A stretch of DNA of 64,000 nucleotides. Origin: an uncultured Isosphaeraceae bacterium (GTDB lineage Bacteria; Planctomycetota; Planctomycetia; Isosphaerales; Isosphaeraceae). Below the pieces are notes generated by a model, which searched no databases, was not told the DNA's origin, and saw only the letters and a list, made by a program, of their open reading frames with translations. Location: positions 186,001-250,000 of the forward strand of contig CAMFLR010000011.1 of the NCBI GenBank assembly GCA_945957605.1, read 5' to 3'. Position numbers and translations under genes: made by a program. Shown piece by piece: positions 1 through 64,000 of the stretch; the stretch's first letter is position 1, and each line of letters begins with the position of its first letter.

Positions 1-1
1 C

Positions 2-955
2 GGCCACATTCGCCAGTTCGTCTTCGACGGGGATCCCGGCACTTTTTTCCGCTCGACCGAAACACCCAAGGCGACCGATCACCTCACAATCCGGTTCGAT
101 CGTGAAATTGACCTCAAAGGACTGAAGTTCACCACGGGTGCTCCCGACACGAAAGACGGTCATCTCGCCGCAAACATCGAAATCTCCCGCGACGGCTCGA
201 AGTTCGAGCCTGCTGGATCGCTCAAGGGTGATACCGCGACCTGGGATAAGCCGGAAATCGGCAAGGTGAAGGCGGTTCGCATCACACCCAAGGGCGAACA
301 GAAGTCGCCGATGATCGTCCGCGAAGTCGCCATCGAGTCGACGCCGGCCCTCCACCCCTTCCGCTATCCCGTCGAGATCGAGACTGATACGACCAAAGCG
401 CCCGAGTTGAAGGAATGGGCGGAGAAAGTCGCCAAGCTCTGCGAAAAGTGGTATCCCCGCATCAACGAAGAGTTCGCCTCGGAAGGTTTCAAGCCGACGA
501 CGTCGATCAAAATGATCATCACACCCGACTATAACGGCGTGGCGATGGCCGGCGGCAACCGGATCACTGGCGCAACGAAGTGGTTCAAAGCTCACCCCGA
601 AGACCTCGGCGCGATGATTCACGAAACCACGCACATCGTTCAGCGCTATCGCGGGCGCGGTAACCCGGGCTGGCTCGTCGAAGGCGTGGCCGACTATTTC
701 CGCTTTTTCATCTACGAGCCCGGCAAGATCGGCCGGATCGCTCGCGACCCGCACTACAACCAGGCCTATCGCACCACCGCCGCATTCCTGAAATTCGTGA
801 CCGACAAGTACGACAAAGATCTGGTCAAAAAGCTGAACAAGGCGATGCGCGAAGGGACGTACAAGGACCAGATGTTCAAGGATCTCACCGGCAAGACGTT
901 GCCCGAACTCGACGAAGAGTGGCGTACCTCGCTGGGGATCAAGAAGGCGGCCTGA
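2..955 (+). CDS. Secreted basic-secretory-protein (BSP) family peptidase with discoidin-like domain, 5' end missing
   Basis: The frame is open from the first bases of the window, so the N-terminus and start lie upstream. The visible N-terminal part (to about residue 100) has the beta-sandwich look of an F5/8 type C (discoidin) carbohydrate-binding domain, with the stretches FRSTETPKATDHLTIRFD and IEISRDGSKFEPAG. The C-terminal 200 residues match the plant/bacterial BSP family of putative metallopeptidases: HETTHIVQRY supplies the HExxH-like zinc motif (here HETTH), followed by PGWLVEGVADYFRF. Family members are usually exported and thought to cleave protein outside the cytoplasm; the substrate is unknown. 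A perfect hairpin lies 47 bp downstream. The family call is firm; the discoidin call is by eye. Confidence 0.82.
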   Translation, partial: GHIRQFVFDGDPGTFFRSTETPKATDHLTIRFDREIDLKGLKFTTGAPDTKDGHLAANIEISRDGSKFEPAGSLKGDTATWDKPEIGKVKAVRITPKGEQKSPMIVREVAIESTPALHPFRYPVEIETDTTKAPELKEWAEKVAKLCEKWYPRINEEFASEGFKPTTSIKMIITPDYNGVAMAGGNRITGATKWFKAHPEDLGAMIHETTHIVQRYRGRGNPGWLVEGVADYFRFFIYEPGKIGRIARDPHYNQAYRTTAAFLKFVTDKYDKDLVKKLNKAMREGTYKDQMFKDLTGKTLPELDEEWRTSLGIKKAA

Positions 956-1002
956 TCGCGGCGGGTCTGTCGGATCTTGACTCAAAACGGTACGATAGCT
1001 CA

Positions 1003-1037
1003 CAGGCGTTCCTGCGTTTCGTGCGTGGGAACGCCTG
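1003..1037 (+). terminator. Perfect 10-bp hairpin after the BSP gene
   Basis: CAGGCGTTCC and GGAACGCCTG pair perfectly around a 15-nt loop. No T-run follows, so this may be a transcript-end stabiliser rather than a classic intrinsic terminator. Confidence 0.45.
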
Positions 1038-1071
1038 AGTCGTTGCGCGAGCCGCTGGAGCGACGCGTTCC

Positions 1072-1377
1072 ATGCATAGCCATCGCCCCGCCCTCCGCAC
1101 CGTCGACCGCCTGGCCTGGATCACGTTCAAGCTTGGCGTCATCGGCATTTTCTGGGTCACTCTCAGAGCCATGCTCTCAGAAAGCGACGGCGATTTTCGC
1201 ACCTGGAGCCGGATTCGCCAGGATGTGTGGCTTTTCTGGTGCGTCGCGATGCTCACGGCGGTTGGACCGATTGCGGCGACGGTCATGGGAATTCGCGAGC
1301 GGCTGAGAGACAACTTCGATCATCGCGTTGACGGATATTCTCGCGAAGATACAAGCAGGTCGTTTGATAGAACTTAG
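1072..1377 (+). CDS. Small two-helix membrane protein, function unknown
   Basis: 101 residues with two hydrophobic segments, about residues 17-38 (LAWITFKLGVIGIFWVTL) and 50-72 (VWLFWCVAMLTAVGPIAATV), and a charged C-terminal tail. A GGAG lies about 11 nt before the ATG. It stands alone between the BSP gene and a repeat element. I do not recognise the family. Two overlapping frames are open across the same bases, which lowers confidence, but only this frame gives membrane-like segments at sensible spacing. Confidence 0.45.
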   Translation: MHSHRPALRTVDRLAWITFKLGVIGIFWVTLRAMLSESDGDFRTWSRIRQDVWLFWCVAMLTAVGPIAATVMGIRERLRDNFDHRVDGYSREDTSRSFDRT

Positions 1378-1414
1378 GAGCTACGCGGTTAGGATATCGC
1401 AAGCGAGAGGAAGC

Positions 1415-1532
1415 GGTGGCCTGGACAACTTTGCTGTCTAGGTGGCGCAGCTACAGTAGGGCAAAGCCGTAAAGTTCGCGAACTCCTCTTGTCGCTTCGC
1501 GACCGGGACAACGAGTTGTCCCGGCCACCCAC
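1415..1532. repeat. REPIN-like element, GACAAC family, copy 1
   Basis: Begins GGTGGCC and ends GGCCACCC. The right arm is itself a perfect hairpin, CCGGGACAAC-GA-GTTGTCCCGG; the left arm (GGACAACTTTGCTGTCTAGG) is a decayed version. The reverse complement of the element at 44548-44662 aligns over the full length, including the inner GGTGGCGCAGC and the CTTCG[CG]GACCGGGACAAC stretch. It fills most of the gap between the small membrane protein and the U32 gene. I see no coding capacity. Confidence 0.7.
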
Positions 1533-1592
1533 TTGGGCTTGTGCCCGAATCCAGGTGCGTGACTTCTAAAGACTTTTGCAAATGGGAATAAA

Positions 1593-4142
1593 TTGATCGT
1601 GGCAAGCGTTGATGATTTGGTTGTAAATCCTGTTTCCAAGCCTCCGCTGCAGCGGCCCGAACTGCTCGCGCCGGCCGGCGATCGCACATGCCTTATCGCC
1701 GCGATCGAAAACGGGGCCGACGCCGTCTATTTCGGCCTTCAGGGCCACAACGCCCGCGCTCGCGCTTCCAATTTCGACGCTACCGAACTCGTCGACACGA
1801 TGAGCACGCTTCACGCTCGCGGCGTGAAGGGTTACGTCACGCTAAACACGCTGGTCTTTCCCGACGAACTCGAAGACGTGGAAGCCCTCATTCGCAAAGT
1901 CGCCGCCGCGGGCGTTGATGCGGTGATAGTCCAGGACGTCGGTCTTGCGCGATTGATTCGCGCGACCTGCCCCGACCTCGAAATTCACGCTTCGACCCAG
2001 ATGTCGGTTACCTCAGCCGAAAGCGTCCGGCTCGCCGAGGAACTTGGCTGCACCCGCGTCATTCTGGCTCGCGAACTGTCGGTCGACGAGATCCGCAAGG
2101 TGCGCGAGCGCGTGATGCTGCCCGTCGAGGTCTTCGTTCATGGCGCCCTGTGCGTCGCCTATTCGGGCCAGTGTCTCACGAGCGAAGCACTTGGCGGTCG
2201 CTCGGCAAACCGCGGTGAATGCGCGCAGGCTTGCCGGATGCCTTATCAGATTGTCAAAGACGGTGTGCTGCAGGATCTCGATGCCACGCAATATCTCCTC
2301 AGTCCCCAAGATCTCGCCGCGTACGACCTGATTCCGCACCTGATGGAACTGGGCGTCGCTAGCGTGAAAATCGAAGGACGGCTCAAAGCGCCCGAATATG
2401 TCGCCAACATCACGCGACATTACCGCCGCGCCATTGATGACGCGTGGGCCGGCCGGCCGTCGACTATTGGCAGCGACGACGTTCGCGCAATGGAATTATC
2501 ATTCTCTCGCGGCTTCAGTCACGGATTCCTTGATGGGAACAACCACAAGGTTCTCGTCCGTGGCGATTACTCCAAGAAGCGCGGAGTGTTCCTGGGACGA
2601 GTTGAGTCGATCAGTGCTGGCAAGGTACGAATCAACCTCGCCACACCCGTGAAAAAGGGTGACGGTCTCGTCTTCGACGGCGACGAAAACCGAGACGTCC
2701 CCGAGCAGGGTGGACGCGTTTACGAGGTATTCCGTCCAGGTCGCCATCGCCAACCGAGCCAGCCCGCTCCCGCCGGCGGACTGTCCGCCGGCATGGCCGA
2801 ACTTGGATTTGGTCGTCGCGACCTCGATCCGCAACAGTTGCACGTCGGCCAGCGCGTCTGGAAAACCGACGACCCCGAACTCACCCGCCAACTTCGCTCG
2901 ACCTTTGAAGGTCCACCCCGGCGCAAGCTCACGCTCGACATTGCTGTGAACGCATTCGTTGGCGAACCGCTCTCGCTCACGGGCACAACATCCACGGGCA
3001 TAAATGCGACCGTAACAGCCGAAACTCCGTTGATTGCGGCCGAGCGACAAGTCGCAACCGAAGAGGACATTCGCGCAAATCTCGACCGCCTTGGAGATAC
3101 CCTTTTCACGCTCGGCAACGTCACCTGTTCGCTTCAGGGCGGGCCGCTCGTGCCCAAAAGTTTGCTCAACAATTTGCGTCGCGATTTGACGAGCCAACTC
3201 GACACCCTCTGCCGCACTCCTGCGCCGCGTGCCATCGCCGCCGAACCTGTGCTGCCTGCGCTCCGTCCCTTGCACGAGCCATCGAACGCGTCCGCTGAAC
3301 CTGTCCTCTCGGCGCTTTGTCGCAATACGGCGCAAATCGAAGCGGCATTGAAGGCAGGCGTCACCACAATTTACGCCGAATATCAGGATATCAAGCTTTA
3401 TCCTGATGCTGTGGCGGCCGTCCGGACGAATCCCAGCGCAACAATCTTCCTGGCGACTCCACGCATCCAAAAGCCAGGCGAGGCGACGCTGTTCAACGTG
3501 CTCCGCAAGTACGGTGCAGACGGCTTGCTCGTGCGCAATCCCGGCGGGCTCTATTACTGCGCCGATCGCGAAATCCCGTTCGTTGCCGATTTCAGCCTGA
3601 ATATTGCCAATGAACTAACCGCTGCTTTCTACAAGGCGAAGGGAGCGATTCGCGTCACGGCGAGCTATGACCTCGCGGCCGAGCAGTTGAACGACCTGAT
3701 TGCCAACGTGCCGACCGATTGGCTCGAGGTTGTGATCCATCAGCAGATTCCCATGTTCCACATGGAGCATTGCGTGTTCTGCGCGTTCATGTCGCCGGGA
3801 ACCGATCACACGAATTGCGGGCGGCCGTGCGATCATCACGACGTCAAGCTCCGAGACCGCGTTGGGGCCGACCACCCGCTCAAGGCCGATGTCGGCTGTC
3901 GGAACACGCTGTACAACGCGGTTCCGCAAACTTCTGCCGAGTATCTGCCCGGGTTTCTGACGCGCGGTGTGAAAAACCTGCGAGTCGAGTTCCTGGACGA
4001 TTCACCTCAAGCTGTCGGCAAGATTATTGGGCTCTATCGTGATGCCCTCTCAGGGCGGCGTGAAGTGAAAGGCCTCTGGCGCGACTTGAAGGCGACGAGC
4101 AAATACGGCGTCACGCGCGGGGCGTTGGCGGTCATCAACTGA
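1593..4142 (+). CDS. U32 family peptidase/hydroxylase-like protein with DUF3656
   Basis: 849 residues. The N-terminal half is a classic U32 domain: RPELLAPAGD near residue 21, ADAVYFGLQGHNARARASNF, HASTQMSV, the signature region VEVFVHGALCVAYSGQC, and the cysteine cluster SANRGECAQACRMPY. The C-terminal half carries DUF3656-like sequence and a second Cys-rich patch (HCVFCAFMSPGTDHTNCGRPC). Known relatives (RlhA, TrhP/YegQ) hydroxylate rRNA or tRNA bases and probably hold an iron-sulfur cluster; the DUF3656-bearing form corresponds to RlhA, which hydroxylates 23S rRNA C2501 in E. coli. That function here is inferred. TTG at 1593 or GTG at 1599 could be the start; GGGAA at 1584 is better spaced for the GTG. 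Confidence 0.88.
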   Translation: MIVASVDDLVVNPVSKPPLQRPELLAPAGDRTCLIAAIENGADAVYFGLQGHNARARASNFDATELVDTMSTLHARGVKGYVTLNTLVFPDELEDVEALIRKVAAAGVDAVIVQDVGLARLIRATCPDLEIHASTQMSVTSAESVRLAEELGCTRVILARELSVDEIRKVRERVMLPVEVFVHGALCVAYSGQCLTSEALGGRSANRGECAQACRMPYQIVKDGVLQDLDATQYLLSPQDLAAYDLIPHLMELGVASVKIEGRLKAPEYVANITRHYRRAIDDAWAGRPSTIGSDDVRAMELSFSRGFSHGFLDGNNHKVLVRGDYSKKRGVFLGRVESISAGKVRINLATPVKKGDGLVFDGDENRDVPEQGGRVYEVFRPGRHRQPSQPAPAGGLSAGMAELGFGRRDLDPQQLHVGQRVWKTDDPELTRQLRSTFEGPPRRKLTLDIAVNAFVGEPLSLTGTTSTGINATVTAETPLIAAERQVATEEDIRANLDRLGDTLFTLGNVTCSLQGGPLVPKSLLNNLRRDLTSQLDTLCRTPAPRAIAAEPVLPALRPLHEPSNASAEPVLSALCRNTAQIEAALKAGVTTIYAEYQDIKLYPDAVAAVRTNPSATIFLATPRIQKPGEATLFNVLRKYGADGLLVRNPGGLYYCADREIPFVADFSLNIANELTAAFYKAKGAIRVTASYDLAAEQLNDLIANVPTDWLEVVIHQQIPMFHMEHCVFCAFMSPGTDHTNCGRPCDHHDVKLRDRVGADHPLKADVGCRNTLYNAVPQTSAEYLPGFLTRGVKNLRVEFLDDSPQAVGKIIGLYRDALSGRREVKGLWRDLKATSKYGVTRGALAVIN

Positions 4143-4174
4143 CCGGGTTTGCCTCGCCTTTTTTTGCATTCCAA

Positions 4175-4301
4175 GGGTGGCCCCGGATCTCGATCCGGGG
4201 CCGCGCAGCGGCAAGAGACTTCGTTGTCATTTCTGCCGTGCCAAGCTTGAACTGACGCCTCTCGCGGCTCCGCCGCCCAGGTTCAAGAGCCTGGGGTACC
4301 C
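4175..4301. repeat. REPIN-like element, GGATC family, copy 1
   Basis: Starts GGGTGGCC and ends in a GGTACCC arm. The left arm is a hairpin, CCCCGGATC-TC-GATCCGGGG; the right arm is a hairpin, CCCAGG...CCTGGG. The core contains CCGCGCAGCGGCAAGAG and GCGGCTCCGCCGCCC, both shared with the copy at 4357-4484. Two copies in the same orientation almost fill the 476-bp gap between the U32 gene and hom, leaving no room for another gene. Confidence 0.7.
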
Positions 4302-4356
4302 TTGCAATCCGGCAATTTAGGGCTCCTCATTACCTCTCGCGTTTTCGGAATTTTCC

Positions 4357-4484
4357 GGGTGGCCACGGATCTTGATCCGGGGCCGCGCAGCGGCAACAGA
4401 TTTGTCGTCGTTTCTGTAGTGCCAAGCAAATTCCGACGCCTCTTGCGGCTCCGCCGCCCCGGATCAAGATCCGCGGCCACCCAC
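4357..4484. repeat. REPIN-like element, GGATC family, copy 2
   Basis: Direct repeat of the element 55 bp upstream. The outer ends GGGTGGCC and GGCCACCC are inverted repeats. The arms are CGGATC-TT-GATCCG and CGGATC-AA-GATCCG. The core is shared with copy 1 (GCCGCGCAGCGGCAA, TGCCAAGC, GCGGCTCCGCCGCCC). Better preserved than copy 1 at its right end. Confidence 0.72.
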
Positions 4485-4618
4485 TTAATGAAGCCCCTGT
4501 GTCCACCCCGCCGCGCCGCTGAACTTGCGGCAATTGCCCACAATCGCTACCCTGGTTCTTCCGCGCGAAGATCGTTGCACGATTGTGGTTAAGCAAATCG
4601 GCCGGGCGAGGTTATGTA

Positions 4619-5917
4619 ATGGAACGGGTGGCCGTTGGGTTGCTGGGGCTGGGAACGGTCGGCGCGGGGGTCGCGAAACTGCTCACCGAACGATCCGACC
4701 TGATCGCGAGACGGTCGGGACGGGTGATCGACCTGAAACATGCAGTCGTGCGCGACCTCGCCAAGAAGCGATCGCTCACCTTCGACTCTCGCAAGCTGAG
4801 TGATAACCCTCGCCTCGTGGTCGACGATCCTGAGATCAAGGTCGTCATCGAGACGATGGGCGGCATCGAGCCGACGCTTGGCCTGGTGATGGATTCACTT
4901 GCGAACGGCAAGGACGTCGTCACTGCGAACAAAGCGCTGCTCGCCGAGCACGGCTGCGAAATCTTTGCCCAGGCCAGGAAATACGGCCGCGCCGTCGCGT
5001 TTGAAGCGAGCGTCGGCGGCGGAATTCCGATCATCCAGGCGCTTGAAGTTGGCCTCGCGGCCAATCGCGTCACCAGCCTTGCTGCCATCGTCAACGGCAC
5101 ATGCAATTATATTCTTAGCAAAATGACGCAAGAGGGCCTCCCCTACTCTCTCGCGCTCAAGCAAGCGCAGGAGTTGGGGTTCGCCGAGGCCGACCCGACG
5201 CTCGATGTCGACGGCACTGACACCGCCCACAAGCTCGCGATTCTTGCGCAGCTTTCCTTCGGTGCGACCGTCACCACCAAGCAAATTCCTCGCGAAGGGA
5301 TCGACCGGCTTCAGCCCGCCGATATCACATATGCCGGTGAGTTGGGATACGTTGTCAAATTGCTGGCACTCGCGAAGTCGGCCGGTGAAGGATTGGAACT
5401 GCGCGTCGCACCCACGCTCGTCAAGCGCGGCACGCCGCTCGCCGAGGTTCGAGGGCCGTACAACGCGGTTCGTGTCGTGGGCGATGCAGTGGGCGACACG
5501 CTCTTTTACGGCCGGGGCGCGGGAGAATTCCCGACAGCGTCGGCGGTCGTTGGCGATGTGATCGATGTCGTGGTTGGCCGCGCAGCGCTCACGTTCAAGG
5601 CGCTCAATCTCTGGTCGACTGACGCTCCCACAATCCAACTCGCTTCGCCCGACGCGGTTCGTAGCCGCTATTATCTCCGGTTCTCGATCGCCGACCGTCC
5701 CGGTGTGCTCGCAACTCTTGCGAAAGCGCTTGGCGGCCATGGAATTAGCATCGCGAGCGTCATTCAGCACGAGCCGGCGGACGGCAGCGACGGTCATGTT
5801 CCGCTTGTGATCATGACGCATCATGCGATCGAAGCGAGTCTCAAATCAGCACTCGCTGAGATTGATGCGCTCGACGTCGTCCGTCGTCCCAGTGTTTGCC
5901 TCGGCGTCGAGGACTGA
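4619..5917 (+). CDS. hom: Homoserine dehydrogenase
   Basis: 432 residues, the usual length of the ACT-bearing bacterial enzyme. It reduces aspartate semialdehyde to homoserine, the branch point to threonine and methionine. The Rossmann motif GLLGLGTVGAG is at residues 6-16, the family signature GFAEADPTLDVDGTDTAHKL (with catalytic Asp and Lys) near residue 187, and a C-terminal ACT domain starts at FSIADRPGVLATLAKALGGH. The ACT domain normally gives feedback control by threonine. ATG 4619 is preferred over an in-frame upstream start because it begins directly before the Rossmann strand and has GCGAGG ahead of it. The apgM-family gene starts 70 bp downstream on the same strand, and aspartokinase lies 8 kb on. 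Confidence 0.96.
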   Translation: MERVAVGLLGLGTVGAGVAKLLTERSDLIARRSGRVIDLKHAVVRDLAKKRSLTFDSRKLSDNPRLVVDDPEIKVVIETMGGIEPTLGLVMDSLANGKDVVTANKALLAEHGCEIFAQARKYGRAVAFEASVGGGIPIIQALEVGLAANRVTSLAAIVNGTCNYILSKMTQEGLPYSLALKQAQELGFAEADPTLDVDGTDTAHKLAILAQLSFGATVTTKQIPREGIDRLQPADITYAGELGYVVKLLALAKSAGEGLELRVAPTLVKRGTPLAEVRGPYNAVRVVGDAVGDTLFYGRGAGEFPTASAVVGDVIDVVVGRAALTFKALNLWSTDAPTIQLASPDAVRSRYYLRFSIADRPGVLATLAKALGGHGISIASVIQHEPADGSDGHVPLVIMTHHAIEASLKSALAEIDALDVVRRPSVCLGVED

Positions 5918-5987
5918 CCTGAAGACACCGCCAGGGGCGACGGCTAGAATCCAGTCATTCCTCACTTCGAATTCCAGCGAAACAGCG

Positions 5988-7202
5988 ATGAAATACGCGA
6001 TCGTCATCCCTGATGGCGCGGCCGACCAGCCGCAGGCGAGCCTCGGCGGCAAAACGCCGCTTCAGGCTGCCAAAATCCCGAACATGAACGCGGTGGCGCA
6101 CGATGGCGTGCTCGGCCGTTCGCGTAACGTGCCCGACCGTTTCTTGCCTGCGAGCGACGTCGCAACCCTCAGCCTCTTCGGCTACGATCCCGAGCTGTAT
6201 TACACCGGCCGCGCCCCGCTTGAAGCCGCAGCGATGGGTATCCCGCTCGGTCCCGACGACTGGGCGATTCGCTGCAACTTGATCTACACCGAAGACGGCA
6301 AACTGACCGACTTCACCGCTGGCCACATCACCAGCGAAGAAGGGGCGGAACTTCTCCGAGCGCTCGACCGCGAAGTCGGCATTCCTCGTCGGCCAAGCAT
6401 CGAGTTTCATCCCGGCGTGAGCTATCGCAACTTGCTTGTCTATCGCGGCAAGCCGGGCGAAATGCCGTTCGACGACTCGACACTCACAACCCCGCCACAC
6501 GACAAGCCAAATCAGCCCGCGCTCGAACACCTGCCGATCGGCACCGGCTCGCAACTGCTCCGCGAGCTCATGCAGCTCGGAACCGCAGTCGTTGCCAATC
6601 ACCCAGTGAACGAAGAACGACGCTCGAAGGGAAAACGCCCTGCCAACGCCATCTGGCTTTGGGGCCAGGGCAAAGCGCCTAGCCTGAAGAAGTTCAAGGA
6701 ACTTCACGGGCTGAACGGTGCGATCATCTCAGCCGTCGATCTCGTACGAGGCGTGGGGCAACTCGCTGGCTGGGATCGGATCGACGTCGCAGGCGCCACC
6801 GGTTATCTCGACACCGACTATGCCGCCAAGGGCCGAGCCGGCGTGGCAGCACTCGAGAAGTACGACATCGTTTGCGTACATGTCGAAGCACCCGACGAGG
6901 CCAGCCACGAAGGAAGGGCCGAAGCCAAGGTCGAAGCGCTCGAACAGATGGATCAGCATATCGTTGGACCGGTGTACGAAGCGATTCGCAAACACGGCGG
7001 CCGTATTCTCATCTCGCCCGACCACGCGACGCTGCTTTCCACCCGCGCGCACGACCGCGCCTGGGTTCCCTGGGCGATGGCTGGGGCGGGCCTCGCTGGA
7101 TCTGGCCTCGGCTATAACGAACCCGATGCACTTGCGGCGAATGGGCCGTTTCTCGATCAGGGTTTCCGCCTGATGGAACGCTTCCTGGAAAAGTCGTCCT
7201 GA
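5988..7202 (+). CDS. apgM: ApgM-family 2,3-bisphosphoglycerate-independent phosphoglycerate mutase / proposed homoserine kinase
   Basis: 404 residues, alkaline-phosphatase superfamily, archaeal-type (COG3635) branch. MKYAIVIPDGAADQP begins with the metal-binding Asp; SDVATLSLFGYDP holds the active-site Ser region; HVEAPDEASHEG and SPDHATLLSTRAHDRAWVPW supply the metal-binding His/Asp set. ATG 5988 starts exactly at the first conserved strand; a longer frame upstream has no family sequence. Members of this family next to hom and aspartokinase genes have been proposed as a non-orthologous homoserine kinase. The position 70 bp after hom fits that proposal, but glycolytic mutase activity cannot be excluded from sequence. 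Confidence 0.9.
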   Translation: MKYAIVIPDGAADQPQASLGGKTPLQAAKIPNMNAVAHDGVLGRSRNVPDRFLPASDVATLSLFGYDPELYYTGRAPLEAAAMGIPLGPDDWAIRCNLIYTEDGKLTDFTAGHITSEEGAELLRALDREVGIPRRPSIEFHPGVSYRNLLVYRGKPGEMPFDDSTLTTPPHDKPNQPALEHLPIGTGSQLLRELMQLGTAVVANHPVNEERRSKGKRPANAIWLWGQGKAPSLKKFKELHGLNGAIISAVDLVRGVGQLAGWDRIDVAGATGYLDTDYAAKGRAGVAALEKYDIVCVHVEAPDEASHEGRAEAKVEALEQMDQHIVGPVYEAIRKHGGRILISPDHATLLSTRAHDRAWVPWAMAGAGLAGSGLGYNEPDALAANGPFLDQGFRLMERFLEKSS

Positions 7203-7233
7203 CGTAATGCGTACCCCGAACTGGTCGCAGTCT

Positions 7234-7267
7234 CAACCGGCGCGATGAGTGCCGGTTGGATTTTCTT
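7234..7267 (+). terminator. Intrinsic terminator after apgM
   Basis: CAACCGGC and GCCGGTTG pair perfectly around a 9-nt loop and are followed by GATTTTCTT. It closes the hom-apgM unit. Confidence 0.75.
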
Positions 7268-7396
7268 GCGCCTAAAACTCCTGCCCCTTGCTTGTCCAAC
7301 TCGCGCGAATTATAACTGTACATCCGTTGCCGATCCGGCCGATAAAGAACGGTGTCCAGGGGCTTGATCTTCTTCCCAATCGCGAGGAGTCAGAGC

Positions 7397-7834
7397 ATGG
7401 CAAAGGTTAGCACGTACCTGAATTTCACCAATTCGACAGAAGAAGCCTTCAATTTCTACAAGAAGGTATTTGGAACCGAATTCCCCATGGGGATCATGCG
7501 GTTCGGCGATGCCCCGCCGTCCGAAGGTTGTCCCGCGCCGGCGGACGCCGACAAGAACCTCGTCATGCACGTTGCACTGCCGATTCTCGGCGGACACATG
7601 CTGATGGGAAGCGACGCCCCCGAGGGAATGGGGTTCAAGGTTAACATGGGCAACAATTTCTATATTAGCCTATCGCCAGACACCCGCGCCGAGACTGATA
7701 GCCTCTTCGCCGCGCTCGCTGAAGGCGGCTCGGTACAAATGCCGCTGGCCGAAATGTTCTGGGGTGGCTACTTCGGCAACCTGACCGACAAGTTCGGCGT
7801 GCAGTGGATGTTCAACTGCGAAAGCAAGTCATAA
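7397..7834 (+). CDS. VOC/PhnB-like glyoxalase-superfamily protein
   Basis: 145 residues. The opening MAKVSTYLNFTNSTEEAFNF, then KKVFGTEF, and GHMLMGSDAPEG followed by LAEGGSVQMPL, are typical of the PhnB/3-demethylubiquinone methyltransferase-like branch of the vicinal-oxygen-chelate fold. Members are small cytosolic dimers, and most have no proven substrate. ATG 7397 is chosen for the GAGGAG at about 10 nt upstream; an in-frame upstream ATG lacks family sequence. It is a single-gene unit between two hairpins. Confidence 0.85.
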   Translation: MAKVSTYLNFTNSTEEAFNFYKKVFGTEFPMGIMRFGDAPPSEGCPAPADADKNLVMHVALPILGGHMLMGSDAPEGMGFKVNMGNNFYISLSPDTRAETDSLFAALAEGGSVQMPLAEMFWGGYFGNLTDKFGVQWMFNCESKS

Positions 7835-7849
7835 GCGAACAAGTTGTAC

Positions 7850-7876
7850 GCGGGCCGATCACGATGATCGGCCTGC
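7850..7876 (+). terminator. Hairpin after the VOC gene
   Basis: GCGGGCCGATCA and TGATCGGCCTGC form a 12-bp stem (one G-U pair) with a 3-nt loop, 16 nt past the stop codon. Only a loose T-rich stretch follows. Confidence 0.6.
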
Positions 7877-7954
7877 GCGCTCGAATGTTGTTTCAACAGG
7901 CATTTCAATGTAAATTCGCTCATAATAATTGCCTCGATCGGAGATCCTTGGCAC

Positions 7955-8362
7955 ATGGCAAATCTCGATCGTACGAAGGCGAATCCCTGGCCGCTCAAAA
8001 CTCCGCCAGGCACGGCCGAATACACGATGCACGTCGATGAAAAAGATGGCGTGCGCATCCTGGTATGCACCGTTGGCAAAACGGTTTTGCATTACGACGT
8101 CCGGTGCGTCGACGACCTCCACGCCATGCTCAAAGCCGCTGGCGACTGGGTTGAACTTGGCGGCGCCGACGAGCAAAAGCCGGCCAAGGATGGGACCGTC
8201 GAAGCGTGGGGACGATCGCCCGATAATCCGATCGGCGGCTGGTATGGGCTAAAAAAAGGGCTGCGCGGACGATTCGCCGTGTACGTTCCGCCGCTGCTCG
8301 AGGAACTTGGGCTCGTCGAACTCGAACATAACGCCAAGAACAATCGCGTTCGCGCCAAATAG
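7955..8362 (+). CDS. Conserved small soluble protein, probably DUF6855-like
   Basis: 135 residues with no signal peptide or membrane segment. Features are NPWPLKTPPGTAEYTMH at the start, LVCTVGKTVLHYDVRCVDDL in the middle, then GADEQKPAKDGTVEAWGRSP and GGWYGLKKGLRGRFAVYVPP. The Trp/Gly-rich C-terminal half looks strongly conserved. I recall similar proteins as a family of unknown function (DUF6855) but cannot verify that here. A GGAG lies ahead of the ATG. No function can be assigned. Confidence 0.7.
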   Translation: MANLDRTKANPWPLKTPPGTAEYTMHVDEKDGVRILVCTVGKTVLHYDVRCVDDLHAMLKAAGDWVELGGADEQKPAKDGTVEAWGRSPDNPIGGWYGLKKGLRGRFAVYVPPLLEELGLVELEHNAKNNRVRAK

Positions 8363-8401
8363 ATGAACGCGCAAATATCGTGATGTGCAAGGGTGTCAAC
8401 C

Positions 8402-9283
8402 ATGATTCGACGCATGCTTTCGCTGACGTTGGCAACATCGCTTTTTTGCGTTTGGATTAGCATCACCGCGTCGCTAGGGCAAACATCCGCCGGCAAGGTC
8501 ATCGAGATTTCCGCCGAGGATCTGGGCAAGCAGTTCGCACCCGATACCACTGAGGCCGCGAAGCTTTATCAGGGGAAAGTACTTCGAGTGACAGGCAAGG
8601 TTTCGATGGCTAATGAGCCGTTCGTTTACCTTTCAACCGGGCACAACTTTCCCACCGGCCAACCTGTGCAGATCACACTCGAATATTCAAAAGTCACGAT
8701 GCCCAAGATCGCGGTTGGTGATCGTTTGACCGTTGAAGGGAAGTTCGATCGCACGGCGATTTTCGGCCCTTTGCTGGTGCAGAATCGAATACTGAAACGC
8801 GAACAGAACGGCAAGGTGATGCCGCTTGAAGGCTCGACAACGACTTCGCCAAAAACCTCGACCAAGAAGCGAGGCATCACGAGCAAAAAGGCAGATCAGC
8901 CGCTCGTACCAGTCGTCGCACGCGATTCACAATCGATTCTCTTGTTATTTGATGGCCAGCTTGGTGAAGGCGAACCTGGTTTTCGCGCCAATTGCACTTC
9001 ATTTCGGCTTCGATTCGGACCGGGAAACTGGACCGGCACCAAGATTGGCAAGGCAATCGCCTGGGGTGATGGCAACAAAGGGCAAGACCACTGGGGCGAA
9101 GGCTCTGGCGAACCGACCTTCTCTTCCGAGTTGCGTCGCGATGAGCGTGGAACCTATTTCGTTTTCTCACTCAACGGTGACGACTGGGAATCCGACCACG
9201 TCGCCGCAATGTTCCGTGTGACTTTGCCCGATGGCAAACTTGGTGTCGCCACTGCGCTGATTTCGGTGACGCGAGAGCCATGA
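8402..9283 (+). CDS. Secreted protein with tRNA_anti-like OB-fold domain
   Basis: 293 residues from ATG 8402, which has AAGGG 8 nt upstream; a GTG nine bases earlier is the alternative. Residues 1-27 form a signal peptide (MIRRMLSLTLATSLFCVWIS, then ASLGQ). Residues 30-125 look like the exported OB-fold family tRNA_anti-like: AAKLYQGKVLRVTGKVSM, VTMPKIAVGDRLTVEGKFD, then GPLLVQNRILKRE. A Lys/Thr/Ser-rich linker follows, then a C-terminal domain (from about residue 165) that I do not recognise, with FRLRFGPGNWTGTKIGKA and GDDWESDHVAAMFRV. Probably periplasmic. Confidence 0.7.
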   Translation: MIRRMLSLTLATSLFCVWISITASLGQTSAGKVIEISAEDLGKQFAPDTTEAAKLYQGKVLRVTGKVSMANEPFVYLSTGHNFPTGQPVQITLEYSKVTMPKIAVGDRLTVEGKFDRTAIFGPLLVQNRILKREQNGKVMPLEGSTTTSPKTSTKKRGITSKKADQPLVPVVARDSQSILLLFDGQLGEGEPGFRANCTSFRLRFGPGNWTGTKIGKAIAWGDGNKGQDHWGEGSGEPTFSSELRRDERGTYFVFSLNGDDWESDHVAAMFRVTLPDGKLGVATALISVTREP

Positions 9284-9347
9284 TTGGCGATTGAGTGAGG
9301 CGATTTGGCTTACCGCAATTCGCGGACTGATCTCCCGAGAAAAACGA

Positions 9348-10187
9348 ATGTCGATTTCCGGATTCGCAAGGATTGACGGCTCCTTCTGGACCGCGGACCT
9401 GGCGCCGGAGCTTTCTGAGTTTGGTGCAATTGTCCGTCCGGTCGGCGAGCCGGGATCAAATGATCCGACTGGCCGGGCGCACGGATACTTCTCCCTTCGA
9501 CTCGACAACTTGGACCTGGCCTGTTTCATCCAGGTGCTCCGCACTCAGTCGGTTCGATTGATCCGGTGCGAGCTGATTCCCACACTTGAAGCTAATTTCT
9601 GGGATCACATTCCGGACGACTGTGTCGGCGCGACAATCTGGCCGGATGGATATACGAGTCTCGCCGACTTCAAATCACCGCGGCGTTTTGTTCCGTTCGA
9701 CGAACCGCTCATCATCGGCAAGCGCCCCGCGGCCGATGTCGAGCACGGCCCTGCCTCGCTTCCGCATGTCCTATCCTCTGGCGGGATCCCGATTCTAAGC
9801 GAACGGCTCCTCGGAACACTTCTCGACCTGGGAGCAGAAGGCAAAACGGCCGACGTGATTTTTCGTGGGCCGATCAAGGGAAGGCCCGACACGATCCAGC
9901 CGGGCTACAAGCGTTTTCTACCGAGTCGTGAATTTGATCTGGGAGACCGTCAGCCGATCGACCTCTTGCCAGCCGGATCCGCAGAAAATTTCGGCATCTG
10001 CGCGATTCGACGGTCGAACGACGAAGAACTGATCATCGCACTCGATCGCTCGGCAACCGAGAAACTGCGACAGAGACGCAAGACAGTCATGCTCAATCCC
10101 ATGTTCCAGCGGACAGGGTCAGTGGGAGTTTTTATTCAGACGTTTGACGATGGCATTCGCGAATTCAAAGTAACACATTTTAATTGA
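9348..10187 (+). CDS. Hypothetical soluble protein
   Basis: About 280 residues, MSISGFARIDGSFWTADLAP onward. No signal peptide, membrane segment or motif I know. The mixed alpha/beta composition and the lack of internal stops across 840 bp with planctomycete-like codon use support a real gene. A TTG at 9291 would add 19 residues; neither start has a convincing ribosome-binding site. It ends 5 bp before the 3' end of the convergent kinase gene. Function unknown. Confidence 0.6.
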   Translation: MSISGFARIDGSFWTADLAPELSEFGAIVRPVGEPGSNDPTGRAHGYFSLRLDNLDLACFIQVLRTQSVRLIRCELIPTLEANFWDHIPDDCVGATIWPDGYTSLADFKSPRRFVPFDEPLIIGKRPAADVEHGPASLPHVLSSGGIPILSERLLGTLLDLGAEGKTADVIFRGPIKGRPDTIQPGYKRFLPSREFDLGDRQPIDLLPAGSAENFGICAIRRSNDEELIIALDRSATEKLRQRRKTVMLNPMFQRTGSVGVFIQTFDDGIREFKVTHFN

Positions 10188-10192
10188 TCTAC

Positions 10193-11494
10193 TCAAACAA
10201 CAGGACTGTCGGGAAGTTGCGACTGTAGTTCCTTCGCAGACTCGCGCAGAAACCGGAGCAATTGCGAGACTGACGAAAATCGATCGCCTGGAGATTTCGC
10301 CAAGCATGTATCGCAGATTTGCGCGACGGCGTCGGGCAGATCCGGCCGAAGCACCCTCACGGGCGTCACGCGTTTCCGGCTGACAACATCCCACAAAACG
10401 TCCGGCAGTGATCGGCCGACCCACGGCGGCCGGAGTGTTAGCAGGTTGTAGAGGACAGCGCCGATTCCATAAATATCAGTCCTTTCATCGACTTCTCCCC
10501 AAACCGGTGAAACCTGCTCAGGCGCCATGAAGGGAGCCGTTCCTTCGATTGCTCCGAATTCGGTTCTGCCCGCAGTCAGCGAAGAACGTGCCAGGCCGAA
10601 ATCGGTGATGCGCAATCCGAATTCGCGATCCAGCAGCAAGTTCGCTGGCTTCAAGTCGCAGTGCACGACCTCGCGATGGTGCGCATGCTCGAGGCCTTCG
10701 GATAGGTCGATTGCGAGATCGACCGCTTCGCAAATCGAAACCGATCGCTGCCGAATGACCTGATCGAGATTGGGACCGTTCACATGATCCATCACGAGGA
10801 AGCACGACCCGCCGGGTGTTCGTCCGATGCCGTGAATCGACACAATGCGCTCGTGACGCAACCGCGCAACGGTTGCAGCTTCATAGAGAAACAGGTCGAC
10901 AAGCGGCGTATGCGACAGAAGCTCGCGACGTAGGAATTTCACCGCCACGGTCGCATGGTCATGGATGCGTTGTGCTTCGTAGACCTTGCCCATTCGTCCC
11001 GCGCCGATCAACCGCTTCAATAGAAAATGATCGTGTGACACGCGTGGCAAATCGGTGAGCGACCACGATTCGCTCATCGCGGGGACAGTAGCCCGCGTGA
11101 GGTGAGGTGTTGCGGTCTCCAGCTTCAGTTCCTCGTCGATTCGCCGAAGTTCATCGCGTAGGTGATGGCGTTTCGATTCGAAACGAGCGAGAAACGTCGA
11201 GTGCGATGGCCGATCACCCCATCGCTGCCGAACACGATACTCCTGCCCGATCATCTCAACGGGCAACGAGTCGAGCGGGCCGAGTTCCGGAAACTTGCAC
11301 AAATAATCATCGAGCCGAAGTTGCTCGCCGCGGCGCCAGCGAATTTCCACGTCGATGAGAATAAGTTCGTGAAGTAGGCGATCGCGTACCAACGAATCGG
11401 AAACGTGCCCCAGAAACTCAGCGATTTCCGCGCGTCCTTCACGGAGCCAGGCGTGCTCGAACGCGGCGATAATCATCTCGAATTGTTCACTCAT
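10193..11494 (-). CDS. Cytosolic Ser/Thr protein kinase with non-RD catalytic loop, ECF partner
   Basis: 433 residues. Residues 1-150 are a planctomycete-type helical N-terminal region (FLGHVSDSLVRDRLLHELI onward). The kinase domain follows: glycine loop GAGRMGKVYEA, VAVKFLRREL with the ATP-binding Lys, catalytic loop VVHCDLKPANLLLD, ITDFGLARS, and APFMAPEQVSP. The catalytic loop reads HCD, not HRD, so this is a non-RD kinase. There is no membrane segment and no C-terminal sensor, so it ends soon after the kinase fold. It overlaps the upstream sigma gene by 8 bp, so the two are translated from one transcript. It probably controls, or is read out by, that sigma factor. Confidence 0.92.
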   Translation of the reverse strand: MSEQFEMIIAAFEHAWLREGRAEIAEFLGHVSDSLVRDRLLHELILIDVEIRWRRGEQLRLDDYLCKFPELGPLDSLPVEMIGQEYRVRQRWGDRPSHSTFLARFESKRHHLRDELRRIDEELKLETATPHLTRATVPAMSESWSLTDLPRVSHDHFLLKRLIGAGRMGKVYEAQRIHDHATVAVKFLRRELLSHTPLVDLFLYEAATVARLRHERIVSIHGIGRTPGGSCFLVMDHVNGPNLDQVIRQRSVSICEAVDLAIDLSEGLEHAHHREVVHCDLKPANLLLDREFGLRITDFGLARSSLTAGRTEFGAIEGTAPFMAPEQVSPVWGEVDERTDIYGIGAVLYNLLTLRPPWVGRSLPDVLWDVVSRKRVTPVRVLRPDLPDAVAQICDTCLAKSPGDRFSSVSQLLRFLRESAKELQSQLPDSPVV

Positions 11495-12089
11495 CAGCGA
11501 GCCGCCGAGTAAGGAGGTCGCGAATTCGGTCGAGTGTGCGACGAATTGTTCGCTCTGAACGTTTGAGTCGCTCCGCGATCACCTCGAGCGTGAGATCCTG
11601 CAGACGCAGTTCGAGCACCCGTCGCGCAAACGGGTCAAGGCGTGAAAAAACGTCCTCCATCACGTCGCCAAGCGCAACGGCTTCCTCAACAGTCGGCTCG
11701 TCGCACCGCACCACATCATTTGCATCGAGCGGAATCTCGGCTCCGACCGACCTCCGCTCCGCGCGATGATAACGCGCCTGGTGCAACACCTTGTGCCGCG
11801 TGATTGCCGCGAGCAGCCGCCAGAGGTCGCCGCTTCGCGCCAGCGAGAACCGGCCCATCCGCGCGTCGCAGAAGAAGCTGCGATAGACCGACAACACAAC
11901 ATCCTCAGGATCGACACGCTGAGCGATTCGAGCCGATAGCCCCGCTCGCGCCAGCGCGACAAGGCGTTCAAAATATCGTTCAAAGATTGCGTCTGCAGCC
12001 GCGTCTTCGCCAAGTCGGAATCGTTCCAGAAGATCGAACGACGTTCCCAAACGCGGTATTTCAGCCGAATCCACGACAGAAGTCTCCAC
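11487..12089 (-). CDS. ECF-family RNA polymerase sigma factor
   Basis: 200 residues. The sigma-2 region is around FERYFERLVALARAGLSARI and DPEDVVLSVYRSFFCDARMG; the sigma-4 region is around LDPFARRVLELRLQDLTLEV with the helix-turn-helix RLKRSERTIRRTLDRIRDLL. The start is GTG 12089. The gene pairs with a downstream cytosolic kinase, a pairing common in planctomycetes where kinases replace anti-sigma factors. The 118-bp gap to the divergent ferredoxin gene must hold both promoters. The regulon is unknown. Confidence 0.92.
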   Translation of the reverse strand: METSVVDSAEIPRLGTSFDLLERFRLGEDAAADAIFERYFERLVALARAGLSARIAQRVDPEDVVLSVYRSFFCDARMGRFSLARSGDLWRLLAAITRHKVLHQARYHRAERRSVGAEIPLDANDVVRCDEPTVEEAVALGDVMEDVFSRLDPFARRVLELRLQDLTLEVIAERLKRSERTIRRTLDRIRDLLTRRLADE

Positions 12090-12207
12090 GAAAGCGATCC
12101 CGAGAAATCAACTCATTTTTGCAAAAGATTTCTGTCCGGTCGCGTAGGAGTTCGGGCATTCCCTGGGTGAAAGTGCATTCGCGACCACTTTTTCAGGGAG
12201 AACCTCC

Positions 12208-12486
12208 ATGGCTTTCGTTGTGACCGAGCCGTGCTTCGATTGCAAGTACACCGATTGCGTCGTCGTTTGTCCGTGCGACTGCTTCCACGAAGGGGAACGG
12301 ATGCTATTCATCAATCCCGAACAATGCACCGACTGCGAGGCATGCATGCCCGAATGCCCAGTCGAGGCAATTTTTTATGAGGACAATGTTCCTGAAAAAT
12401 GGGCGGCGTTCATCGAGTTGAATCGGGAGATGTCTCAGACGCTTCCGACCATCACGGAACGTAAGCCGCCGCTCGCCAGACGTTGA
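12208..12486 (+). CDS. fdxA: Seven-iron ferredoxin (3Fe-4S/4Fe-4S), FdxA type
   Basis: 92 residues. MAFVVTEPCFDCKYTDC, VVVCPCDCF and the second motif CTDCEACMPECPVEAI give the Cys spacing of Azotobacter-type 7Fe ferredoxins; the tail after residue 60 (VPEKWAAFIELNREMSQTLP) is also typical. It is a cytosolic low-potential electron carrier. AGGGAG lies 10 nt before the ATG. It is divergent from the ECF sigma gene. Confidence 0.94.
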   Translation: MAFVVTEPCFDCKYTDCVVVCPCDCFHEGERMLFINPEQCTDCEACMPECPVEAIFYEDNVPEKWAAFIELNREMSQTLPTITERKPPLARR

Positions 12487-12729
12487 TGCGTGATGATTCG
12501 ATCAATGACAACCGATCGGGCTCGGTCGCAAAGATTTGCCGACAACCTATGACAAAAGTAAAAGCGATCAGGTATGCTGTGTTGAGAGCGAAGGATTGGC
12601 CGAGCCCGGTCGGTGAGAATTCAACGGATTCCACCGATACTCACGAATGGAAATGGCTGGTTACGAGAGCAATCCCGACGCATAGAAAACTGTGTGAGCT
12701 AGTGTGATCGCAGCTAGGAGGCGCGTGTG
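12487..12729. other. Gap before DUF1559 gene
   Basis: 243 bp with no convincing gene; a 74-codon frame here has no family signal. The strong AGGAGG at 12716-12721 belongs to the DUF1559 gene. Confidence 0.6.
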
Positions 12730-13869
12730 ATGAGAACGACGAATGGCAACGGATGGAATCCTCATTTCCGCGGCTTCACGTTGATTGAAGTCCTGGTCGT
12801 CGTCGTAATCCTTGCTATTTTGATCGCACTTTTGCTTCCCGCTGTGCAGTCGGCGCGTGAAGCGGCTCGTCGTGCGCAATGCGTCAACAATATGAAGCAG
12901 ATAGGGCTCGCGTTGAACAATTACATCAGCTCAAACGGCTCCGTGCCGCCGGCGGCGTGCGTTCAGCGAACCGCATCGGGTGATCTGATGGGCAACGGCG
13001 ATTTCAGCGCACATGCCCGGCTGCTTCCCTACATTTTCAGCTCGAATCTCTACAATGGCGCGAACTTCTCGATCAACGTAATCAATGGGCCCGAGGGCGC
13101 GAGTATGAATTCGACTTTCGCGAAAACGCGTGAGTCGCTGTTTCTCTGTCCGTCCGACACGGTTCCCAATTGGAGCATGGACATCACGATTCGCGCCTAC
13201 TCGGCCACAGCTCCTGGAAATAACTACTTCGCGTCGGTCGGTTCGAGCCTCGAATTTGCGGCCACACAATCGCGCGGCGCTCCGAACGGGGTCTTCGCCT
13301 ACCTGGGATCCATCGCACAACCATTTTGGGTGAACGCGGCTCCCATCAGCCTTGCGGATATCACCGACGGAACGAGTTCCACAATTGCGTTTGGCGAATG
13401 GCGAATCGGCACGGGAGATCGAAACGTCGTCGCGCCACGCACCGACCTCGTCTTTCTCGGAGTCTATCCGCCGGGTGTGACGCGAAACTCGCCGTCGATG
13501 TTAATGGATACGGGCGGCGCGGCGTTTCAGCAGTGGGTTGCGCGGTGTAACAGCGCAGTGACCACCGGTCGCGCGAAATATACGCCGACAGTCGGCATGG
13601 GTTGGGCCTTCGGGCTACCAAGTTTCACGATCGGCAACACGCTGTTGAGCCCGAACGCAACTGTGTCAAATTGCAGCGTATCGACCGTCGACCAGAGCGC
13701 TCTCTTTGCGCCTGGAATGTGGACGTTGAACAGTGCTCACCCAAAAGGCGCGAACGTCGTTATGGTCGACGGCTCGGTCCGTTTTCTCAGTTCGACGATT
13801 GACAGACGGATCGTCTGGGGTCTTGGCTCACGTGCCCAAGGTGAAGTGTTAGACGACGGTGGGTTTTGA
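12730..13869 (+). CDS. DUF1559 pilin-like exported protein
   Basis: 379 residues. A type IV pilin-like prepilin segment opens the protein: [19 protein letters not shown] after a short basic leader, so a prepilin peptidase would cut before Phe of GFTLIE. Next comes the planctomycete signature [20 protein letters not shown]. The C-terminus has the H-x9-DG motif of the family ([19 protein letters not shown]). Planctomycete genomes hold dozens to hundreds of these, and their role is not established. ATG 12730 lies 8 nt after AGGAGG; a GTG directly before it is too close. It is a single-gene unit. Confidence 0.95.
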
Positions 13870-14065
13870 TTGGCGACTAACGATGATCGTCTTCAGCGTT
13901 CCGTTCTTTCTCGCCGCAACCTGCGTCGGTTGAATCCCGCAAAACCGTCTGACAGGCCGCGTCCGAAATTGTTATGCTATTAGGCTCGACTCCGAACGAG
14001 TCGCGCGCGGTGTCGCCGCGCCCGGAAAGTGGTTCGCAGCCTTGGTTTGGCGAGGAGACGACACG

Positions 14066-15865
14066 GTGGGCTTGGTGGTTCAGAAATTCGGCGGAACGAG
14101 CGTCGCCGACGCCGTGAAAATCCGCGCGGCGGCTCGGCGGGCCATCCAGGCTCATGAACAGGGAAATCGCGTCCTGGTTGTCGTCTCGGCCCGAGGTCAC
14201 ACGACCGACGAACTGATCGACCTCGCCAAGGAAATCCACGAACGCCCGCCCTCGCGCGAAATGGACATGCTGCTCTCCACCGGCGAGCAGATCAGCGTCG
14301 CGCTCATGGCGATGGCAATTCACGCCGAAGGTGTTCCCGCCATTAGCTTTACGGGCGCACAAATCGGCATCGTCACCGATAGTTACCACACCAAAGCCCG
14401 CATTCGCAACATCAGCACCGAGCGGATGGAGCAGGCCCTCGCCGAGGGCAAAATCGTCATCGTCGCCGGCTTCCAGGGCGTTGATGAACATTACAACATC
14501 ACGACGCTCGGCCGTGGCGGCTCCGACACGACGGCCGTCGCACTTGCCGCAGTTCTCGGCGCCGATGCGTGCGAGATTTACACCGATGTCGACGGCGTCT
14601 ATACGACCGACCCGCGCATCGTGAAAGACGCTCGCAAAATCGACCGCATCAGCTTCGACGAGATGCTCGAACTCGCGAGCCTCGGTGCCGGCGTGATGCA
14701 TTCGCGGTCGATCGAGTTCGCCAAGAAATTTGGCGTGCCAATTCACGTCCGCCACTCCGGCAGGCCCGACGCGGGAAGTTGGATCGTTGCTGAGGGGGAT
14801 GCTCGGCGGCTGGGTGCTCGCGTCACTGGCGCCGCCCTGGCGAAAGACGAGGCGCGAATCACCCTCACCGGCGTGCCCGACAAGCCCGGCGTCGTTCGCA
14901 CAGTGTTCGGCAAGATCGCGCAGGCGAATCTCGTCGTCGACATGATCGTGCAGAACGTCGCGACTGACGGCCAAACTGAGGTGAGCTTTACCGTCGCTTC
15001 CGACGACCTCGAAGACACGCTCAAGGTTGCGAAAGAAGCCGCGAAGGCGGTGGGCGCGACGGGCGTCACGCACGATGCTGAGGTGTCGAAGGTATCGGTC
15101 GTCGGCCTGGGAATGCGCACCCACACCGGCGTCGCGACCACGATGTTCCATGCTCTCGCGAGTGCAGGCATCAACATCGAAATGATCACGACGAGCGAAA
15201 TCAAGATTAGCGTATTGGTGAAGGAGAACGTCGCCAAGCAGGCGCTTCAGCTTGTGCATCAGGCGTTCGAGCTTGATGTGCCCGGCAACGATCGTCCGCT
15301 CGAATCTCTGCCCGAGTGGACGGCGACGCTCGCCTTGCGGAATTCGCCGGCTCGCCCGATCGCAACCACCGCCGACGGCAACTCGACGGGTGGTATGGAA
15401 GACCTCGTCGTTTCGGGCGTCGAACTGGATGACACACAGGCGCGGATCACGCTGCTCGACGTTCCCGACCGCCCCGGATATGCGGCGAAGGTGTTCGACG
15501 CGATTGCTGAGGCCGATGTGTTTGTCGATATGATCGTGCAAAACGTGAGCGCTACGGGTCGGACGCATCTGTCGTTCACAGTTCCGCGTGAACAGCTTGA
15601 AACCGCTCGCGCCGCGGCCGGTAAGGCGGTTGGTGCCGAGAACGTGCGCGTCGAGCCGAAGATCGCCAAGTTGTCGGTCCTCGGCGTTGGGATGAGAACG
15701 CACACCGGCGTGGCGACGCGGATGTTCGGTGCGCTTGCCGATGCCAATATCAACATCACCTTGATCAACACGAGCGAGGTGCGCATCAACGTCGTCACCG
15801 ACTTCGCCGCGGGCGAGGCCGGCTTGCGTTGCTTGATCGCGGCGTTCGACTTGACGGCTGATTAA
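14066..15865 (+). CDS. lysC: Aspartokinase with four ACT domains
   Basis: 599 residues. It phosphorylates aspartate, the first step to lysine, threonine and methionine. KFGGTSVAD starts at residue 7, the nucleotide-binding stretch is around TTLGRGGSDTTAVALAAVLG, and the substrate region includes TDVDGVYTTDPRIV. The regulatory part holds two tandem ACT pairs: about 265-415 and 447-597. Each pair repeats DKPGVV/DRPGYA, VDMIVQNV and GMRTHTGVAT. Four ACT domains also occur in cyanobacterial enzymes; most bacterial LysC have two. GTG 14066 is preferred because GAGGAG lies 9 nt upstream and the kinase strand begins at once; an ATG-like frame start 24 bp upstream is less likely. argG follows 52 bp downstream. 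Confidence 0.95.
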   Translation: MGLVVQKFGGTSVADAVKIRAAARRAIQAHEQGNRVLVVVSARGHTTDELIDLAKEIHERPPSREMDMLLSTGEQISVALMAMAIHAEGVPAISFTGAQIGIVTDSYHTKARIRNISTERMEQALAEGKIVIVAGFQGVDEHYNITTLGRGGSDTTAVALAAVLGADACEIYTDVDGVYTTDPRIVKDARKIDRISFDEMLELASLGAGVMHSRSIEFAKKFGVPIHVRHSGRPDAGSWIVAEGDARRLGARVTGAALAKDEARITLTGVPDKPGVVRTVFGKIAQANLVVDMIVQNVATDGQTEVSFTVASDDLEDTLKVAKEAAKAVGATGVTHDAEVSKVSVVGLGMRTHTGVATTMFHALASAGINIEMITTSEIKISVLVKENVAKQALQLVHQAFELDVPGNDRPLESLPEWTATLALRNSPARPIATTADGNSTGGMEDLVVSGVELDDTQARITLLDVPDRPGYAAKVFDAIAEADVFVDMIVQNVSATGRTHLSFTVPREQLETARAAAGKAVGAENVRVEPKIAKLSVLGVGMRTHTGVATRMFGALADANINITLINTSEVRINVVTDFAAGEAGLRCLIAAFDLTAD

Positions 15866-15917
15866 GGCCCAAAAGACATTAAACGAATCCATTCCTTTTT
15901 TATTGAGAGAATGAACA

Positions 15918-17180
15918 GTGGCACGTGACAAGGTCGTCCTGGCGTACAGCGGCGGGCTGGATACGTCGGTTGCAGTCAAGTGGATCAACGAGACGTACGG
16001 GCTCGACGTCATCGCCTACACGTGCGACCTGGGCCAGGGCCAGGACATTCAGGCGATTCGCGACAAGGCCCTGCGCACCGGTGCCGTTGAGGCGATCGCC
16101 GAAGACGTTCGCAACCTGTTCGTCGATTACTTTGCCTTCCCGTCGCTGATGGCCGGCGCCTTGTACGAAGGCAAATACCCGCTCGCCACGGCGCTGGGAC
16201 GTCCGCTCATCGCCCAGTTGATGGTGCGTGTCGCCAAGGAATACGGTGCTGTCGCGGTCGCTCACGGTTGCACCGGCAAGGGGAACGACCAGGTCCGGTT
16301 CGACGTGACGTTTCAGACCCTCGCGCCCGAGCTGAAGATCATCGCTCCGGTTCGCGAGTGGAAGTGGACGCGCACGCAGGAACTCGAATACGCAGCCAAG
16401 CATGGGATCGAGGTCGAGGCGACGAAGAAGTCGATCTTCAGCACCGACCAGAATCTCTGGGGCCGGTCGATTGAAGCGGGAATTCTCGAAGACCCCTGGG
16501 TTGAGCCGCCGCCCGAGACGTTCCAGTGGACCGTCGACCCGCGCAATGCGCCGAACGAGCCAGAGGAAGTCGAGATCGTCTTCGATCGCGGTCGCCCCGT
16601 CGCGCTCAACGGCACCGACATGGACGGCACGACGCTCATCGAGGAGTTGAACAAGATCGCTGGCAAGCACGGTGTGGGACGCATCGACCACATCGAAAAC
16701 CGGCTCGTCGGCATCAAATCGCGCGAGATTTACGAGGCGCCCGCGGCGATCGTGCTGCACGAGGCCCATCGCGAGGTCGAGTTCCTCACGCTCGCCAAGA
16801 ACGCGCTTCGGTTCAAGACGCTGGTGAGCCAGGAATACGCCGACCTGATTTACAACGGCCTCTGGTTCAGCTCGCTGCACCAGGACTTGATGGCGTTCGT
16901 CGTATCGAACCAGCAATACGTGTCGGGAACGGCACGTGTGAAGCTGTTCAAGGGTCATGCGATGATCGTCGGCCGCAAGAGCGAACATTCGCTCTATCGT
17001 CACGAACTCGCGACCTACGAAGAAGGCGATCAGTACGACTCGTCGGCCGCGCAGGGGTTCATCAAGATTCACGGACTCTCGCAGACAACGCAGGCCAAGC
17101 ACCAGATGCTCAAGGGGCCTGGTGGTGCGGGACGTCCGGAGTTGCCGAGCATTATTCCGCCGGCGCCTGAGTCGAAGTAA
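15918..17180 (+). CDS. argG: Argininosuccinate synthase
   Basis: 420 residues, normal length. It joins citrulline and aspartate using ATP in arginine synthesis. Signature 1 is VVLAYSGGLDTSVAVKWI (residues 6-23); signature 2 is HGCTGKGNDQVRFDV. The C-terminal tail PELPSIIPPAPESK is a little longer and more Pro-rich than usual. It shares strand and a 52-bp gap with lysC, so co-transcription is possible; both draw on aspartate. An intrinsic terminator lies 115 bp downstream. Confidence 0.97.
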   Translation: MARDKVVLAYSGGLDTSVAVKWINETYGLDVIAYTCDLGQGQDIQAIRDKALRTGAVEAIAEDVRNLFVDYFAFPSLMAGALYEGKYPLATALGRPLIAQLMVRVAKEYGAVAVAHGCTGKGNDQVRFDVTFQTLAPELKIIAPVREWKWTRTQELEYAAKHGIEVEATKKSIFSTDQNLWGRSIEAGILEDPWVEPPPETFQWTVDPRNAPNEPEEVEIVFDRGRPVALNGTDMDGTTLIEELNKIAGKHGVGRIDHIENRLVGIKSREIYEAPAAIVLHEAHREVEFLTLAKNALRFKTLVSQEYADLIYNGLWFSSLHQDLMAFVVSNQQYVSGTARVKLFKGHAMIVGRKSEHSLYRHELATYEEGDQYDSSAAQGFIKIHGLSQTTQAKHQMLKGPGGAGRPELPSIIPPAPESK

Positions 17181-17294
17181 ATCCGCGTCCGTTTGACGTG
17201 ACGCGAAGCCTCCACAGGCTCCTACGCTCTGCGTCGGAGCGGATTCAAACCGCTACGCGGTCACTCCGAGGTGTGTTGCAGAGTCGAAATAGAT

Positions 17295-17338
17295 AGGCCC
17301 GCGGTTCTCATGCCATGAGGATCGCGGGCCTTTTTTTG
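17295..17338 (+). terminator. Intrinsic terminator after argG
   Basis: AGGCCCGCG pairs with CGCGGGCCT, the inner bases TTCTCAT/ATGAGGA also pair, and the stem is followed by a run of seven T. It is the clearest terminator in the window. Confidence 0.85.
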
Positions 17339-17402
17339 CGGTGACTCTTGCTGTTGCCTCTGAATGATCGGAGCGGGGGATCGGAGTATCGAGCTAGTGT
17401 GA

Positions 17403-17449
17403 AACCCTGGGGCTTCCCTCGCTTCGCTCAGTCCAGCCCCAGCCACCCG
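17403..17449. repeat. Possible degenerate half REPIN-like element
   Basis: The sequence CCTGGGGCT...AGCCCCAGCCACCC forms a hairpin and ends in the same CCACCC as the full elements elsewhere. The rest of the 395-bp gap between argG and the copper protein (17181-17575) holds the argG terminator and short GC-rich inverted repeats such as CGGAGCGG...CACTCCG, but no gene that I can see. Confidence 0.35.
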
Positions 17450-17575
17450 ACCAGAAGACTAGGGTGCAACGAAGCTCTAGAAGCGGCACAAAAGAATGAC
17501 CGCGAAGCGGTCGCAGATTCGTTCACACGCGAAGCATGGGAACGAGTATCGTGTTTACTTGTCAGATATATTTTC

Positions 17576-18043
17576 TTATTGAGTAGCAGCGTGCGACTTC
17601 ATCGCGGCGACCATCGCCACGCACGATTTCTCGCATGCGCGAAGCTTCTCAACCGCGCGACGCATCTCGTCTGAATCAAACTTCTCGACCACTGCTGCCG
17701 TCTTTTTACACGCGTCGGCGCAGGCCTGACAGGAGTCGATCATCAACGGGCTGTGACGGCCGATCATGCTGGCTGAGAGGCCGCAGAAGCCGGCGCAGTC
17801 GGCAAGCAGGTGCATCGGCTTGGCGTGATCACGCTTGCCTTCGGCTACCTGCATGTAGCAGTGATGAAATGTCTCATCGCATGAACGGGCGCAATCGCCG
17901 CACGCCTTGAGACAGTCTTCATGGGCTTTGTCGTGCATCTTGGAATGGTCGTGCGTGTCGTCTGCCGACGCGCTCGAAGCCATCCCTAATCCCACCGCCC
18001 CAACTCCCGCGCCAAGCAAGCCGATCATCGAGCGTCGGTCCAT
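17576..18043 (-). CDS. Tat-exported four-helix-bundle copper storage protein (Csp-like)
   Basis: 155 residues. A twin-arginine leader (MDRRSMIGLLGAGVGAVGLG) ends near ASSASA. The mature part is Cys-rich with repeated CxxxC spacings inside helices: CLKACGDCARSC, HHCYM, LLADCAGFCGLSASM, CQACADACKK, CEKSCVAM. Csp proteins line the core of a four-helix bundle with Cys and bind many Cu(I) ions; Csp1 is also Tat-exported. A His-rich stretch (HDHSKMHDKAH) precedes the first helix. The start at 18043 is chosen because GGGAG lies 9 nt upstream of it but directly abuts the ATG at 18052. A copper ATPase gene lies 5 kb away. Confidence 0.85.
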   Translation of the reverse strand: MDRRSMIGLLGAGVGAVGLGMASSASADDTHDHSKMHDKAHEDCLKACGDCARSCDETFHHCYMQVAEGKRDHAKPMHLLADCAGFCGLSASMIGRHSPLMIDSCQACADACKKTAAVVEKFDSDEMRRAVEKLRACEKSCVAMVAAMKSHAATQ

Positions 18044-18166
18044 GGCCGTCATCTCCCGTGGTGCGAGTCAATGGACAAGCTGGTCCGCAACATCACGGTG
18101 TTTACTGACTCGCATTTCACGTGCCGACTCGGCAAATTCCCGGCAATTGCTTGCGCAAGAATCTGC

Positions 18167-19567
18167 CTAAAGATCCCAGGCACGCGCGCCACGGAGATAG
18201 CACGATATCACGCCATCTTCGCTGACTTTTAGTACGGGCCCGAACCGGCTGGCGATCATCGCCGCAGTCGAGCGAGCACCTTCGGCCGGAATGAATCCGG
18301 GGATTGTCGCAGCGTCGTGACGTAGGATTGCGCCGAAGGCGAGAACGCGGCCGGATCGGTCGGTCACGAGCGCACCATCAATCCCAGCAAGAGCTTCGAG
18401 CACGGGCGGGTCGAGGTCAGTCACAACTCGATCGCGCGCCAGGTAATGAAGAGCACGTTTCGCGAGCGGGTCGCCGGGCACGATATCACGGGGGCTTGGA
18501 CCGTGGTCAGTCGTCACAAGGTCGTGAGGCGCGATCAGGCGTCCGACAGCCTCGAGCGCCCGATCGACCACGACAAACAGCCCGCCCTGCCTCGCTTCGG
18601 CGAGGTCGAGTGCTGCCTGAAACAGAGAGCGCGCGAGCGGAGTTTTGCCCACCGCTTCTTGCCAGGAGGCGAATTTCGCCGCCGGGTCGAGAATGCGCCA
18701 GCGTCCGTGCGCGAAGGAGAACGCCTGAGCGCCGCTCGCGAACAGCTTGATTTCCTGATTGGGGCTGAGCACTGCGCAAACGTGACCGCCGGTCCGCGTC
18801 GCCCGCGCATGAGCCTGATACTCGCGCGGACAGGGAATCTCGGGGCCAGCCGCTTCAGCCATCCGGTCGGCCCAGCGGTTGATATCAATGATTTCGGCAA
18901 GCTGGCCGTCGTGGTCAACCATAAACAGCGTTCGCTTGCCGTCGCACAGCTTGTGAACCGACTTCAGGCTTGTAAGCTCAGCGCCATAGGCCAGTGCATC
19001 GGGCGGAGTTGGGCGAACGTAGTGATCGGCCGACTCGGGCGGACCGAGCAGCAACGCTCCGGTTGAAACTCGACGGTTCTCGTAGGTTGAGAGCGCTGCC
19101 GTTCGGAGTGTCAGGATCGTCGACGCAATTCGGCTTGGACGTCCGGCCAGCGGCGTATAAGCCTCCGGTTCAACGTAAGCAGCAACGTAATGGTCTTCGG
19201 ATCCGCCGCGAAACAGTTCCATACGCTTGCTGTGTGCGATCTGGAACAGGTTGTGGTAGCGGAGATTGAGTACGGCGCCGATGGCGCGAATCATCCGGGC
19301 ATCGCGATGATTGAACGCGCTACCGGGGCGCTGTTCGAGCCGAAAACGCTGGCCGAAAAGCTCGACGGCGAACGGTCTCTCGCCGTCTTCGAGCAGATTG
19401 AAGCCCGGTCCCAGCGCGGGATCGGCTTCGGACGACGACTCTTCGGCTTCGAAGATCGAACCGGGATAGAAGGCGAGCAGGTCGCGACGAAAGAAGCCGA
19501 CAAAGAGGTCGGCAACCGCGGGGGCCTCGCGCAGGTGAGGCGCATGTAGGCGCGAGGTCGGTGCCAT
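18167..19567 (-). CDS. Protein with degenerate DisA/diadenylate-cyclase-like domain
   Basis: 466 residues, no signal peptide. The last ~120 residues resemble the DisA_N (DAC) nucleotide-binding fold: LEALAGIDGALVTDRSGRVL carries the DGA motif, and GPVLKVSEDGVISCY matches the strand with the conserved Ser-Glu. The RHR motif needed for ATP handling in active cyclases (TGTRHRTA in DisA) appears here as EGARSTAA. So I expect a nucleotide-binding or inactive relative rather than a normal c-di-AMP synthase, though a variant activity is possible. The N-terminal 340 residues are of unknown family and look like a sensory or regulatory region. GGAGGAG lies 8 nt before ATG 19567. Its neighbours (copper protein, secreted proteins) do not explain it. 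Confidence 0.68.
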   Translation of the reverse strand: MAPTSRLHAPHLREAPAVADLFVGFFRRDLLAFYPGSIFEAEESSSEADPALGPGFNLLEDGERPFAVELFGQRFRLEQRPGSAFNHRDARMIRAIGAVLNLRYHNLFQIAHSKRMELFRGGSEDHYVAAYVEPEAYTPLAGRPSRIASTILTLRTAALSTYENRRVSTGALLLGPPESADHYVRPTPPDALAYGAELTSLKSVHKLCDGKRTLFMVDHDGQLAEIIDINRWADRMAEAAGPEIPCPREYQAHARATRTGGHVCAVLSPNQEIKLFASGAQAFSFAHGRWRILDPAAKFASWQEAVGKTPLARSLFQAALDLAEARQGGLFVVVDRALEAVGRLIAPHDLVTTDHGPSPRDIVPGDPLAKRALHYLARDRVVTDLDPPVLEALAGIDGALVTDRSGRVLAFGAILRHDAATIPGFIPAEGARSTAAMIASRFGPVLKVSEDGVISCYLRGARAWDL

Positions 19568-19720
19568 GTTGCGGTTCTCCTCCCTGAGTGTGCCGCGTAA
19601 CGCAACTTCGTCACCCGTGGACTATAACCACCTCTTCCGAACCGCGGAACACGGATTTGACACGATTTTGCTGTGAACGCATGAGGGGGTGAAACCTGGA
19701 TCAAGCTTTCGAAATCAGAA

Positions 19721-19751
19721 CGGCCCCGAGCGCATCGCACGCACGGGGCCG
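19721..19751 (-). terminator. Terminator hairpin of the 171-residue secreted protein gene
   Basis: CGGCCCCG pairs with CGGGGCCG around a 15-nt loop; on the minus strand it is followed by TTCTGATTT. Confidence 0.6.
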
Positions 19752-19790
19752 CATATAATTTCTTCGCGATCAAATCGCTTTGAACTTCGA

Positions 19791-20306
19791 TCAACCGCCG
19801 CTGCCGTTGAGATACCACGGCCAGAGGTCCTGGCCAGGTCCCGGCGAGAATGGACGGAAATCGTAAATCGGCACGGTCGCGCCGTTCTGGTAATAGCTGC
19901 CAACTGGGCGCCAGCGATTCCCCAGCAAGGTTTTACCAAAGCGTCCGAACGAGGTCTTGTACTCGGGCAGGCACTCGGGGCAATTTGCCCGGTTCGCACT
20001 TACAGTACCGTAGAAATACGGTCCGTCTGTCGAGGTGCATTTCGTATCGAGCCGCTGGCCGTACATGCCGCCGTTAAACATGTTGTCGGTGTTCGGAGCG
20101 ACCGGCCTGTCGTTGTAGTAGGTGCCGAAGAAGGTGTCACGGTCGGGGTCGTGCGGCAGGTTGGTTTTCATCATGGGGGCGAAGCGGCTAAGAAGGCCGC
20201 TGCGCTGGGCCATATTGGGAATGTGCGGCCCTTGAGCCTGCGTGGGCGTTGTGCCAGCGACGGCCAGCAAGGCCGGCACTATCAAGGCGAGATGTGAAAA
20301 TTTCAT
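19791..20306 (-). CDS. Small secreted protein, function unknown
   Basis: 171 residues. The signal peptide MKFSHLALIVPALLAVAGTT is cut near TQAQG. The mature protein is rich in Tyr, Pro, Gly and Asn (DTFFGTYYNDRPVAP, YYQNGATVPIYDFRPFSPGP) and has three Cys (KCTSTDG, NCPECLP). AGGAGG precedes the ATG. It is the last of three consecutive minus-strand genes for exported proteins and is probably cell-surface or periplasmic. I do not recognise a family. Confidence 0.75.
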   Translation of the reverse strand: MKFSHLALIVPALLAVAGTTPTQAQGPHIPNMAQRSGLLSRFAPMMKTNLPHDPDRDTFFGTYYNDRPVAPNTDNMFNGGMYGQRLDTKCTSTDGPYFYGTVSANRANCPECLPEYKTSFGRFGKTLLGNRWRPVGSYYQNGATVPIYDFRPFSPGPGQDLWPWYLNGSGG

Positions 20307-20330
20307 CGTCTCTCTCCTCCTGGGACGAAG

Positions 20331-20359
20331 CCGAGGTCCGGCGAAAGGCCGGACCTCGG
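20331..20359 (-). terminator. Perfect 12-bp hairpin between secreted-protein genes
   Basis: CCGAGGTCCGGC and GCCGGACCTCGG pair without mismatch around a 5-nt loop. It lies after the Gly/Cys-rich gene and before the ribosome-binding site of the next gene. There is no T-run, so it may be a transcript-processing or attenuating hairpin. Confidence 0.6.
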
Positions 20360-20397
20360 TAGAAGCATTTCACGCCGATCTATCCTGTACCCTTGGA

Positions 20398-21345
20398 TCA
20401 ACGATCCGGGGTGAACGGCGGGAAGGCGAAGAAATCACGTGGCGAGCGAGTCGTCACAACGTAGGGGACATAACCCGGGGTGATGGGCACCGGGCCGCCA
20501 GGCCCCATGAAGTATTCGATCTTGCCAGCGTGGGGGTGAAGCAGGCCGTAGGCCATGCCCTTGCATTTGCCGAGCAGTCCAGCTCCGCCGCCGCAGAGGC
20601 CGCAGCCGCGACCACCGCAGGCGTTGCAGCCGTTGCCGGCTCCGTGGCCAAAGCCGTTGCCAAGGCCAGCGCAGTTGCCGCATGACATTCCCGCGCCATG
20701 ACCGCAACCAAGGCCGTTACCACCCCAGCCGTGCTTGTGTCCGAGTCCAAGACCGCAGCCGAGGATGCCGCAGCCGTTGCCATTACCGTGGTGCTTGCCG
20801 TGGCCGTGGCCGACCGCGACAGTGCCCTGAGCCGAAGGAGCCGGGACGGGAGCCTGGTTCGAGGCGAGCACGCTGGTGCAAACGCCGCAACCCATACCGC
20901 CGCAGAGTCCGCAGCCCTTGAAGCGAAGCGCCTTGCCGCCCCACTTGTGTCCGCCGAGTCCGCCGCAGGCCGGGCCGCAATCGCCGCCGTGGCCATGACC
21001 GAGACCGTGGCCACCGAGGAAGCCGGTCCCGCCGCAATCGTTGCAGCCCTTGCCGCCGCAGCCACCGCAAAGGCCGTTACCGAGACCGCCGTGCCCCTTG
21101 GCCAGCATGCCGTGGAACAGGCCCGAGGGAAGGCCCATCCACTTGCTGAGGTGGCCTTCTTTGTTGTAGTGGCCGTAAGGCACCGGAGGCGCGTACATTG
21201 GCCCACCGGTCGTCACGTCGATCGCGTCAACTTCGGGCGGAATCGTGTGGTGGAACGGGTCGTTCGCCAGGGCCGAGCGGCCCACAAGGACGGCCGAAGC
21301 CAGGGCGATCGCAAGCGTCACCCCTCGCATTGTTCCGATACGCAT
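20398..21345 (-). CDS. Secreted Gly/His/Cys-rich repeat protein
   Basis: 315 residues from the ATG preceded by AAGGGA; the frame runs further upstream without a signal. A signal peptide covers about residues 1-26 (MRGVTLAIALASAVLVGRSA). Residues 70-265 are dominated by CGxC, CGxxGCxxC and GHGxG units (LCGGCGGKGCNDCGGTG, GCGLCGGMGCGVC, GCNACGGRGCGLCGG), similar in spacing to DnaJ CxxCxGxG zinc motifs but much more abundant. The C-terminus carries GPGGPVPITPGYVPYVVTT, then RSPRDFFAF, with no low-complexity bias. Metal binding or disulfide cross-linking in the envelope is an inference. The antisense strand is also open here because of the GC-biased repeats; those frames are shadows. Confidence 0.8.
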   Translation of the reverse strand: MRIGTMRGVTLAIALASAVLVGRSALANDPFHHTIPPEVDAIDVTTGGPMYAPPVPYGHYNKEGHLSKWMGLPSGLFHGMLAKGHGGLGNGLCGGCGGKGCNDCGGTGFLGGHGLGHGHGGDCGPACGGLGGHKWGGKALRFKGCGLCGGMGCGVCTSVLASNQAPVPAPSAQGTVAVGHGHGKHHGNGNGCGILGCGLGLGHKHGWGGNGLGCGHGAGMSCGNCAGLGNGFGHGAGNGCNACGGRGCGLCGGGAGLLGKCKGMAYGLLHPHAGKIEYFMGPGGPVPITPGYVPYVVTTRSPRDFFAFPPFTPDR

Positions 21346-21678
21346 TTTCAATCCCTTTGACGTCTGCGCAGAAACCCCTCCTGGAGTGCCGGAATTCGCG
21401 AGCGGTGGTCGTGCCTGGGCCGTCCTACGCACAGGCGCACGCCATCATCGTCGGCTAGTTACGAGGCACGATCGCCTGAGGGATACCCTTCCCGCATGGC
21501 GACCCTTCCCGAGTCCACCTAGCCTTCGCCATTGGTCATCGACGCAAATCGACGAACCACTGGAGCGATTCCCAAAAAAGATCCCCGTTGCGCGCGGAAC
21601 GACCGGCCCATTCCCATCGTCGGGAAGGACCGGTCGAGTTGGAAGGCGCGAGAACGAGGGGCTAGCTCTGCCCTTCGA
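21346..21678. other. 333-bp gap between two secreted-protein genes
   Basis: No gene seen. It must hold the 3' end of the upstream transcript and the promoter of the Gly/Cys-rich gene. A GACCGGTC palindrome near 21631 (GGACCGGTCGAG) recurs about 1 kb away in the gap before the next gene (near 22668, CGACCGGTCCGG), so it could be a shared operator; this is weak. Confidence 0.4.
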
Positions 21679-22572
21679 TCAATGAGGCGTCTTGCCGTAG
21701 ACCATCGAGGCGGGCAGTTCTTCAACCTGGCTGCCGGTGCTGCCGTAAGGAATCGCGGCGTGCGCGTCCTTCTTGTTGCGGGTGCGCGACATCATCCAGT
21801 CGCGGAAGTCGTTGCGCATCGGAGCCAGGCCGAACAGGTGGCCGATGATGTGCGGCGAGCCTTCAGCACTCGCGTGCTGGTACGGCGTGAAGTTCGCGAC
21901 GGCGGGAGCGGCGGGACCAGCAGCAGGACCACCATTCACAACCGCGCGGCCAGGAGCCATGGGCGCAGGGCTGCCGGCCGTGGGCACGCTGTAGTTGGTC
22001 CGCATCACGCCAATCGGCTCAGGCTCACCGGCCTGGACCAATCCCGGCGCAGGAGCGGCGTCGCTCGCAACCGCGCGACCCGGAGCGGTAGGCGCGCCGT
22101 TCTGGGTGATGACCGTGACCTGGCCCGGCATTTCGAGCAGCGTCTTGCACTCGCGGCAAATACCGTTCTGCTGGTGCGAGCAGCTTACGATCTGGCCACC
22201 AGCGAACGTGTCGGGAACCGCGGCTTGAGCGACGCGACCCATGTTGGTGTGAACGTGCGGCGCGGTCGGTCCATTCGGAGCGACGATTGACAGCTTCGAG
22301 CTGCACTCGAGGCAGACGCCGTTCGTCATGTGCGGGCAGTGGCGAGCTTCGGCAACGTCGGCCGAGGCGGGAGCGGCGGCTTCAGCAGCGGCCGCGGCCT
22401 TGGCAGCGCAGGCGGCGCACTGCTTGTTGCCGAAAAGGCCGTGCTTGTGCTTCGGAGCCTGAACCGTAGTGCTAGCCGCAGCCGAGCGCGAGGCGGGCAC
22501 ATCGCCTGCCATCGCCGAGAGCGGGGCGGCCAGGGCGAGCGAAGCGAGTGTAAGATGTTTGACGAGACGCAT
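21679..22572 (-). CDS. Secreted Ala/Pro-rich protein with paired CxxC motifs
   Basis: 297 residues. The signal peptide MRLVKHLTLASLALAAPLSA is cut near MAG. Three Cys pairs follow: QCAACAAK, CPHMTNGVCLEC and CSHQQNGICREC; the last two are repeats of one ten-to-twelve residue unit that looks like a small zinc- or metal-binding knuckle. A duplicated linker (APTAPGRAVASDAAPAPG and APMAPGRAVVNGGPAAGP) separates them from a non-repetitive C-terminal domain (HIIGHLFGLAPMRNDFRDWM). GAAGGAG precedes the ATG. It is first of three consecutive exported-protein genes. Function unknown. Confidence 0.78.
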   Translation of the reverse strand: MRLVKHLTLASLALAAPLSAMAGDVPASRSAAASTTVQAPKHKHGLFGNKQCAACAAKAAAAAEAAAPASADVAEARHCPHMTNGVCLECSSKLSIVAPNGPTAPHVHTNMGRVAQAAVPDTFAGGQIVSCSHQQNGICRECKTLLEMPGQVTVITQNGAPTAPGRAVASDAAPAPGLVQAGEPEPIGVMRTNYSVPTAGSPAPMAPGRAVVNGGPAAGPAAPAVANFTPYQHASAEGSPHIIGHLFGLAPMRNDFRDWMMSRTRNKKDAHAAIPYGSTGSQVEELPASMVYGKTPH

Positions 22573-22903
22573 TCGGGAAACTCCTTCTCCCTAGAACCGT
22601 CCCCAGAGCCCGCGCGACGACACCAGCCGCGCCTTGCCCCGCCTGGGACGACCGTTATTTTCCTGTCAACCGACCGGTCCGGGGCGGTTCCTTCCCCAAA
22701 CGGCGAAAATGACCTGCGCCGTCTTTCCCCGACCTTCGCTACCTCACAAAGATCGGTCGCCCCCGCCCGACTCTTGCGGAAAAGCGTGCAAATCGGCACA
22801 AACGCCACAACCGCTCTGTCGCTTTGAACTGGCAAGTCCGGCCTGCAATTGGGAGAATATGGTCTCGCGAAGCCTGGCACGAATCTCCCGGAGTTGTTGC
22901 CGC
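22573..22903. other. Divergent promoter region, 331 bp
   Basis: Gene-free stretch between the minus-strand secreted protein and the plus-strand deoxyribosyltransferase. On the minus strand a TTGACA lies at about 22660 but I cannot pair it with a good -10 box. Confidence 0.45.
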
Positions 22904-23386
22904 ATGCGTCTTTACGTCGCCGGTCCCCTTTTTACCCAGGCGGAGCGTGCCTGGAACCTTCAACTCGCCGCCGCGCTCACCGCCGCCGGCCATGACGTGT
23001 TCCTGCCGCAGACCGAGGTCAAGGCGATTGCAACCCTGCATGCCGACGCAATCTTCCAAATCGACGTCGACGGCGTTCGCTCGGCCGACTGCGTCGTGGC
23101 GATTCTCGACGGCGCCGACCCGGATAGCGGCACAAGTTTCGAGTGCGGCCTGGCTTACGCGCTGGGGATTCCAATCGTTGCCGTCCGGTCTGACTTCCGC
23201 GGCGGTGGCGACGCCCTGCCGGGCCAAAAAATCGCCACGATCAACCTCATGTTGGCGCAGGCAAGCGCGGTGATCGTCGACTTGCCCAACCCCGAGACAA
23301 CGTTTGAAGACCTTGTGACTGCCGTAACCGCTGCGCTCAAAAAACTTCCGGCGACCGCGCCAATCTCTCGAATCACTCGCGGATGA
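22904..23386 (+). CDS. Nucleoside 2-deoxyribosyltransferase family protein
   Basis: 160 residues. MRLYVAGPLFTQAERAWN at the start and DGADPDSGTSFECGLAYALG in the middle are the two signatures of the family (PF05014). The conserved Asp and Glu of those stretches form the active site that transfers deoxyribose between bases, or hydrolyses nucleotide N-glycosidic bonds in related enzymes. A longer in-frame opening upstream has no family sequence; ATG 22904 has GGAG about 10 nt ahead. Probably nucleotide salvage or house-cleaning. It is followed 73 bp later by copA on the same strand, with no obvious functional link. Confidence 0.88.
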   Translation: MRLYVAGPLFTQAERAWNLQLAAALTAAGHDVFLPQTEVKAIATLHADAIFQIDVDGVRSADCVVAILDGADPDSGTSFECGLAYALGIPIVAVRSDFRGGGDALPGQKIATINLMLAQASAVIVDLPNPETTFEDLVTAVTAALKKLPATAPISRITRG

Positions 23387-23459
23387 TAGAACCGCGCCCG
23401 GTTGACTTCGCCCCGCCTATATAATGACGGCGGGCAAGCAGCCCAGGGGGAGTGCGGAT

Positions 23460-25919
23460 ATGTCGGTTGATGTTGCGGAGAGACTTCGCGTCCCCATTAC
23501 CGGGATGACGTGCGGCCATTGCGTTCAATCGGTGCAGCGAGCGATTTCTGCGGTTCCTGGCGTGAAGTCGGTCGAGGTTCAGCTTCGGCCTGGACTCGCC
23601 GAGGTGAACGCCGATCCGGGCGTCGATCGTGCGCAGATCGTGCAAGCAATTGAGGGCGCTGGATATCAGGTCGGCGAGTCGCCCCCTATCTTCGTGCCGC
23701 TCACCACGATTCAACCTCCGCCGGCACCCCCTGCCCCATCGCGTGAAGAATGGAACTTCGCGGTCGGAGGAATGCACTGCGCAAGTTGCGTGGCTCGAGT
23801 GGAAAACGCTCTCAAATCAGTTCCGGGCGTGAGCGACGTCCGCGTTAACCTCGCGACCGAGCGGGCGGCGGTTGTTGTTGATCCCACGCTTGTTAATGAA
23901 GGTTCATTAGCGAAAGCGAGCGAAGCGGCTGGCTATAGCGTCAAGCGCGATGAACTGGTCGCTGGTGCGGGTGCGGAGTCGCTTCGAAAGGAACGGGCGC
24001 AATCGCTCGCTTATTGGCGGCGACGATTGATCGTCGGCATCGTGTTGACGATTCCGCTCATCGTCCTTGGTTACGCCCCCCTGCTCTGGGACCTCGGCCT
24101 CCAGACCGGTGCGATCGGCTGGACGATGTTCGGCCTGGCGACGGTGCTGCAAATCTACCTGGGCTGGCCGTACATCAAAGGTGCGATCGCACGGGCGCGG
24201 CAAGGCAGTTCGAACATGGATACGCTGATCGCGCTCGGCACGACGGCGGCGTACACTTTCAGCCTCGCTCGCCTGCTGAGCGGACATGCGCATGACGCGC
24301 ACTCGTTCATGGATTCGGGCATCATTCTCACGCTGATCACGCTGGGGAAATACCTGGAAACGCGATCGAAGGGGGTAGCGGGAGCTGCGATCGAACGCTT
24401 GCTCGATCTCGCTCCCAAAACGGCGCATGTCGTGGTCGCAACAGGTGAAGTCGAACGGCCGGTAAGTCAGGTTGTCGCCGGTGATCTCGTTCGCGTTCGC
24501 CCTGGTGAGAATCTTGCAGTTGATGGTCGCGTGGTTGACGGCGAATCCGAAGTCGATGAAAGCATGCTTACAGGCGAGTCGATTCCGGTCGTCAAGCGGA
24601 AGGGAGATCGTGTCGTCGGCGGTTCACGCAACGGCGATGGTAGCTTGACCATCGAGGCGGGTCGACTCGGCAGCGAAAGCGTGCTGGAATCGATCGTGCG
24701 CCTTGTGCGCGATGCTCAGGCATCGAAGGCGGGCGTGCAGAAGCTTGCCGACGCAATTTCCGCGCGGTTTGTCCCAGTCGTGCTTGCGATCGCCGTGCTT
24801 ACATTGCTGGGCTGGGGCTTAGGTTTTCACGACTGGAATCGCGGCGTCTTGAACGCCGCGGCCGTGCTGATTATCGCCTGCCCCTGTGCATTGGGTCTCG
24901 CGACGCCGATGGCAGTTGCCGTGGCGACCGGGCGAGGCGCTCGTGCCGGATTGCTGGTGCGTGACGCATCGGCATTTGAACGCATCGATGGCTTGAAGAC
25001 GATTGTGTTTGATAAAACCGGCACGCTGACTGAAGGAAAACCGAGTATCGTCGATGTTGTCGTTACGAACGGTTTCGACCGCAATGAATTGCTTGCGTAC
25101 GCGGCGGCGGCCGAGTCCGCGAGCGAGCATCCGATCGCTCGAGCATTTGAAAAGCATCGCGATCAACGTTCCGTCAGCGATTTCCGAATCACTCGCGGCG
25201 CCGGGGTCTCGGCACAGGTTGACGGCCACGCCGTACGAATTGGAACGCGTGAATTTATCATCACCGACTCATCGTCGCTCGAATCCCAGGCGGCAACTTG
25301 GGAGTCGACCGGCAAGACCGTGCTGTTCGTCGCGACGGATGAACGGCTTTGCGGTATCGTCGCGCTAGCGGATCAGGTCAAGCCGAATGCACGCGGCGTT
25401 GTCGAGGCACTCGAAGCGAGCGGACTCGATGTGACACTGCTCACCGGCGACAACTCCGGCACAGCGCTCGCAGTCGGACGCGAGATCGGAGTAGCGCCCG
25501 AACGCGTATTCGCAGGTGTGCGGCCGGATGGGAAATCGGCCAAGATTGCCGAGTTGCGGACGCGCGGCAAAGTCGCGATGGTGGGTGACGGACTCAACGA
25601 CGCCCCTGCCCTCGCATCTGCAGATGTCGGCATCGCGCTGGGAACCGGAACCGACGTGGCAAAAGCGAGCGCCGATGTGGTCATCTCCACGGGCGACCTG
25701 CGTGCGGTTCCGCGAGCGATCAAACTCGGGCACGCCACGCTCACGGCGATTCGCCAGAATCTCTTCTGGGCGTTCGCTTACAACACGCTGGGAATCCCGC
25801 TCGCCGCGCTGGGATTTTTCGGCAAATACGGCCCGCTGATCGCCGCCGTGGCGATGTCGCTCAGTTCGGTAACGGTCGTCGCCCGCTCGGGTTTGCTCGC
25901 CCGGCTTAAACTCGACTGA
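23460..25919 (+). CDS. copA: Copper-translocating P1B-type ATPase
   Basis: 819 residues. Two heavy-metal-associated domains with GMTCGHC (near residue 15) and GMHCASC (near 104), eight predicted membrane helices, LTGESIPV, the CPC ion-binding motif [12 protein letters not shown] (about 471), the phosphorylation loop [10 protein letters not shown] (about 517), HP motif SASEHPIA and [10 protein letters not shown] (about 708). This is the standard set for Cu(I) exporters in the inner membrane. ATG 23460 is chosen because AGGGGGAG precedes it by about 8 nt; an ATG 36 bp upstream adds an unrelated peptide. It overlaps the convergent gene by 14 bp. Confidence 0.96.
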
Positions 25920-26250
25920 TGCCAAAATATGAGCACACAACGGCCGCGATGACAAGCAGTCCCGTGATCACACGTGGAAGCCAGACGTAGTCCGCAAGTT
26001 TGCGGCTGGTGGCCCAGAACCGCTCACTGTGCAGTCCAACAGCGATCGCGATCACGATGAGCGGCGTGGTCCACGGCGAACTTACAAATCTGGTACTTCG
26101 ACTCACGTGACCTGTCAAAAAGCCAATTGACTGGAACAACATCCAGCCCGTGAGCAGTAACGGGGCTGCGATGCCGTCACGCCAGCGCGCGAGATCGCTT
26201 GAACCTGAGTTGCTGAAGTCCTCAACATCGAAAACCGAGCGCCGTAGCAT
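25906..26250 (-). CDS. Small membrane protein, function unknown
   Basis: 114 residues with about three hydrophobic segments ([50 protein letters not shown]). It converges on copA and overlaps its last 14 bp. I do not recognise the family. The hydrophobic pattern in this frame supports a gene. Confidence 0.55.
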
Positions 26251-26361
26251 GGCAGCCCCCGTGCAGTCGCGAAAAAACCAGCAGTGTCCATTCGCCCGCC
26301 GGAGTGTTCGTCTGCCCGCGCTGGGTATTGACGCGATTTCAGAGAAAAATCGCGACGGCGC

Positions 26362-27039
26362 TCACCAGAACTTCCAGTGGCCAGTCGTCATCACATAGAT
26401 GCCGAGCGCGAGATTCGTCACCGCGTGGCTAATCACGCACGCCGTGATCGACTTCGATTTGTGCACGAGCCACGCCCATGCGAGTCCGGTCAAAATCGCC
26501 GGAAGCCATTCGGCCGGATGCGCCAGCGCAAACACGACCGATGTGACTGCGGCCGCCATCGGTGTCACCTTGCCGACGGGTACCTTCGTGAACTCGGGAT
26601 CGATTACGTAGCGAATTCCAAATGACCGCCAGAACAGTTCCTCAAACACGGGCACGAGCAACACAAGGCCATAAAACCTTAGCGCAAGAAAGCCGATACG
26701 CACAGGCGGTTCCAGCGTGTTGGGATTGAATTCGGCTCGCTCGCCGCCCATGAATTTGGAGACGGGATAATAGCCGTCGAGTCCGACCCAGGCGAAAAAG
26801 ATCAGCAAACCAAGTGCAACGGCGATCGCGAGGTCGACCGGGCGAGGGAATGGTTTCAGATCGCGCCAGGTCGATCGGCAGGCGATCAACACCGCCGTGA
26901 CAACCACCATTTTGATCGCATACGCGAGCGGATAGCTCGATAAATAGCTTTCACAACTCGTCAGAATCAAGAACGTCGCCATCGGCGCGACATACGGGAG
27001 CCACGCGTTCCGCGCTGGGGGGGATTCGAGTTCGGTCAT
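26362..27039 (-). CDS. CPBP-family intramembrane glutamic protease (PEP-CTERM-associated type)
   Basis: 225 residues, about eight membrane segments. Motif 1 is PVFEELFWRSFGIRY (the EExxxR glutamates), motif 2 FALAHPAEWLPAI, motif 3 SHAVTNL. These place it in the CPBP/Rce1-like group. The form resembles the CAAX-protease-related proteins that occur in genomes with the PEP-CTERM/exosortase system; a PEP-CTERM protein is encoded 3 kb away. It acts in the inner membrane; the substrate is unknown. No exosortase gene is in the window. Confidence 0.85.
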   Translation of the reverse strand: MTELESPPARNAWLPYVAPMATFLILTSCESYLSSYPLAYAIKMVVVTAVLIACRSTWRDLKPFPRPVDLAIAVALGLLIFFAWVGLDGYYPVSKFMGGERAEFNPNTLEPPVRIGFLALRFYGLVLLVPVFEELFWRSFGIRYVIDPEFTKVPVGKVTPMAAAVTSVVFALAHPAEWLPAILTGLAWAWLVHKSKSITACVISHAVTNLALGIYVMTTGHWKFW

Positions 27040-27077
27040 GGCGGAGAGGATCCTGACAGCAAATGACTATTTCATCA

Positions 27078-27752
27078 TCACGCGAGTGCATCTTGTAGAT
27101 CGATACGTTCGAACAACTCCGGCGAGTCGAGGCGTTCGACGATCAGACTTGCGTCTCCCAATCCGCTCGCGGGGCTATGCTCGTGCGGAATTCCCACTGC
27201 GAATGCCCCAGCGGCGCGAGCGGCAGCGAGTCCCGGCGGGCTGTCTTCGAGCACGAGGAGATTCTTCGTCTCGATTCCGAATCCAGCGGCGGCTTTCTTG
27301 TAGATCTCCGGGCTCGGTTTGCCGTGCAGAACGTCTTCGGAGCCAAGCAGAAACGAAAAATGTTCCCACACGCCGTGACGGCGCAGGAGTCTTTCGGCAT
27401 AAGCCCTGCGCGATGATGTTGTCACCGCGCGAGGGATATTGCGCTTTTCCAGATGCGCGAGCAGCGCGAACAGGCCCGGCGTGGGATGAACGGCCGCGTC
27501 CATCTCGACTTCAAACCGTGCCCGCAATTCCTTGAGCAACGCTTCGGGGCTATCCTCGAATTCGCACATCCGCTTGAGCATGGGGTAAGCGTCGGCCGCG
27601 CGTTTGCCGATCATGGCGGAAAGGATTTCGGGGGTGGGCGTGCGGCCGCGATCGACCAGAAACTGGCTCAAAATGCGGGCAAAAAGCGCCTCGGTGTCGA
27701 ACATCAGGCCGTCGAGGTCGAACGCCACTGCGCGAATGGGAGCCAGACTCAT
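27078..27752 (-). CDS. HAD-superfamily phosphatase, beta-phosphoglucomutase-like
   Basis: 224 residues. Motif I is AVAFDLDGLMFDTEALF, the motif II region is PRAVTTSSRRAY, motif III Lys is in HGKPSPEIY, and motif IV is LVLEDSPPGLAAARAAG. A helical cap lies between residues 20 and 85. Members dephosphorylate sugar phosphates or similar small molecules. The ATG overlaps the stop of the methyltransferase gene (ATGA), so it is the third gene of a tight operon. Confidence 0.92.
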   Translation of the reverse strand: MSLAPIRAVAFDLDGLMFDTEALFARILSQFLVDRGRTPTPEILSAMIGKRAADAYPMLKRMCEFEDSPEALLKELRARFEVEMDAAVHPTPGLFALLAHLEKRNIPRAVTTSSRRAYAERLLRRHGVWEHFSFLLGSEDVLHGKPSPEIYKKAAAGFGIETKNLLVLEDSPPGLAAARAAGAFAVGIPHEHSPASGLGDASLIVERLDSPELFERIDLQDALA

Positions 27753-28498
27753 GCTTGCTTCTCGGATTTAGCGGCGAGCGGCTTCTCGGCGACCGCCCAG
27801 ATCACCGACGACCAGTATTTGGGCGAATCAAAGCCCAGCAAACGCAACTTCATACCCTCGGCCTTGCGCATGACGTCGCTCATCGCGCGATAGGCTTTGC
27901 GTGCAGGCGAAATAGGCGCGGGCCATGGGTCGCGGAGCGCAACCAGTTTGAGATGATGACAAAAGAACATTTCTTCAAGTGAAGTGGGCGTGAAGGCGAT
28001 TTCGTGCGTGATATCGGCGTAAATCGCACGAGCTGCGTGAGGACTCTCGGCATTCGGCACGCTCACGAGCAAACGACCGCCGGGTCGCAGCCGCGAAACG
28101 ACTGTTTCCAGAAGCGGAAACAGCTCTTCACGCGTAAAATGTTCGATAATGTCAAGCATGGCAACGAGGCCATACGTTTGTGTGTCGTTGGCGAAGTGAT
28201 CTTCAATCGCCATCCGGCGCGTGTCGAGTCCAAGCTGTTTGCCAATCTCGGTCTGAATGGGATCGAGGTCGAGGCCGAGCAGGTTCGAGTAGCCTTTTGA
28301 TCGCATGAAATAAAGGAACTGGCCGCTGCCGCAACCGATATCGAGCACCGGCGAGGACTTATCCTCAGGCAACCAGCCTTTGGTGTACCAGTCGTAATAG
28401 GGGATGCGCTTTTCGTGCCGCGCGCGAACGTCGTCGACTCCTTCGTAATGATGCCACTCAGCCTGACGCTCGTAGAACGCGGATCGATACGGATTCAA
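27749..28498 (-). CDS. Class I SAM-dependent methyltransferase
   Basis: 249 residues. SAM motif I is VLDIGCGSGQFLYFMRSKGY, followed by LGLDLDPIQTEIGKQLG, YGLVAMLDIIEHFTREELFP and RPGGRLLVSVPNAES. The C-terminal part (CHHLKLVALRDPWPAP onward) is typical of methyltransferases linked with glycan or lipid modification. The start is TTG at 28498, overlapping the TGA of the upstream LarA-like gene by four bases. The substrate is unknown. Confidence 0.88.
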   Translation of the reverse strand: MNPYRSAFYERQAEWHHYEGVDDVRARHEKRIPYYDWYTKGWLPEDKSSPVLDIGCGSGQFLYFMRSKGYSNLLGLDLDPIQTEIGKQLGLDTRRMAIEDHFANDTQTYGLVAMLDIIEHFTREELFPLLETVVSRLRPGGRLLVSVPNAESPHAARAIYADITHEIAFTPTSLEEMFFCHHLKLVALRDPWPAPISPARKAYRAMSDVMRKAEGMKLRLLGFDSPKYWSSVIWAVAEKPLAAKSEKQA

Positions 28499-29814
28499 TG
28501 TGCTGCTCCTTCAAGGACGCGGGGCTGGCGTCTCCGACGTCCCCGGACACTGTCTGGAAAGAGGGATTCCTGGTCGAGGTTGCCGGCCGCGTCGAACGGC
28601 CAGGGCCGGAATTCCGACTCAAACCGCAACGATGTGTCGGCCTCAACCTCTTTCGCAAACGCCTGACTCACCCAAAGCGTGGTTAGCTCCAGCGTGTTCG
28701 GAATCACAACCACGCGAGCTTCTTTGGGATCGATACACCAGCATGTGTCATAACACGCCGAGATCACATCACGATCGGTCGGCAGAGAAAGCGGCACGCG
28801 GGCGCGTGTAAGGAAATTGCTCGTCATACTGTTGACGATCATTGGCTTGGGGTCGATCGCCTTGACCGCTCGATCGGTCGTCAAATCGGCCAGGCCGATC
28901 CCGACGCCGTTGCCATGTGTTTCGACGGAAAGATCGAGAACGGCGAGTCGCGTAACGATCGGCCGAGGCAAGTCCGGCATCGTTTCCACGCGCTGGCGGC
29001 CGATCACGTTGGGATCGAGACCAGTTCCGCTGAAATTTTTGCCCAGCTCGCCGACGATAAGCACGTCGATCTGGTCGAACGGTAAGCGCGCCATCAGCAC
29101 GCGGGCTTCGTCGAGCAATTGCGGCTCGACATTGAGAAGGTCTTCGGGCTCGACGCCAACCACGCGCGCCGTGTGCTCGCGTGCATTTTCGAGCAGAGCA
29201 ATTCCCAGCGAAACCGGTGTTTTTTGCAGAAGGAACGCGCCAACTTCCGGCAGCAGTACTTTCATCCCAGGCAGGCCAAGTTTATGAACCTGCGCCGCCC
29301 CTTGATGCTTGCCCAGGCCGATCGTCAGCATCTTGAGCAGGCCGCTTTCGTACTGTCCGGTAAACGATGTGTGCGGCTTGATGCGATTGAGCAGCACAAC
29401 GCCGTCGGCGCGGTGCGCTGCGGCATCGAAATGAATGGGCAGCCCGAAGCTGTTCGTGCCGAGGACGACGGTATCCATCGACGAAGAGATTTCGCAGCCC
29501 ATCGCGGATTCGGTCACGCCGAAGGACGCAAGTAGTTCGCGCTGGCCATCGGAAGTACCTCCGCCGTGACTTCCCATCGCCGCAACAATGAAGGGCGACA
29601 GGCCGCACGCCTTGATTGCATCAACAGCGGCACGTGCAATCTTGTCGATCCCAGCGATTCCGCGACTGCCGACCGTGAGCGCGACTCGTCCGCCCGGCTT
29701 GATGCGCTCGCGAATCTTACTTTGAAGAATCGCGTCGGCGACGGCCAGGGGCACGTCAGCAACTTCAGGCTGATCAACGGTTTGGGAGATTTGCGCGATT
29801 GGTGGAAACGTCAT
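28495..29814 (-). CDS. LarA-like (nickel-dependent lactate racemase family, DUF2088) protein
   Basis: 439 residues, close to LarA length. The N-terminal domain has RVALTVGSRGIAGIDKIARA and FIVAAMGSHGGGTSDGQREL, matching the TGtHr region of LarA; VVLLNRIKPHTSFTG and ESGLLKMLTIGLGKHQGAA hold the His and Lys positions expected for the pincer-nickel cofactor site. The C-terminal domain includes VLIVGELGKNFSGTGLDPNV. The family interconverts 2-hydroxyacid stereoisomers. No larB/larC/larE cofactor genes are visible here. First gene of a three-gene operon with overlapping stops and starts. Substrate is not assignable. Confidence 0.8.
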   Translation of the reverse strand: MTFPPIAQISQTVDQPEVADVPLAVADAILQSKIRERIKPGGRVALTVGSRGIAGIDKIARAAVDAIKACGLSPFIVAAMGSHGGGTSDGQRELLASFGVTESAMGCEISSSMDTVVLGTNSFGLPIHFDAAAHRADGVVLLNRIKPHTSFTGQYESGLLKMLTIGLGKHQGAAQVHKLGLPGMKVLLPEVGAFLLQKTPVSLGIALLENAREHTARVVGVEPEDLLNVEPQLLDEARVLMARLPFDQIDVLIVGELGKNFSGTGLDPNVIGRQRVETMPDLPRPIVTRLAVLDLSVETHGNGVGIGLADLTTDRAVKAIDPKPMIVNSMTSNFLTRARVPLSLPTDRDVISACYDTCWCIDPKEARVVVIPNTLELTTLWVSQAFAKEVEADTSLRFESEFRPWPFDAAGNLDQESLFPDSVRGRRRRQPRVLEGAAH

Positions 29815-29863
29815 GATGCCGGCTCAGGTCGTTGCGCGTTGAGTGGGGTCACCGGGAACGCGA

Positions 29864-29894
29864 AAACGGAACGACGCCGGTTGGACCGGCGTCG
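29864..29894 (-). terminator. Intrinsic terminator of the PEP-CTERM gene
   Basis: CGACGCCGGT and ACCGGCGTCG form a perfect 10-bp stem with a 3-nt loop. On the minus strand the hairpin is followed by TTCCGTTTT. Confidence 0.8.
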
Positions 29895-29952
29895 CTCCGC
29901 GAGTTTAGTCGAAATCCGGGGGAAATTACCACCGGAGACCGCAGAAGGCCAC

Positions 29953-30756
29953 TTAGGCGGCGTTCTTCTTGCGGATGCGGCGGACGAACACCGCGGCGCC
30001 AGCCATGCCGGCCCAGGCGAGGATCGTCGTCGGTTCGGGGACGGGAACCGGCTGGATCGTGCCGCCCGACGGGGCGTAGACGACCGTGTTGGTGCCGGTC
30101 TGCTGGTCGGAGCTGAGAACGCCGGCGTTCTGGAACTGGCCCGAGAACGGCGTGCTCGAGATCACGACGAAGGTGGCGCTGTTGTTGCCGGCGCCGAGGG
30201 CCTGCGAGTCGCTACCGGGGTTCACGAAGTCGGCACGAATCGCACCGATCTTCGAGCCAGCCTGCCACGACAGCGAGTCGGGGACCAGCGGGGTCGAACC
30301 GTCCGGGTTGGCGACGTTGTTCAGGCCGCCGACGGTGCCGTTGGTGATCACGTAGGCGTAGGTTTGCTTGCCAACACCGGCGAAGTCGGTACCGGTCGGC
30401 GTGCTGTTGAACTGGAACGAGGTGCTGTCGACGTGAACGGGCTCGCCCGAAACGGAGTTCGTGGCGTTGTTCACGGAGAGCTGGTACGCATAGGCGTACA
30501 GGCCGGCGGCGGCGGTGCCATCCTTGCCCTGGAACACTTCGGACGAAATCGTGCCGGCATTGTTGGCGCCGACGAAGTTAATCGCCGAATTCTGTACTGT
30601 GCCGCCTGACACGGGGTTGAACAGGTCGTTGAACTGGGTGGCCGAGAGGGTGGGCGTGCTGAGCTGCTGGATGCTCGACGCCTGCGCGGCCGGATTGATC
30701 AGGGTGCCCAGTGTGAGGCCGGTGCCAAGGGCAATGGCGAGCTTGAGCTTGTTCAT
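29953..30756 (-). CDS. PEP-CTERM domain exported protein
   Basis: 267 residues. A signal peptide is present (MNKLKLAIALGTGLTLGTLI). The C-terminus has the PEP-CTERM sorting signal: VPVPEPTTILAWAGMAGAA, a short hydrophobic stretch and the basic tail RRIRKKNAA. Exosortase is expected to cut at the PEP motif and send the protein to the surface or extracellular matrix. The middle is Ser/Thr/Asn/Gly-rich beta-type sequence without a known domain. ATG 30756 is chosen for the signal peptide; the frame stays open far upstream without protein-like sequence. Confidence 0.9.
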   Translation of the reverse strand: MNKLKLAIALGTGLTLGTLINPAAQASSIQQLSTPTLSATQFNDLFNPVSGGTVQNSAINFVGANNAGTISSEVFQGKDGTAAAGLYAYAYQLSVNNATNSVSGEPVHVDSTSFQFNSTPTGTDFAGVGKQTYAYVITNGTVGGLNNVANPDGSTPLVPDSLSWQAGSKIGAIRADFVNPGSDSQALGAGNNSATFVVISSTPFSGQFQNAGVLSSDQQTGTNTVVYAPSGGTIQPVPVPEPTTILAWAGMAGAAVFVRRIRKKNAA

Positions 30757-31123
30757 ATCTCTCGATCTTCCAAGGTTGACCATCGAGGGTTCGTCGGCCG
30801 AATCCCTCTTCGAGCGAGTTGATCCATAACTCGCCGACCGGAGAACGCCTCCGGACGGGCCCCGCGGGTCGCCTTCCTCGTGGAGCAAGGTTGGCGAAAA
30901 TCGTCCCTCGGGGGGCGACGTCGTTCCCTCGGAATCGAAACCACTCGGCTCGTCGCAAGCGCACCGCGATCCGTGGCTGATTTGCCTGCGTTCCTGGCAG
31001 GCAGACCAGTGAAGGTAAGCGGACACGAAGCTAATAGTCGGGGGTGTCGATTCGAGAGGTGCTGCGTTACCTGAGTGCCTTGCGGAGGGACATTGCAAGT
31101 CACCCAAGCGTCGTGTCGGGAAG
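30757..31123. other. 367-bp gap upstream of the PEP-CTERM gene
   Basis: No gene seen. It must contain the PEP-CTERM promoter and leader and the 3' end of dedA. Short inverted repeats (CGAGTT-N7-AACTCG near 30816) could fold in the leader RNA. Confidence 0.4.
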
Positions 31124-31996
31124 TTAGCAGGGATCCCGATTAGGGTCAATCTGATTTTTATTCAAGTCAGCCGAGGCCGCAGCCGACGTCTCAAAGTCGG
31201 CGCAAACTCCCATGTCGTCCACTTTTTCGTCGTGACCATTCGCGGGCGTTTCGACCACTTCTCGCACAATTTCTTGAGCTTTTTCTTCGATTTTGTCGGG
31301 ATCAGGCGGCGCCAACTTGGTCGAGAACGTTCCTGAACTGAGGTCATCCGGTGGAAGCGGCTGATCATCAACCAGCACTGGCGGGCCGACGACATCGCCC
31401 CCCTTCTGCCTCGATTTGTAGAACTTGTAGAACCGATGCAAGAGCCACCCAGCGATCGCCAGAGCGATCCCCCAGGTGATCATCCCCTGCCAGTGCCTGA
31501 TCTGTTCCGTCGCCTTTTCGATCTGAAACGCGAACAGATACCCGATGCCGAACATCAGTGTCGTGCTGAATGTCGCTGCGCAGAGGTCAGTAATAAACAG
31601 GTTGAAAGCGGGCAGCTTGAGAATTCCGGCCGTGAGATACGCTGCCGTTCTGAATCCGACTGCGAACCGGCCGAGAATGAGAATCTTGATTCCATGCCGG
31701 CGGAAGTATCCTTTGATTTGTGTTTCGCGCGCCTTGGTGAGAAACTTCCGCGTCATTCGGAACGAGAGGACCTTCTCACCATAAAAATAGCCAATGAAGT
31801 AAACGACAAAATCGCCGACGATGACGCCGATGAGGCATGAAGCGAACGCGAGCGGCCACCAGATCGTCTCTTTACGGGACAGCACGGCGGCGAGAATGAT
31901 CGGCACCTCTTCCGGCACTGGCAGACCAAGGCCGCCGAGCACGAGAACGAGGAAGAATCCGACGTAACCAAGATGTGCAACAAGATCTTCCGTCAA
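31124..31996 (-). CDS. DedA/SNARE-associated family membrane protein with long acidic tail
   Basis: About 290 residues from TTG 31996, which has GGGAG 6 nt upstream; an ATG at 32065 would add 23 non-membrane residues. The DedA core runs from VAHLGYVGFFLVLVLGGLGL, then PVPEE, to residue 200, with GDFVVYFIGYFYGEKVL, GRFAVGFRTAAYLTAG and FNLFITDLCAATFST. DedA proteins are inner-membrane lipid (undecaprenyl-phosphate or phosphatidylethanolamine) transporters or flippases. The tail after residue 210 is acidic, Pro-rich and probably disordered. Divergent from the first TPR gene. Its 5' end and promoter are duplicated near 38.3-38.6 kb. Confidence 0.88.
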   Translation of the reverse strand: MTEDLVAHLGYVGFFLVLVLGGLGLPVPEEVPIILAAVLSRKETIWWPLAFASCLIGVIVGDFVVYFIGYFYGEKVLSFRMTRKFLTKARETQIKGYFRRHGIKILILGRFAVGFRTAAYLTAGILKLPAFNLFITDLCAATFSTTLMFGIGYLFAFQIEKATEQIRHWQGMITWGIALAIAGWLLHRFYKFYKSRQKGGDVVGPPVLVDDQPLPPDDLSSGTFSTKLAPPDPDKIEEKAQEIVREVVETPANGHDEKVDDMGVCADFETSAAASADLNKNQIDPNRDPC

Positions 31997-32242
31997 AACC
32001 GACTCCCGACCCGCACACTCAAACGGCTCGAACCCGCGAGCCCCTCGCACGCCCCTTGGTACCATATCGCGCGTGGGGCGTCAAAGTGGCCAGACCCGTC
32101 CAGCCTCGCAAATTCAACCTGTCAGCCACCTATCATAAATCAGTTCGCGTATTAGGGTAGTCGCTTCCTGGGGGCGAGTTATTGGTTCGTTACGATTTTT
32201 TGTTTGGTAAGGATCAAGATATCACGTAGCCTTTGATTCCAG
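31906..32242. repeat. Parent copy of the dedA 5'/promoter duplication
   Basis: This stretch (dedA codons about 4-30, its start and the divergent promoter region) aligns with 38265-38568. Shared blocks include GACGAG/AACGAG, ACCAAGATGT, GCACACTCAAAC, TCGAACC-GCGAGCCCCT, CGTCCAGCCT-GCAAATTC and ATCATAAATCAGT-CGCG. Confidence 0.85.
32221..32242 (+). promoter_or_regulatory. Conserved box upstream of TPR gene 1
   Basis: ATCACGTAGCCTTTGATTCCAG ends 44 nt before ATG 32287. Similar boxes end 40 nt before TPR genes 2 and 4. Could be a promoter core or operator. Confidence 0.45.
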
Positions 32243-32286
32243 GAGCAGCCGGAACGATCGCCCTATCCTAATTTCAGGAAGCGGTG

Positions 32287-34836
32287 ATGAAATCTCCAGG
32301 AATCGGCGGAGTTGCCGTGGTCCTTTTGTTCGGCTGGGCAGCACACTCGCCGGCCGAAGACTTGTTGATGTCGGAATCGAGCGAGAACGCAAAGCCGACG
32401 GACATCGTACGACTAGTGAAATCCAGCCTTGTCGGAGACTGGCAAGGCCGCATCGTATTTCTATGGCCTGGAACTGAGCGGATCGCCGCGGTCCCTTACT
32501 CCCCACGCCCTTCAACTCCTGGTTCGATCGATCTCGCGCTCTACGAAGTGCAAGAGACTGATGGTTTTTGGCTCAAAGTCAAAACGACCACCGACGCAGC
32601 TCAAAGTGCCAATAGACTAACCGACGCGGGCCGCGGATGGGTCCGCATCAGCGACGTGCTCCCCAGCGAAACGGCAGCCGAAATCTTGCTGTCTCGGATT
32701 CAGAAAAAGCCCGAGCCGCGACTCTATCTCTTGTTGAGCCAGGTTCACGTAGACGCAGGAGACTTGCCAAGATCCATCGCCGATTTGACAGCGGCGATTC
32801 AACTCTGGCCCGAAGATGCAAGTTTGCGTCGTCGACGCGGGCACTCGCACGCGTTTGGCAAGGACTTCCCAAGTGCGATCAACGACTTCGACGAAGCCGT
32901 TCGTCTTGGAGACAAGAGCGCGGAGATATTCAAAGAGCGCGGCGAAGCATATCGAAGGAACGATGATTACGAAAACGCGATCTCTGACTTCGATAGGGCG
33001 ATCGATCTGAATCCAAACGACGCCCTTTGCTATTTCTTCCGGGGCCGACTCAAACGCGATTTAGACCGAGATCAGGAGGCGATTGCCGATTTCAGTGAAG
33101 CGATACGCATCGCGCCGAAGTACGAACTCGCCCGACACGAGCGAGGGAAGTTGCGGTATGAAACGAGACAATATGACCTTGCGATCGCTGATTTCGACGT
33201 CGCAATCGCGGGTGGCAATTCATCCGCCCACGTGGATCGCGGCAAAGCATGGTACTATAAACAAAATTACACAAAAGCGATCGCCGACTTCGACAAAGCA
33301 CTCGGTGTTCCCGCGAGCGATGCGGAAGCGATGACTTGGCGCGGGGCTACGTATGCCAATCTTAACGACCTCGACAACGCGTTTGCCGATCTCAACATGA
33401 CCATTTGGAATCACCCGGATTATGCAACCGCTTACTTGACGCGTGCAGTTCTTTGGGAGCAAAAGAAAGAGCGTACCAAGGCGATTGCCGACTACACGCA
33501 GTACATTCGCCTCAGTCCCGACGACCTCGTGGGTTACAAGCGTCGTGCAAAGGTCCTCATTCAACAATCTGAATACAATCTCGCCATCGCCGATTTGAAT
33601 GAGGCGATCAAACTCGACTCTGAAGATTGGGATCTCTTCGCCGCTCGCGGCAACTGCTATTTCAGTTTGAAGGAATACGACAAAGCTGCCGCCGACTACT
33701 CCGAAGCCCTTCAACGCAATCCAAATTCAGCAAGACTTCATGGCGAGATCGCAAACTGCCACGACTTAACAGGGCGACACGAAGCGGCGCTTCGAGAATC
33801 TAACGAAGCGGTCCGGTTGAGTTCAAAAGATGCTCTTCTACGAATCGCGCGAGGTAGCGTCCTGTTTCGACTTGGGAAGAGCGACCAGGCTCTCGCCGAT
33901 CTTGACGAAGCCGTTCGACTCGCCCCCAACTCGTACGACGCCCTTTCGTTCCGAGCGCAGATTTATGTCGAACGAAACGAGCACAAAAAGGCGATCGACG
34001 ACTTCACCACGATGATACGCCTTGCGCCCTCGCCAGCTGATGCCCTCTCTGCCCGTGCGAGTGCCTGGAGTGCCCAAGGCGATAACGCGAACGCCATTCT
34101 TGACCTCACCGCGGCGATACGACTCAAACCCGATGATGCGAACCTGCTCCTCACGCGTGCCCTTCAGTGGGCTTCTGTTGAAAAACCCGAAATGGAGCTC
34201 GCGGATCTGGACGAAGTCATCCGGCTCAGTCCTGAAATCACCGACGCCTACCAACTCCGCGGACACATTTGGCTCGACGCGCGAATCTTCGACAGGGCGA
34301 TTGAAGACTTCACTCGCGCGCTGCGAATCGATCCCAGGCACACGGCAAGTTACTCCGGCCGCGCCCGCGCATGGCTGGCCAAAGGCGATATGAATCGAGC
34401 CCGCGACGACGCTGATGCGATTGTCAAATTCAATCCCGAGTCGGCCGATGCACTCGTCGAACGTGCCGAATGCCTTGGATATTTGCACGATTATAAGAAC
34501 GCGATTCTTGACCTCGAGCATGCAATAAAAATCGACCAAAAAAACGCCGTCGCGACAGGAGGTCTTGCAACGATTTTGGCCGCTGCATCTGACGCGGAAT
34601 TTCGCGACGGCAAGCGTTCGCTTGAACTCGCAACCAGGGCATGCGATCTCGCTGGCGACCAAGGCCTCCATTACGAGGGTATCCTCGCAGCCGCCTATGC
34701 AGAGCTCGGAGACTTTGCGAAAGCGATCGAGGCTCAGCAAAAGGCTGTTGCCGCTGCCAGCGCAGCAAGGGAAAGACGCGAAGCCGAAAGGACGCTTCAA
34801 CTCTATCGAGGCCGGAAACCGTTTCGCTTGCCCTGA
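32287..34836 (+). CDS. Secreted SH3-like/TPR repeat protein 1
   Basis: 849 residues. A signal peptide (KSPGIGGVAVVLLFGWAA) is followed by an SH3-like module, about residues 45-135 (PGTERIAAVPYSP, DGFWLKVKTTT, GRGWVRISDVLP). Then come about 20 tandem tetratricopeptide repeats of 34 residues to the C-terminus, with units such as AIADFSEAIRIAPKYELARH and YDLAIADFDVAIAGG. TPR superhelices bind other proteins; this one would do so outside the cytoplasm. ATG 32287 follows AGGAAG. It is closest in its N-terminal half to the truncated TPR gene 3. The codon mix is visibly less GC-rich than in flanking genes. Partner and role unknown. Confidence 0.88.
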   Translation: MKSPGIGGVAVVLLFGWAAHSPAEDLLMSESSENAKPTDIVRLVKSSLVGDWQGRIVFLWPGTERIAAVPYSPRPSTPGSIDLALYEVQETDGFWLKVKTTTDAAQSANRLTDAGRGWVRISDVLPSETAAEILLSRIQKKPEPRLYLLLSQVHVDAGDLPRSIADLTAAIQLWPEDASLRRRRGHSHAFGKDFPSAINDFDEAVRLGDKSAEIFKERGEAYRRNDDYENAISDFDRAIDLNPNDALCYFFRGRLKRDLDRDQEAIADFSEAIRIAPKYELARHERGKLRYETRQYDLAIADFDVAIAGGNSSAHVDRGKAWYYKQNYTKAIADFDKALGVPASDAEAMTWRGATYANLNDLDNAFADLNMTIWNHPDYATAYLTRAVLWEQKKERTKAIADYTQYIRLSPDDLVGYKRRAKVLIQQSEYNLAIADLNEAIKLDSEDWDLFAARGNCYFSLKEYDKAAADYSEALQRNPNSARLHGEIANCHDLTGRHEAALRESNEAVRLSSKDALLRIARGSVLFRLGKSDQALADLDEAVRLAPNSYDALSFRAQIYVERNEHKKAIDDFTTMIRLAPSPADALSARASAWSAQGDNANAILDLTAAIRLKPDDANLLLTRALQWASVEKPEMELADLDEVIRLSPEITDAYQLRGHIWLDARIFDRAIEDFTRALRIDPRHTASYSGRARAWLAKGDMNRARDDADAIVKFNPESADALVERAECLGYLHDYKNAILDLEHAIKIDQKNAVATGGLATILAAASDAEFRDGKRSLELATRACDLAGDQGLHYEGILAAAYAELGDFAKAIEAQQKAVAAASAARERREAERTLQLYRGRKPFRLP

Positions 34837-34951
34837 TGTCATTGCGAATTGGCGAGAAAAACTCTGCACAATTACCACTGTGCGGTCGTTTCGTGCGCGC
34901 GTGTTGGGATCTGAAACAACTCAACGGTTTTCGTTGGGAGACAGGCTGCCG

Positions 34952-34972
34952 CTTATGTATCCTTTGATACAG
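34952..34972 (+). promoter_or_regulatory. Conserved box upstream of TPR gene 2
   Basis: CTTATGTATCCTTTGATACAG ends 40 nt before ATG 35013. It contains TATC-CTTT-GATA, a small inverted repeat, and matches the boxes before TPR genes 1 and 4. Confidence 0.45.
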
Positions 34973-35012
34973 GGCCGGCGAAAAGTCCCTCCTTTCACCA
35001 TGCGGGGCGACG

Positions 35013-37559
35013 ATGAATATGCGGCGAATCGCCTTTGTCTCGGTGGTCGTGTTATTCGCTCGTGAGGCGATCTCGCTTGCCCAGAGCCCGTTCGATCGCG
35101 TTCCCGATGGGTCCCAAAGCCCGTTCAGCACTCTCCCGACTAAAGTTAATCTGGATGATCTGTGGAAAGGCCGCGAAATCGTCCTCATGCCTGGTACCGA
35201 GATCCAGGCTGCTGTGCCATTCGCCAAAGGTCATCCCATTGCTGACTTGTCTATGCTGTCGACTTACCGCGTGGTTCGTAGCAAGGTGCTCTGGCTCGAG
35301 ATCGAAAAGCGAACTGTTTCTGGCTCGCCGTTCGACGATCATTGGGAGAAGAGTGGATGGGTTCCCATCGGCAGCGTGATCGAATTTGACTCAGCGATCG
35401 AAAGCTTAACAACGCTGATTAAGAGAAAGCCCGATGTGCAGCTTTTTACCTTGCGGAGTCAGGTTTACTTTAGATCGGGCAAGCTTGCAGAGAGCATGGC
35501 TGATCTTGGCGAGGCGATAAAACTTTCACCGGAAAATATCCCAGTGCGCTTGTTGCGGGCGAGTTTCGGCAGGTCAGAAGCAGAAGACCAGGAAAGATGC
35601 ATAGGTGACCTGACGGAAGTGATTCGACTTGGGCACAAGACTGCTGACGTCTACAAGCGACGCGCCCTCATGTACGAGGCGAATGGTGACTACGACGAGG
35701 CAATTGCCGACCTCGATCAGGCCATTGAACTTGAACCCAAACAGTCCGAACATTACTTCGCGCGCAGCCGTGTCAGACGTGCGCAAGAGGAAAATGATAA
35801 AGCGCTTGCCGACCTCGAAGAGGTGATCCGAATCAATCCCAAAATGACGCAAGCCTACCACGAACGCGGACAGCTAAGACTCGACGCGGGACAATACGAT
35901 CTCGCGATCGAGGATTTTGGGGTCGCCATCCGGAGGGGCTATGAGTATTCCTATTTTTCGCGTGGTGAAGCTTGGTACGAGAAAGAAAACTATTCGAAAG
36001 CCATCGACAATTTCGACAATGCCATCGGATTCGATTCCGATGACGCGAAATCATTTGTCTGGCGCGCAGCGGCACGCCGCAATCTCAAGGAATACGACAA
36101 GGCGCTCGCTGATCTGAATCGGGCGATCGAGATCGATCCAGATTATGAATCCTCCTATCATACGCGTGGAACCGTGTGGCGAGAAAAGAAGGAATGGGAC
36201 AAGGCACTGGCTGATTTTTCTCAATATATTCTCCTCGCTCCTACAGACTCGAATGGATATATCGAGCGAGCCAATGTCTATGATGATAAAGGAGAGTGGG
36301 CCAAGGCGATCGCCGATTTGAATGAGTCGATCAAGATCAGTTCTGATGAGTGGGGCACATACTACGATCGTGCTCGTTGCTATGCGAGTCTGGGTGCATG
36401 CGAAAAGGCGATTGCCGACTATTCCATCGCAATTCGACTCGCACCCGATGAGCACAAACCACACTGGGGGCGAGCCCTCTGCCATAGTATCTTGGGAAAT
36501 CGACGCGAAGCGACGATCGACTTCAACGAGGCAGTTCGGCTGAAACCCGATGTAGGGCTGCTTCGTATGGATCGCGGTCGTTTTCTTTTGGGCCTCGGAG
36601 AACTCTCAAAGGCAATTGGTGAACTTGACGAGACAATCAAGCTCGCTCCCGACATGCGTGAAGCATTCAACATGCGAGGTCAGATTCACACAACTCGCAG
36701 AGCACATAAGAAGGCGATTGAAGATTTCACGGCGGCGATAAAAATGGATCCCAGCCAGGCTATGACGATCTGGTGGCGGGCCACGGTCTGGGAAGCGTCG
36801 CGCGACGATAAACGCGCGATACTTGACCTGATCGCTGCGGTTCGACTCGACCCTGAAAACGCCGATTTGCTATTCGCGCGAGCACGAGTTTGGTACGCGA
36901 TCGGCAACCCCGAACTCGCCATCGCGGATTACGACACGGCCATTCGAAACGATCCAAGCCAAGCCGACGCGTACTACGGCCGAGGTATGATCAGGTTCGA
37001 TCAGAAGCGTTTCGATCAGGCGATAAGCAACTTCGACACTGTTATTCGACTCGCTCCAGCGCACACCGATGGGTACGCCGCGCGTGCCCGAAGTTGGCAT
37101 GAAAAGGGCCAACAAGACCGAGCGATTGCCGATGCGAATGCGATTGTCAAGTTTGGCCCCAAGTCGGCCACCACTTACTTGAAACGCGGCCAATGTTTTA
37201 TTGATATTCACGAATACGACAATGCAATCCTTGATTTTCAACACGCCGAAAAGTTCGCTCGCAAGAAGTCAGATGCGATCGAGGACCATGAGTCGCTACT
37301 ATCTCTCCTGGGTGCTGCGAACCGTCATGAGATTAACTGGGTCGCAGAGCTCGCCGGGCTGAGTGATTTCGCGCTATACGGGACATGGAATTCTGGACCA
37401 AGCATATTCGCGCCTGTCCGTGGACGAACTGGGGACCTGGCGAGAGCGATCGAATCCCAGCAGAAAGCTATCTCAGCCGTCGGAACGATTGACGAGAAAT
37501 TGGTCGCAAAAAAATCACTTCAAGCCGGCTCGGAATGCAAACCGCATTTCCTACCGTAA
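35013..37559 (+). CDS. Secreted SH3-like/TPR repeat protein 2
   Basis: 848 residues. The signal peptide MNMRRIAFVSVVVLFAREAI ends near LAQ. The SH3-like module (LMPGTEIQAAVPFAKG, VLWLEIEKRTV, SGWVPIGSVIE) is followed by about 20 TPR units, e.g. YDEAIADLDQAIELEPKQSE and AIADLNESIKISSDEWGTYY. It aligns end to end with TPR protein 4, including the SPFDRVPDGSQSPF/DPFSPFLDAGQNPF opening and the KVNL...D-W motif. The last repeat before the C-terminus (about residues 750-830) is more diverged than in proteins 1 and 4. Its own promoter box suggests separate transcription. Confidence 0.88.
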   Translation: MNMRRIAFVSVVVLFAREAISLAQSPFDRVPDGSQSPFSTLPTKVNLDDLWKGREIVLMPGTEIQAAVPFAKGHPIADLSMLSTYRVVRSKVLWLEIEKRTVSGSPFDDHWEKSGWVPIGSVIEFDSAIESLTTLIKRKPDVQLFTLRSQVYFRSGKLAESMADLGEAIKLSPENIPVRLLRASFGRSEAEDQERCIGDLTEVIRLGHKTADVYKRRALMYEANGDYDEAIADLDQAIELEPKQSEHYFARSRVRRAQEENDKALADLEEVIRINPKMTQAYHERGQLRLDAGQYDLAIEDFGVAIRRGYEYSYFSRGEAWYEKENYSKAIDNFDNAIGFDSDDAKSFVWRAAARRNLKEYDKALADLNRAIEIDPDYESSYHTRGTVWREKKEWDKALADFSQYILLAPTDSNGYIERANVYDDKGEWAKAIADLNESIKISSDEWGTYYDRARCYASLGACEKAIADYSIAIRLAPDEHKPHWGRALCHSILGNRREATIDFNEAVRLKPDVGLLRMDRGRFLLGLGELSKAIGELDETIKLAPDMREAFNMRGQIHTTRRAHKKAIEDFTAAIKMDPSQAMTIWWRATVWEASRDDKRAILDLIAAVRLDPENADLLFARARVWYAIGNPELAIADYDTAIRNDPSQADAYYGRGMIRFDQKRFDQAISNFDTVIRLAPAHTDGYAARARSWHEKGQQDRAIADANAIVKFGPKSATTYLKRGQCFIDIHEYDNAILDFQHAEKFARKKSDAIEDHESLLSLLGAANRHEINWVAELAGLSDFALYGTWNSGPSIFAPVRGRTGDLARAIESQQKAISAVGTIDEKLVAKKSLQAGSECKPHFLP

Positions 37560-37728
37560 CGGCAGAATTGGTTGACCACCACTGACGCATAATATCGAAT
37601 TCTCTCTTCGCGATCGGCGCGAGAAACAATCAATGTGGCGATTCGCTACTCGCTGAATATCGAGGACTGGGCAGATTTCGGTTTGCGGCACAACGTGTAT
37701 TCTTATGCATTTTCATTGGAAAGCGATT

Positions 37729-38406
37729 ATGAAACTTTGGGATAACTTTGGGCTTGCTGCAATCATCTTGTTTGGTTCGGTGACCATCGCGCCGGGCCAG
37801 GAAGTGGAAACGCCAATTGCGAGGGAGATGGAAGAGCCGCTCGACCTAGCGAAGCTCACAAAAATCAGCATTTTCGGCGACTGGGAAGATCGTGAGATCA
37901 TGCTCAGACCGGGGACCGAGTTGATCGCTCCGATTCCTTTTCTCTCATTGCCACCATCTCCCGATTGGATTGAGACAGCAACATTCGAAGTCGAGAGAAT
38001 GGAAGGCTTTTGGCTCAAGGTTAACGTTTCCGCCTATCCAGCTCGTCGCGACAACGATCCGACGTCGTATTTCGGCGGATGGGTTCACGTCGCCAACGTT
38101 CTACCAATCGAGACTGCGGCCGAAACACTCACGAAACAAATCGAGGCCAAGCCTGAAGCTCGGTTGTTTCACTTGAGGAGTTACGTTCACCTTCGTCATG
38201 GCGACCTGCCCGAATGCATCGACGACTTGACCGAGGCGATTCGACTTCAGCCGAAGAATACTCAAAGCATCTCCTGGCAACGGCAGGCCGAGGCCTCCGA
38301 GCAAGATGACGAGCCCAACGTGACCAAGATGTCCCGCGAATGTAGCCCCAGGCCAGCACACTCAAACAGTTCGAACCTGCGAGCCCCTGATTCCTATCGT
38401 GCGTGA
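37729..38406 (+). pseudogene. Truncated TPR protein 3 (paralogue of protein 1)
   Basis: The first ~180 residues match TPR protein 1: signal peptide (LWDNFGLAAIILFGSVTIAP), SH3-like module (RPGTELIAPIPF, EGFWLKVNVS, GGWVHVANVLPIETAAETL) and the first TPR (HGDLPECIDDLTEAIRLQPK). At about 38262 the homology stops and the frame runs into a reversed dedA 5' fragment, ending at TGA 38406 after an unrelated tail. So 18 or more repeats are lost. The stub still has a start, signal peptide and one repeat and could be expressed as a 225-residue protein. Start set by alignment with MKSP of protein 1. Confidence 0.82.
38254..38334 (-). pseudogene. dedA 5' fragment (decayed duplicate)
   Basis: On the minus strand this reads GHLGHVGLVILLGGLGLPLP, matching AHLGYVGFFLVLVLGGLGLP of the intact DedA with a short deletion. 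The start-codon region is changed and the rest of dedA is absent. The duplicated non-coding part continues to 38568. Confidence 0.8.
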
Positions 38407-38568
38407 TTCATTAAATTAGCCAGACTCGTCCAGCCTTGCAAATTCGACTTCAAAACCAACCATCATAAATCAGTCCGCGAATTAGGGCAGTCGCTTTCAC
38501 ACGACGGAATATTGGCCCATCGGTTTTTAATTGGGAAGGATTCAGATATCATGTAAACTTTGATCCAG
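38265..38568. repeat. Second copy of the dedA 5'/promoter region
   Basis: Collinear with 31906-32242 over about 300 bp, in the same orientation. It now supplies the upstream region of TPR gene 4. Many small substitutions and some indels show that it is not recent. Confidence 0.85.
38548..38568 (+). promoter_or_regulatory. Conserved box upstream of TPR gene 4
   Basis: ATCATGTAAACTTTGATCCAG ends 40 nt before ATG 38609, in the same relative place as the boxes of TPR genes 1 and 2. It lies at the end of the duplicated dedA/TPR promoter segment. Confidence 0.45.
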
Positions 38569-38608
38569 AACGCAGCGAATTCTCGTCCATATTTCGTGTG
38601 AGGCGACG

Positions 38609-41155
38609 ATGAGTTTCCTACGAGTGGCCATAAACGCAATTATTATCCTTATAACTTGTGAGGCTATTGCACTCGCACAGGACCCGTTCAGTCCCTTTTT
38701 GGATGCAGGCCAGAACCCATTTGACGAAAAGCCAGCAAAAGTCAATCTGCTTGACGCTTGGGAGAGCCGTTCGGTCATCCTCCTGCCGGGAACGAAGATC
38801 GAGGCGGCGATTCCGTTTGCGGAAGGGCGACCGTCGTCGGACGAATTCAACCTCCCGGTCTACCGCGTTGCGACGACCGAGGGATTTTGGCTTAAGATCG
38901 ACAGGATAGTTGGATCGACGTCTCCATTTGACGACCCAAAATGGGAACCGAGCGGACTGGTCCCAACTTGTAATGTGCTTGAGCTCGATACCGCAATTGA
39001 GACCCTGACTCGCCAACTCGAGTCGAAGCCGGATGCGCGACTCTATCAATTGCGGAGTCAGGTTTATCTCAAATCAGGTCTTTACGACCTGAGCCTCGAA
39101 GACCTTAACGAGGCGATAAAACTCGCTGCCGATGACGCTCAATTGCACCGCCACCGAGCGTGGCTTCACCGGATTTTACATGAATATGAGGATGCGGTTG
39201 ACGACCTAAGCGAAGCCATTCGACTTGGGGCCAAAACCGCGGAGGTTTACAGGGAGCGCGCCGAAATTTATGAGTTCGACGACCGACCAGACGAAGCGAT
39301 TTCCGACTTCGATCGCGCCATCGATCTCGAGCCCAAAAATGCGATGCACTATTACTCTCGCGGACAGATTAGGCGTCAAAAGGGCGAACCCGACAAGGCG
39401 CTCGCGGACTTCAACGATGCAATTCGACTCGATCCCGACCTGAGAGGAGCCTATCACTTGCGCGGCGAATTGAGGGCCGATGCAGGACAATACGACATGG
39501 CGATCGCTGATTTTGATACCACCATCGATAAAGGTTACCAATTCGCATACTTTGCACGGGGTAAGGCGTGGTACGAAAAGAATAATAATCTCCAGGCAAT
39601 TGCAGATTTCACAAAGGCTCTAGAGCTATCGAGGAACGACTCAGAAATACTCACTTGGCGTGCTGCGACATACCGGAATCTCAAAGAAAACAAGAAGGCT
39701 TTCGCTGATCTCGACCGCGCGATAGGCATCGACTCCGAATACGCTGCAGCCTATAGCACGCGGGCCAGCGTCTGGAGAGAGCAGAAGGAGTGGGACAAGG
39801 CAATCGTTGACTATTCTCACTACATTCAACTTGCTCCCGCGGATCCGGAAGCGTACGGAAATCGTGCCAGCGTTTTTGACGAGATAGGTGAGTGCGCAAA
39901 GGCGATCGCCGACTTGACCGAGGCGATCAAGTTCGGCTCAGAGGACTGGGATCATTTCTATCTCCGTGGCCGCTGCCGCTTCCATCTAAAAGACTATACA
40001 CAAGCAAGCGGCGATTATTCTGCCGCGATCCGGCTCGCCCCCAATGAGGCACAGCCCTATTGGGGACGAGCGATGTGTCATGATGTCCTGGGGCGCAAAC
40101 AGGAAGCGATCGCTGATTTCGACGAAGCGGTCCGGTTGAAACCCCGGGACTCTTCGCTTCGCGTTGAACGAGGGCGCGCTCTGTTTGAGCGCGGTGAACT
40201 TTCGAAGGCGGTCGCTGACCTCGACGAAGCGGTCAGGCTCTCTCCCGAGTCACGCGAGGGCTTCGAGTTGCGTGGGCAGATTCGCACTCAGCAAAGGATG
40301 TTCGCTAAGGCCTTTGACGATTTCACAGCGGCGCTGAAGTTGGATCCTGATCAAGCCACAACATTGTCACGGCGAGCGTACGCGTTGGAAGGAATGGGCG
40401 ACCTCCAACGCGCGATTCTCGACTTCATCGCCGCGGTTCGACTCAATCCCGATGACGCCGGCACGCTATTCTCACGAGCCCGCGTTTGGCGAAAGCTTGA
40501 TAAGCTTGAGATGGCTGTCGCGGACTACGATGCGTTAATTCGAATCAACCCGGGTGCTACCGAAGCCTACTACGAACGAGGGCTGATCCAGCTAGATCAG
40601 AAACGGGCAGACCTTGCAATCGACGATTTCAACATTTTACTTCAAGCCAATCCGACTCATGCCGATGGTTACGGAGCCCGCGCTCGGGCGTGGAATGCGA
40701 AAGGGGAGCGTGCCCGGGCGATTGCTGAAGCCGACGCGATCGTCAAGTTCTGTCACAATAACCCCAACGCTCTCTTCGTGCGCGGCCAATGCTTCATGGA
40801 TCTGCATGAATACGAGAAGGCGATTCTTGATTTTAAACACACCATTGATGTCGACCCGATGAACGTGAACGCGTACGCGAGTTATGCGCTGCTGCGTGCC
40901 GCCGCGTCCGATGCCAAGTACCGCAATGGCCATTCGGCGGTCTTTCTTGCAAAAGCCGCCAATTTTTCGATGGGCGGCTCCCGATTTTCAGTGTTCAGCA
41001 GCCTCGCCGCCGCTTATGCCGAGACCGGTGACTTTACAAGTGCGATCAAGGCCCAACAAGACGCAATCCCCGAGGCTAGAACCATCAAAGATAAGCAAGA
41101 AGCGCACAGACGGATTCAACTCTACGTTGATAGCAAGCCATATCGATTGCCCTGA
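38609..41155 (+). CDS. Secreted SH3-like/TPR repeat protein 4
   Basis: 848 residues, same length as protein 2 and aligned with it throughout. The signal peptide MSFLRVAINAIIILITCEAI ends near ALAQ. The SH3-like module (LLPGTKIEAAIPFAEG, EGFWLKIDRIV, SGLVPTCNVLELD) precedes about 20 TPR units, e.g. YDMAIADFDTTIDKGYQ and AIADLTEAIKFGSEDWDHFY. The C-terminus ends SKPYRLP, like RKPFRLP of protein 1 and CKPHFLP of protein 2. GAGGCGACG precedes the ATG. The upstream region comes from the dedA duplication while the coding part pairs with gene 2, so gene 4 is a mosaic. Confidence 0.88.
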   Translation: MSFLRVAINAIIILITCEAIALAQDPFSPFLDAGQNPFDEKPAKVNLLDAWESRSVILLPGTKIEAAIPFAEGRPSSDEFNLPVYRVATTEGFWLKIDRIVGSTSPFDDPKWEPSGLVPTCNVLELDTAIETLTRQLESKPDARLYQLRSQVYLKSGLYDLSLEDLNEAIKLAADDAQLHRHRAWLHRILHEYEDAVDDLSEAIRLGAKTAEVYRERAEIYEFDDRPDEAISDFDRAIDLEPKNAMHYYSRGQIRRQKGEPDKALADFNDAIRLDPDLRGAYHLRGELRADAGQYDMAIADFDTTIDKGYQFAYFARGKAWYEKNNNLQAIADFTKALELSRNDSEILTWRAATYRNLKENKKAFADLDRAIGIDSEYAAAYSTRASVWREQKEWDKAIVDYSHYIQLAPADPEAYGNRASVFDEIGECAKAIADLTEAIKFGSEDWDHFYLRGRCRFHLKDYTQASGDYSAAIRLAPNEAQPYWGRAMCHDVLGRKQEAIADFDEAVRLKPRDSSLRVERGRALFERGELSKAVADLDEAVRLSPESREGFELRGQIRTQQRMFAKAFDDFTAALKLDPDQATTLSRRAYALEGMGDLQRAILDFIAAVRLNPDDAGTLFSRARVWRKLDKLEMAVADYDALIRINPGATEAYYERGLIQLDQKRADLAIDDFNILLQANPTHADGYGARARAWNAKGERARAIAEADAIVKFCHNNPNALFVRGQCFMDLHEYEKAILDFKHTIDVDPMNVNAYASYALLRAAASDAKYRNGHSAVFLAKAANFSMGGSRFSVFSSLAAAYAETGDFTSAIKAQQDAIPEARTIKDKQEAHRRIQLYVDSKPYRLP

Positions 41156-41313
41156 CCACGAAATCAAGCCATTTCTCCGTAGATTTCGAGTCATTAAGTC
41201 GACGTCGCACGACCACGAAACAGTTGTATGTCGCCTCATGCGAGATTACGATCAAACAATTGCTGGCGAAATGAGCCGGCGTCTCATGATTGCAACGCTC
41301 TCGGAGCCTCGTC

Positions 41314-44300
41314 GTGCCCAGATTTGCTCGCGCGATTTTCATCGCTGCCATCGTTACTGTGTTTGGTCTCCCCTCCGCCGTTAGTGCGCAGCAGAAGACC
41401 TATTCTCAAGCGCCCGAGGTCGCTCCTTCAGAAGAACGCGGCACGGCGGCGGCCCCAGTAGCGGCCTTGAAGCCCGTTAATATCAACCTCGAAGCCGGTC
41501 CCAGGCCGAGTTGGATCTGGGGAGCGGCGCCCGAGAAGATTTATCTGCTCAAGACCACATTTGAAGGCGGTTCGACGGCCGCGCGGCTCAAGGCGTCGTG
41601 CGATAACGCCATGAAGGTGTTCGTCAACGGCAAGGAAGTCACCGCCAGCGAGGAGTGGGAACAGCCCGTCGATGTTGATGTGCAAAAGCATATCAAGCCG
41701 GGAAAGAACGAACTCGTCGCCGAAGTGAACAACGAGGGGAACGTCGCGGGGTTTGTGCTCAAACTTGGGCTCAAGGATGCCAGCGGCGCGGTTCGGTATG
41801 TTGTCACTGATGCATCGTGGACGGCCGCTGAGAAGCGTGATCCAAAGGCAACAACCGCGGTGAAGTTGATCGCTCCGCTCGGCGCGAGCCCCTGGGGCGA
41901 TGTGCTCAGCAAGCCGGCGTCGCCGCTGACGTCGAAGCGCGGCGTTTTCGAGGTTCCGGCTGGCTTCAAGGTCGAGCGGCTGTTCACCGTACCCAAGGAT
42001 GAACTCGGCTCGTGGGTAAGTTGCGCCCTCGATAACAAGGGCCGGTTGATCGTCAGCGATCAAGGGAATTTCGGCCTCTGTCGGATCACTCCAGCGCCGC
42101 TTGATGGCAAGGGTGAAACGAAGGTCGAGCGACTGAGCTTGCCGACTGCTATCTCAGGCGCGATGGGTTTGCTCTACGCGTTCGATAGCCTGTATGTCGA
42201 TGGCAGCGGCGCGAAGGGGAACGGGATTTACCGTCTACGCGATACCAATGGCGATGATCAGTATGATGCTGTTGATTTCCTGAAGACGATCGCTGGCGGC
42301 GGCGAGCACGGCCCGCACGGATTGCGACTTTCGCCCGACGGCAAGTCGATCTATATCGTCGCTGGCAATCACACGCCATTGCCGCAGGGTATCGAAGCCA
42401 GCCGCGTGCCGCGGAACTGGAATGAAGATCATTTGTTGCCTCCCCAATGGGATGCCAACGGCCACGCCCGCGGAATTCTCGCGCCGGGCGGCTGGATCGC
42501 CAAGTTCGACGCCGACGGCAAGAACTGGGAAATCATGAGCACCGGTTATCGCAATAGCTATGATATTGCGTTCAACGGTGACGGCGACCTGTTCGCGTAC
42601 GACTCCGACATGGAATGGGACATGGGGATGCCCTGGTATCGCCCCACGCGAGCGGTTCATGCGACGAGCGGAAGCGAATTCGGCTGGCGGAGCGGAACCG
42701 GTAAGTGGCCCACCTATTACATCGATAGCCTGCCGCCGCTTGTGAATATCGGCCCTGGCTCGCCCGTCGGCGTGACGTTCGGATATGGCGCGAAATTCCC
42801 GGCCAAGTATCAGAAGGCACTTTATCTCTGCGACTGGACGTTCGGTACGATCTATGCGCTTCACCTCGAGCCTGAAGGCTCGACCTACCGCGCCGAGAAA
42901 ACCGAATTCCTCTCACGCACTCCCCTACCCTTGACGGACATTGTCGTCGGCGCAGATGGGGCGCTCTACTTCACGGTCGGCGGGCGTGGAACGCAGTCAG
43001 AATTTTTCCGCGTGACTTACACAGGGACAGAATCGACTGCACCCATCGATCGGAAAGAAACAGCTCACGCGGAGCAGCGAGAACTGCGACGGTCGATCGA
43101 GCAATATCACAGCAAGAAAGCAAGTGAGAAAGAGATTCAGGAGAACATTCTTCCGTATCTTGAGCACAAAGATCGTTTCATCCGTTATGCCGCGCGAGTT
43201 GCGCTCGAACATCAGCCAGCGGCGGTCTGGCAAGATCGCGTACTGGCGATCAAGCCGGTCGAGGGTTTCCTTACGGGAGCGGTCGCGCTGGCGCATCAAG
43301 GCGACAAATCGCTTCAGCCGAAGGTGATCGCCCGGCTTGAAGACATTCTCTTCTCCGCGCTTCCGGAAAGCCAAAAGCTTGATCTCTTACGCGTATGGTC
43401 GCTGGTCTTCATGCGCATGGGAGCACCCGACGCTGCCACGTCTGCGCGTTTGGCCAAAGCCTACGACGGCTATTTCCCAGCCGATTCCGATTTCGTGAAT
43501 CGCGAGTTGTGCGGATTCCTCATCTATCTCAAATCGCCAACGGTGGTGGGCAAAACGATTGCTCTGCTCGCCAAGCTCGACGCGACGAATGCGGAGTCGA
43601 TGTCCGACTTGCTTGCGCGTAATCCAGGATATGGTGGATCGATCGCGCGAATGATTGCCACGCGACCTGATGCGCAAAAGTTACATTACGCGTTTGTGCT
43701 TCGAAATGCGACGGCCGGCTGGAATCTTGACCTGCGCAAGCAATATTTCACCTTCTTGCGTCGCGCTCATGAGTGGGCCGGTGGCGCGAGTTTTGACGGG
43801 TTCCTGAACAACATCGAAAAGGACGCGTTTGAAAACGCAACCGATGCCGAGCGGTTGGCGATTGAAGCCACCGGTGCTCGGACACCCTACAAAGCTCCCG
43901 TGCTTCCCAAGCCGCAAGGGCCTGGGCATGCGTGGAAGAAGGAAGATGTGCTTGCACTGACTGGCACCAAGCTCAAGTCGGGCCGGAGCTTTGAAAATGG
44001 CCAGCGTACATTTGCCGCGGCGCGTTGCGTTGTTTGCCACCGATTCGGTGGCGAAGGTGGCGCGACGGGTCCTGACCTGACGCAAGCCGCCGGGCGATTC
44101 AGCGCGAAAGACCTTGCGGAGGCGATTCTCGAACCCAGCAAGATTATTTCTGATCAATACCGTGCGTCGGTCATTGAAACCGATAGCGGCAAGGTGATCA
44201 CCGGGCGAGTTGTGAATGAAGTCGGCGACAACATCGTCGTCGTCACCGATCCCGAAGATTCGAGCAAGGTTGTCGAGCTTTCGAAGAAGTCGGTCGAAGG

Positions 44301-44433
44301 AATGAAGCCGTCGCCGGTCTCGCTCATGCCGGAACGATTGCTCGATCCGCTGAATGAGAACGAGGTGCTCGACTTGCTGGCGTACGTCCTCTCACGAGGC
44401 GATGCCAACGATCCGATGTTCCGCAAGCGTTGA
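41314..44433 (+). CDS. Secreted PVC-type heme-binding dehydrogenase with HEAT region and cytochrome c domain
   Basis: About 1,039 residues. The signal peptide (FARAIFIAAIVTVFGLPSAV) is followed by a galactose-binding-like domain (about 55-175: FVNGKEVTASEEWEQPVDVD). A membrane-bound-dehydrogenase-type beta-propeller follows (about 210-580: FEVPAGFKVERLFTVP, GEHGPHGLRLSPDGKSIYIV, SEFGWRSGTGKWP). Then comes a HEAT-like helical region, and a C-terminal heme c domain with ARCVVCHRFGGEGG and GPDLTQAAGRFSAKDLAEAI. This architecture is typical of planctomycete and verrucomicrobial proteins implicated in sugar oxidation. GTG 41314 follows GGAG by about 9 nt and begins right at the signal peptide; the upstream TTG start is less likely. 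Substrate unknown. Confidence 0.9.
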   Translation: MPRFARAIFIAAIVTVFGLPSAVSAQQKTYSQAPEVAPSEERGTAAAPVAALKPVNINLEAGPRPSWIWGAAPEKIYLLKTTFEGGSTAARLKASCDNAMKVFVNGKEVTASEEWEQPVDVDVQKHIKPGKNELVAEVNNEGNVAGFVLKLGLKDASGAVRYVVTDASWTAAEKRDPKATTAVKLIAPLGASPWGDVLSKPASPLTSKRGVFEVPAGFKVERLFTVPKDELGSWVSCALDNKGRLIVSDQGNFGLCRITPAPLDGKGETKVERLSLPTAISGAMGLLYAFDSLYVDGSGAKGNGIYRLRDTNGDDQYDAVDFLKTIAGGGEHGPHGLRLSPDGKSIYIVAGNHTPLPQGIEASRVPRNWNEDHLLPPQWDANGHARGILAPGGWIAKFDADGKNWEIMSTGYRNSYDIAFNGDGDLFAYDSDMEWDMGMPWYRPTRAVHATSGSEFGWRSGTGKWPTYYIDSLPPLVNIGPGSPVGVTFGYGAKFPAKYQKALYLCDWTFGTIYALHLEPEGSTYRAEKTEFLSRTPLPLTDIVVGADGALYFTVGGRGTQSEFFRVTYTGTESTAPIDRKETAHAEQRELRRSIEQYHSKKASEKEIQENILPYLEHKDRFIRYAARVALEHQPAAVWQDRVLAIKPVEGFLTGAVALAHQGDKSLQPKVIARLEDILFSALPESQKLDLLRVWSLVFMRMGAPDAATSARLAKAYDGYFPADSDFVNRELCGFLIYLKSPTVVGKTIALLAKLDATNAESMSDLLARNPGYGGSIARMIATRPDAQKLHYAFVLRNATAGWNLDLRKQYFTFLRRAHEWAGGASFDGFLNNIEKDAFENATDAERLAIEATGARTPYKAPVLPKPQGPGHAWKKEDVLALTGTKLKSGRSFENGQRTFAAARCVVCHRFGGEGGATGPDLTQAAGRFSAKDLAEAILEPSKIISDQYRASVIETDSGKVITGRVVNEVGDNIVVVTDPEDSSKVVELSKKSVEGMKPSPVSLMPERLLDPLNENEVLDLLAYVLSRGDANDPMFRKR

Positions 44434-44447
44434 TGATGTTATATGTT

Positions 44448-44483
44448 GGAGGCGTCCTGCCGAATCAAATGCGGGACGCTTCC
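44448..44483 (+). terminator. 13-bp hairpin after the PVC cytochrome gene
   Basis: GGAGGCGTCCTGC pairs with GCGGGACGCTTCC (two G-U pairs) around a 10-nt loop, 14 nt after the stop. It is followed by AT-rich sequence rather than a pure T-run. Confidence 0.6.
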
Positions 44484-44502
44484 AATCTATGAATTATCGT
44501 GT

Positions 44503-44538
44503 TTATTCTGATTTCTGCGAACGCTGCTTGAGTTTGAT
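44503..44538 (-). pseudogene. Relic of an oxidoreductase-like gene 3' end
   Basis: Minus-strand codons read IKLKQRSQKSE followed by TAA. The intact gene ending at 44709 closes with IKPEQRSQKSE and TAA. Of the eight codons that differ, six differ synonymously at the third position. A REPIN-like element separates the two copies. Confidence 0.65.
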
Positions 44539-44547
44539 CGTAGAGGG

Positions 44548-44662
44548 GTAGCCGGGACAACTTGTTGTCCCGGTCCCGAAGGGACAGGAGGATATCGCAA
44601 TCTGTTTGGCGTTGACCTCTTGTGGCTGCGCCACCCGGACAACAAGTTGCCGGGCCACCCAA
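44548..44662. repeat. REPIN-like element, GACAAC family, copy 2
   Basis: The left arm CCGGGACAAC-TT-GTTGTCCCGG is a perfect hairpin; the right arm CCCGGACAAC-AA-GTTGCCGGG is nearly one. The outer end GGCCACCC matches the copy at 1415-1532, which lies in the opposite orientation. The core holds CCTCTTGTGGCTGCGCCACC and GGATATCGC. Confidence 0.72.
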
Positions 44663-44708
44663 TCCTTTCTATTGTTTTGCCCTAACTGCTTAACTTCTAT
44701 CATTGGAA

Positions 44709-45851
44709 TTATTCAGATTTTTGTGAGCGTTGCTCAGGCTTGATCGCCAGTTTGAGCGATTGAATCAGGAAGAAAAAGAGCAGGATCGGCGGGATTGCGT
44801 ACGCGATGTAAATCGTCTGCGGAATGCCGAGCGACGGTCCGGCCATGGCGAGCGGTAGGACGAACAGGATCGACAGCAGGATCATGCAGCCGACTGATGT
44901 CATGATCGTTTTGAAATTATTGGTCTCACTTACTTCTTCATAGTTTAAATCGACCGCTCGTCCGCGTTTCAGTCCTCGCACCACGGCCGATGCGAGTTCC
45001 ATCGCACGCGTGCCGTCGAGCAGGTTAGGACGTTCGATTTCGCCACGTTTTGCTCGCTGCAAGACATCAAAAATGGCTGCGTGTGCGTCCCACGCGACAA
45101 ACTCTTGAGTCGTGCCGTCGGAATGTTGCAGACGCGAGGGGCCAGACCAGTCGGACGCGAGTTCGAGCGTCAGCGTGGCACGTTCGCAGGTCAGGGTGAT
45201 CCGCGACTTTGCGGCGGGCTCGTGAGGAAACAGCCGCATTTCCGCGAGACGTTCGTTGGCACTTTGAAGCTGGACGGTCAGGCTGCGCGTGGGTTCGATA
45301 CCTGGCGGATCGCCGATTGCGTTGACGGTTTTGACTTCGCCGAGGAAGACGCGAGCCACGTCAACCCAGCGTGGGAACGCAAAGTTGGCCAGGTTGGCTG
45401 ACGGCGGATGTTCGTCGCTGGGGGCTTCGATGCGCAGGTTGCGAAATGCGCCAAAGGCATCGCTTGAGAGGGCGTCGCGAAGAGCAATGATTCCAGGGTG
45501 CAGGCGGCCGGGCATGTCAGGGACGACGAGCGCGCCGGTTTCCTCGCGACTGAGAGCGACCTGATAGTAGCCGTCGGCGTTCGTTCCGGGCGGATGCATG
45601 CAGATGACGGCAAGCCCTGCTCCGGCAGCGCGACGGAGCGACTCATCTCGTTCCTGAATTGCACCACCCAGAATCATCAACTCGACGCCGGAAACGGCGA
45701 GTGCGGCTTCAAAGTCCTTGGGGATCGCCAGATCGGGGAAAATCTCGGGGAATCCGGGAAATGCCGCAACGACGACGTGCTCGGTTTGTCCCGACAGCCA
45801 GCGTGCCCAGGAGCGTTCTTCGAGGCCGTCACCCAGTATCAGAATGTTCAT
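44709..45851 (-). CDS. Gfo/Idh/MocA-like oxidoreductase with C-terminal membrane tail
   Basis: About 380 residues. A Rossmann-like N-terminus (MNILILGDGLEERSWARWLS) and GVELMILGGAIQERDESLRRA, then GLAVICMHPP, resemble the Gfo/Idh/MocA dehydrogenase fold. The middle domain (PRWVDVARVFLGEVKTVNAI, HDxx-free) is a weak match to the substrate domain. The protein ends with two hydrophobic helices (SVGCMILLSILFVLPLAMAG and IAYAIPPILLFFFLIQSL), unusual for the family and likely a membrane anchor. The usual EKP catalytic motif is not evident, so activity is uncertain. ATG 45851 starts at the first strand; the frame is open 72 bp further upstream. Confidence 0.65.
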   Translation of the reverse strand: MNILILGDGLEERSWARWLSGQTEHVVVAAFPGFPEIFPDLAIPKDFEAALAVSGVELMILGGAIQERDESLRRAAGAGLAVICMHPPGTNADGYYQVALSREETGALVVPDMPGRLHPGIIALRDALSSDAFGAFRNLRIEAPSDEHPPSANLANFAFPRWVDVARVFLGEVKTVNAIGDPPGIEPTRSLTVQLQSANERLAEMRLFPHEPAAKSRITLTCERATLTLELASDWSGPSRLQHSDGTTQEFVAWDAHAAIFDVLQRAKRGEIERPNLLDGTRAMELASAVVRGLKRGRAVDLNYEEVSETNNFKTIMTSVGCMILLSILFVLPLAMAGPSLGIPQTIYIAYAIPPILLFFFLIQSLKLAIKPEQRSQKSE

Positions 45852-46023
45852 CCAGAGAGTCTCGCGGGCACGATTCGCGCCGTCTCGTAACGGCCAGGCT
45901 CTTCCATGATAGCGAATGGGCAAGCCGGGCGGGATTGACCGCCGGCCAAGTCACGCCGATAATAGGCCAGCTCGGGTTGAAACTGTTGACTGTAAGTGAC
46001 TTGTGGCCGGGGGACTTGGGCCG

Positions 46024-46950
46024 GTGATCACGCTCGAGACCTTGGACAGCATCTCTGCAAAAGCCCGTGGGGCATTTCTGGCGATCGGCAATTTTGACGG
46101 CGTCCATCGCGGCCACGCTCATTTGATTCGCCGGCTCCGGGCGCTCGCCGATCGTTCCAATGCGCCTGCAATTGCGCTTACATTCGACCCGCATCCCATC
46201 GCCCTGCTGCGTCCGCAAACCGCGCCGGTGCCTCTGGTTTGGACCGACCGCAAGGTCGAACTACTGAAAGAAGAAGGGGCGACCGACGTCGGCGTCTTTC
46301 GCACCGGTCCCTGGCTGCTGGGGATGACGGCCCGCGAGTTTTTCGACAAAGTGATCGTCGGCCTGTTTGCGGCGGGTGGGATGGTCGAGGGGCCAAACTT
46401 CGGGTTCGGGCGCGACCGCGGCGGGGATTCGCGACTTTTGGGCGAGTGGTGCCGCGAAGCCGGAATGGAGTTCGAGACCGATATTCCGACCGAGACCAAT
46501 GGCTTGCTGATCTCCTCAAGCCGAATTCGCGCTGCGCTTGCCGAGGGAAAAGTCACCGAGGCCGAGGCGATGCTCGGTCGACCTCATCGGATTCGCGGGA
46601 TCGTAACCCACGGCGCAGCGCGCGGGGCTGGCCTGGGCTTCCCTACCGCGAACCTCGACGGCATCGACACGCAAATCCCGCTCGACGGCGTGTACGCGGC
46701 GAAGGCGTTCATTGATGGCAGCACGGAATCGGTCGCTTCGGCCGTGCACATCGGACCAAACGTCACATTCGGCGAGCAAGTTCGCAAGGTTGAGGCACAT
46801 CTGATTGATTTTGACGGTGATTTGTACGATCACCACATTGAGCTCGACTTCATCAAGAATCTGCGCGGATCGCAGAAGTTTTCGAGCCTCGACGAATTGC
46901 TGGCTCAAATTGAAAACGACGTTGCCCAGGCCCGAGTCGCTGCCCAGTAG
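46024..46950 (+). CDS. ribF: Bifunctional riboflavin kinase / FAD synthetase
   Basis: About 308 residues. The FAD-synthetase half has GAFLAIGNFDGVHRGHAHLI, LTFDPHPIALLRP, GPNFGFGRDRGGDSRLL and ISSSRIRAALAEGKV. The riboflavin-kinase half has GRPHRIRGIVTHGAARGAGL, GFPTANLDG, DGVYAAKAF and LYDHHIELDFIKNLRGSQKF. It makes FMN and then FAD from riboflavin in the cytosol. GTG 46024 is preferred because GGGGGA lies about 10 nt upstream; GTG 46003 would add seven residues and has no site ahead of it. The gene is followed 55 bp later by a glycosyltransferase gene. Confidence 0.95.
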   Translation: MITLETLDSISAKARGAFLAIGNFDGVHRGHAHLIRRLRALADRSNAPAIALTFDPHPIALLRPQTAPVPLVWTDRKVELLKEEGATDVGVFRTGPWLLGMTAREFFDKVIVGLFAAGGMVEGPNFGFGRDRGGDSRLLGEWCREAGMEFETDIPTETNGLLISSSRIRAALAEGKVTEAEAMLGRPHRIRGIVTHGAARGAGLGFPTANLDGIDTQIPLDGVYAAKAFIDGSTESVASAVHIGPNVTFGEQVRKVEAHLIDFDGDLYDHHIELDFIKNLRGSQKFSSLDELLAQIENDVAQARVAAQ

Positions 46951-47005
46951 GTGCAAACGGATTTCGCGACCCGTCCGGCTGCGACTCCATCCAGAGACTG
47001 ACTGC

Positions 47006-48571
47006 GTGAACGGATCGCCGTTGCCCACGAAACGTCGGCGATTCAACTTCCGCGACGCGACCCTCATCGTCGCAGTGGCGGGCTTGATTTGGCGAGTCGC
47101 TCGCTATCTCGCAAACTGGCCGCTCTGGGGCGACGAGGCGTTCATCGCGGTCAGCGTGATCACTCGCGGGTTTCACGGCCTCACGCAGCCGCTGGAATAC
47201 TATCAGATCGCGCCACCGGGCTTCCTTTGGATCGAACGCCTGGCCGTCTCGCTGATGGGGGCGTCGGAGTTGGTGCTCCGGCTCCAGCCATTTCTGTGCG
47301 GCGTCGCTTCGCTCTGGCTGTTCTATCGCTTCGCCACGAGGACGATCGATCGGCGAAGTGCGCTGATGGCTGTGGCGATGTTTGCCGCGTCGTTCTATCC
47401 GATTCGCCATGCGAACGAAGTAAAGCCATACGCCGGCGATTTGCTGCTGGCGCAAGCCATCACAATGCTGGGATGGGCGATCCTCAAGCGTCCCGAGCGT
47501 TGGACTACTTGGGGTGCGCTTACTGTTGTTTCGGTGATCGGCGTCTGGATTTCCTATCCGCTCATTTTTGTTTCGAGCGGGCTGGGAATCTTTCTCGCCT
47601 GGCGCGTGAGAGATGATCGCCGCCTGTTGTTAGTCAGCGCGATTTTTGTCTCTCTGACGTGCATTAGCTGGGCGGCGATGTATGGCTTGATCGCAAAGCC
47701 GCAGGCCGACGCTGCGCCGTTCTTGACTTCGATGACGACCTGGGAGAACTCGTTTCCGCCGCTCGATCGCCCCTGGCGCTTGCCCTTGTGGTTCATTCAA
47801 ACCCACACCGGCAACATGATGGCGTATCCCTACGGTGGCAACGATTTTGGTAGCTCGATCACCACGATTCTCGTACTCGCCGGCATTTATTCGCTCTGGC
47901 GGAAGAATCGCACGTTGCTGCTCTTGCTGCTGACGCCCATTCCGCCTGCACTCGCTGCCGCGGCGCTGCATCGTTACCCTTATGGAACGAGCGCACGCAT
48001 CGCCTTGTTTCTGGCGCCAGCGATTTGCCTGCTCGCTGGCGCGGGGATTTCCGAGCTCGTTCTGAGGTTGTCGATTCCGCGATTCAAGCGGTTCAACTAC
48101 GCAATCATCACCGCTGGATTCGTCATCGCCGCACTCGCGGGCGCGGTGTTCAGCATCGCTGTCCCGTACAAGGATATCGACGATCGCGAGTTGCGCGACG
48201 TTGTGCGCGCGATCGCTGCTAAGACGGAGCCGGGTGATCGCTGGGTTGTGCTCAATGGCCTGACTGCGCTTCCGCGCGACAATGGGATCATGCTCAAGCC
48301 GTGGCTTCAACACACGGCACAGTTTCGATATTACGTGCTGTGCGACGCCTCCGTGCCGTTCGTCTGGAATCCCGAACCGCACACTCAACTACCATCGCAT
48401 AGCGGTCGAACGTGGTTGATCGTGCACGACGCTGGATTCGAGGAGTTCCTCGACTCCGTGCCTCAGCAGTTCAAGTCGCAACTCGCGCCGCTTGGAGCAA
48501 CGGCACAGATTCGTGCGGATATTCGCTTCCGCGAATTCGTTGAAGCGTCGGTCTATCCAAGCCCGCGATAG
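47006..48571 (+). CDS. GT39-like (dolichyl-phosphate-mannose transferase type) membrane glycosyltransferase
   Basis: About 521 residues with ten or more hydrophobic segments. The first extracytoplasmic loop holds WPLWGDEAFIAVSVI, the Asp-Glu motif expected in ArnT/PMT-type GT-C enzymes, and FYPIRHANEVKPYAGDLLLA is a recurring family motif. A soluble C-terminal stretch follows the last helix (VVRAIAAKTEPGDRWVVLNG). Such enzymes transfer sugars from lipid-linked donors to lipid or protein on the outer face of the inner membrane. GTG 47006 is the first plausible start after ribF; the reading frame also runs back into ribF as a shadow. Acceptor unknown. Confidence 0.85.
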   Translation: MNGSPLPTKRRRFNFRDATLIVAVAGLIWRVARYLANWPLWGDEAFIAVSVITRGFHGLTQPLEYYQIAPPGFLWIERLAVSLMGASELVLRLQPFLCGVASLWLFYRFATRTIDRRSALMAVAMFAASFYPIRHANEVKPYAGDLLLAQAITMLGWAILKRPERWTTWGALTVVSVIGVWISYPLIFVSSGLGIFLAWRVRDDRRLLLVSAIFVSLTCISWAAMYGLIAKPQADAAPFLTSMTTWENSFPPLDRPWRLPLWFIQTHTGNMMAYPYGGNDFGSSITTILVLAGIYSLWRKNRTLLLLLLTPIPPALAAAALHRYPYGTSARIALFLAPAICLLAGAGISELVLRLSIPRFKRFNYAIITAGFVIAALAGAVFSIAVPYKDIDDRELRDVVRAIAAKTEPGDRWVVLNGLTALPRDNGIMLKPWLQHTAQFRYYVLCDASVPFVWNPEPHTQLPSHSGRTWLIVHDAGFEEFLDSVPQQFKSQLAPLGATAQIRADIRFREFVEASVYPSPR

Positions 48572-48660
48572 CTCACTGAACGCCACCTACCTTAAAAGCA
48601 AAAGGCTTATGCAGGAATTCAGGGTGGTAAGCGGTATTCTTGCCTATGTCGGCCTTTTCT

Positions 48661-48737
48661 GGGTGCCACTGGTTGTACTCAACCAGTGTGCTTGACGCCA
48701 CTTAGGGCACACTGGTGGCGTACCACCAGTGGCACCC
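48661..48737. repeat. REPIN-like element, CACTGG family
   Basis: The outer 12-bp inverted repeats GGGTGCCACTGG and CCAGTGGCACCC are perfect. Each arm folds on itself: CACTGGTTG-TACT-CAACCAGTG and CACTGGTGG-CGTA-CCACCAGTG. The core is very short compared with the other two families. Confidence 0.72.
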
Positions 48738-48981
48738 GACAGTCTGATTTCGACCACCAACCCGAAACCCATCATGAGCGAAGCAAAATACAAAGGCTTC
48801 CGGTCAAAACCGCTCCGGCCGACGGCGCGTCTGCCGCAGTCACGAGGAACGGTGGTCCGAATGTCAATCCGGAGGACTCGGAAGGGCGGGACACTCTAAA
48901 GGTTCCACCTAAGAATTCGCGTGATCGTGCGTCGTACAGGATGTCCACCACCTCTTCATTTGAAGTCGGCGAGGGATTTCC
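48738..48981. other. Gap upstream of the 178-residue exported protein
   Basis: Together with 48572-48660 and the repeat this makes a 410-bp gene-free stretch. It contains a 41-codon basic reading frame at 48774-48899 with no ribosome-binding site, which I do not call. Confidence 0.4.
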
Positions 48982-49518
48982 ATGAAGCTTGCACGCCTGT
49001 TCGGCATTGCGGCCACCACACTGGCGGTTTGTACGTCCGCGCACGCACTCTATACCGTTGCCAACCACGGTACTTGGCCCAAAACTTGGCCGGCGGAACT
49101 TGAACCGCTTCGCAAGCAGGCGCGCACGCTCGTAGGCCCGCAGGTCGCGCAATCGCATTACGAGATTCCATTCACCACTCGCGAGCAATTCGAAGCCGTC
49201 TGGCCGCACATTTTAAAGGTGAAAAGCAAAGGGGCACCGATCATTCTTTTGCGCGGTCCTGACTCGCGTCTCGGCAAAAAGATCGGCGCTGGCGTGCGAA
49301 TTCACTGCCCTCCGCCCGAATCACCCAACGACAAGATGCCCAAAGAACCACTCGATTCGCCCAACGTACGCGTGCGCTGGATGTATAAAAACTTCATCGA
49401 GCTTGTGGTGGATGAAGGAGGAATCGTCGACCTCAAACGAATTCCGATGCCCCCCGACACACCCATCGTCGACGAACGTTTTACAAAGGACGCGTCTCCT
49501 GCAGCGAAGACGCAATAA
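48982..49518 (+). CDS. Exported protein of unknown function
   Basis: 178 residues. The signal peptide MKLARLFGIAATTLAVCTSA is cut near HAL. The mature part includes HGTWPKTWPAELEPLRKQAR, EIPFTTREQFEAVWPHILKV and GAPIILLRGPDSRLGKKIGA, with no Cys pairs or known motif. GAGGGA precedes the ATG. It stands alone between a repeat and a convergent PHP gene. No family recognised. Confidence 0.72.
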   Translation: MKLARLFGIAATTLAVCTSAHALYTVANHGTWPKTWPAELEPLRKQARTLVGPQVAQSHYEIPFTTREQFEAVWPHILKVKSKGAPIILLRGPDSRLGKKIGAGVRIHCPPPESPNDKMPKEPLDSPNVRVRWMYKNFIELVVDEGGIVDLKRIPMPPDTPIVDERFTKDASPAAKTQ

Positions 49519-49788
49519 TCGCGGCCAAAAACCGCGGAATCTCCGCCGAAGGCCAGGCGACCAAATTCGCCCGATGAGTGGATCTGCGCGGTAGAACGAT
49601 CCGCTCGCCGCGCACCTCCGTGTTCTCTTTATGGCTCGGAGCGTTTGCGGATTGCGGCTCGGTCGTAAATCCCGCCGACGAGGTGGTCGCCGCGATTGCG
49701 AGAGTCTAATGAATGTCGGGTGCCATACTTACGCGGTCCGGCGTTGCATGACACTCGTATCTCATACCGACTGACCAACGACCCGATC

Positions 49789-51171
49789 TCAGCGAACGTA
49801 AATTGGATTCGCGTAGATCCATCCGCGCATTTCGCCGTCGATCTTGAGCCAGGCTTCGAGTCGATAGACGCCCTTTTCCTTCACGTCGAATTCGAACCGG
49901 CGCCCCTCGGCTTGGGCGACGGGTTTGCCATCGGCGATCAGGCGAATTGTGGCGTCTTGCGGAAGAAGGCCGACGAGCTTGATCGGTCCGCTATCGAGCT
50001 TCAATTCAGAGCCCAGAAACGACTGACGATCGCCGGTCTGGGCGTAAAATGCAAAGCCGGTTGGGTCGCACATCCAGTCGTGGCTCACATAGGCGCGGCC
50101 GTTGCGGAGGGCGTCTCGTAGCGCGTTTTCGGTCAACTCCGATGCAAAGATGTGCGTGCTCGAATTCAGGAACGAGCGGTGATAGGAATCGAGGTCGACC
50201 AGGCCGACGACATCGCCTGGCTTGTGGCCTTTGACCAGCTCGCGAATCGTCGGCCGTAAGCTCGCGGGGACGGGACGCATCTGATCGTCGCGATCGACGT
50301 TCGTGCCGACGATGACCGCGTTCTCGTCCTTCATCTTGGCGATCAATATTTGATTGTGATGGCAGTCATTTGCGGCGACACCCGTCAGCCGCTTGTTTTT
50401 GGTCTCCGCATCCCACTTGTCGAGGTAGACCTTGGGATATTCCACCTGGCCAGCGAAGATTGCGTCGGGCGTTTCGTCGACCGCTTTCTGCAGTTCGGCG
50501 ATGCCTTTGGGGTCGGTCATCTTCAACACGAGCGTGAGGATGCCGGCCTTATCGTTCTTGGCGTCGAAATGGCGGTTGTAGATCTCGAGTCCGTCGAGAC
50601 CTTCCATGCTATGGTTGGGACGTTCCTCGATGTGCGAGAGGAAGATCAGCCCGCCGTCGGCCGTGACGGCTTTGATGAACTCGGGAGTTTCGAGTTTCAT
50701 TTGAGCGGCGATTGAATGCGTGGGCGCAAGGAGAAATCCGCGCTCCTCGGAACCGGGGACGAACAGCACGCCATCGTGCATGCCGCGCCAGCTTTCGGTG
50801 ATGAAGTCACGCGGCGGGCGGTAGTGGTCGCTGAGAAATATGGCGTGAACTCCGGCTTTTTTCGCCTCAGCCAGCATTTCCGGGCGCGTGCCGCCGGTGT
50901 GGGCGGAATCTTCGGCGTGGGCGTGGAAAATCACCCGATAATCGTTCAGCTTTGCGGCCTGGGCGGCTTGTGCCGGGGCGTTGGTGGCAGTCGCGCGCAG
51001 ACGTTGAGAATCGCGCTGCGCTGCATTGAGCCGCGCAGGCGCCATTCGTTGTGTCGGAGAGTAGAGTTTGGAACCGGCGAGGCCGTCGGCTGCCCAAGTC
51101 GGTGATGAAATCAAAGCCAAGCCCAGCAGCGCATGGCCAGGGGCGCACCACCCACCGAATAGTACTCGCAT
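49789..51171 (-). CDS. Exported PHP-domain metallohydrolase (CehA/McbA-like)
   Basis: 460 residues. An N-terminal export signal (CAPGHALLGLALISSPTWAA) is followed by a Gln/Ala-rich linker. The PHP core has YRVIFHAHAEDSAHTGGTRP (the HxH motif), HAIFLSDHYRPPRDF, EERGFLLAPTH, GLIFLSHIEERPNHSMEGLD and AANDCHHNQ. PHP proteins use two or three metal ions to hydrolyse phosphoesters or similar bonds. The C-terminal 100 residues (LDSGPIKLVGLLPQDATIRL onward) look like a beta-sandwich. Probably periplasmic; substrate unknown. Confidence 0.85.
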   Translation of the reverse strand: MRVLFGGWCAPGHALLGLALISSPTWAADGLAGSKLYSPTQRMAPARLNAAQRDSQRLRATATNAPAQAAQAAKLNDYRVIFHAHAEDSAHTGGTRPEMLAEAKKAGVHAIFLSDHYRPPRDFITESWRGMHDGVLFVPGSEERGFLLAPTHSIAAQMKLETPEFIKAVTADGGLIFLSHIEERPNHSMEGLDGLEIYNRHFDAKNDKAGILTLVLKMTDPKGIAELQKAVDETPDAIFAGQVEYPKVYLDKWDAETKNKRLTGVAANDCHHNQILIAKMKDENAVIVGTNVDRDDQMRPVPASLRPTIRELVKGHKPGDVVGLVDLDSYHRSFLNSSTHIFASELTENALRDALRNGRAYVSHDWMCDPTGFAFYAQTGDRQSFLGSELKLDSGPIKLVGLLPQDATIRLIADGKPVAQAEGRRFEFDVKEKGVYRLEAWLKIDGEMRGWIYANPIYVR

Positions 51172-51297
51172 CGTCCCGAATCTCCGTCTGCCTCGCGCGG
51201 ATTCACGTGAGCCAGGAGACTACCGCACGGGACGATGCGTCGCCAAGTTGTTAGTTCTCAGTTGTCAGATCCCAATGAAGTGTACAGCAGGGCAACA

Positions 51298-51876
51298 TCA
51301 GCATGGGACACCGCGCACACCGTAGAGGAACTGGCGTTCGATCTGCTCGATCAGCGATTCCGGCCACGGCCGTGGTGTGGCGCGAAGGACTTCGTTTATC
51401 AGGGCGATCAGCGATATCGCAGAGAAATCGGCGTCGGCCACAGCTACGCCTTCGGCCCGTGTCAGGTCGTCGAGCGCTTCACGAATGATCGTGTGGAACT
51501 GCTCTTTGCGCGATGAGAATCGCGGGAATTCGCCGTTGGGAATCTTGGCGTCGATTGACGGCAACAGTTCGAGGAAATAGGGGAACTTATCAAAGAATCC
51601 GACGGCGGCGCGAATGATCATACGAATTCGCTCGACCGGGTCGGGCGAGTGGGCAATTCCGGAAAGGACGTCGAAAAGCTGGCGGTCCATTCCATGTTCG
51701 ATCAATGAGAGGTAAAGCGCTTCCTTGTCTCGGAAATGGAGGTACAAAGTTCCCTTTGCAACACCTGCACGGCTGGCGATATCGTCCATTCTCACTTCGT
51801 GATACGGCCGCTCAGCAAAAAGTTGCGCGGCAGCTTCAACGATTCGAGGAGACTTCGATGGGTCGGCTGGACGCAT
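51298..51876 (-). CDS. TetR/AcrR-family transcriptional regulator
   Basis: 192 residues. The N-terminal DNA-binding domain is standard: IVEAAAQLFAERPYHEVRMD, DIASRAGVAKGTLYLHFRDK with the helix-turn-helix at about residues 29-48. The C-terminal ligand-binding part is helical (PYFLELLPSIDAKIPNGEFP). GAGG lies just upstream of the ATG. It sits downstream of the efflux operon but is separated from it by 772 bp of non-coding DNA that holds perfect palindromes; a 16-bp one lies 166 bp upstream of this start. Control of itself and of the efflux genes is plausible but inferred. Confidence 0.9.
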   Translation of the reverse strand: MRPADPSKSPRIVEAAAQLFAERPYHEVRMDDIASRAGVAKGTLYLHFRDKEALYLSLIEHGMDRQLFDVLSGIAHSPDPVERIRMIIRAAVGFFDKFPYFLELLPSIDAKIPNGEFPRFSSRKEQFHTIIREALDDLTRAEGVAVADADFSAISLIALINEVLRATPRPWPESLIEQIERQFLYGVRGVPC

Positions 51877-52041
51877 AGAAACCTCACGTTATCCATGTGT
51901 GAAAACAGTACTTGTGACTGAAGACAGTTGCGAGTCGACCCGAAATGCGTGCCCAGAACGGCAAGCGTGAAAAGATCGGTTCAACGTCCCGAGCGCGATA
52001 ATCGATTTGACCAGCGTGCTCGGTGTCGAGTCGCGAAAAGC

Positions 52042-52057
52042 TTATGACCGGTCATAA
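52042..52057. promoter_or_regulatory. Perfect 16-bp palindrome, candidate TetR operator
   Basis: TTATGACCGGTCATAA reads identically on both strands. Size and symmetry fit a TetR-dimer operator. It lies 166 bp upstream of the TetR start codon. Confidence 0.5.
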
Positions 52058-52249
52058 TGCAATCCATGCGCCACATTGCACCCGGAAATACGGGGCGCAT
52101 TCACGTAAGTCGTGCACCGATGACAGGTTTGGGATGGGGGGAAGCGTGCGCGATTGGCCCGCCGGCACGTGCAGTGCCGCAGGTTCTGGCCGGGACGAGT
52201 TAGGCACACTAAGAAAGCAGGCTTTTCCGTGAAGTCAAGCGAATTCTCA

Positions 52250-52269
52250 CGGAGAAGCGCGCTTCTCCG
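52250..52269. promoter_or_regulatory. Perfect 20-bp palindrome
   Basis: CGGAGAAGCG followed directly by CGCTTCTCCG. It could be an operator or a hairpin with no loop bases beyond the central four. An imperfect outer repeat, CTTTTCCGTGAA with TTCTCACGGAGAAG, overlaps it. Confidence 0.5.
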
Positions 52270-52394
52270 AAAGCGGCGTGCATGGCTGGATATTACCCAG
52301 CACGAAATTGTGCATTCTTGCCGTAATGACGTGTTTCACATTCACAGACGAAAACGCAATACAACATCTCAGTGATGCGTATAGGTGCAATTAA

Positions 52395-52406
52395 GGCGTT
52401 AACGCC
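52395..52406. promoter_or_regulatory. Perfect 12-bp palindrome
   Basis: GGCGTTAACGCC, symmetric on both strands; weak on its own, since a 12-bp palindrome can arise by chance. Confidence 0.3.
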
Positions 52407-52648
52407 GGTCGGATTGCGCAACAATGTCATCAATGACTACGCGCCAACAGGACATTTGGGACATTGATCGCGCGTAAAATCGACGGGATTTCGATACTGG
52501 AGACTTTGCGATTCGCACCAGATCGCGTGCTTCATGCGAATCGGCCTGATTTCACCAATGAACGAAAGGCAGTGCGAATCTGGGCCTCACACCGCCTATT
52601 AAAGCCCAGTTTAAACGTTAAGCTTTCATGAAGGCCGTGGCGCCCGCC

Positions 52649-54217
52649 TCATGGTTGAGGAGGCGGTGGCGGCGGCTGAGTGGCCGGACCTGCCGGTGAC
52701 GCGGGAGCGACTGCTTCCGGGTAGATCGCTGTGAGAAGCGAGGGAGCGCCTAGCGCGGTGAGAAGATCCGCCTGCGCCTGGGTGGCTTGCCAGATGGCAT
52801 CGAGCCGCGCATTTTCGAGTTGGATCAATCGCTGGCGCGCTTGAAGCAGTCGCGCGATGTCGGTTTGGTTCTCGTCGAAGAGCTTTTCGAGACGATCGAC
52901 GCCCGACTTGAGTGCTTCCGTCGTGCCGTTAGTGCGTGAGACGAGCCGATTTGCGTTGTTCCACTTCGCCGTGGCGGCTTTGACCTGCGCGATCGTTCGT
53001 TGCTGGATCTGATCGAGCGCAACGAGCGTGCGGCGATGTTCAGCCTCGCGCTGATGTACGAGCGGCGTGCCGTTGTTGAGCACCGGGAGCGGAGCCGTCA
53101 GCACGAAGCCGGCGAACTGGTTGCCGAATTCGTCGCGAGTGTATTCGGGGCCGAGAATGAGGCTGGGAATTCGGTCGCCTTTCGCGAGCGCAACCGCTGC
53201 GCAAGCTCCTCGAACGGCCGCGCGGGCGGCGTGGATCTCGGGTCGAGAATTGATTGCAAGCTGAATCAGCTCTTCGTCTTGCGCCTCGGGAATGAAAGGC
53301 GGCAGAACGAATTCGCCGAGTGGTTCGGCGGTGCCGGCGGTTTCGGGGCGGCCAATCTGGTTTTGCAGGTCGGTCAGCGCGGTCGCGTAATCCTGGCGGG
53401 CCGCTTCGAGTTGCTGGGTCACCGCTTCGCGTTCCACCTCGGCAAGCGTAACGTCGGCCGCGGTAACGGTGTTATTTTCCAGTCCCTTGCGCAGCGACGC
53501 GACTAGCCGTTCATTGAACTTGACGAGGTCCTCGGCGAGACGCAGTTTTTCGCGCCGATACGCGGACGTTTGAAAGAAGCGGTATGTCTGCACGAGTGCC
53601 AGGATTTCGGCCTGGGTGATCGTCCATCGCGCCTGGTTGTAGGCTTCCTTGGCAATGTTATAGCGGTGAGTCGTTTGATGCCCTAGCTCGATCGGCTGAC
53701 GGATCGAGAAGTTGAAATAACCCTGCACAGAATGATATGCATGTCTGTTATCGGCGTTGCGTTCCCAGACGCCTGGGCGCGGGTTGACGAACACCGTTGG
53801 ATTGAGCGCAGTGGGGAATCGGCGGGCGACTTCGACTGCTTCGGCGGATGCCGGCGCGTTTTGGCGAAGCGCGACAAGGTCGGGGTTGCCGGTAATTGTG
53901 CCGTAGAGCGCCTGATGGAGCGCGAGCGATTGGCTCGTGAGAGCGCTGAACATGGGCGCGGGGGTGATCGGGCTGGGGGTGGGAATCCCGGGCAACGGTT
54001 GGATGTCGATTGCCGTCGCCTGCGTCTTTCGCACCTGGCTGTCAGTCGTCAGCCAACTGCGAGCGAAGGACTCGACATCGGGCAACGCGCGGACGGACTC
54101 CGGGGGGAGCGTGGCCGTTTCGGGATGCTCCGCCAAATGCGGCGGAGCGGCGCAGGCGGTTAGGGCCAGCCCCGCTCCCATTGCCAGAACGGACGATCGA
54201 CGACGTGATCGTGACAT
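52649..54217 (-). CDS. TolC-like outer membrane efflux protein
   Basis: 522 residues. A lipoprotein-type leader (VLAMGAGLALTACAAPP, lipobox LTAC) is followed by two repeated helical-hairpin halves typical of the OEP family: LALHQALYGTITGNPDLVAL and AYNQARWTITQAEILALVQT in the first, LIQLAINSRPEIHAARAAVR and RLIQLENARLDAIWQATQAQ in the second. The C-terminus is Pro-rich (PATQPPPPPPQP). It forms the outer membrane channel of the tripartite pump whose other parts are encoded immediately upstream. Last gene of the efflux operon, 167 bp after the pump gene. Confidence 0.9.
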   Translation of the reverse strand: MSRSRRRSSVLAMGAGLALTACAAPPHLAEHPETATLPPESVRALPDVESFARSWLTTDSQVRKTQATAIDIQPLPGIPTPSPITPAPMFSALTSQSLALHQALYGTITGNPDLVALRQNAPASAEAVEVARRFPTALNPTVFVNPRPGVWERNADNRHAYHSVQGYFNFSIRQPIELGHQTTHRYNIAKEAYNQARWTITQAEILALVQTYRFFQTSAYRREKLRLAEDLVKFNERLVASLRKGLENNTVTAADVTLAEVEREAVTQQLEAARQDYATALTDLQNQIGRPETAGTAEPLGEFVLPPFIPEAQDEELIQLAINSRPEIHAARAAVRGACAAVALAKGDRIPSLILGPEYTRDEFGNQFAGFVLTAPLPVLNNGTPLVHQREAEHRRTLVALDQIQQRTIAQVKAATAKWNNANRLVSRTNGTTEALKSGVDRLEKLFDENQTDIARLLQARQRLIQLENARLDAIWQATQAQADLLTALGAPSLLTAIYPEAVAPASPAGPATQPPPPPPQP

Positions 54218-54384
54218 TGGTACGCATCCTGCGGAAAATGCGGGTCGCGCAGACCCGAACGGCTGGCATCCACCAGCCCCGGTCGTTGGCCATTGGCCTC
54301 ACAACCCAATTTCGACAGACGTCAATGCGATCCGCAGTCTTCTCGATCCTTCACACCGATCTTATTTTCATCTGTTCCGGTTAT

Positions 54385-57300
54385 TCACGCTGCGTCGACT
54401 TGAGGGGCGACAACTCGCGCTCCGCGAGTCCGACCGAAGGCGACATAGAGCGGCGGCATGATGAAGAGATTGAGAACGGTCGATGTAACGAGCCCGCCCA
54501 GAATCACCACCGCCATCGGATGCTCGATCTCGTGACCAGGCTTGTTGCCCGCGACGACGAGCGGAACGAGCGCGAGGCCTGTTGCGAGTGCGGTCATCAA
54601 GATCGGCGCGAGGCGTTCGAGCGACCCTTGCACAACGAGGTCGAGACCGAACGGGATCCCCTCCTCTTCCTCGAGATGCCGGTAGTGGCTGACTAGCATG
54701 ATGCCGTTACGCGCGGCGATGCCGAGCACTGTAACGAATCCGACCAGGCTGCCGAGCGAGAGCACACCGCCCGTCATCACCGAACCGATCACACCACCGA
54801 TCAAAGCAAACGGAAGTGTGAGGAAGACGAGTGCGGTCAGCCGGACGGTTTTGAAGTCGAGGTAAATGATCAGCAAGATGCCCAGCAGCGAGAATCCCGA
54901 GAGGGCGAGCAATCGCTGGCGTGACTGTTCTCGCGCGGCGTATTCGCCGAGGAATTCGGGGTGATACTCGCGGTCGAACTTCACGGTGTCGCGCACCTTT
55001 TGCTCGATCTCGCGTGCAACGCTTCCCAGGTCGCGCGTCGCGTCGACATTGCAGGTGACGTCGATACGCCGCGAGGCCCCTTCGCGCTTGATTTCGTTCG
55101 GCGCGGGGATAACCGTCACCTCGGCGACGTCGCCCAGCGGAACCTGGTGGCCGAGCGGCGTTTCGATGAGCAGGTTGCGGAGTGACGACACATCGTCTCG
55201 CACCTTCTCGACGCCCCAAACCATCACGTCGAATACTTTCTGCCCTTGGTAAAGTTCGCCGACTTTGAGGCCTTTAACGAGCGTGGTGACGGCCTTGCGG
55301 ACGTCGCCCGCCGATAGGCCATGCCGCGCAACGGCGTCGGGCTTGAGTTCGACGTCGAGCTGCGGGACGAGAATCTGCGGCTCGACCTTGAGCGTCGTAA
55401 CGCCTGGCACCGCCTTGATCGCGTCGGCAACTTCGGCGGCCTTGGTGCGGAGCGTCGGCAATTCAGGACCGAAGACGCGGACGACGATCGTCGCCCCTGC
55501 CCCGGTGAGAACTTCTTTGATACGTTCCTTCAAGTACGTGAGCACGTCTTTCTGGACGAGGCCAGGATATTCGTCGATGACCTTCTGAATGCGCGCCATC
55601 GTGCCGGCGTGGTCGGACTTGGGATCGACGCTGATCCACAATTCCGTGAAGTTCGGGCCGTACACTTCGTCGGCAACCTCTGCGCGGCCGATGTGCGAGC
55701 CGAAGTTGCGTACGCCGTCGATGGCACGCAAATCCTGACTTGCTCGCACGGTGAGGCGTCGCATTGCGTCGAGCGATGTACCGGGCTTTTCGACCCAGTG
55801 CATCAGGAAGTCGTTTTCGAGGAAGTTGGGCAGGAACTCTTCGCCCAGGCCAACAACGGCGTAACCCGTCCCGGCGAATGCGCCGATCAGCACGAAGATC
55901 GCCCATACCGGATTGCGGCTGATTGTCGGCAGAATCGCCCGATAGGGGATTTTGAGAATATGAACGAGCGGCGATTCGCGATGCTTGTCGGCTGCGCCGG
56001 GAAGAAGCATGAGCGAAAGTGCGGGCGTCACTGTGAGGGCGACGAGCAGCGAAGCCATGATCGCCAGCACATAGGTGAGTGCGAGCGGCCGGAAGAATGA
56101 GCCGGCGAGACCGTCGAGGAAGAAGATCGGTACGAAGACGAGAATGACGATCAGGCTCGCGAACACGACCGCCGACCGCACTTCAATGGACGCCTGATAG
56201 ACCACTTCGATCGGCTTGAGCGGCGAGCCATTCGCGCGATTCAAACGCAATCGCCGGACGATGTTTTCAACGTCGATGATCGCATCGTCGACGACTTCGC
56301 CCATCGCAATCACCAGGCCGGCCAGCACCATCGTGTTGATGGTCACGCCCATCCAAAGCAGGATGAGCGTCGCGGCGATGAGCGAGAGCGGAATCGCAAT
56401 CAGGCTGATGATCGCGGTGCGCCAGTCGAACAAGAACACGACGAGAATGGCGACCACCAGGCCGAGTCCAACCCACATCGCCTCGGTGAGGTTTTCGAGC
56501 GAGCGTTCGATGAAGCCGGCGGGACGGAAAATAGTTGGGTCGAGCTCGACGTCCTTTAGCGCGGGCTTGAGGGCTTCGAGGGCTTTTTCGACGTTGTGCG
56601 TGACTTCGAGCGTGTTGCCGATCGGCTGTTTTTCGACGATGAGCAAGAGGCCGGGGCCGTCGTTGATGACGGCGTCGCCAATGGGCGAAGGGTAGCCGAT
56701 GCGAACGTCGGCCACGTCGCCCACAGTAATTGGTGCGCCGTTACGAACGGCGACGGGCATCTTGGCGAGATCTTCGGGCTCGTTGATTGGCGAACGATAA
56801 CGAACGGCGATGCGCTGGTTTGGGCTATCGATAAATCCACCTGCGCCCACCGCGGACGAGTCGGTCACGGCTTTTGTCAGAGCATCCAGCGTGATGCCGT
56901 TTGCGCGAAGGCGGTCGGGGTCGACGAGCACCTGGAACTGGCGGTCGCGCTGGCCCCAGATCGCGACGTTCGCCACGCCTGGGATCGCCATCAGCCGCGG
57001 GCGGATCGTCCATTTCGCGAGAGTCGTTAGCTCCATCTGGCTCAACACCTTCGACGACACACCGATCTTGAGCAGGCGGCTGGTCGACGAGAGTGGCGAG
57101 AGGATGACCGGCGGTTTGGCGACGGCGGGCAGTCGTGTCGCTTCGACGGCAAGACGTTCCTGCACGAGCTGGCGGGCTCGCATCAGGTCGCTGCCTTCGG
57201 AGAAGATCAGTACGACCGACGACAGGCCGAGCACCGACTTCGACCGCAGAACTTTCAAGCCTTGCGTGCCGTTGAGCGCATTCTCGAGCGGCACGCTGAT

Positions 57301-57492
57301 CATCGCCTCGACTTCGTCGGTCGAGAGGCCGGGCGCTTCGGTTTGGATCTCGACGAGCGGTGGCGCGAATTCGGGGAAGACGTCCAGCGGCGCGTGCTGA
57401 GCGGCCCGAATGCCCACCACGATGAGCAAAACCGAGAGTGCGAGCACTAGCACGCGGAGCTTGAGCGAAGTGGAGACGAGCCAGTTCATCAT
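54385..57492 (-). CDS. CzcA/CusA-type RND efflux pump
   Basis: 1,035 residues, normal for heavy-metal RND pumps. N-terminus [20 protein letters not shown], then [20 protein letters not shown]; periplasmic [42 protein letters not shown]4 reads [20 protein letters not shown]. That differs from the DFG...VDGAVVIVEN pattern of zinc/cobalt CzcA in that the first Asp is replaced, so the metal is not safely assigned; copper/silver, nickel or a non-metal substrate remain open. It pumps from periplasm or membrane to outside by proton antiport. It lies between adaptor and channel genes in one operon. Confidence 0.93.
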
Positions 57493-57550
57493 GAGCGTCG
57501 AGACCCTGGTCGGACAGACATTGAGCCAGACACGCGATCAGCAAGTGCGA

Positions 57551-58831
57551 CTACTTCGAGCCGCCGAACTCGACGCCGAATAGCTCCGCCGCGCCGTCGG
57601 TGACAACCTTGGTTCCCGCCTTGGGGCCGGCGGAAATGCTCGCAACTTCGCCCACCACGCTCTCAACTCGCACGCGGCGACGGGCGTACTTGTGCTTGTC
57701 GAGCGACTCGTAAACCCACGTGCCGCCGTCGATGTCTCGCAGCAATGATGCGCGCGGAACCGTCAGGCTCGACTTGGTCGTTTTGAGCGGCAAATTCACG
57801 CCGACGCGCTGACCTGGGCGGAACGAGCCGTCGGTGTTGGGCATCTCGTAGAAGAGGTCGACTGTCGCGGCGATTGGATCGCCCGAGGGGGGCGCTGCGA
57901 CGCGTTTTGCGCTCACAACCTTGGCCGTCGGTCCACCGGTGAGATCACCTACGCCGGCCGGGAGTGAATCGTCGATCTGGTCGAGATCGCCAACGTACAC
58001 TGCGGCTCGCACGTTGACGGGATCGAGATTCACGACCTCGAACAGCATTGAGCCCGCCGCGACTTTCTGGCCGGGCGCGACGTGCAAGTTGCGGAGAATA
58101 CCGCCCCCTTCCGCGGCGATGGGCACCGATTCCAGGGCACCGCCTTCGGCTCCCTTGATCGCCTGATCGATGGCGTCGCGGCGGGTTGTCGCGGCCTTGT
58201 AGGTCGCCTGAGCGACTTCGAGAGCGGCGCGAAAGTCTTCCACTGCCCCCGAGCCGCCAATTTTCTGCTGATACAGCCGCTCGGCTCGTTCCAATTGCTG
58301 TTTCGCCTGGTCAACCTGTTTCGACGTCTGCTCGACCTGTCCCTGTGCTTCGACGCGTGTCGTCGCGAAGGTTGCGCGAGCCTCGGCCGAGAGCAACGGG
58401 ACGAGGTTGAAGAGCACCTGACCTTTTTTCACGCGGGTTCCCGCAACGGGAAGTCCGCCGGTGGGTGCGTAGAGCGTGCCGGCGATTGGCGACGAAACGA
58501 TGAAGGTATGCCCCGGCTGCACCATGATCTCGCCACCGACCACGCGCGTGCGGACGACGTTTTTCGCCTCGATCGTCCCGAGCTTGATCTGGAGCCGGGT
58601 TTCGGCCTCGGGGGTGAGGGTAATGGTCGTCAGGTCGGCCTCGCCTGGCATCTTCTCGACTTTCGAGGGAGCGGCAGGCTTCGCTGCAGCGGCGGCGGCT
58701 TCTTTCGGCTTCGTCTGGCAACCGGTTTGAACGATTACCACGAGCGAGAGCAATACAGCTATGTTGATCGCGCGGAAGGGAAACCGCGGCGAATTCAAAC
58801 GGGCTTTGCCCGACACACCCAGACCCCTCAT
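57551..58831 (-). CDS. RND efflux periplasmic adaptor (CusB/CzcB-like)
   Basis: 426 residues. A lipoprotein signal (VVIVQTGCQ) is followed by an Ala/Lys linker. A membrane-fusion-protein core follows: barrel-sandwich (GEIMVQPGHTFIVSSPIAGT and GILRNLHVAPGQKVAAGSML), a coiled-coil hairpin from about 165 to 235 (QVDQAKQQLERAERLYQQKI) and a beta-barrel (FRPGQRVGVNLPLKTTKSSL). It links the inner-membrane pump to the TolC-like channel. The start overlaps the end of the histidine kinase gene by four bases. No His/Met-rich metal-binding N-terminal tail is seen, unlike many CusB or CzcB. Confidence 0.92.
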   Translation of the reverse strand: MRGLGVSGKARLNSPRFPFRAINIAVLLSLVVIVQTGCQTKPKEAAAAAAKPAAPSKVEKMPGEADLTTITLTPEAETRLQIKLGTIEAKNVVRTRVVGGEIMVQPGHTFIVSSPIAGTLYAPTGGLPVAGTRVKKGQVLFNLVPLLSAEARATFATTRVEAQGQVEQTSKQVDQAKQQLERAERLYQQKIGGSGAVEDFRAALEVAQATYKAATTRRDAIDQAIKGAEGGALESVPIAAEGGGILRNLHVAPGQKVAAGSMLFEVVNLDPVNVRAAVYVGDLDQIDDSLPAGVGDLTGGPTAKVVSAKRVAAPPSGDPIAATVDLFYEMPNTDGSFRPGQRVGVNLPLKTTKSSLTVPRASLLRDIDGGTWVYESLDKHKYARRRVRVESVVGEVASISAGPKAGTKVVTDGAAELFGVEFGGSK

Positions 58832-60285
58832 TGGATCGGCTCCGGAATTGGCGCGATGGATTCAAGGGAATTGGCGGCAACGGCGGCAAGTCGGGGGAGT
58901 TTCACGGTAAAAATCGCCCCTTTTCCGCCTGGGCTCTCAGCGCTAACGGTACCGCCGAAGACCCGCGTGACTCGTTCCACAACGGCGAGACCAAGCCCCG
59001 TGCCGGGCCGGCCCAGCCGCCGCGATTCGCTCGATCGGAAAAACGGTTCGAACAGGTGAGGCAAATCCTCAGCCGCAATGCCCGCGCCGAAATCTTCGAC
59101 GCGAAGCAATACCCGATCGGTGCCTTCAAGGATAATGGAAACTTCAGTCGGCCGGTTCGATTTGCCGTACTCGAAGGCATTGTCGAGCAGGTTGTCGACG
59201 AGCGATCCCAGAAGCGCAGGCTGAGCCAGGACGTATGCGCGCTCGGTGTGGGTAATCACTACCGAGTCGTGATGGCGCGAGTCGTGAATGTGGGTTTGCA
59301 GCCAGTCTCCCAGCTCGAAACGTTGCATTTCGGGAAGACGCGCATCGGCATCGGCGCTGCCAAGAAAGAGGAGCGCTTCGACGATTTTCGCCAGATGCTC
59401 GGCCTGGCTTCGTGCGGTTGAGAGAACGCGGCGATATTCGTCGGGTGACCGTTCGCGCCTTAGCGCGACTTCGAGCTGGCCCATCATCGCAGTGAGCGGC
59501 GTGCGAAGTTGGTGCGATGCATCGCCGGCGAAGCGTCGCTGGCGTTCATACGCAAGATGTAAGCGACCGAGCAGTTCGTTCAGCGAAGTACCAAGGCGGT
59601 CGAGTTCGTCGCCGTTGCCGGTTGAAACGACGTTCCAGCCGGGATGAGCCGCGTCGAGGTCGCGGGCCGATTCGGCCATGTAGATGAGCGGCGAGATTGC
59701 CCGCCGCGCCCACCAACGCGCCAGAAACGCGGCAATCACGATCAGGCCAAGATCGGCAACAAGCAGTTGTAGGTCGAGCGCGTGAACAAGCTTCTGCACG
59801 GGGCCAAGAGGCGTCGCCACGACGATCGAAAGCCACGCTGGCCGGTTTCGCGCCTTGTTGGGTTTCGGCGCACGAACTTCGAGACCGCTTACCTGCCAGA
59901 TCTCGCCTCGGCTATCGGTCACCGTTTGAATCGAATACTTGTCGACGATGGTTGACAGCCATCTCGCGGTCGCCAATTCGTGAGCCAGATTGGCCGATCG
60001 GTCGATCGATTGTCCTTTATCGTCTTCGACCGTCCAAAGAATGCGCTCGTCGCCTACCTCACGCCCCACGGCGATCTCGCGTTCGTAGGCTTCCCACTGG
60101 ACGTATTCGGGCCGAATCTCGACGGCAGCGGCGATCAATCCGCGAGCCGCAGACAGACGTTCGCTAGCGCGATGATAAAGGTGATTCGACGCGAGTCCGT
60201 GAAGCAGCAGCGAAAAGCCGGCGAGCACGATCGCGAGGGTTGCCAGCAAGAAGCCGGACAACCGGGTCGCCAGCGTGAGAGGCAT
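58828..60285 (-). CDS. Sensor histidine kinase
   Basis: 485 residues. Two membrane helices (about 8-30 and 172-192) enclose a periplasmic sensor of about 140 residues. Then HAMP (RRAISPLIYMAESARDLDAA), the phospho-acceptor box FAGDASHQLRTPLTAMMGQL, N box LVDNLLDNAFEYG, and G boxes DFGAGIAAEDLPHLFEPFFR and RPGTGLGLAVVER. It starts 6 bp after the response regulator stop and overlaps the adaptor gene. It probably senses metal or envelope stress and signals to the co-transcribed regulator. The ligand cannot be read from the sequence. Confidence 0.94.
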   Translation of the reverse strand: MPLTLATRLSGFLLATLAIVLAGFSLLLHGLASNHLYHRASERLSAARGLIAAAVEIRPEYVQWEAYEREIAVGREVGDERILWTVEDDKGQSIDRSANLAHELATARWLSTIVDKYSIQTVTDSRGEIWQVSGLEVRAPKPNKARNRPAWLSIVVATPLGPVQKLVHALDLQLLVADLGLIVIAAFLARWWARRAISPLIYMAESARDLDAAHPGWNVVSTGNGDELDRLGTSLNELLGRLHLAYERQRRFAGDASHQLRTPLTAMMGQLEVALRRERSPDEYRRVLSTARSQAEHLAKIVEALLFLGSADADARLPEMQRFELGDWLQTHIHDSRHHDSVVITHTERAYVLAQPALLGSLVDNLLDNAFEYGKSNRPTEVSIILEGTDRVLLRVEDFGAGIAAEDLPHLFEPFFRSSESRRLGRPGTGLGLAVVERVTRVFGGTVSAESPGGKGAIFTVKLPRLAAVAANSLESIAPIPEPIQ

Positions 60286-60291
60286 TTTCGG

Positions 60292-60987
60292 TTACGCCTC
60301 CGCGTTGGGAGTGGGATCTCCGAGCATGTAGCCGCGTCCGCGTAAGGTGTGAATCACTCGAGGACCGTGCGCTTCAAGCCGTCGGCGCACTTCCATTACA
60401 TGAACCTCGAGCGTGTTCGACAGACCATCATACTTCTCATCCCAGACGTGCTCATAGATCCTGGTGCGTGAAAGCACCTGTCCGGGATTTCTCATGAAGA
60501 ATACGAGAAGGGCCTGCTCCTTCGCAGTCAGCTCGAGTGAATGCCCCGCGCGGGTGACTCGATGCGTTCTCAGATCGACCTGAATGTCGCGATGTTCCAG
60601 AATTGTGCTCGAGCTATCGCGCTCGCGGCGGCGGACGAGGGCGCGCACTCGTGCAAGTAACTCCTCGAACGAGAACGGTTTGCAAACGTAGTCGTCGGCA
60701 CCCGAGTCGAGTCCGCGAACCCGATCGGCCACGGTGTCGCGGGCGGTCAGGAACAGGACGGGCGTGTCCATCCCTGCGCTTCGAAGCCGCTTGAGCACTT
60801 CGAGGCCATCGCGCACGGGGAGCCACCAATCGAGCAGGATCACATCCCAGCTCGAATTCTGGATCATGTGCCAGGCCGTTTCGCCGTCGCGAGCATGCTC
60901 GACGGTGAAGCCTTCTTCACGCAGCCCTCGGACTACGAAGTCCGCGATCTCGGGCTCATCTTCTGCCACCAGAACGCGAATACCCAT
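60292..60987 (-). CDS. OmpR/PhoB-family response regulator
   Basis: 231 residues. The receiver has VLVAEDEPEIADFVVRGLRE, phospho-acceptor Asp in VILLDWWLPVRDGLE, LFLTARDTVADRVRG and the Lys in YVCKPFSFEELLARV. The C-terminal winged helix runs from IQVDLRTHRVTRAGHSLELT to HTLRGRGYMLG. First gene of the efflux operon, so its own promoter in the 134-bp gap upstream would be the natural target for positive autoregulation. Confidence 0.95.
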   Translation of the reverse strand: MGIRVLVAEDEPEIADFVVRGLREEGFTVEHARDGETAWHMIQNSSWDVILLDWWLPVRDGLEVLKRLRSAGMDTPVLFLTARDTVADRVRGLDSGADDYVCKPFSFEELLARVRALVRRRERDSSSTILEHRDIQVDLRTHRVTRAGHSLELTAKEQALLVFFMRNPGQVLSRTRIYEHVWDEKYDGLSNTLEVHVMEVRRRLEAHGPRVIHTLRGRGYMLGDPTPNAEA

Positions 60988-61121
60988 GACACCAGCCGCC
61001 TACGTTGCCGACCGAGTTGCGCTGCACGACTTGTTGCGGAACCGATCATATCGGCCGGCACGTAAGCCCTAGATGAGCTCAAAATAAATTCGACTTCATG
61101 TTGACTGCGGTCATCGAAGTG

Positions 61122-62195
61122 TTAATGACCGCGAATCGCTAATGCGATCTCGATAGTAATCAGCAAAATCACGGTGATTTCCAGCACCTCCATACGCATA
61201 CTGTCGGCGCGATGGACGAGGAGGTCGTAAACGTCGCCAACGGTTTCGAGCTTGCGCCGGATCGACTGCTGCCACTCCGGAAGGTGGAACCGAGCCTGCG
61301 CGAGGTCGTACACGCGCGAAAGATACTGATCGCCGATCAGCTTGAGCGCGTTATCCGCGCGCTCGAAAAGGCTGGTCGCCTCGATCTCCAGCTCGCGTAC
61401 GCTACGAACCGCACCCGAATGCGTGCGCCAGAGCGGTAACTTGCGCTGGCGTTTGACAGGACGAATCACGCGATAGGCCGCTTCGAGGCGATCGTCGAGA
61501 CGGTCGTCGATGTGCCGGAATTCGAGGAGCTGCACGTTCGCGAATTCGATGACTTGAAGCGTGTCGACCCAGACGCGATCCGCGATGAATCCGGCGGCCC
61601 AATCGAGCGTGACGACGTCAGTTGGGCTATAGGAAAGGCTCAAACGCGTCGCCTCATTCACCTCGGATTCACTGAGTTCGCCACCTTCCAACCGCACGAG
61701 CTGCGCGATCCAGTTTTTGTGCGAGGCAATCCATTCGGGAGTTTGCTCGGCGAGTTGGAAGACGACGTATTCTTCGCTGAAGTCCGAGAGTTCGTACTCG
61801 GTGACCATCGGCTTGATGCGTTCGAGCCATGGAGCCATCACGAGCCGCGCAGCCGCGACGAGCGACGCCGGCTCGGCAAGTTCCTCGGCGAGGTTGAGCA
61901 ACTCTGCTTCGGTCGCGCGGACCTGGAACGATACGAGCAACGAAACGGCGCCGAAGTCGAACAGACTCAGCTCTGCGCGTGGCGGGCCAGTGGCGATTCC
62001 CGGCAAGGCGAGGCCAGAAGCATCGAGCGTGACGCGTGCGGGAGTGGGACGATATTGCAGCGATTCGGGCGTGCGACGACGGCGGGCGATTGCACCCGAC
62101 TCGGCCGAGAGCAAGGGACGCGCGCGATCGAGATCGATCTCGTAACCGATGTCGAAGGCAAACGCGAGGTGCACGTTGACGTCGAGGGGTTCCAT
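61122..62195 (-). CDS. RMD1/DUF155-like protein with C-terminal membrane helix
   Basis: 357 residues. Features are FDFGAVSLLVSFQVRATEAE in the first half, a long helical stretch (DTLQVIEFANVQLLEFRHID, RLDDRLEAAYRVI), then VGDVYDLLVHRADSMRMEVL followed by a hydrophobic end (ITVILLITIEIALAI). This order, with an acidic/aromatic core, helices and a terminal membrane segment after RxEVLE, matches the RMD1/YdgE-like DUF155 family found from bacteria to mitochondria. Bacterial function is unknown. It starts 15 bp after modC and is probably co-transcribed with it. Confidence 0.65.
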   Translation of the reverse strand: MEPLDVNVHLAFAFDIGYEIDLDRARPLLSAESGAIARRRRTPESLQYRPTPARVTLDASGLALPGIATGPPRAELSLFDFGAVSLLVSFQVRATEAELLNLAEELAEPASLVAAARLVMAPWLERIKPMVTEYELSDFSEEYVVFQLAEQTPEWIASHKNWIAQLVRLEGGELSESEVNEATRLSLSYSPTDVVTLDWAAGFIADRVWVDTLQVIEFANVQLLEFRHIDDRLDDRLEAAYRVIRPVKRQRKLPLWRTHSGAVRSVRELEIEATSLFERADNALKLIGDQYLSRVYDLAQARFHLPEWQQSIRRKLETVGDVYDLLVHRADSMRMEVLEITVILLITIEIALAIRGH

Positions 62196-62210
62196 CGCAG
62201 CCCGTCCCGA

Positions 62211-63314
62211 TCAAATCTCTTGCGAAGCCGCAGCCGTTACGTGGCAGCTTCGCGCCTTGACGATCATGTGCACCGAAACGCCCGCACACAACCCCAGCGT
62301 TTCGAGCGCGGGTGTCACAACGCTGACAATCCAGCGAATCTCGCCGGTCTTCACGAGAACTTCCGCTTCCGCACCGTGAACGATCACGCGATCGACGACT
62401 CCAGGCAAAACGTTGCGAGCGCTCAACCCTTCGATCATCCCTCGCGCGAGCAGAATGTCATCGGCTCTGATGCGCACAATCACAGGCTGGCCGCTCGGCG
62501 TGTTCTGCTTTGGTACGACAAGTCGCGTGCCGCCGTTGAGATGGAGTGTTGATTCTCGGCCGTGCTCGTCGTGCGATTCGACGACTGCGGTAAAGCGGTT
62601 GTCGACGCCGGTCAGCTCGACCTTGCCACCTCGTGCCAATACATCGAGCGGCGGACCTTGATCGACGATTTGGCCTGCGTCGATCCGAAACAGCCACGAG
62701 CCAAGGGTCACGCTTTCGACCGGGCTGTGCGTGACGTAGAGCATCGGGATCCCTTCGGCACGTTGGACGGCTGAGATGCGGTCGATGAGCAAGTCGCGCG
62801 CGGCGAGATCGAGCGCGGAGACGGGTTCGTCGCAAAGGAGCAACCGGGGCCTCGGAGCGAGCGCGCGAGCCAGGCCGACGCGCTGGCGTTCTCCGCCGGA
62901 AAGTGTAGCGGGGTCGCGGCCCATCAAATGACCGACGCCACACAAGTCCGCCACTTCGGCTGTGCGTTTTTCTCGTTCAACGCGTGGCCATGTCTTTAGC
63001 CCATACTGAATATTTGCGGCGACCGAGAGATGCGGAAACAGGAGATCATCCTGAAAAATGAGGCCAATGCGGCGACGGCGGAGAGGTTCGTTGATATGTC
63101 TTGAACTCTCGAACAACGTATCGCCATTGAGCCGAACGTGACCGCTGCGTGGCCGCTCCAATCCCGCAATGAGTCGAAGGATCGACGACTTCCCCGCGCC
63201 CGAACTGCCGAACAGGATTGCCGCCTGAGCATCAAGTTGAAACGCGACGTCGAGCGTCAGCGACGACCCGGGCGGCGTCCATTGCAGGTTGACGTCGAGC
63301 AATGGCCCGCTCAT
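62211..63314 (-). CDS. modC: Molybdate ABC transporter ATP-binding protein
   Basis: 367 residues, normal for ModC. Walker A is FGSSGAGKSSILRLIAG, Q-loop LIFQDDLLFPHLSV, ABC signature LSGGERQRVGLARAL, Walker B RLLLCDEPVSALD, and H-loop THSPVES. The C-terminal ~100 residues form a TOBE/mop-like molybdate-binding region (NVLPGVVDRVIVHGAEAEVL). It energises molybdate uptake for molybdoenzymes. It overlaps modB by four bases. Confidence 0.93.
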   Translation of the reverse strand: MSGPLLDVNLQWTPPGSSLTLDVAFQLDAQAAILFGSSGAGKSSILRLIAGLERPRSGHVRLNGDTLFESSRHINEPLRRRRIGLIFQDDLLFPHLSVAANIQYGLKTWPRVEREKRTAEVADLCGVGHLMGRDPATLSGGERQRVGLARALAPRPRLLLCDEPVSALDLAARDLLIDRISAVQRAEGIPMLYVTHSPVESVTLGSWLFRIDAGQIVDQGPPLDVLARGGKVELTGVDNRFTAVVESHDEHGRESTLHLNGGTRLVVPKQNTPSGQPVIVRIRADDILLARGMIEGLSARNVLPGVVDRVIVHGAEAEVLVKTGEIRWIVSVVTPALETLGLCAGVSVHMIVKARSCHVTAAASQEI

Positions 63315-64000
63315 GCCCGAGCCTTTCGGACGGTCGAGCGTTGGGCGACGATGAGGGCGAGAATCGACACCGTTGCGACGAGAGATGTCAGCGCCAGTGC
63401 CTGGCGGTTGTCATCAACTTGCACGGCGTCGTAGATGGCGAGCGCAGCGGTTTGCGTCGCGCCGGGAATGCCGCCGCCGACCATCTTGGTTGCGCCGAAA
63501 TCGCCCAGGGCCCGAGCGAATGAGAGCACAGCGCCAGCGATGAGTCCGCGCCAAGCGAGTGGAATTGTCACGCTGAGCAAGACCGACCATTCGCCGCGTC
63601 CGAGCAACCGAGCCGCGTTTTCGAGTGCAGGATCAACGTCTTCAAACGCTGCACGGGCGGGAACGAGAAACATGGGAAACGCCGCGACGCCAGAGGCGAT
63701 CACTGCACCAGTCCAATGAAAGACGAGCGTGATTCCCAGGTTCTGTTCGAGCCAGAGTCCGAACGGCGCGCGGCGGCTGAGCAGTTCGAGGAGGGCGTAG
63801 CCGAGGACGGTCGGAGGTAATACGAGCGGTAGGAGCAGAAATCCGGCGATTAATCCGCGCCCGGGAAATCTCGTTCGCGCTAGCACGAGCGCAAGTGGCA
63901 GGCCGACGGCGACGATCACCGCCGTGGCCAGCGACGCCACGCGCAACGAGAGCCAGAACGGGGTGAGATCGGGCAAGAGAGAAAGTCCGTCGAACGCAAA
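63311..64000 (-). CDS. modB: Molybdate ABC transporter permease, 5' end missing
   Basis: The reading frame runs to the window edge (FAFDGLSLLPDLTPFWLSLR), so the start is just outside. About five membrane helices, the cytoplasmic EAA-type loop ENAARLLGRGEWSVLLSVTI, then PLAWRGLIAGAVLSFARALG and DFGATKMVGGGIPGATQTAA, are the ModB signature. The substrate-binding protein gene modA would be expected upstream (beyond the window). Overlaps modC by ATGA. Confidence 0.93.
   Translation of the reverse strand, partial: FAFDGLSLLPDLTPFWLSLRVASLATAVIVAVGLPLALVLARTRFPGRGLIAGFLLLPLVLPPTVLGYALLELLSRRAPFGLWLEQNLGITLVFHWTGAVIASGVAAFPMFLVPARAAFEDVDPALENAARLLGRGEWSVLLSVTIPLAWRGLIAGAVLSFARALGDFGATKMVGGGIPGATQTAALAIYDAVQVDDNRQALALTSLVATVSILALIVAQRSTVRKARA

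Follow-up and report, generated by a model that had tools for sequence, protein, structure and literature searches.

A predicted tandem DAC protein of Isosphaeraceae with an altered, conserved motif at the RHR position

The locus and its neighborhood

The window analyzed here is a stretch of 64,000 nt from the genome of an uncultured Isosphaeraceae bacterium (GCA_945957605.1, contig CAMFLR010000011.1, positions 186,001 to 250,000). It harbors a gene whose product is related to diadenylate cyclases (DACs) and, as described below, is predicted to contain two DAC-fold domains in tandem. The gene and its nearest neighbors are as follows.

18167-19567, minus strand: gene of the putative tandem-DAC protein, one 466-aa ORF from ATG to stop (stop codon 18167-18169)
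17576-18052, minus strand: 158-aa Cys/His-rich protein, downstream, 114 bases away; sub-threshold Csp1 match (TIGR04401, 30.8 bits, cut-off 100)
19791-20306, minus strand: 171-aa protein, upstream, with a signal-peptide-like start (by eye) and no family match

Two more minus-strand frames (20398-21432 and 21679-22572) encode Gly/Cys/His-rich or low-complexity proteins, predicted by eye to be secreted and without a Pfam or NCBIfam match. A P-type ATPase with HMA domains (23424-25919) is encoded on the strand opposite to the tandem-DAC gene. The first-pass annotation had called the setting among copper and secreted-protein genes unexplained, and this setting is mostly not conserved among the orthologues, which form group I of the tree described below. 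A Csp1-like gene lies within ~160 bp of the tandem-DAC gene or overlaps it in 5/18 group-I loci, several of the others being cut by contig ends. The cluster of the 171-aa protein occurs in 6/18 loci and directly adjoins the gene in the window and in locus L059. Other branches of the family have other neighbors, namely, in 10 of 22 group-II loci, an upstream gene for a membrane-protein-like product of 538 aa and, in 21 of 24 acidobacterial loci, a downstream gene for an epimerase-like product of 302 aa (both named by eye). There is no consistent copper link, and the copper neighbors explain little. We set the neighborhood aside as a clue to function because the group-I loci share little; many seemingly conserved antisense ORFs were likewise dismissed as shadow frames of GC-rich DNA. 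No Rfam family was found in the window.

The Pfam DAC model PF02457 (cut-off 27 bits) found no match in the window protein, whose best Pfam match was DACNK (E 0.095) and whose best NCBIfam match was DS2_3_antiphage (E 0.028). Scanned singly with the same model, 28 of 45 close relatives matched at E <=1 (best E 1.7e-7). Searched alone against the PDB sequences, the window protein gave nothing decisive. The family profile matched only RPA49 in the same sequences (E >=0.12), which was dismissed as chance.

The C-terminal domain has a predicted DAC fold and a conserved, altered motif

Catalytic c-di-AMP cyclases are recognized by the motifs DGA and RHR. The first-pass annotation had described a DAC-like C-terminal domain that keeps the DGA motif and the Ser-Glu strand and has EGARSTAA in place of RHR. 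The ORF translation reads IDGALV (D397-A399), EGARSTAA (residues 429-436) and LKVSEDGVIS (446-455), and the observation of a DAC-like domain without the RHR motif is confirmed. An AlphaFold2 model of the protein built from 61 sequences (mean pLDDT 89.8, pTM 0.90) matches DAC crystal structures. All 50 matches listed by Foldseek for this domain against the PDB were DACs (best E 3.5e-5), and VIA placed 40 DAC entries over model residues ~300-466 at Z 14.0-11.2 before a drop to 4.5. In support, the profile of the domain aligned with canonical planctomycete DACs in hhalign at E 3.2e-11. Structure prediction, which had been named as a possible refuter, thus found the DAC fold, and the C-terminal domain (DAC2) is a DAC-fold domain as modeled. 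Its features are listed with counts over the 61 aligned relatives.

18170-18658, minus strand: DAC2, residues 304-466, from the structure match and hhalign to canonical DACs
18371-18379, minus strand: DGA motif of DAC2, residues 397-399; D397 and G398 in 61/61 rows
18269-18280, minus strand: G-A-R-S, residues 430-433, replacing G-T-R-H; R432 in 61/61 rows, residue 433 Thr in 58 and Ser in 3
18212-18229, minus strand: K-V-S-E-D-G, residues 447-452, the clade signature; K447 and D451 in 61/61 rows; in 0/30 canonical DACs

The 61 rows span Isosphaeraceae, Acidobacteriota and one Desulfuromonadales MAG. Besides the residues listed, S449 and G452 are present in 61/61 rows and A399 in 58/61, with 19 invariant positions in total. 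Position 433, where RHR has its His, holds His in 0/61 rows, so that the missing RHR reported earlier is borne out by the orthologues, none of which has a normal motif. Since GAR[T/S] or GGR[T/S] is kept in all 61 relatives, the loss of His is not a local decay.

The loss is accompanied in the clade by the signature K-x-S-[E/Q]-D-G. Lys at position 447 was found in 75 of 77 distinct family domain cuts (left from 118 rows after discarding duplicates and 5 rows too truncated to be cut), and the two exceptions (L105 and L122) are wrong cuts whose full sequences carry the Lys. It is also present in 4/4 distant relatives, in 0/6 proteins of the DACNG/DACNH type and in 0/30 canonical DACs. Asp at position 451 occurs in 76/77 family cuts, 4/4 distant relatives, 6/6 DACNG/DACNH-type proteins and 0/30 canonical DACs. 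As the canonical set was chosen partly by its RH motif, His in 30/30 of them holds by construction, and the absence of Lys and of Asp451 from all 30 is informative. Residue 447 would lie on the same face as Ser449 if it is in a strand.

The second R of RHR varies among the canonical planctomycete DACs compared (RHR, RHW, RHE, RHL and others), and the His is therefore the true difference from them. This laxity, together with the retained DGA, Arg and Ser, speaks for an ordinary c-di-AMP cyclase that tolerates Thr or Ser for His. We consider such an enzyme very unlikely: DacA cannot do without RHR, none of the canonical DACs compared (a set partly chosen by the His) lacks the His, and canonical DACs already occur in each of 14 genomes tested, as described below. 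In M. tuberculosis DacA, the change of RHR to AAA is reported to abolish both ATP binding and c-di-AMP synthesis (PMC3328451), and hence a His-less DAC is not simply to be taken as active.

A second, degenerate DAC domain is predicted upstream of DAC2

The N-terminal region had been described as of unknown family. This still holds for residues 1-112, which are at most weakly GAF-like, and no longer for residues ~143-292, which according to structure prediction are a second, degenerate DAC (DAC1), making the protein a tandem DAC.

18692-19141, minus strand: DAC1, degenerate DAC-fold domain, residues ~143-292, from structure matches and hhalign (P 9.6e-4)
18938-18943, minus strand: D209-G210, at the DGA position of DAC1; 61/61 rows
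18797-18811, minus strand: H253-A-R-A-T257, about one helical turn past the RHR position of DAC1; H253 and T257 each in 60/61 rows
19232-19567, minus strand: N-terminal region, residues 1-112, at most weakly resembling GAF structures (Z <=4.5)

Within the full-length model, residues 309-465 follow the same succession of helices and strands as residues 146-286. Residues 110-306 were also folded alone (pLDDT 85.0, pTM 0.85), and with this model all 50 matches listed by Foldseek were again DACs (best E 3.5e-5). The first 40 PDB entries returned by VIA were all DACs as well (Z 9.7-7.4), with 9y9y_A at the top (Z 9.7, 3.0 A over 119 residues); the entry next after the DACs, a fructose bisphosphatase, is unrelated (Z 3.4). 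Sequence comparison lends modest, weak support to DAC1 as a DAC. Aligned with canonical DACs by hhalign (P 9.6e-4, probability 22%, 85 columns), it falls in the expected register, with D209-G210 onto the DG of DGA, and the profiles of DAC1 and DAC2 compare at P 0.02. E163 is found in 61/61 rows, like D209 and G210. The DG is replaced in several distant tandem relatives, by N-G in Agrobacterium vitis, S-S in L129 and V-S in L127. For the N-terminal region, comparison of residues 11-114, taken from the full-chain model, with GAF folds gave a best Z of 4.5.

The family is widespread in Isosphaeraceae and has a paralogue in the same genome

Among 59 genomes searched, the protein has matches in 33 of the 37 from Isosphaeraceae, including Singulisphaera, Paludisphaera, Aquisphaera and Tautonia, and in 2 of the 22 from elsewhere in the class; with homologues of the same layout in these genomes, this is a real gene. 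A scan of GTDB contigs yielded 68 distinct loci, including many from Acidobacteriota and one from a Desulfuromonadales MAG. The window's genome carries a paralogue (G000:C7:355729-357081; L031:5679-7082) that is 44% identical to the window protein and is a second putative tandem DAC. It scored 29 bits against PF02457 in the genome search and 26.7 bits by hmmscan, around the cut-off of 27 bits. In a quick tree, the window protein falls in group I (20 rows, support 100) and the paralogue in group II (26 rows, support 100), a group present in most of the Isosphaeraceae genomes searched, while most acidobacterial sequences fall outside both. One acidobacterial copy (L121:1629-2345) has a large internal gap, in which the DGA region is missing while GARTTAA and KVSEDG are kept; the gap is either a deletion or an assembly error.

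That the window protein has no Pfam DAC match might be taken to mean that it is a decaying paralogue without function. This reading is hardly credible given open frames in both paralogous groups over two phyla and the 19 invariant positions, and such conservation refutes it in practice.

The protein occurs beside canonical DACs and a c-di-AMP riboswitch

A canonical DAC scoring over the Pfam cut-off was found in 14/14 genomes tested, and the tandem DAC is therefore an extra protein. The window's genome encodes two canonical DACs, and one c-di-AMP riboswitch in it exceeds the gathering score (RF00379, 88.7 bits, G000:C29:226-372, locus L184). The riboswitch precedes two genes named by eye, one Usp-like and one permease-like, the second of which has a Usp-like C-terminus. 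c-di-AMP signaling is probably live in this genome.

In such cells the tandem DAC could be a non-catalytic receptor, derived from a synthase, that senses c-di-AMP or ATP; its fused pockets would bind the ligand in the manner of product-bound DAC dimers, and this would be relayed to the N-terminal region. The ligand is presumably present where canonical DACs are, solved DAC structures include product-bound entries (judged by PDB titles), and the loss of His removes a residue required for ATP binding in DacA. The invariance of the acidic residues and of the DGA Asp over 61 rows sits less easily with a pure receptor, for which the need for them is not obvious, and a site that has acquired an invariant Lys and an invariant Asp looks rebuilt. 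We regard a receptor as a real possibility that falls short of being probable.

A link to phage defense is a lead for the clade

DS-2 is reported to consist of a phospholipase, a cGAS and a DAC; mutation of two DAC residues predicted to be catalytic abolished phage defense, and 15 of 30 homologues adjoin a CBASS (DefensePredictor paper, PMC13092281). Of the analogues whose role has been tested, the DS-2 anti-phage DAC is the closest, and its relatives are also His-less. One of them, the Citrobacter plasmid protein P0003, scored 803.8 bits against the DS2_3_antiphage cut-off of 630 and has GSRYNSG and no RHR. By analogy, His-less DACs can matter, as the Citrobacter protein lacks RHR and mutants of the DS-2 DAC lose defense. 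Seven plasmid regions of the DS2_3 type were found and four were read, three of which adjoin a nucleotidyltransferase gene.

When 72,556 plasmids were searched by tblastn with P0001, a single record was matched, Agrobacterium vitis pRvVAT039d. The protein, annotated just as a hypothetical protein, is a tandem relative whose motifs read GGRTAA and KISQDG, and it adjoins a CBASS operon of patatin, DncV-like synthase, ThiF and Mov34 genes, whose synthase was confirmed by Pfam (DncV-like_NTFase, E 1.9e-21).

L188:7362-13162, A. vitis pRvVAT039d: tandem-DAC relative (7362-8642) and CBASS operon

These neighbors raise the question of whether the window protein belongs to a phage-defense module like DS-2 that makes or senses a nucleotide upon infection, with signaling of the CBASS type. 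With the A. vitis protein as query, two further plasmid relatives were found, neither beside a CBASS. In tblastn with nine CBASS proteins against the family loci with 10-kb flanks and other loci, no match lay outside the source plasmid regions, a test limited by the fast divergence of the synthases. PADLOC gave no match, viral contigs had none with P0002 as query, and the viral structure library had none to the predicted structure at E 0.001. The gene is near-universal in Isosphaeraceae (33/37), unlike a typical mobile defense gene. We thus consider a defense role for the window protein unlikely and take the link as a lead for the clade, not a demonstrated role.

Discussion

The protein is best explained, to our mind with about an even chance of being right, as a tandem DAC that binds nucleotides through a rewired phosphate site, which is probably catalytic and perhaps paired with DAC1 in cis. 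DAC2 keeps the Asp-Gly of DGA, the first Arg and the Ser of a DAC site, with Thr or Ser replacing the His, and has gained two invariant residues flanking the Ser at a distance of two, a Lys on its N-terminal side and an Asp on its C-terminal side. Some of the phosphate contacts that went with the His may have passed to the new Lys. DAC1 may act in cis as the partner of DAC2, much as C1 and C2 domains pair in animal adenylyl cyclases. We infer this partnership because DAC chemistry requires two DAC domains face to face, catalysis being reported to need them head to head (PMC8573169). The site so formed would bind a purine nucleotide and probably still be catalytic, its product not necessarily being c-di-AMP, and the protein would act beside the ordinary c-di-AMP cyclases of the cell.

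We favor this rewired, probably catalytic site over a receptor for c-di-AMP or ATP. The first-pass annotation had offered a nucleotide sensor, a pseudo-enzyme or a cyclase with another product. The Asp, Arg and Ser and the new Lys and Asp (D397, R432, S449, K447 and D451) never vary, which argues that the site is not eroding; as it appears rebuilt instead, a pseudo-enzyme is not the natural default. Points against the rewired site include the loss of ATP binding in the AAA mutant of M. tuberculosis DacA and a contact seen in another DacA. In S. aureus DacA, the Asp and Gly of DGA are reported to contact the ribose and the Thr preceding RHR the phosphate (PMC6368335), and this Thr is Ala in the window protein, though it is likewise Ala in 8/30 of the canonical set. 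The partner role of DAC1 also appears not to be universal, judging from the loss of its DG in several distant tandem relatives, and DAC2 could alternatively pair with the DAC2 of another chain. More speculatively, and in our estimate doubtful, the protein might be a cis-acting two-domain nucleotidyl cyclase, in which DAC1 and DAC2 form one head-to-head site, the Lys stands in for the RHR His and the product is other than c-di-AMP. If true, Isosphaeraceae and Acidobacteriota would have a nucleotide signaling enzyme of a new class, and a mobile relative of it adjoins a CBASS.

By losing the His, gaining Lys and Asp and fusing a degenerate DAC in front, this conserved clade would represent a DAC fold re-specified, whose second copy probably handles nucleotides in a different way. 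Mutants of its members could show cleanly whether the RHR His can be replaced. A further implication is that the 'probable sensor domains' ahead of DACs may be worn-down DACs, as the predicted fold indicates for this clade, at a time when non-canonical DACs are just being tied to phage defense through DS-2. In the literature on DACNK, DACNG/DACNH and degenerate or tandem DACs, with the 2023 review of DAC architecture (Galperin) outside its scope, we did not find the tandem layout described.

Comparison with known DAC systems

DAC2 shares with the canonical DACs (CdaA, DisA, CdaS, CdaM and CdaZ) the fold (Z 11-14), the DGA, the first Arg and the Ser of the SE strand. It differs from them in lacking the RHR His, in having K-x-S-x-D-G where they have hydrophobic-x-S-[E/Q]-[T/S/N]-G, and in the degenerate DAC fused ahead of it. 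Five classes of DAC are named (PMC10167629), and the tandem layout and motif fit none of the five as these are known to us. A third kind of DAC with HDGA, GTRHS and SEERG is encoded in Singulisphaera by frames of 459 and 415 aa (L161 and L162), besides the planctomycete-type DACs.

The DACNG-DACNH-DAC proteins matched by DS2_3_antiphage (NF053872; DS-2) are likewise His-less (GAR[Y/F]NS) and have S-x-D and a long N-terminal region, and their DAC compares with DAC2 at E 1.3e-10 in profile comparison. In contrast to the window clade, they have Val at the position of the signature Lys (6/6) and carry DACNG and DACNH Pfam domains, none of which was seen in the window clade. The window protein scored 12.8 bits against NF053872, under the equivalog cut-off of 630. 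Proteins of this type with GAR[Y/F]NS for RHR occur in other Planctomycetota (L133, L134, L137, L138, L139 and L150), and the DACNG-DACNH-DAC layout was checked with Pfam for L133, L134 and L138.

DACNG, DACNH and DACNK, the 'probable sensor domains' of Pfam, all sit ahead of DACs. DACNH of the DS2_3 proteins compared with DAC1 at an insignificant P of 0.21, and we do not claim it as a DAC. DACNK (PF21753) matches weakly within DAC1 (residues 159-222, 12.9 bits, below the curated cut-off of 27), and we did not adopt it as a name for DAC1. It matched 8 of 45 relatives (best E 0.0025); a search of 392 genomes of the phylum gave two sub-threshold matches and none over the cut-off.

The plasmid tandem relatives from A. 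vitis (WP_235678681.1) and Vescimonas (WP_212822112.1) share the N-terminal region, the middle domain and a His-less DAC2 with K-I-S-[Q/E]-D-G. They are ~30% identical or less, and DAC1 of the A. vitis protein is without the DG. Compared with all of these systems, the tandem-DAC clade is DAC by fold and, by motif, not a canonical cyclase.

Follow-up and report, generated by a model that had tools for sequence, protein, structure and literature searches.

How did a piece of the 5' end of dedA come to lie between two TPR genes? The window, a stretch of 64,000 nucleotides from an uncultured Isosphaeraceae bacterium, carries dedA on the minus strand (31124–31996) and, beyond it, four TPR genes on the plus strand: TPR1 (32284–34836, 850 aa), TPR2 (35013–37559, 848 aa), TPR3 (37729–38406, truncated) and TPR4 (38609–41155, 848 aa). 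The product of dedA is a VTT-domain membrane protein (Pfam VTT_dom, E 1.9e-9), and the gene is collinear with its orthologue in G001, a genome of the same genus. When the two are aligned, the G001 orthologue starts at a TTG homologous to the one at 31996, and dedA itself most likely starts at this TTG rather than at the ATG at 32065. An upstream start at that ATG would give 23 extra residues, which are missing in G001.

The copied piece is readily recognized. By BLASTN, 31908–32249, which holds about 30 codons of the dedA 5' end and the dedA/TPR1 spacer, matches 38267–38577 (the limits of the copy are approximate) with 236 of 343 positions identical and a pairwise E of 1e-32. A sequence-only reading of this DNA had described 38265–38568 as a decayed copy of 31906–32242, and the match bears it out with slightly revised limits. 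The similarity is also significant on the scale of the whole 8.8-Mb genome: a search with the source segment returned only itself and the copy (E 7.9e-29, or about 1e-28), and no third copy of the dedA segment was found there. In a global alignment, 224 of the 307 paired bases (73%) are identical, with four internal gaps of 3–13 bases. Of the copied piece, dedA coding sequence accounts for only ~89 bp, and the remainder is spacer. The copy is 73% identical to the dedA region of its own genome versus 54% to that of the genus-mate, which indicates that it arose in this lineage.

The genes on either side of the copy encode proteins with a common design. Pfam TPR_1/TPR_2 arrays are found at E 1e-70 or better in TPR1, TPR2 and TPR4, and TPR3 has one weak TPR. 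The three full-length proteins are collinear over 848–850 aa, with repeat number unchanged, and the predicted structure of TPR4 is a long TPR superhelix of about 20 repeats, mostly at pLDDT >90. A hydrophobic N-terminal stretch can be seen by eye in all four proteins and is modelled as an N-terminal helix in TPR3. In TPR1, for example, the architecture would be a signal peptide, an SH3-like domain, and a TPR solenoid. The N-terminal domain, with four or five predicted strands partly at pLDDT 70–90 in the TPR3 and TPR4 models, is putatively SH3-like, to judge from its sequence pattern. Pfam offered nothing credible for it and no SH3 match, and a fold search of the PDB, with TPR3 as the query model, gave no match at E <0.001.

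Planctomycete SH3-like/TPR proteins with a resembling N-terminus occur in 20 of 59 relatives. A profile links the N-terminal part of the window proteins to the family in G010 at E 5.6e-15, with the first TPR included in the match. One secreted member from that genome (G010 L079:7429-8886) has in common with the window genes a putative signal peptide and a TPR array, the N-terminal pattern G-T...Y-V...W-L...G-W-V, and a comparable C-terminal segment with KPYR/KPFR at its end, but it is 485 aa long whereas the window proteins have 848–850 aa. The N-terminal domain of the window genes has also diverged from that of the family, with no match outside this genome in 392 genomes of the phylum. The TPR proteins may be regarded as divergent members of a known planctomycete type with a putative signal peptide, a putative SH3-like domain and about 20 TPRs, and the domain make-up of the full-length proteins suggests exported scaffolds that bind protein partners.

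The genome has four TPR genes of this clade, all at this locus, and a scan of genome contigs with the N-terminal alignment gave TPR-level matches only. Among the 392 sampled phylum genomes, the close clade was found in this one only; relatives, the family and the phylum sample otherwise yielded nothing but distant family members. The suggestion that this is a self-expanding family was not sustained: there are only four genes, at one locus, collinear at 848–850 aa, and they have no close relatives in the 392 genomes. Third-position GC is 57–59% in the TPR genes (32284–41155) versus 65–70% in most neighbours, a lower value that fits an outside origin without proving it. The C-terminal module of TPR2 is diverged, its last ~150 residues (37240–37430) being 27% identical to TPR4 where TPR1 and TPR4 share 42%. 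A frameshift was considered as the cause, and other frames did not obviously restore the sequence.

Relationships among the four genes are best read from their N-terminal parts. Over 187 alignment columns, the grouping TPR1+TPR3 / TPR2+TPR4 leads by 28 log units with protein data and by 24 with codon positions 1+2, and both alternative quartets are rejected on either data set (AU p<0.001). TPR3 groups with TPR1, and TPR2 with TPR4, just as had been proposed. In the repeat part, where TPR3 has no repeats and only the TPR2/TPR4 pairing is comparable, identity is 49% for TPR2/TPR4, 47% for TPR1/TPR4, and 42% for TPR1/TPR2. TPR4 is closest to TPR2 over most of its length, with the exception of the last ~150 residues: TPR2 is diverged there, and TPR4 is closer to TPR1. 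The pairing of the genes fits the doubling of an A-B unit to A-B-A-B.

The copied segment has a different age. Four-fold sites are identical at 9/40 between TPR1 and TPR3, and at 12/43 (N-terminal) and 62/163 (repeats) between TPR2 and TPR4, so that identity in both pairs is 22–38%, with 26% expected from composition alone. Between the copy and its source, 54 of 79 positions are identical in the spacer 31997–32088 and 14 of 22 at dedA third positions, and both differ from the four-fold sites of TPR1/TPR3 (Fisher, p 2e-6 and p 2e-3, respectively). Because the silent sites of the TPR pairs are saturated whereas ~70% identity persists in the spacer copy, the dedA/promoter copy appears to be a later, separate event. 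Possible selection on part of the spacer would make the copy appear younger than it is; however, the dedA part, useless as dedA, has decayed similarly (77% identity, as against 68% in one part of the spacer and 73% in the other), so selection is not likely to be the cause. Unless the spacer is under strong selection, the copy would be younger than both gene duplications. The earlier view that a two-gene cassette was duplicated and then rearranged stands in part: the A-B doubling is retained, and the placing of the promoter/dedA copy within that duplication is not (Fisher p about 1e-6).

The two ends of the copy were joined in different ways. On the left, the homology of TPR3 to TPR1 and TPR4 stops at 38262–38265, near codon 180, which agrees with the description of a TPR gene cut after about 180 residues and abutted by the copy. 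The last ~46 codons of TPR3 run through the dedA copy, and the gene is without 80% of the protein. No remnant of the lost C-terminus was found in the window outside known genes. Codon ~180 meets dedA with no real homology, and only AGAAT-like microhomology could be seen by eye. The right join, on the other hand, lies inside a core common to TPR1, TPR2 and TPR4, and hence in homologous sequence. This core, conserved in position and sequence upstream of the three genes, reads TTGG(T/G)A, 17–18 bases, TA(GCC/TCC/AAC)T, then TTGAT and CAG. On the plus strand, it takes the form TTGGTA-N17-TAGCCT-TTGATTCCA upstream of TPR1 (32204–32241) and TTGGGA-N17-TAAACT-TTGATCCAG upstream of TPR4 (38518–38577). 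The latter interval is a switch zone, in which TPR2/TPR4 similarity starts at 38518 and TPR1/TPR4 upstream similarity stops at ~38577: all sequence before the core is TPR1-like, and the leader after it is TPR2-like. The sequence just upstream of TPR3 has no match to the TPR1 promoter. A generic sigma-70 scan did not call the shared cores, which their conservation and place suggest to be promoters. The claim that TPR4 has a promoter descended from that of TPR1 is supported for the sequence immediately upstream of TPR4, with a presumptive promoter role.

Comparison with relatives adds an event that the sequence-only reading had missed, namely the apparent insertion of a block between dedA and its ancestral neighbour. 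G001 is collinear with the window at 21–32 kb and 44.7–48.5 kb, without the TPR block between, and its dedA and the 44.7–45.9 kb gene (44712–45887, minus strand) are neighbours ~100 bp apart. The same adjacency without the block is found in G021 and G002, which belong to other genera. Since dedA lies beside the 44.7-kb gene in these three relatives from three genera, the whole 12.6-kb block (32089–44711) is extra in this genome and is best read as an insertion in this lineage. The homology with G001 ends at ~32088, inside the copied segment, and because the copy spans this insertion point it was made once the block was there.

The block also holds a related, large gene (41374–44430) whose best homologues (62–63%) are in other genera, in unrelated places; the genus-mate has no more than a weaker match. 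No shared neighbourhood was found for it (41.4–44.4 kb) among homologues in several relatives. Just inside the right border of the block, at 44546–44660, a repeated intergenic element occurs as an inverted pair of ~115 bp. Its motif CCGGACAACAAGTTG has about 90 matches genome-wide with at most one mismatch, compared to 3 for a reversed control. The genome has eight Y1-transposase (RAYT-like) matches, one of which (C13:6329-6646) adjoins copies of the repeat.

We think that the locus is probably a scar, left in an older array of four genes by an ectopic rearrangement that was late and one-sided, whether it was completed in one step or in two. From the tree, an SH3-like/TPR gene would long ago have given an A-B pair and then A-B-A-B (TPR1-TPR2-TPR3-TPR4), and the array would have come to its present position between dedA and the upstream neighbour in this lineage. 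It is highly unlikely that the arrangement in this genome is instead the ancestral one and that the relatives have lost the block: the TPR duplications do seem to be as old as the split from the genus-mate or older, but in three relatives of three genera dedA and its neighbour are adjacent, with no block between them, and no other genome sampled in the phylum has the TPR clade. Later, ~0.31 kb of dedA start and dedA/TPR1 spacer would have been joined into the TPR3-TPR4 interval, with the right join in the core shared by TPR1, TPR2 and TPR4 and an illegitimate left join inside TPR3 at codon ~180. This would have removed the old spacer between TPR3 and TPR4 together with about 2 kb of TPR3, and given TPR4 a TPR1-type upstream region, from whose promoter it is probably transcribed. 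The sequence-only reading would have had the four genes and the copy stem from a single duplication of a two-gene cassette, with dedA start and promoter included, followed by rearrangement. The tree shape (TPR1+TPR3 / TPR2+TPR4) and the presence of a dedA fragment speak for such an origin, which we nonetheless hold to be improbable, as it is contradicted by the contrast in age between saturated TPR silent sites and a fragment ~70% identical; moreover, the fragment lies on the downstream side of TPR3 rather than before it, and what directly precedes TPR3 is unlike the TPR1 promoter. As for how the late rearrangement took place, a single paste in which homology anchored one end only would give the observed product. 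The same product would result from a head-to-tail tandem duplication with its ends in dedA and TPR3, followed by a deletion of what lay between the copied promoter and the one that TPR4 already had, and we consider this two-step route credible while stopping short of calling it probable. The same-orientation TPR3-to-dedA join is exactly the junction of a head-to-tail duplication, and the shared promoter core supplies homology for the deletion; yet the extra TPR genes left no remnant, and the present data fit both routes. The locus is absent from close relatives, and hence no intermediates are seen in these or in the 392 phylum genomes.

The late rearrangement leaves the question of what became of TPR3. 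Its predicted structure comprises a partial small barrel and a single TPR, and confidence is low for the new tail. The gene probably still specifies a short, secreted SH3-like protein that has a single TPR and ends in a novel tail of ~46 residues. The probability that the frame has stayed open by chance since the copy is ~0.01 at 0.17 substitutions per site and ~0.25 at 0.05 substitutions per site, an estimate that hinges on the assumed branch length and on the truncation being as old as the copy. An open frame that is improbable under neutral decay favours a retained short protein without proving it. It is possible, but rather unlikely, that TPR3 is as dead as the dedA copy and that both are neutral debris. 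This would be in keeping with the missing 80% of the protein, with the decay and indels of the dedA fragment, and with the lack of a conserved core upstream of TPR3. Against it, TPR3 is intact over ~180 codons where about 2–3 stops and ~2 frameshifts are expected at 0.17 substitutions per site, and second positions are kept above third relative to TPR1, although most of this signal is older than the truncation. A bolder proposal, which we regard as a long shot, is that the truncation made a new functional gene, with TPR3 kept as a free SH3-like/one-TPR secreted protein whose tail comes from antisense dedA, while a divergent dedA/TPR promoter drives TPR4. If true, a single rearrangement yielded both a possible competitor protein (TPR3) and a rewired scaffold (TPR4).

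The feature is real, but of an ordinary kind among bacterial genome rearrangements, with a neat outcome. It offers a clear and relatively datable case of a promoter region copied between paralogues, with a neighbouring gene paying the cost, in a phylum whose many TPR proteins are poorly understood. It also shows that the gene tree of a locus and a promoter copied within it can bear witness to separate events, and the case has modest practical value as a caution against reading tandem arrays as single duplications. In homology-facilitated illegitimate recombination, one join is homologous, the other forms without homology, and stranded gene pieces are left behind (PMC3240628); this process has also been discussed for orphan gene remnants (PMC5361080). 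The locus described here has the same two types of join and a stranded gene piece, but unlike in that process the donor comes from elsewhere in the same locus, and the likeness in mechanism is drawn from the product only. Spontaneous tandem duplication with short-microhomology borders has been found to activate genes in laboratory constructs (PMC11111574). Common to those constructs and to the two-step route is that a head-to-tail duplication can put a gene under another promoter, whereas in the present case the duplicated genes would since have disappeared.
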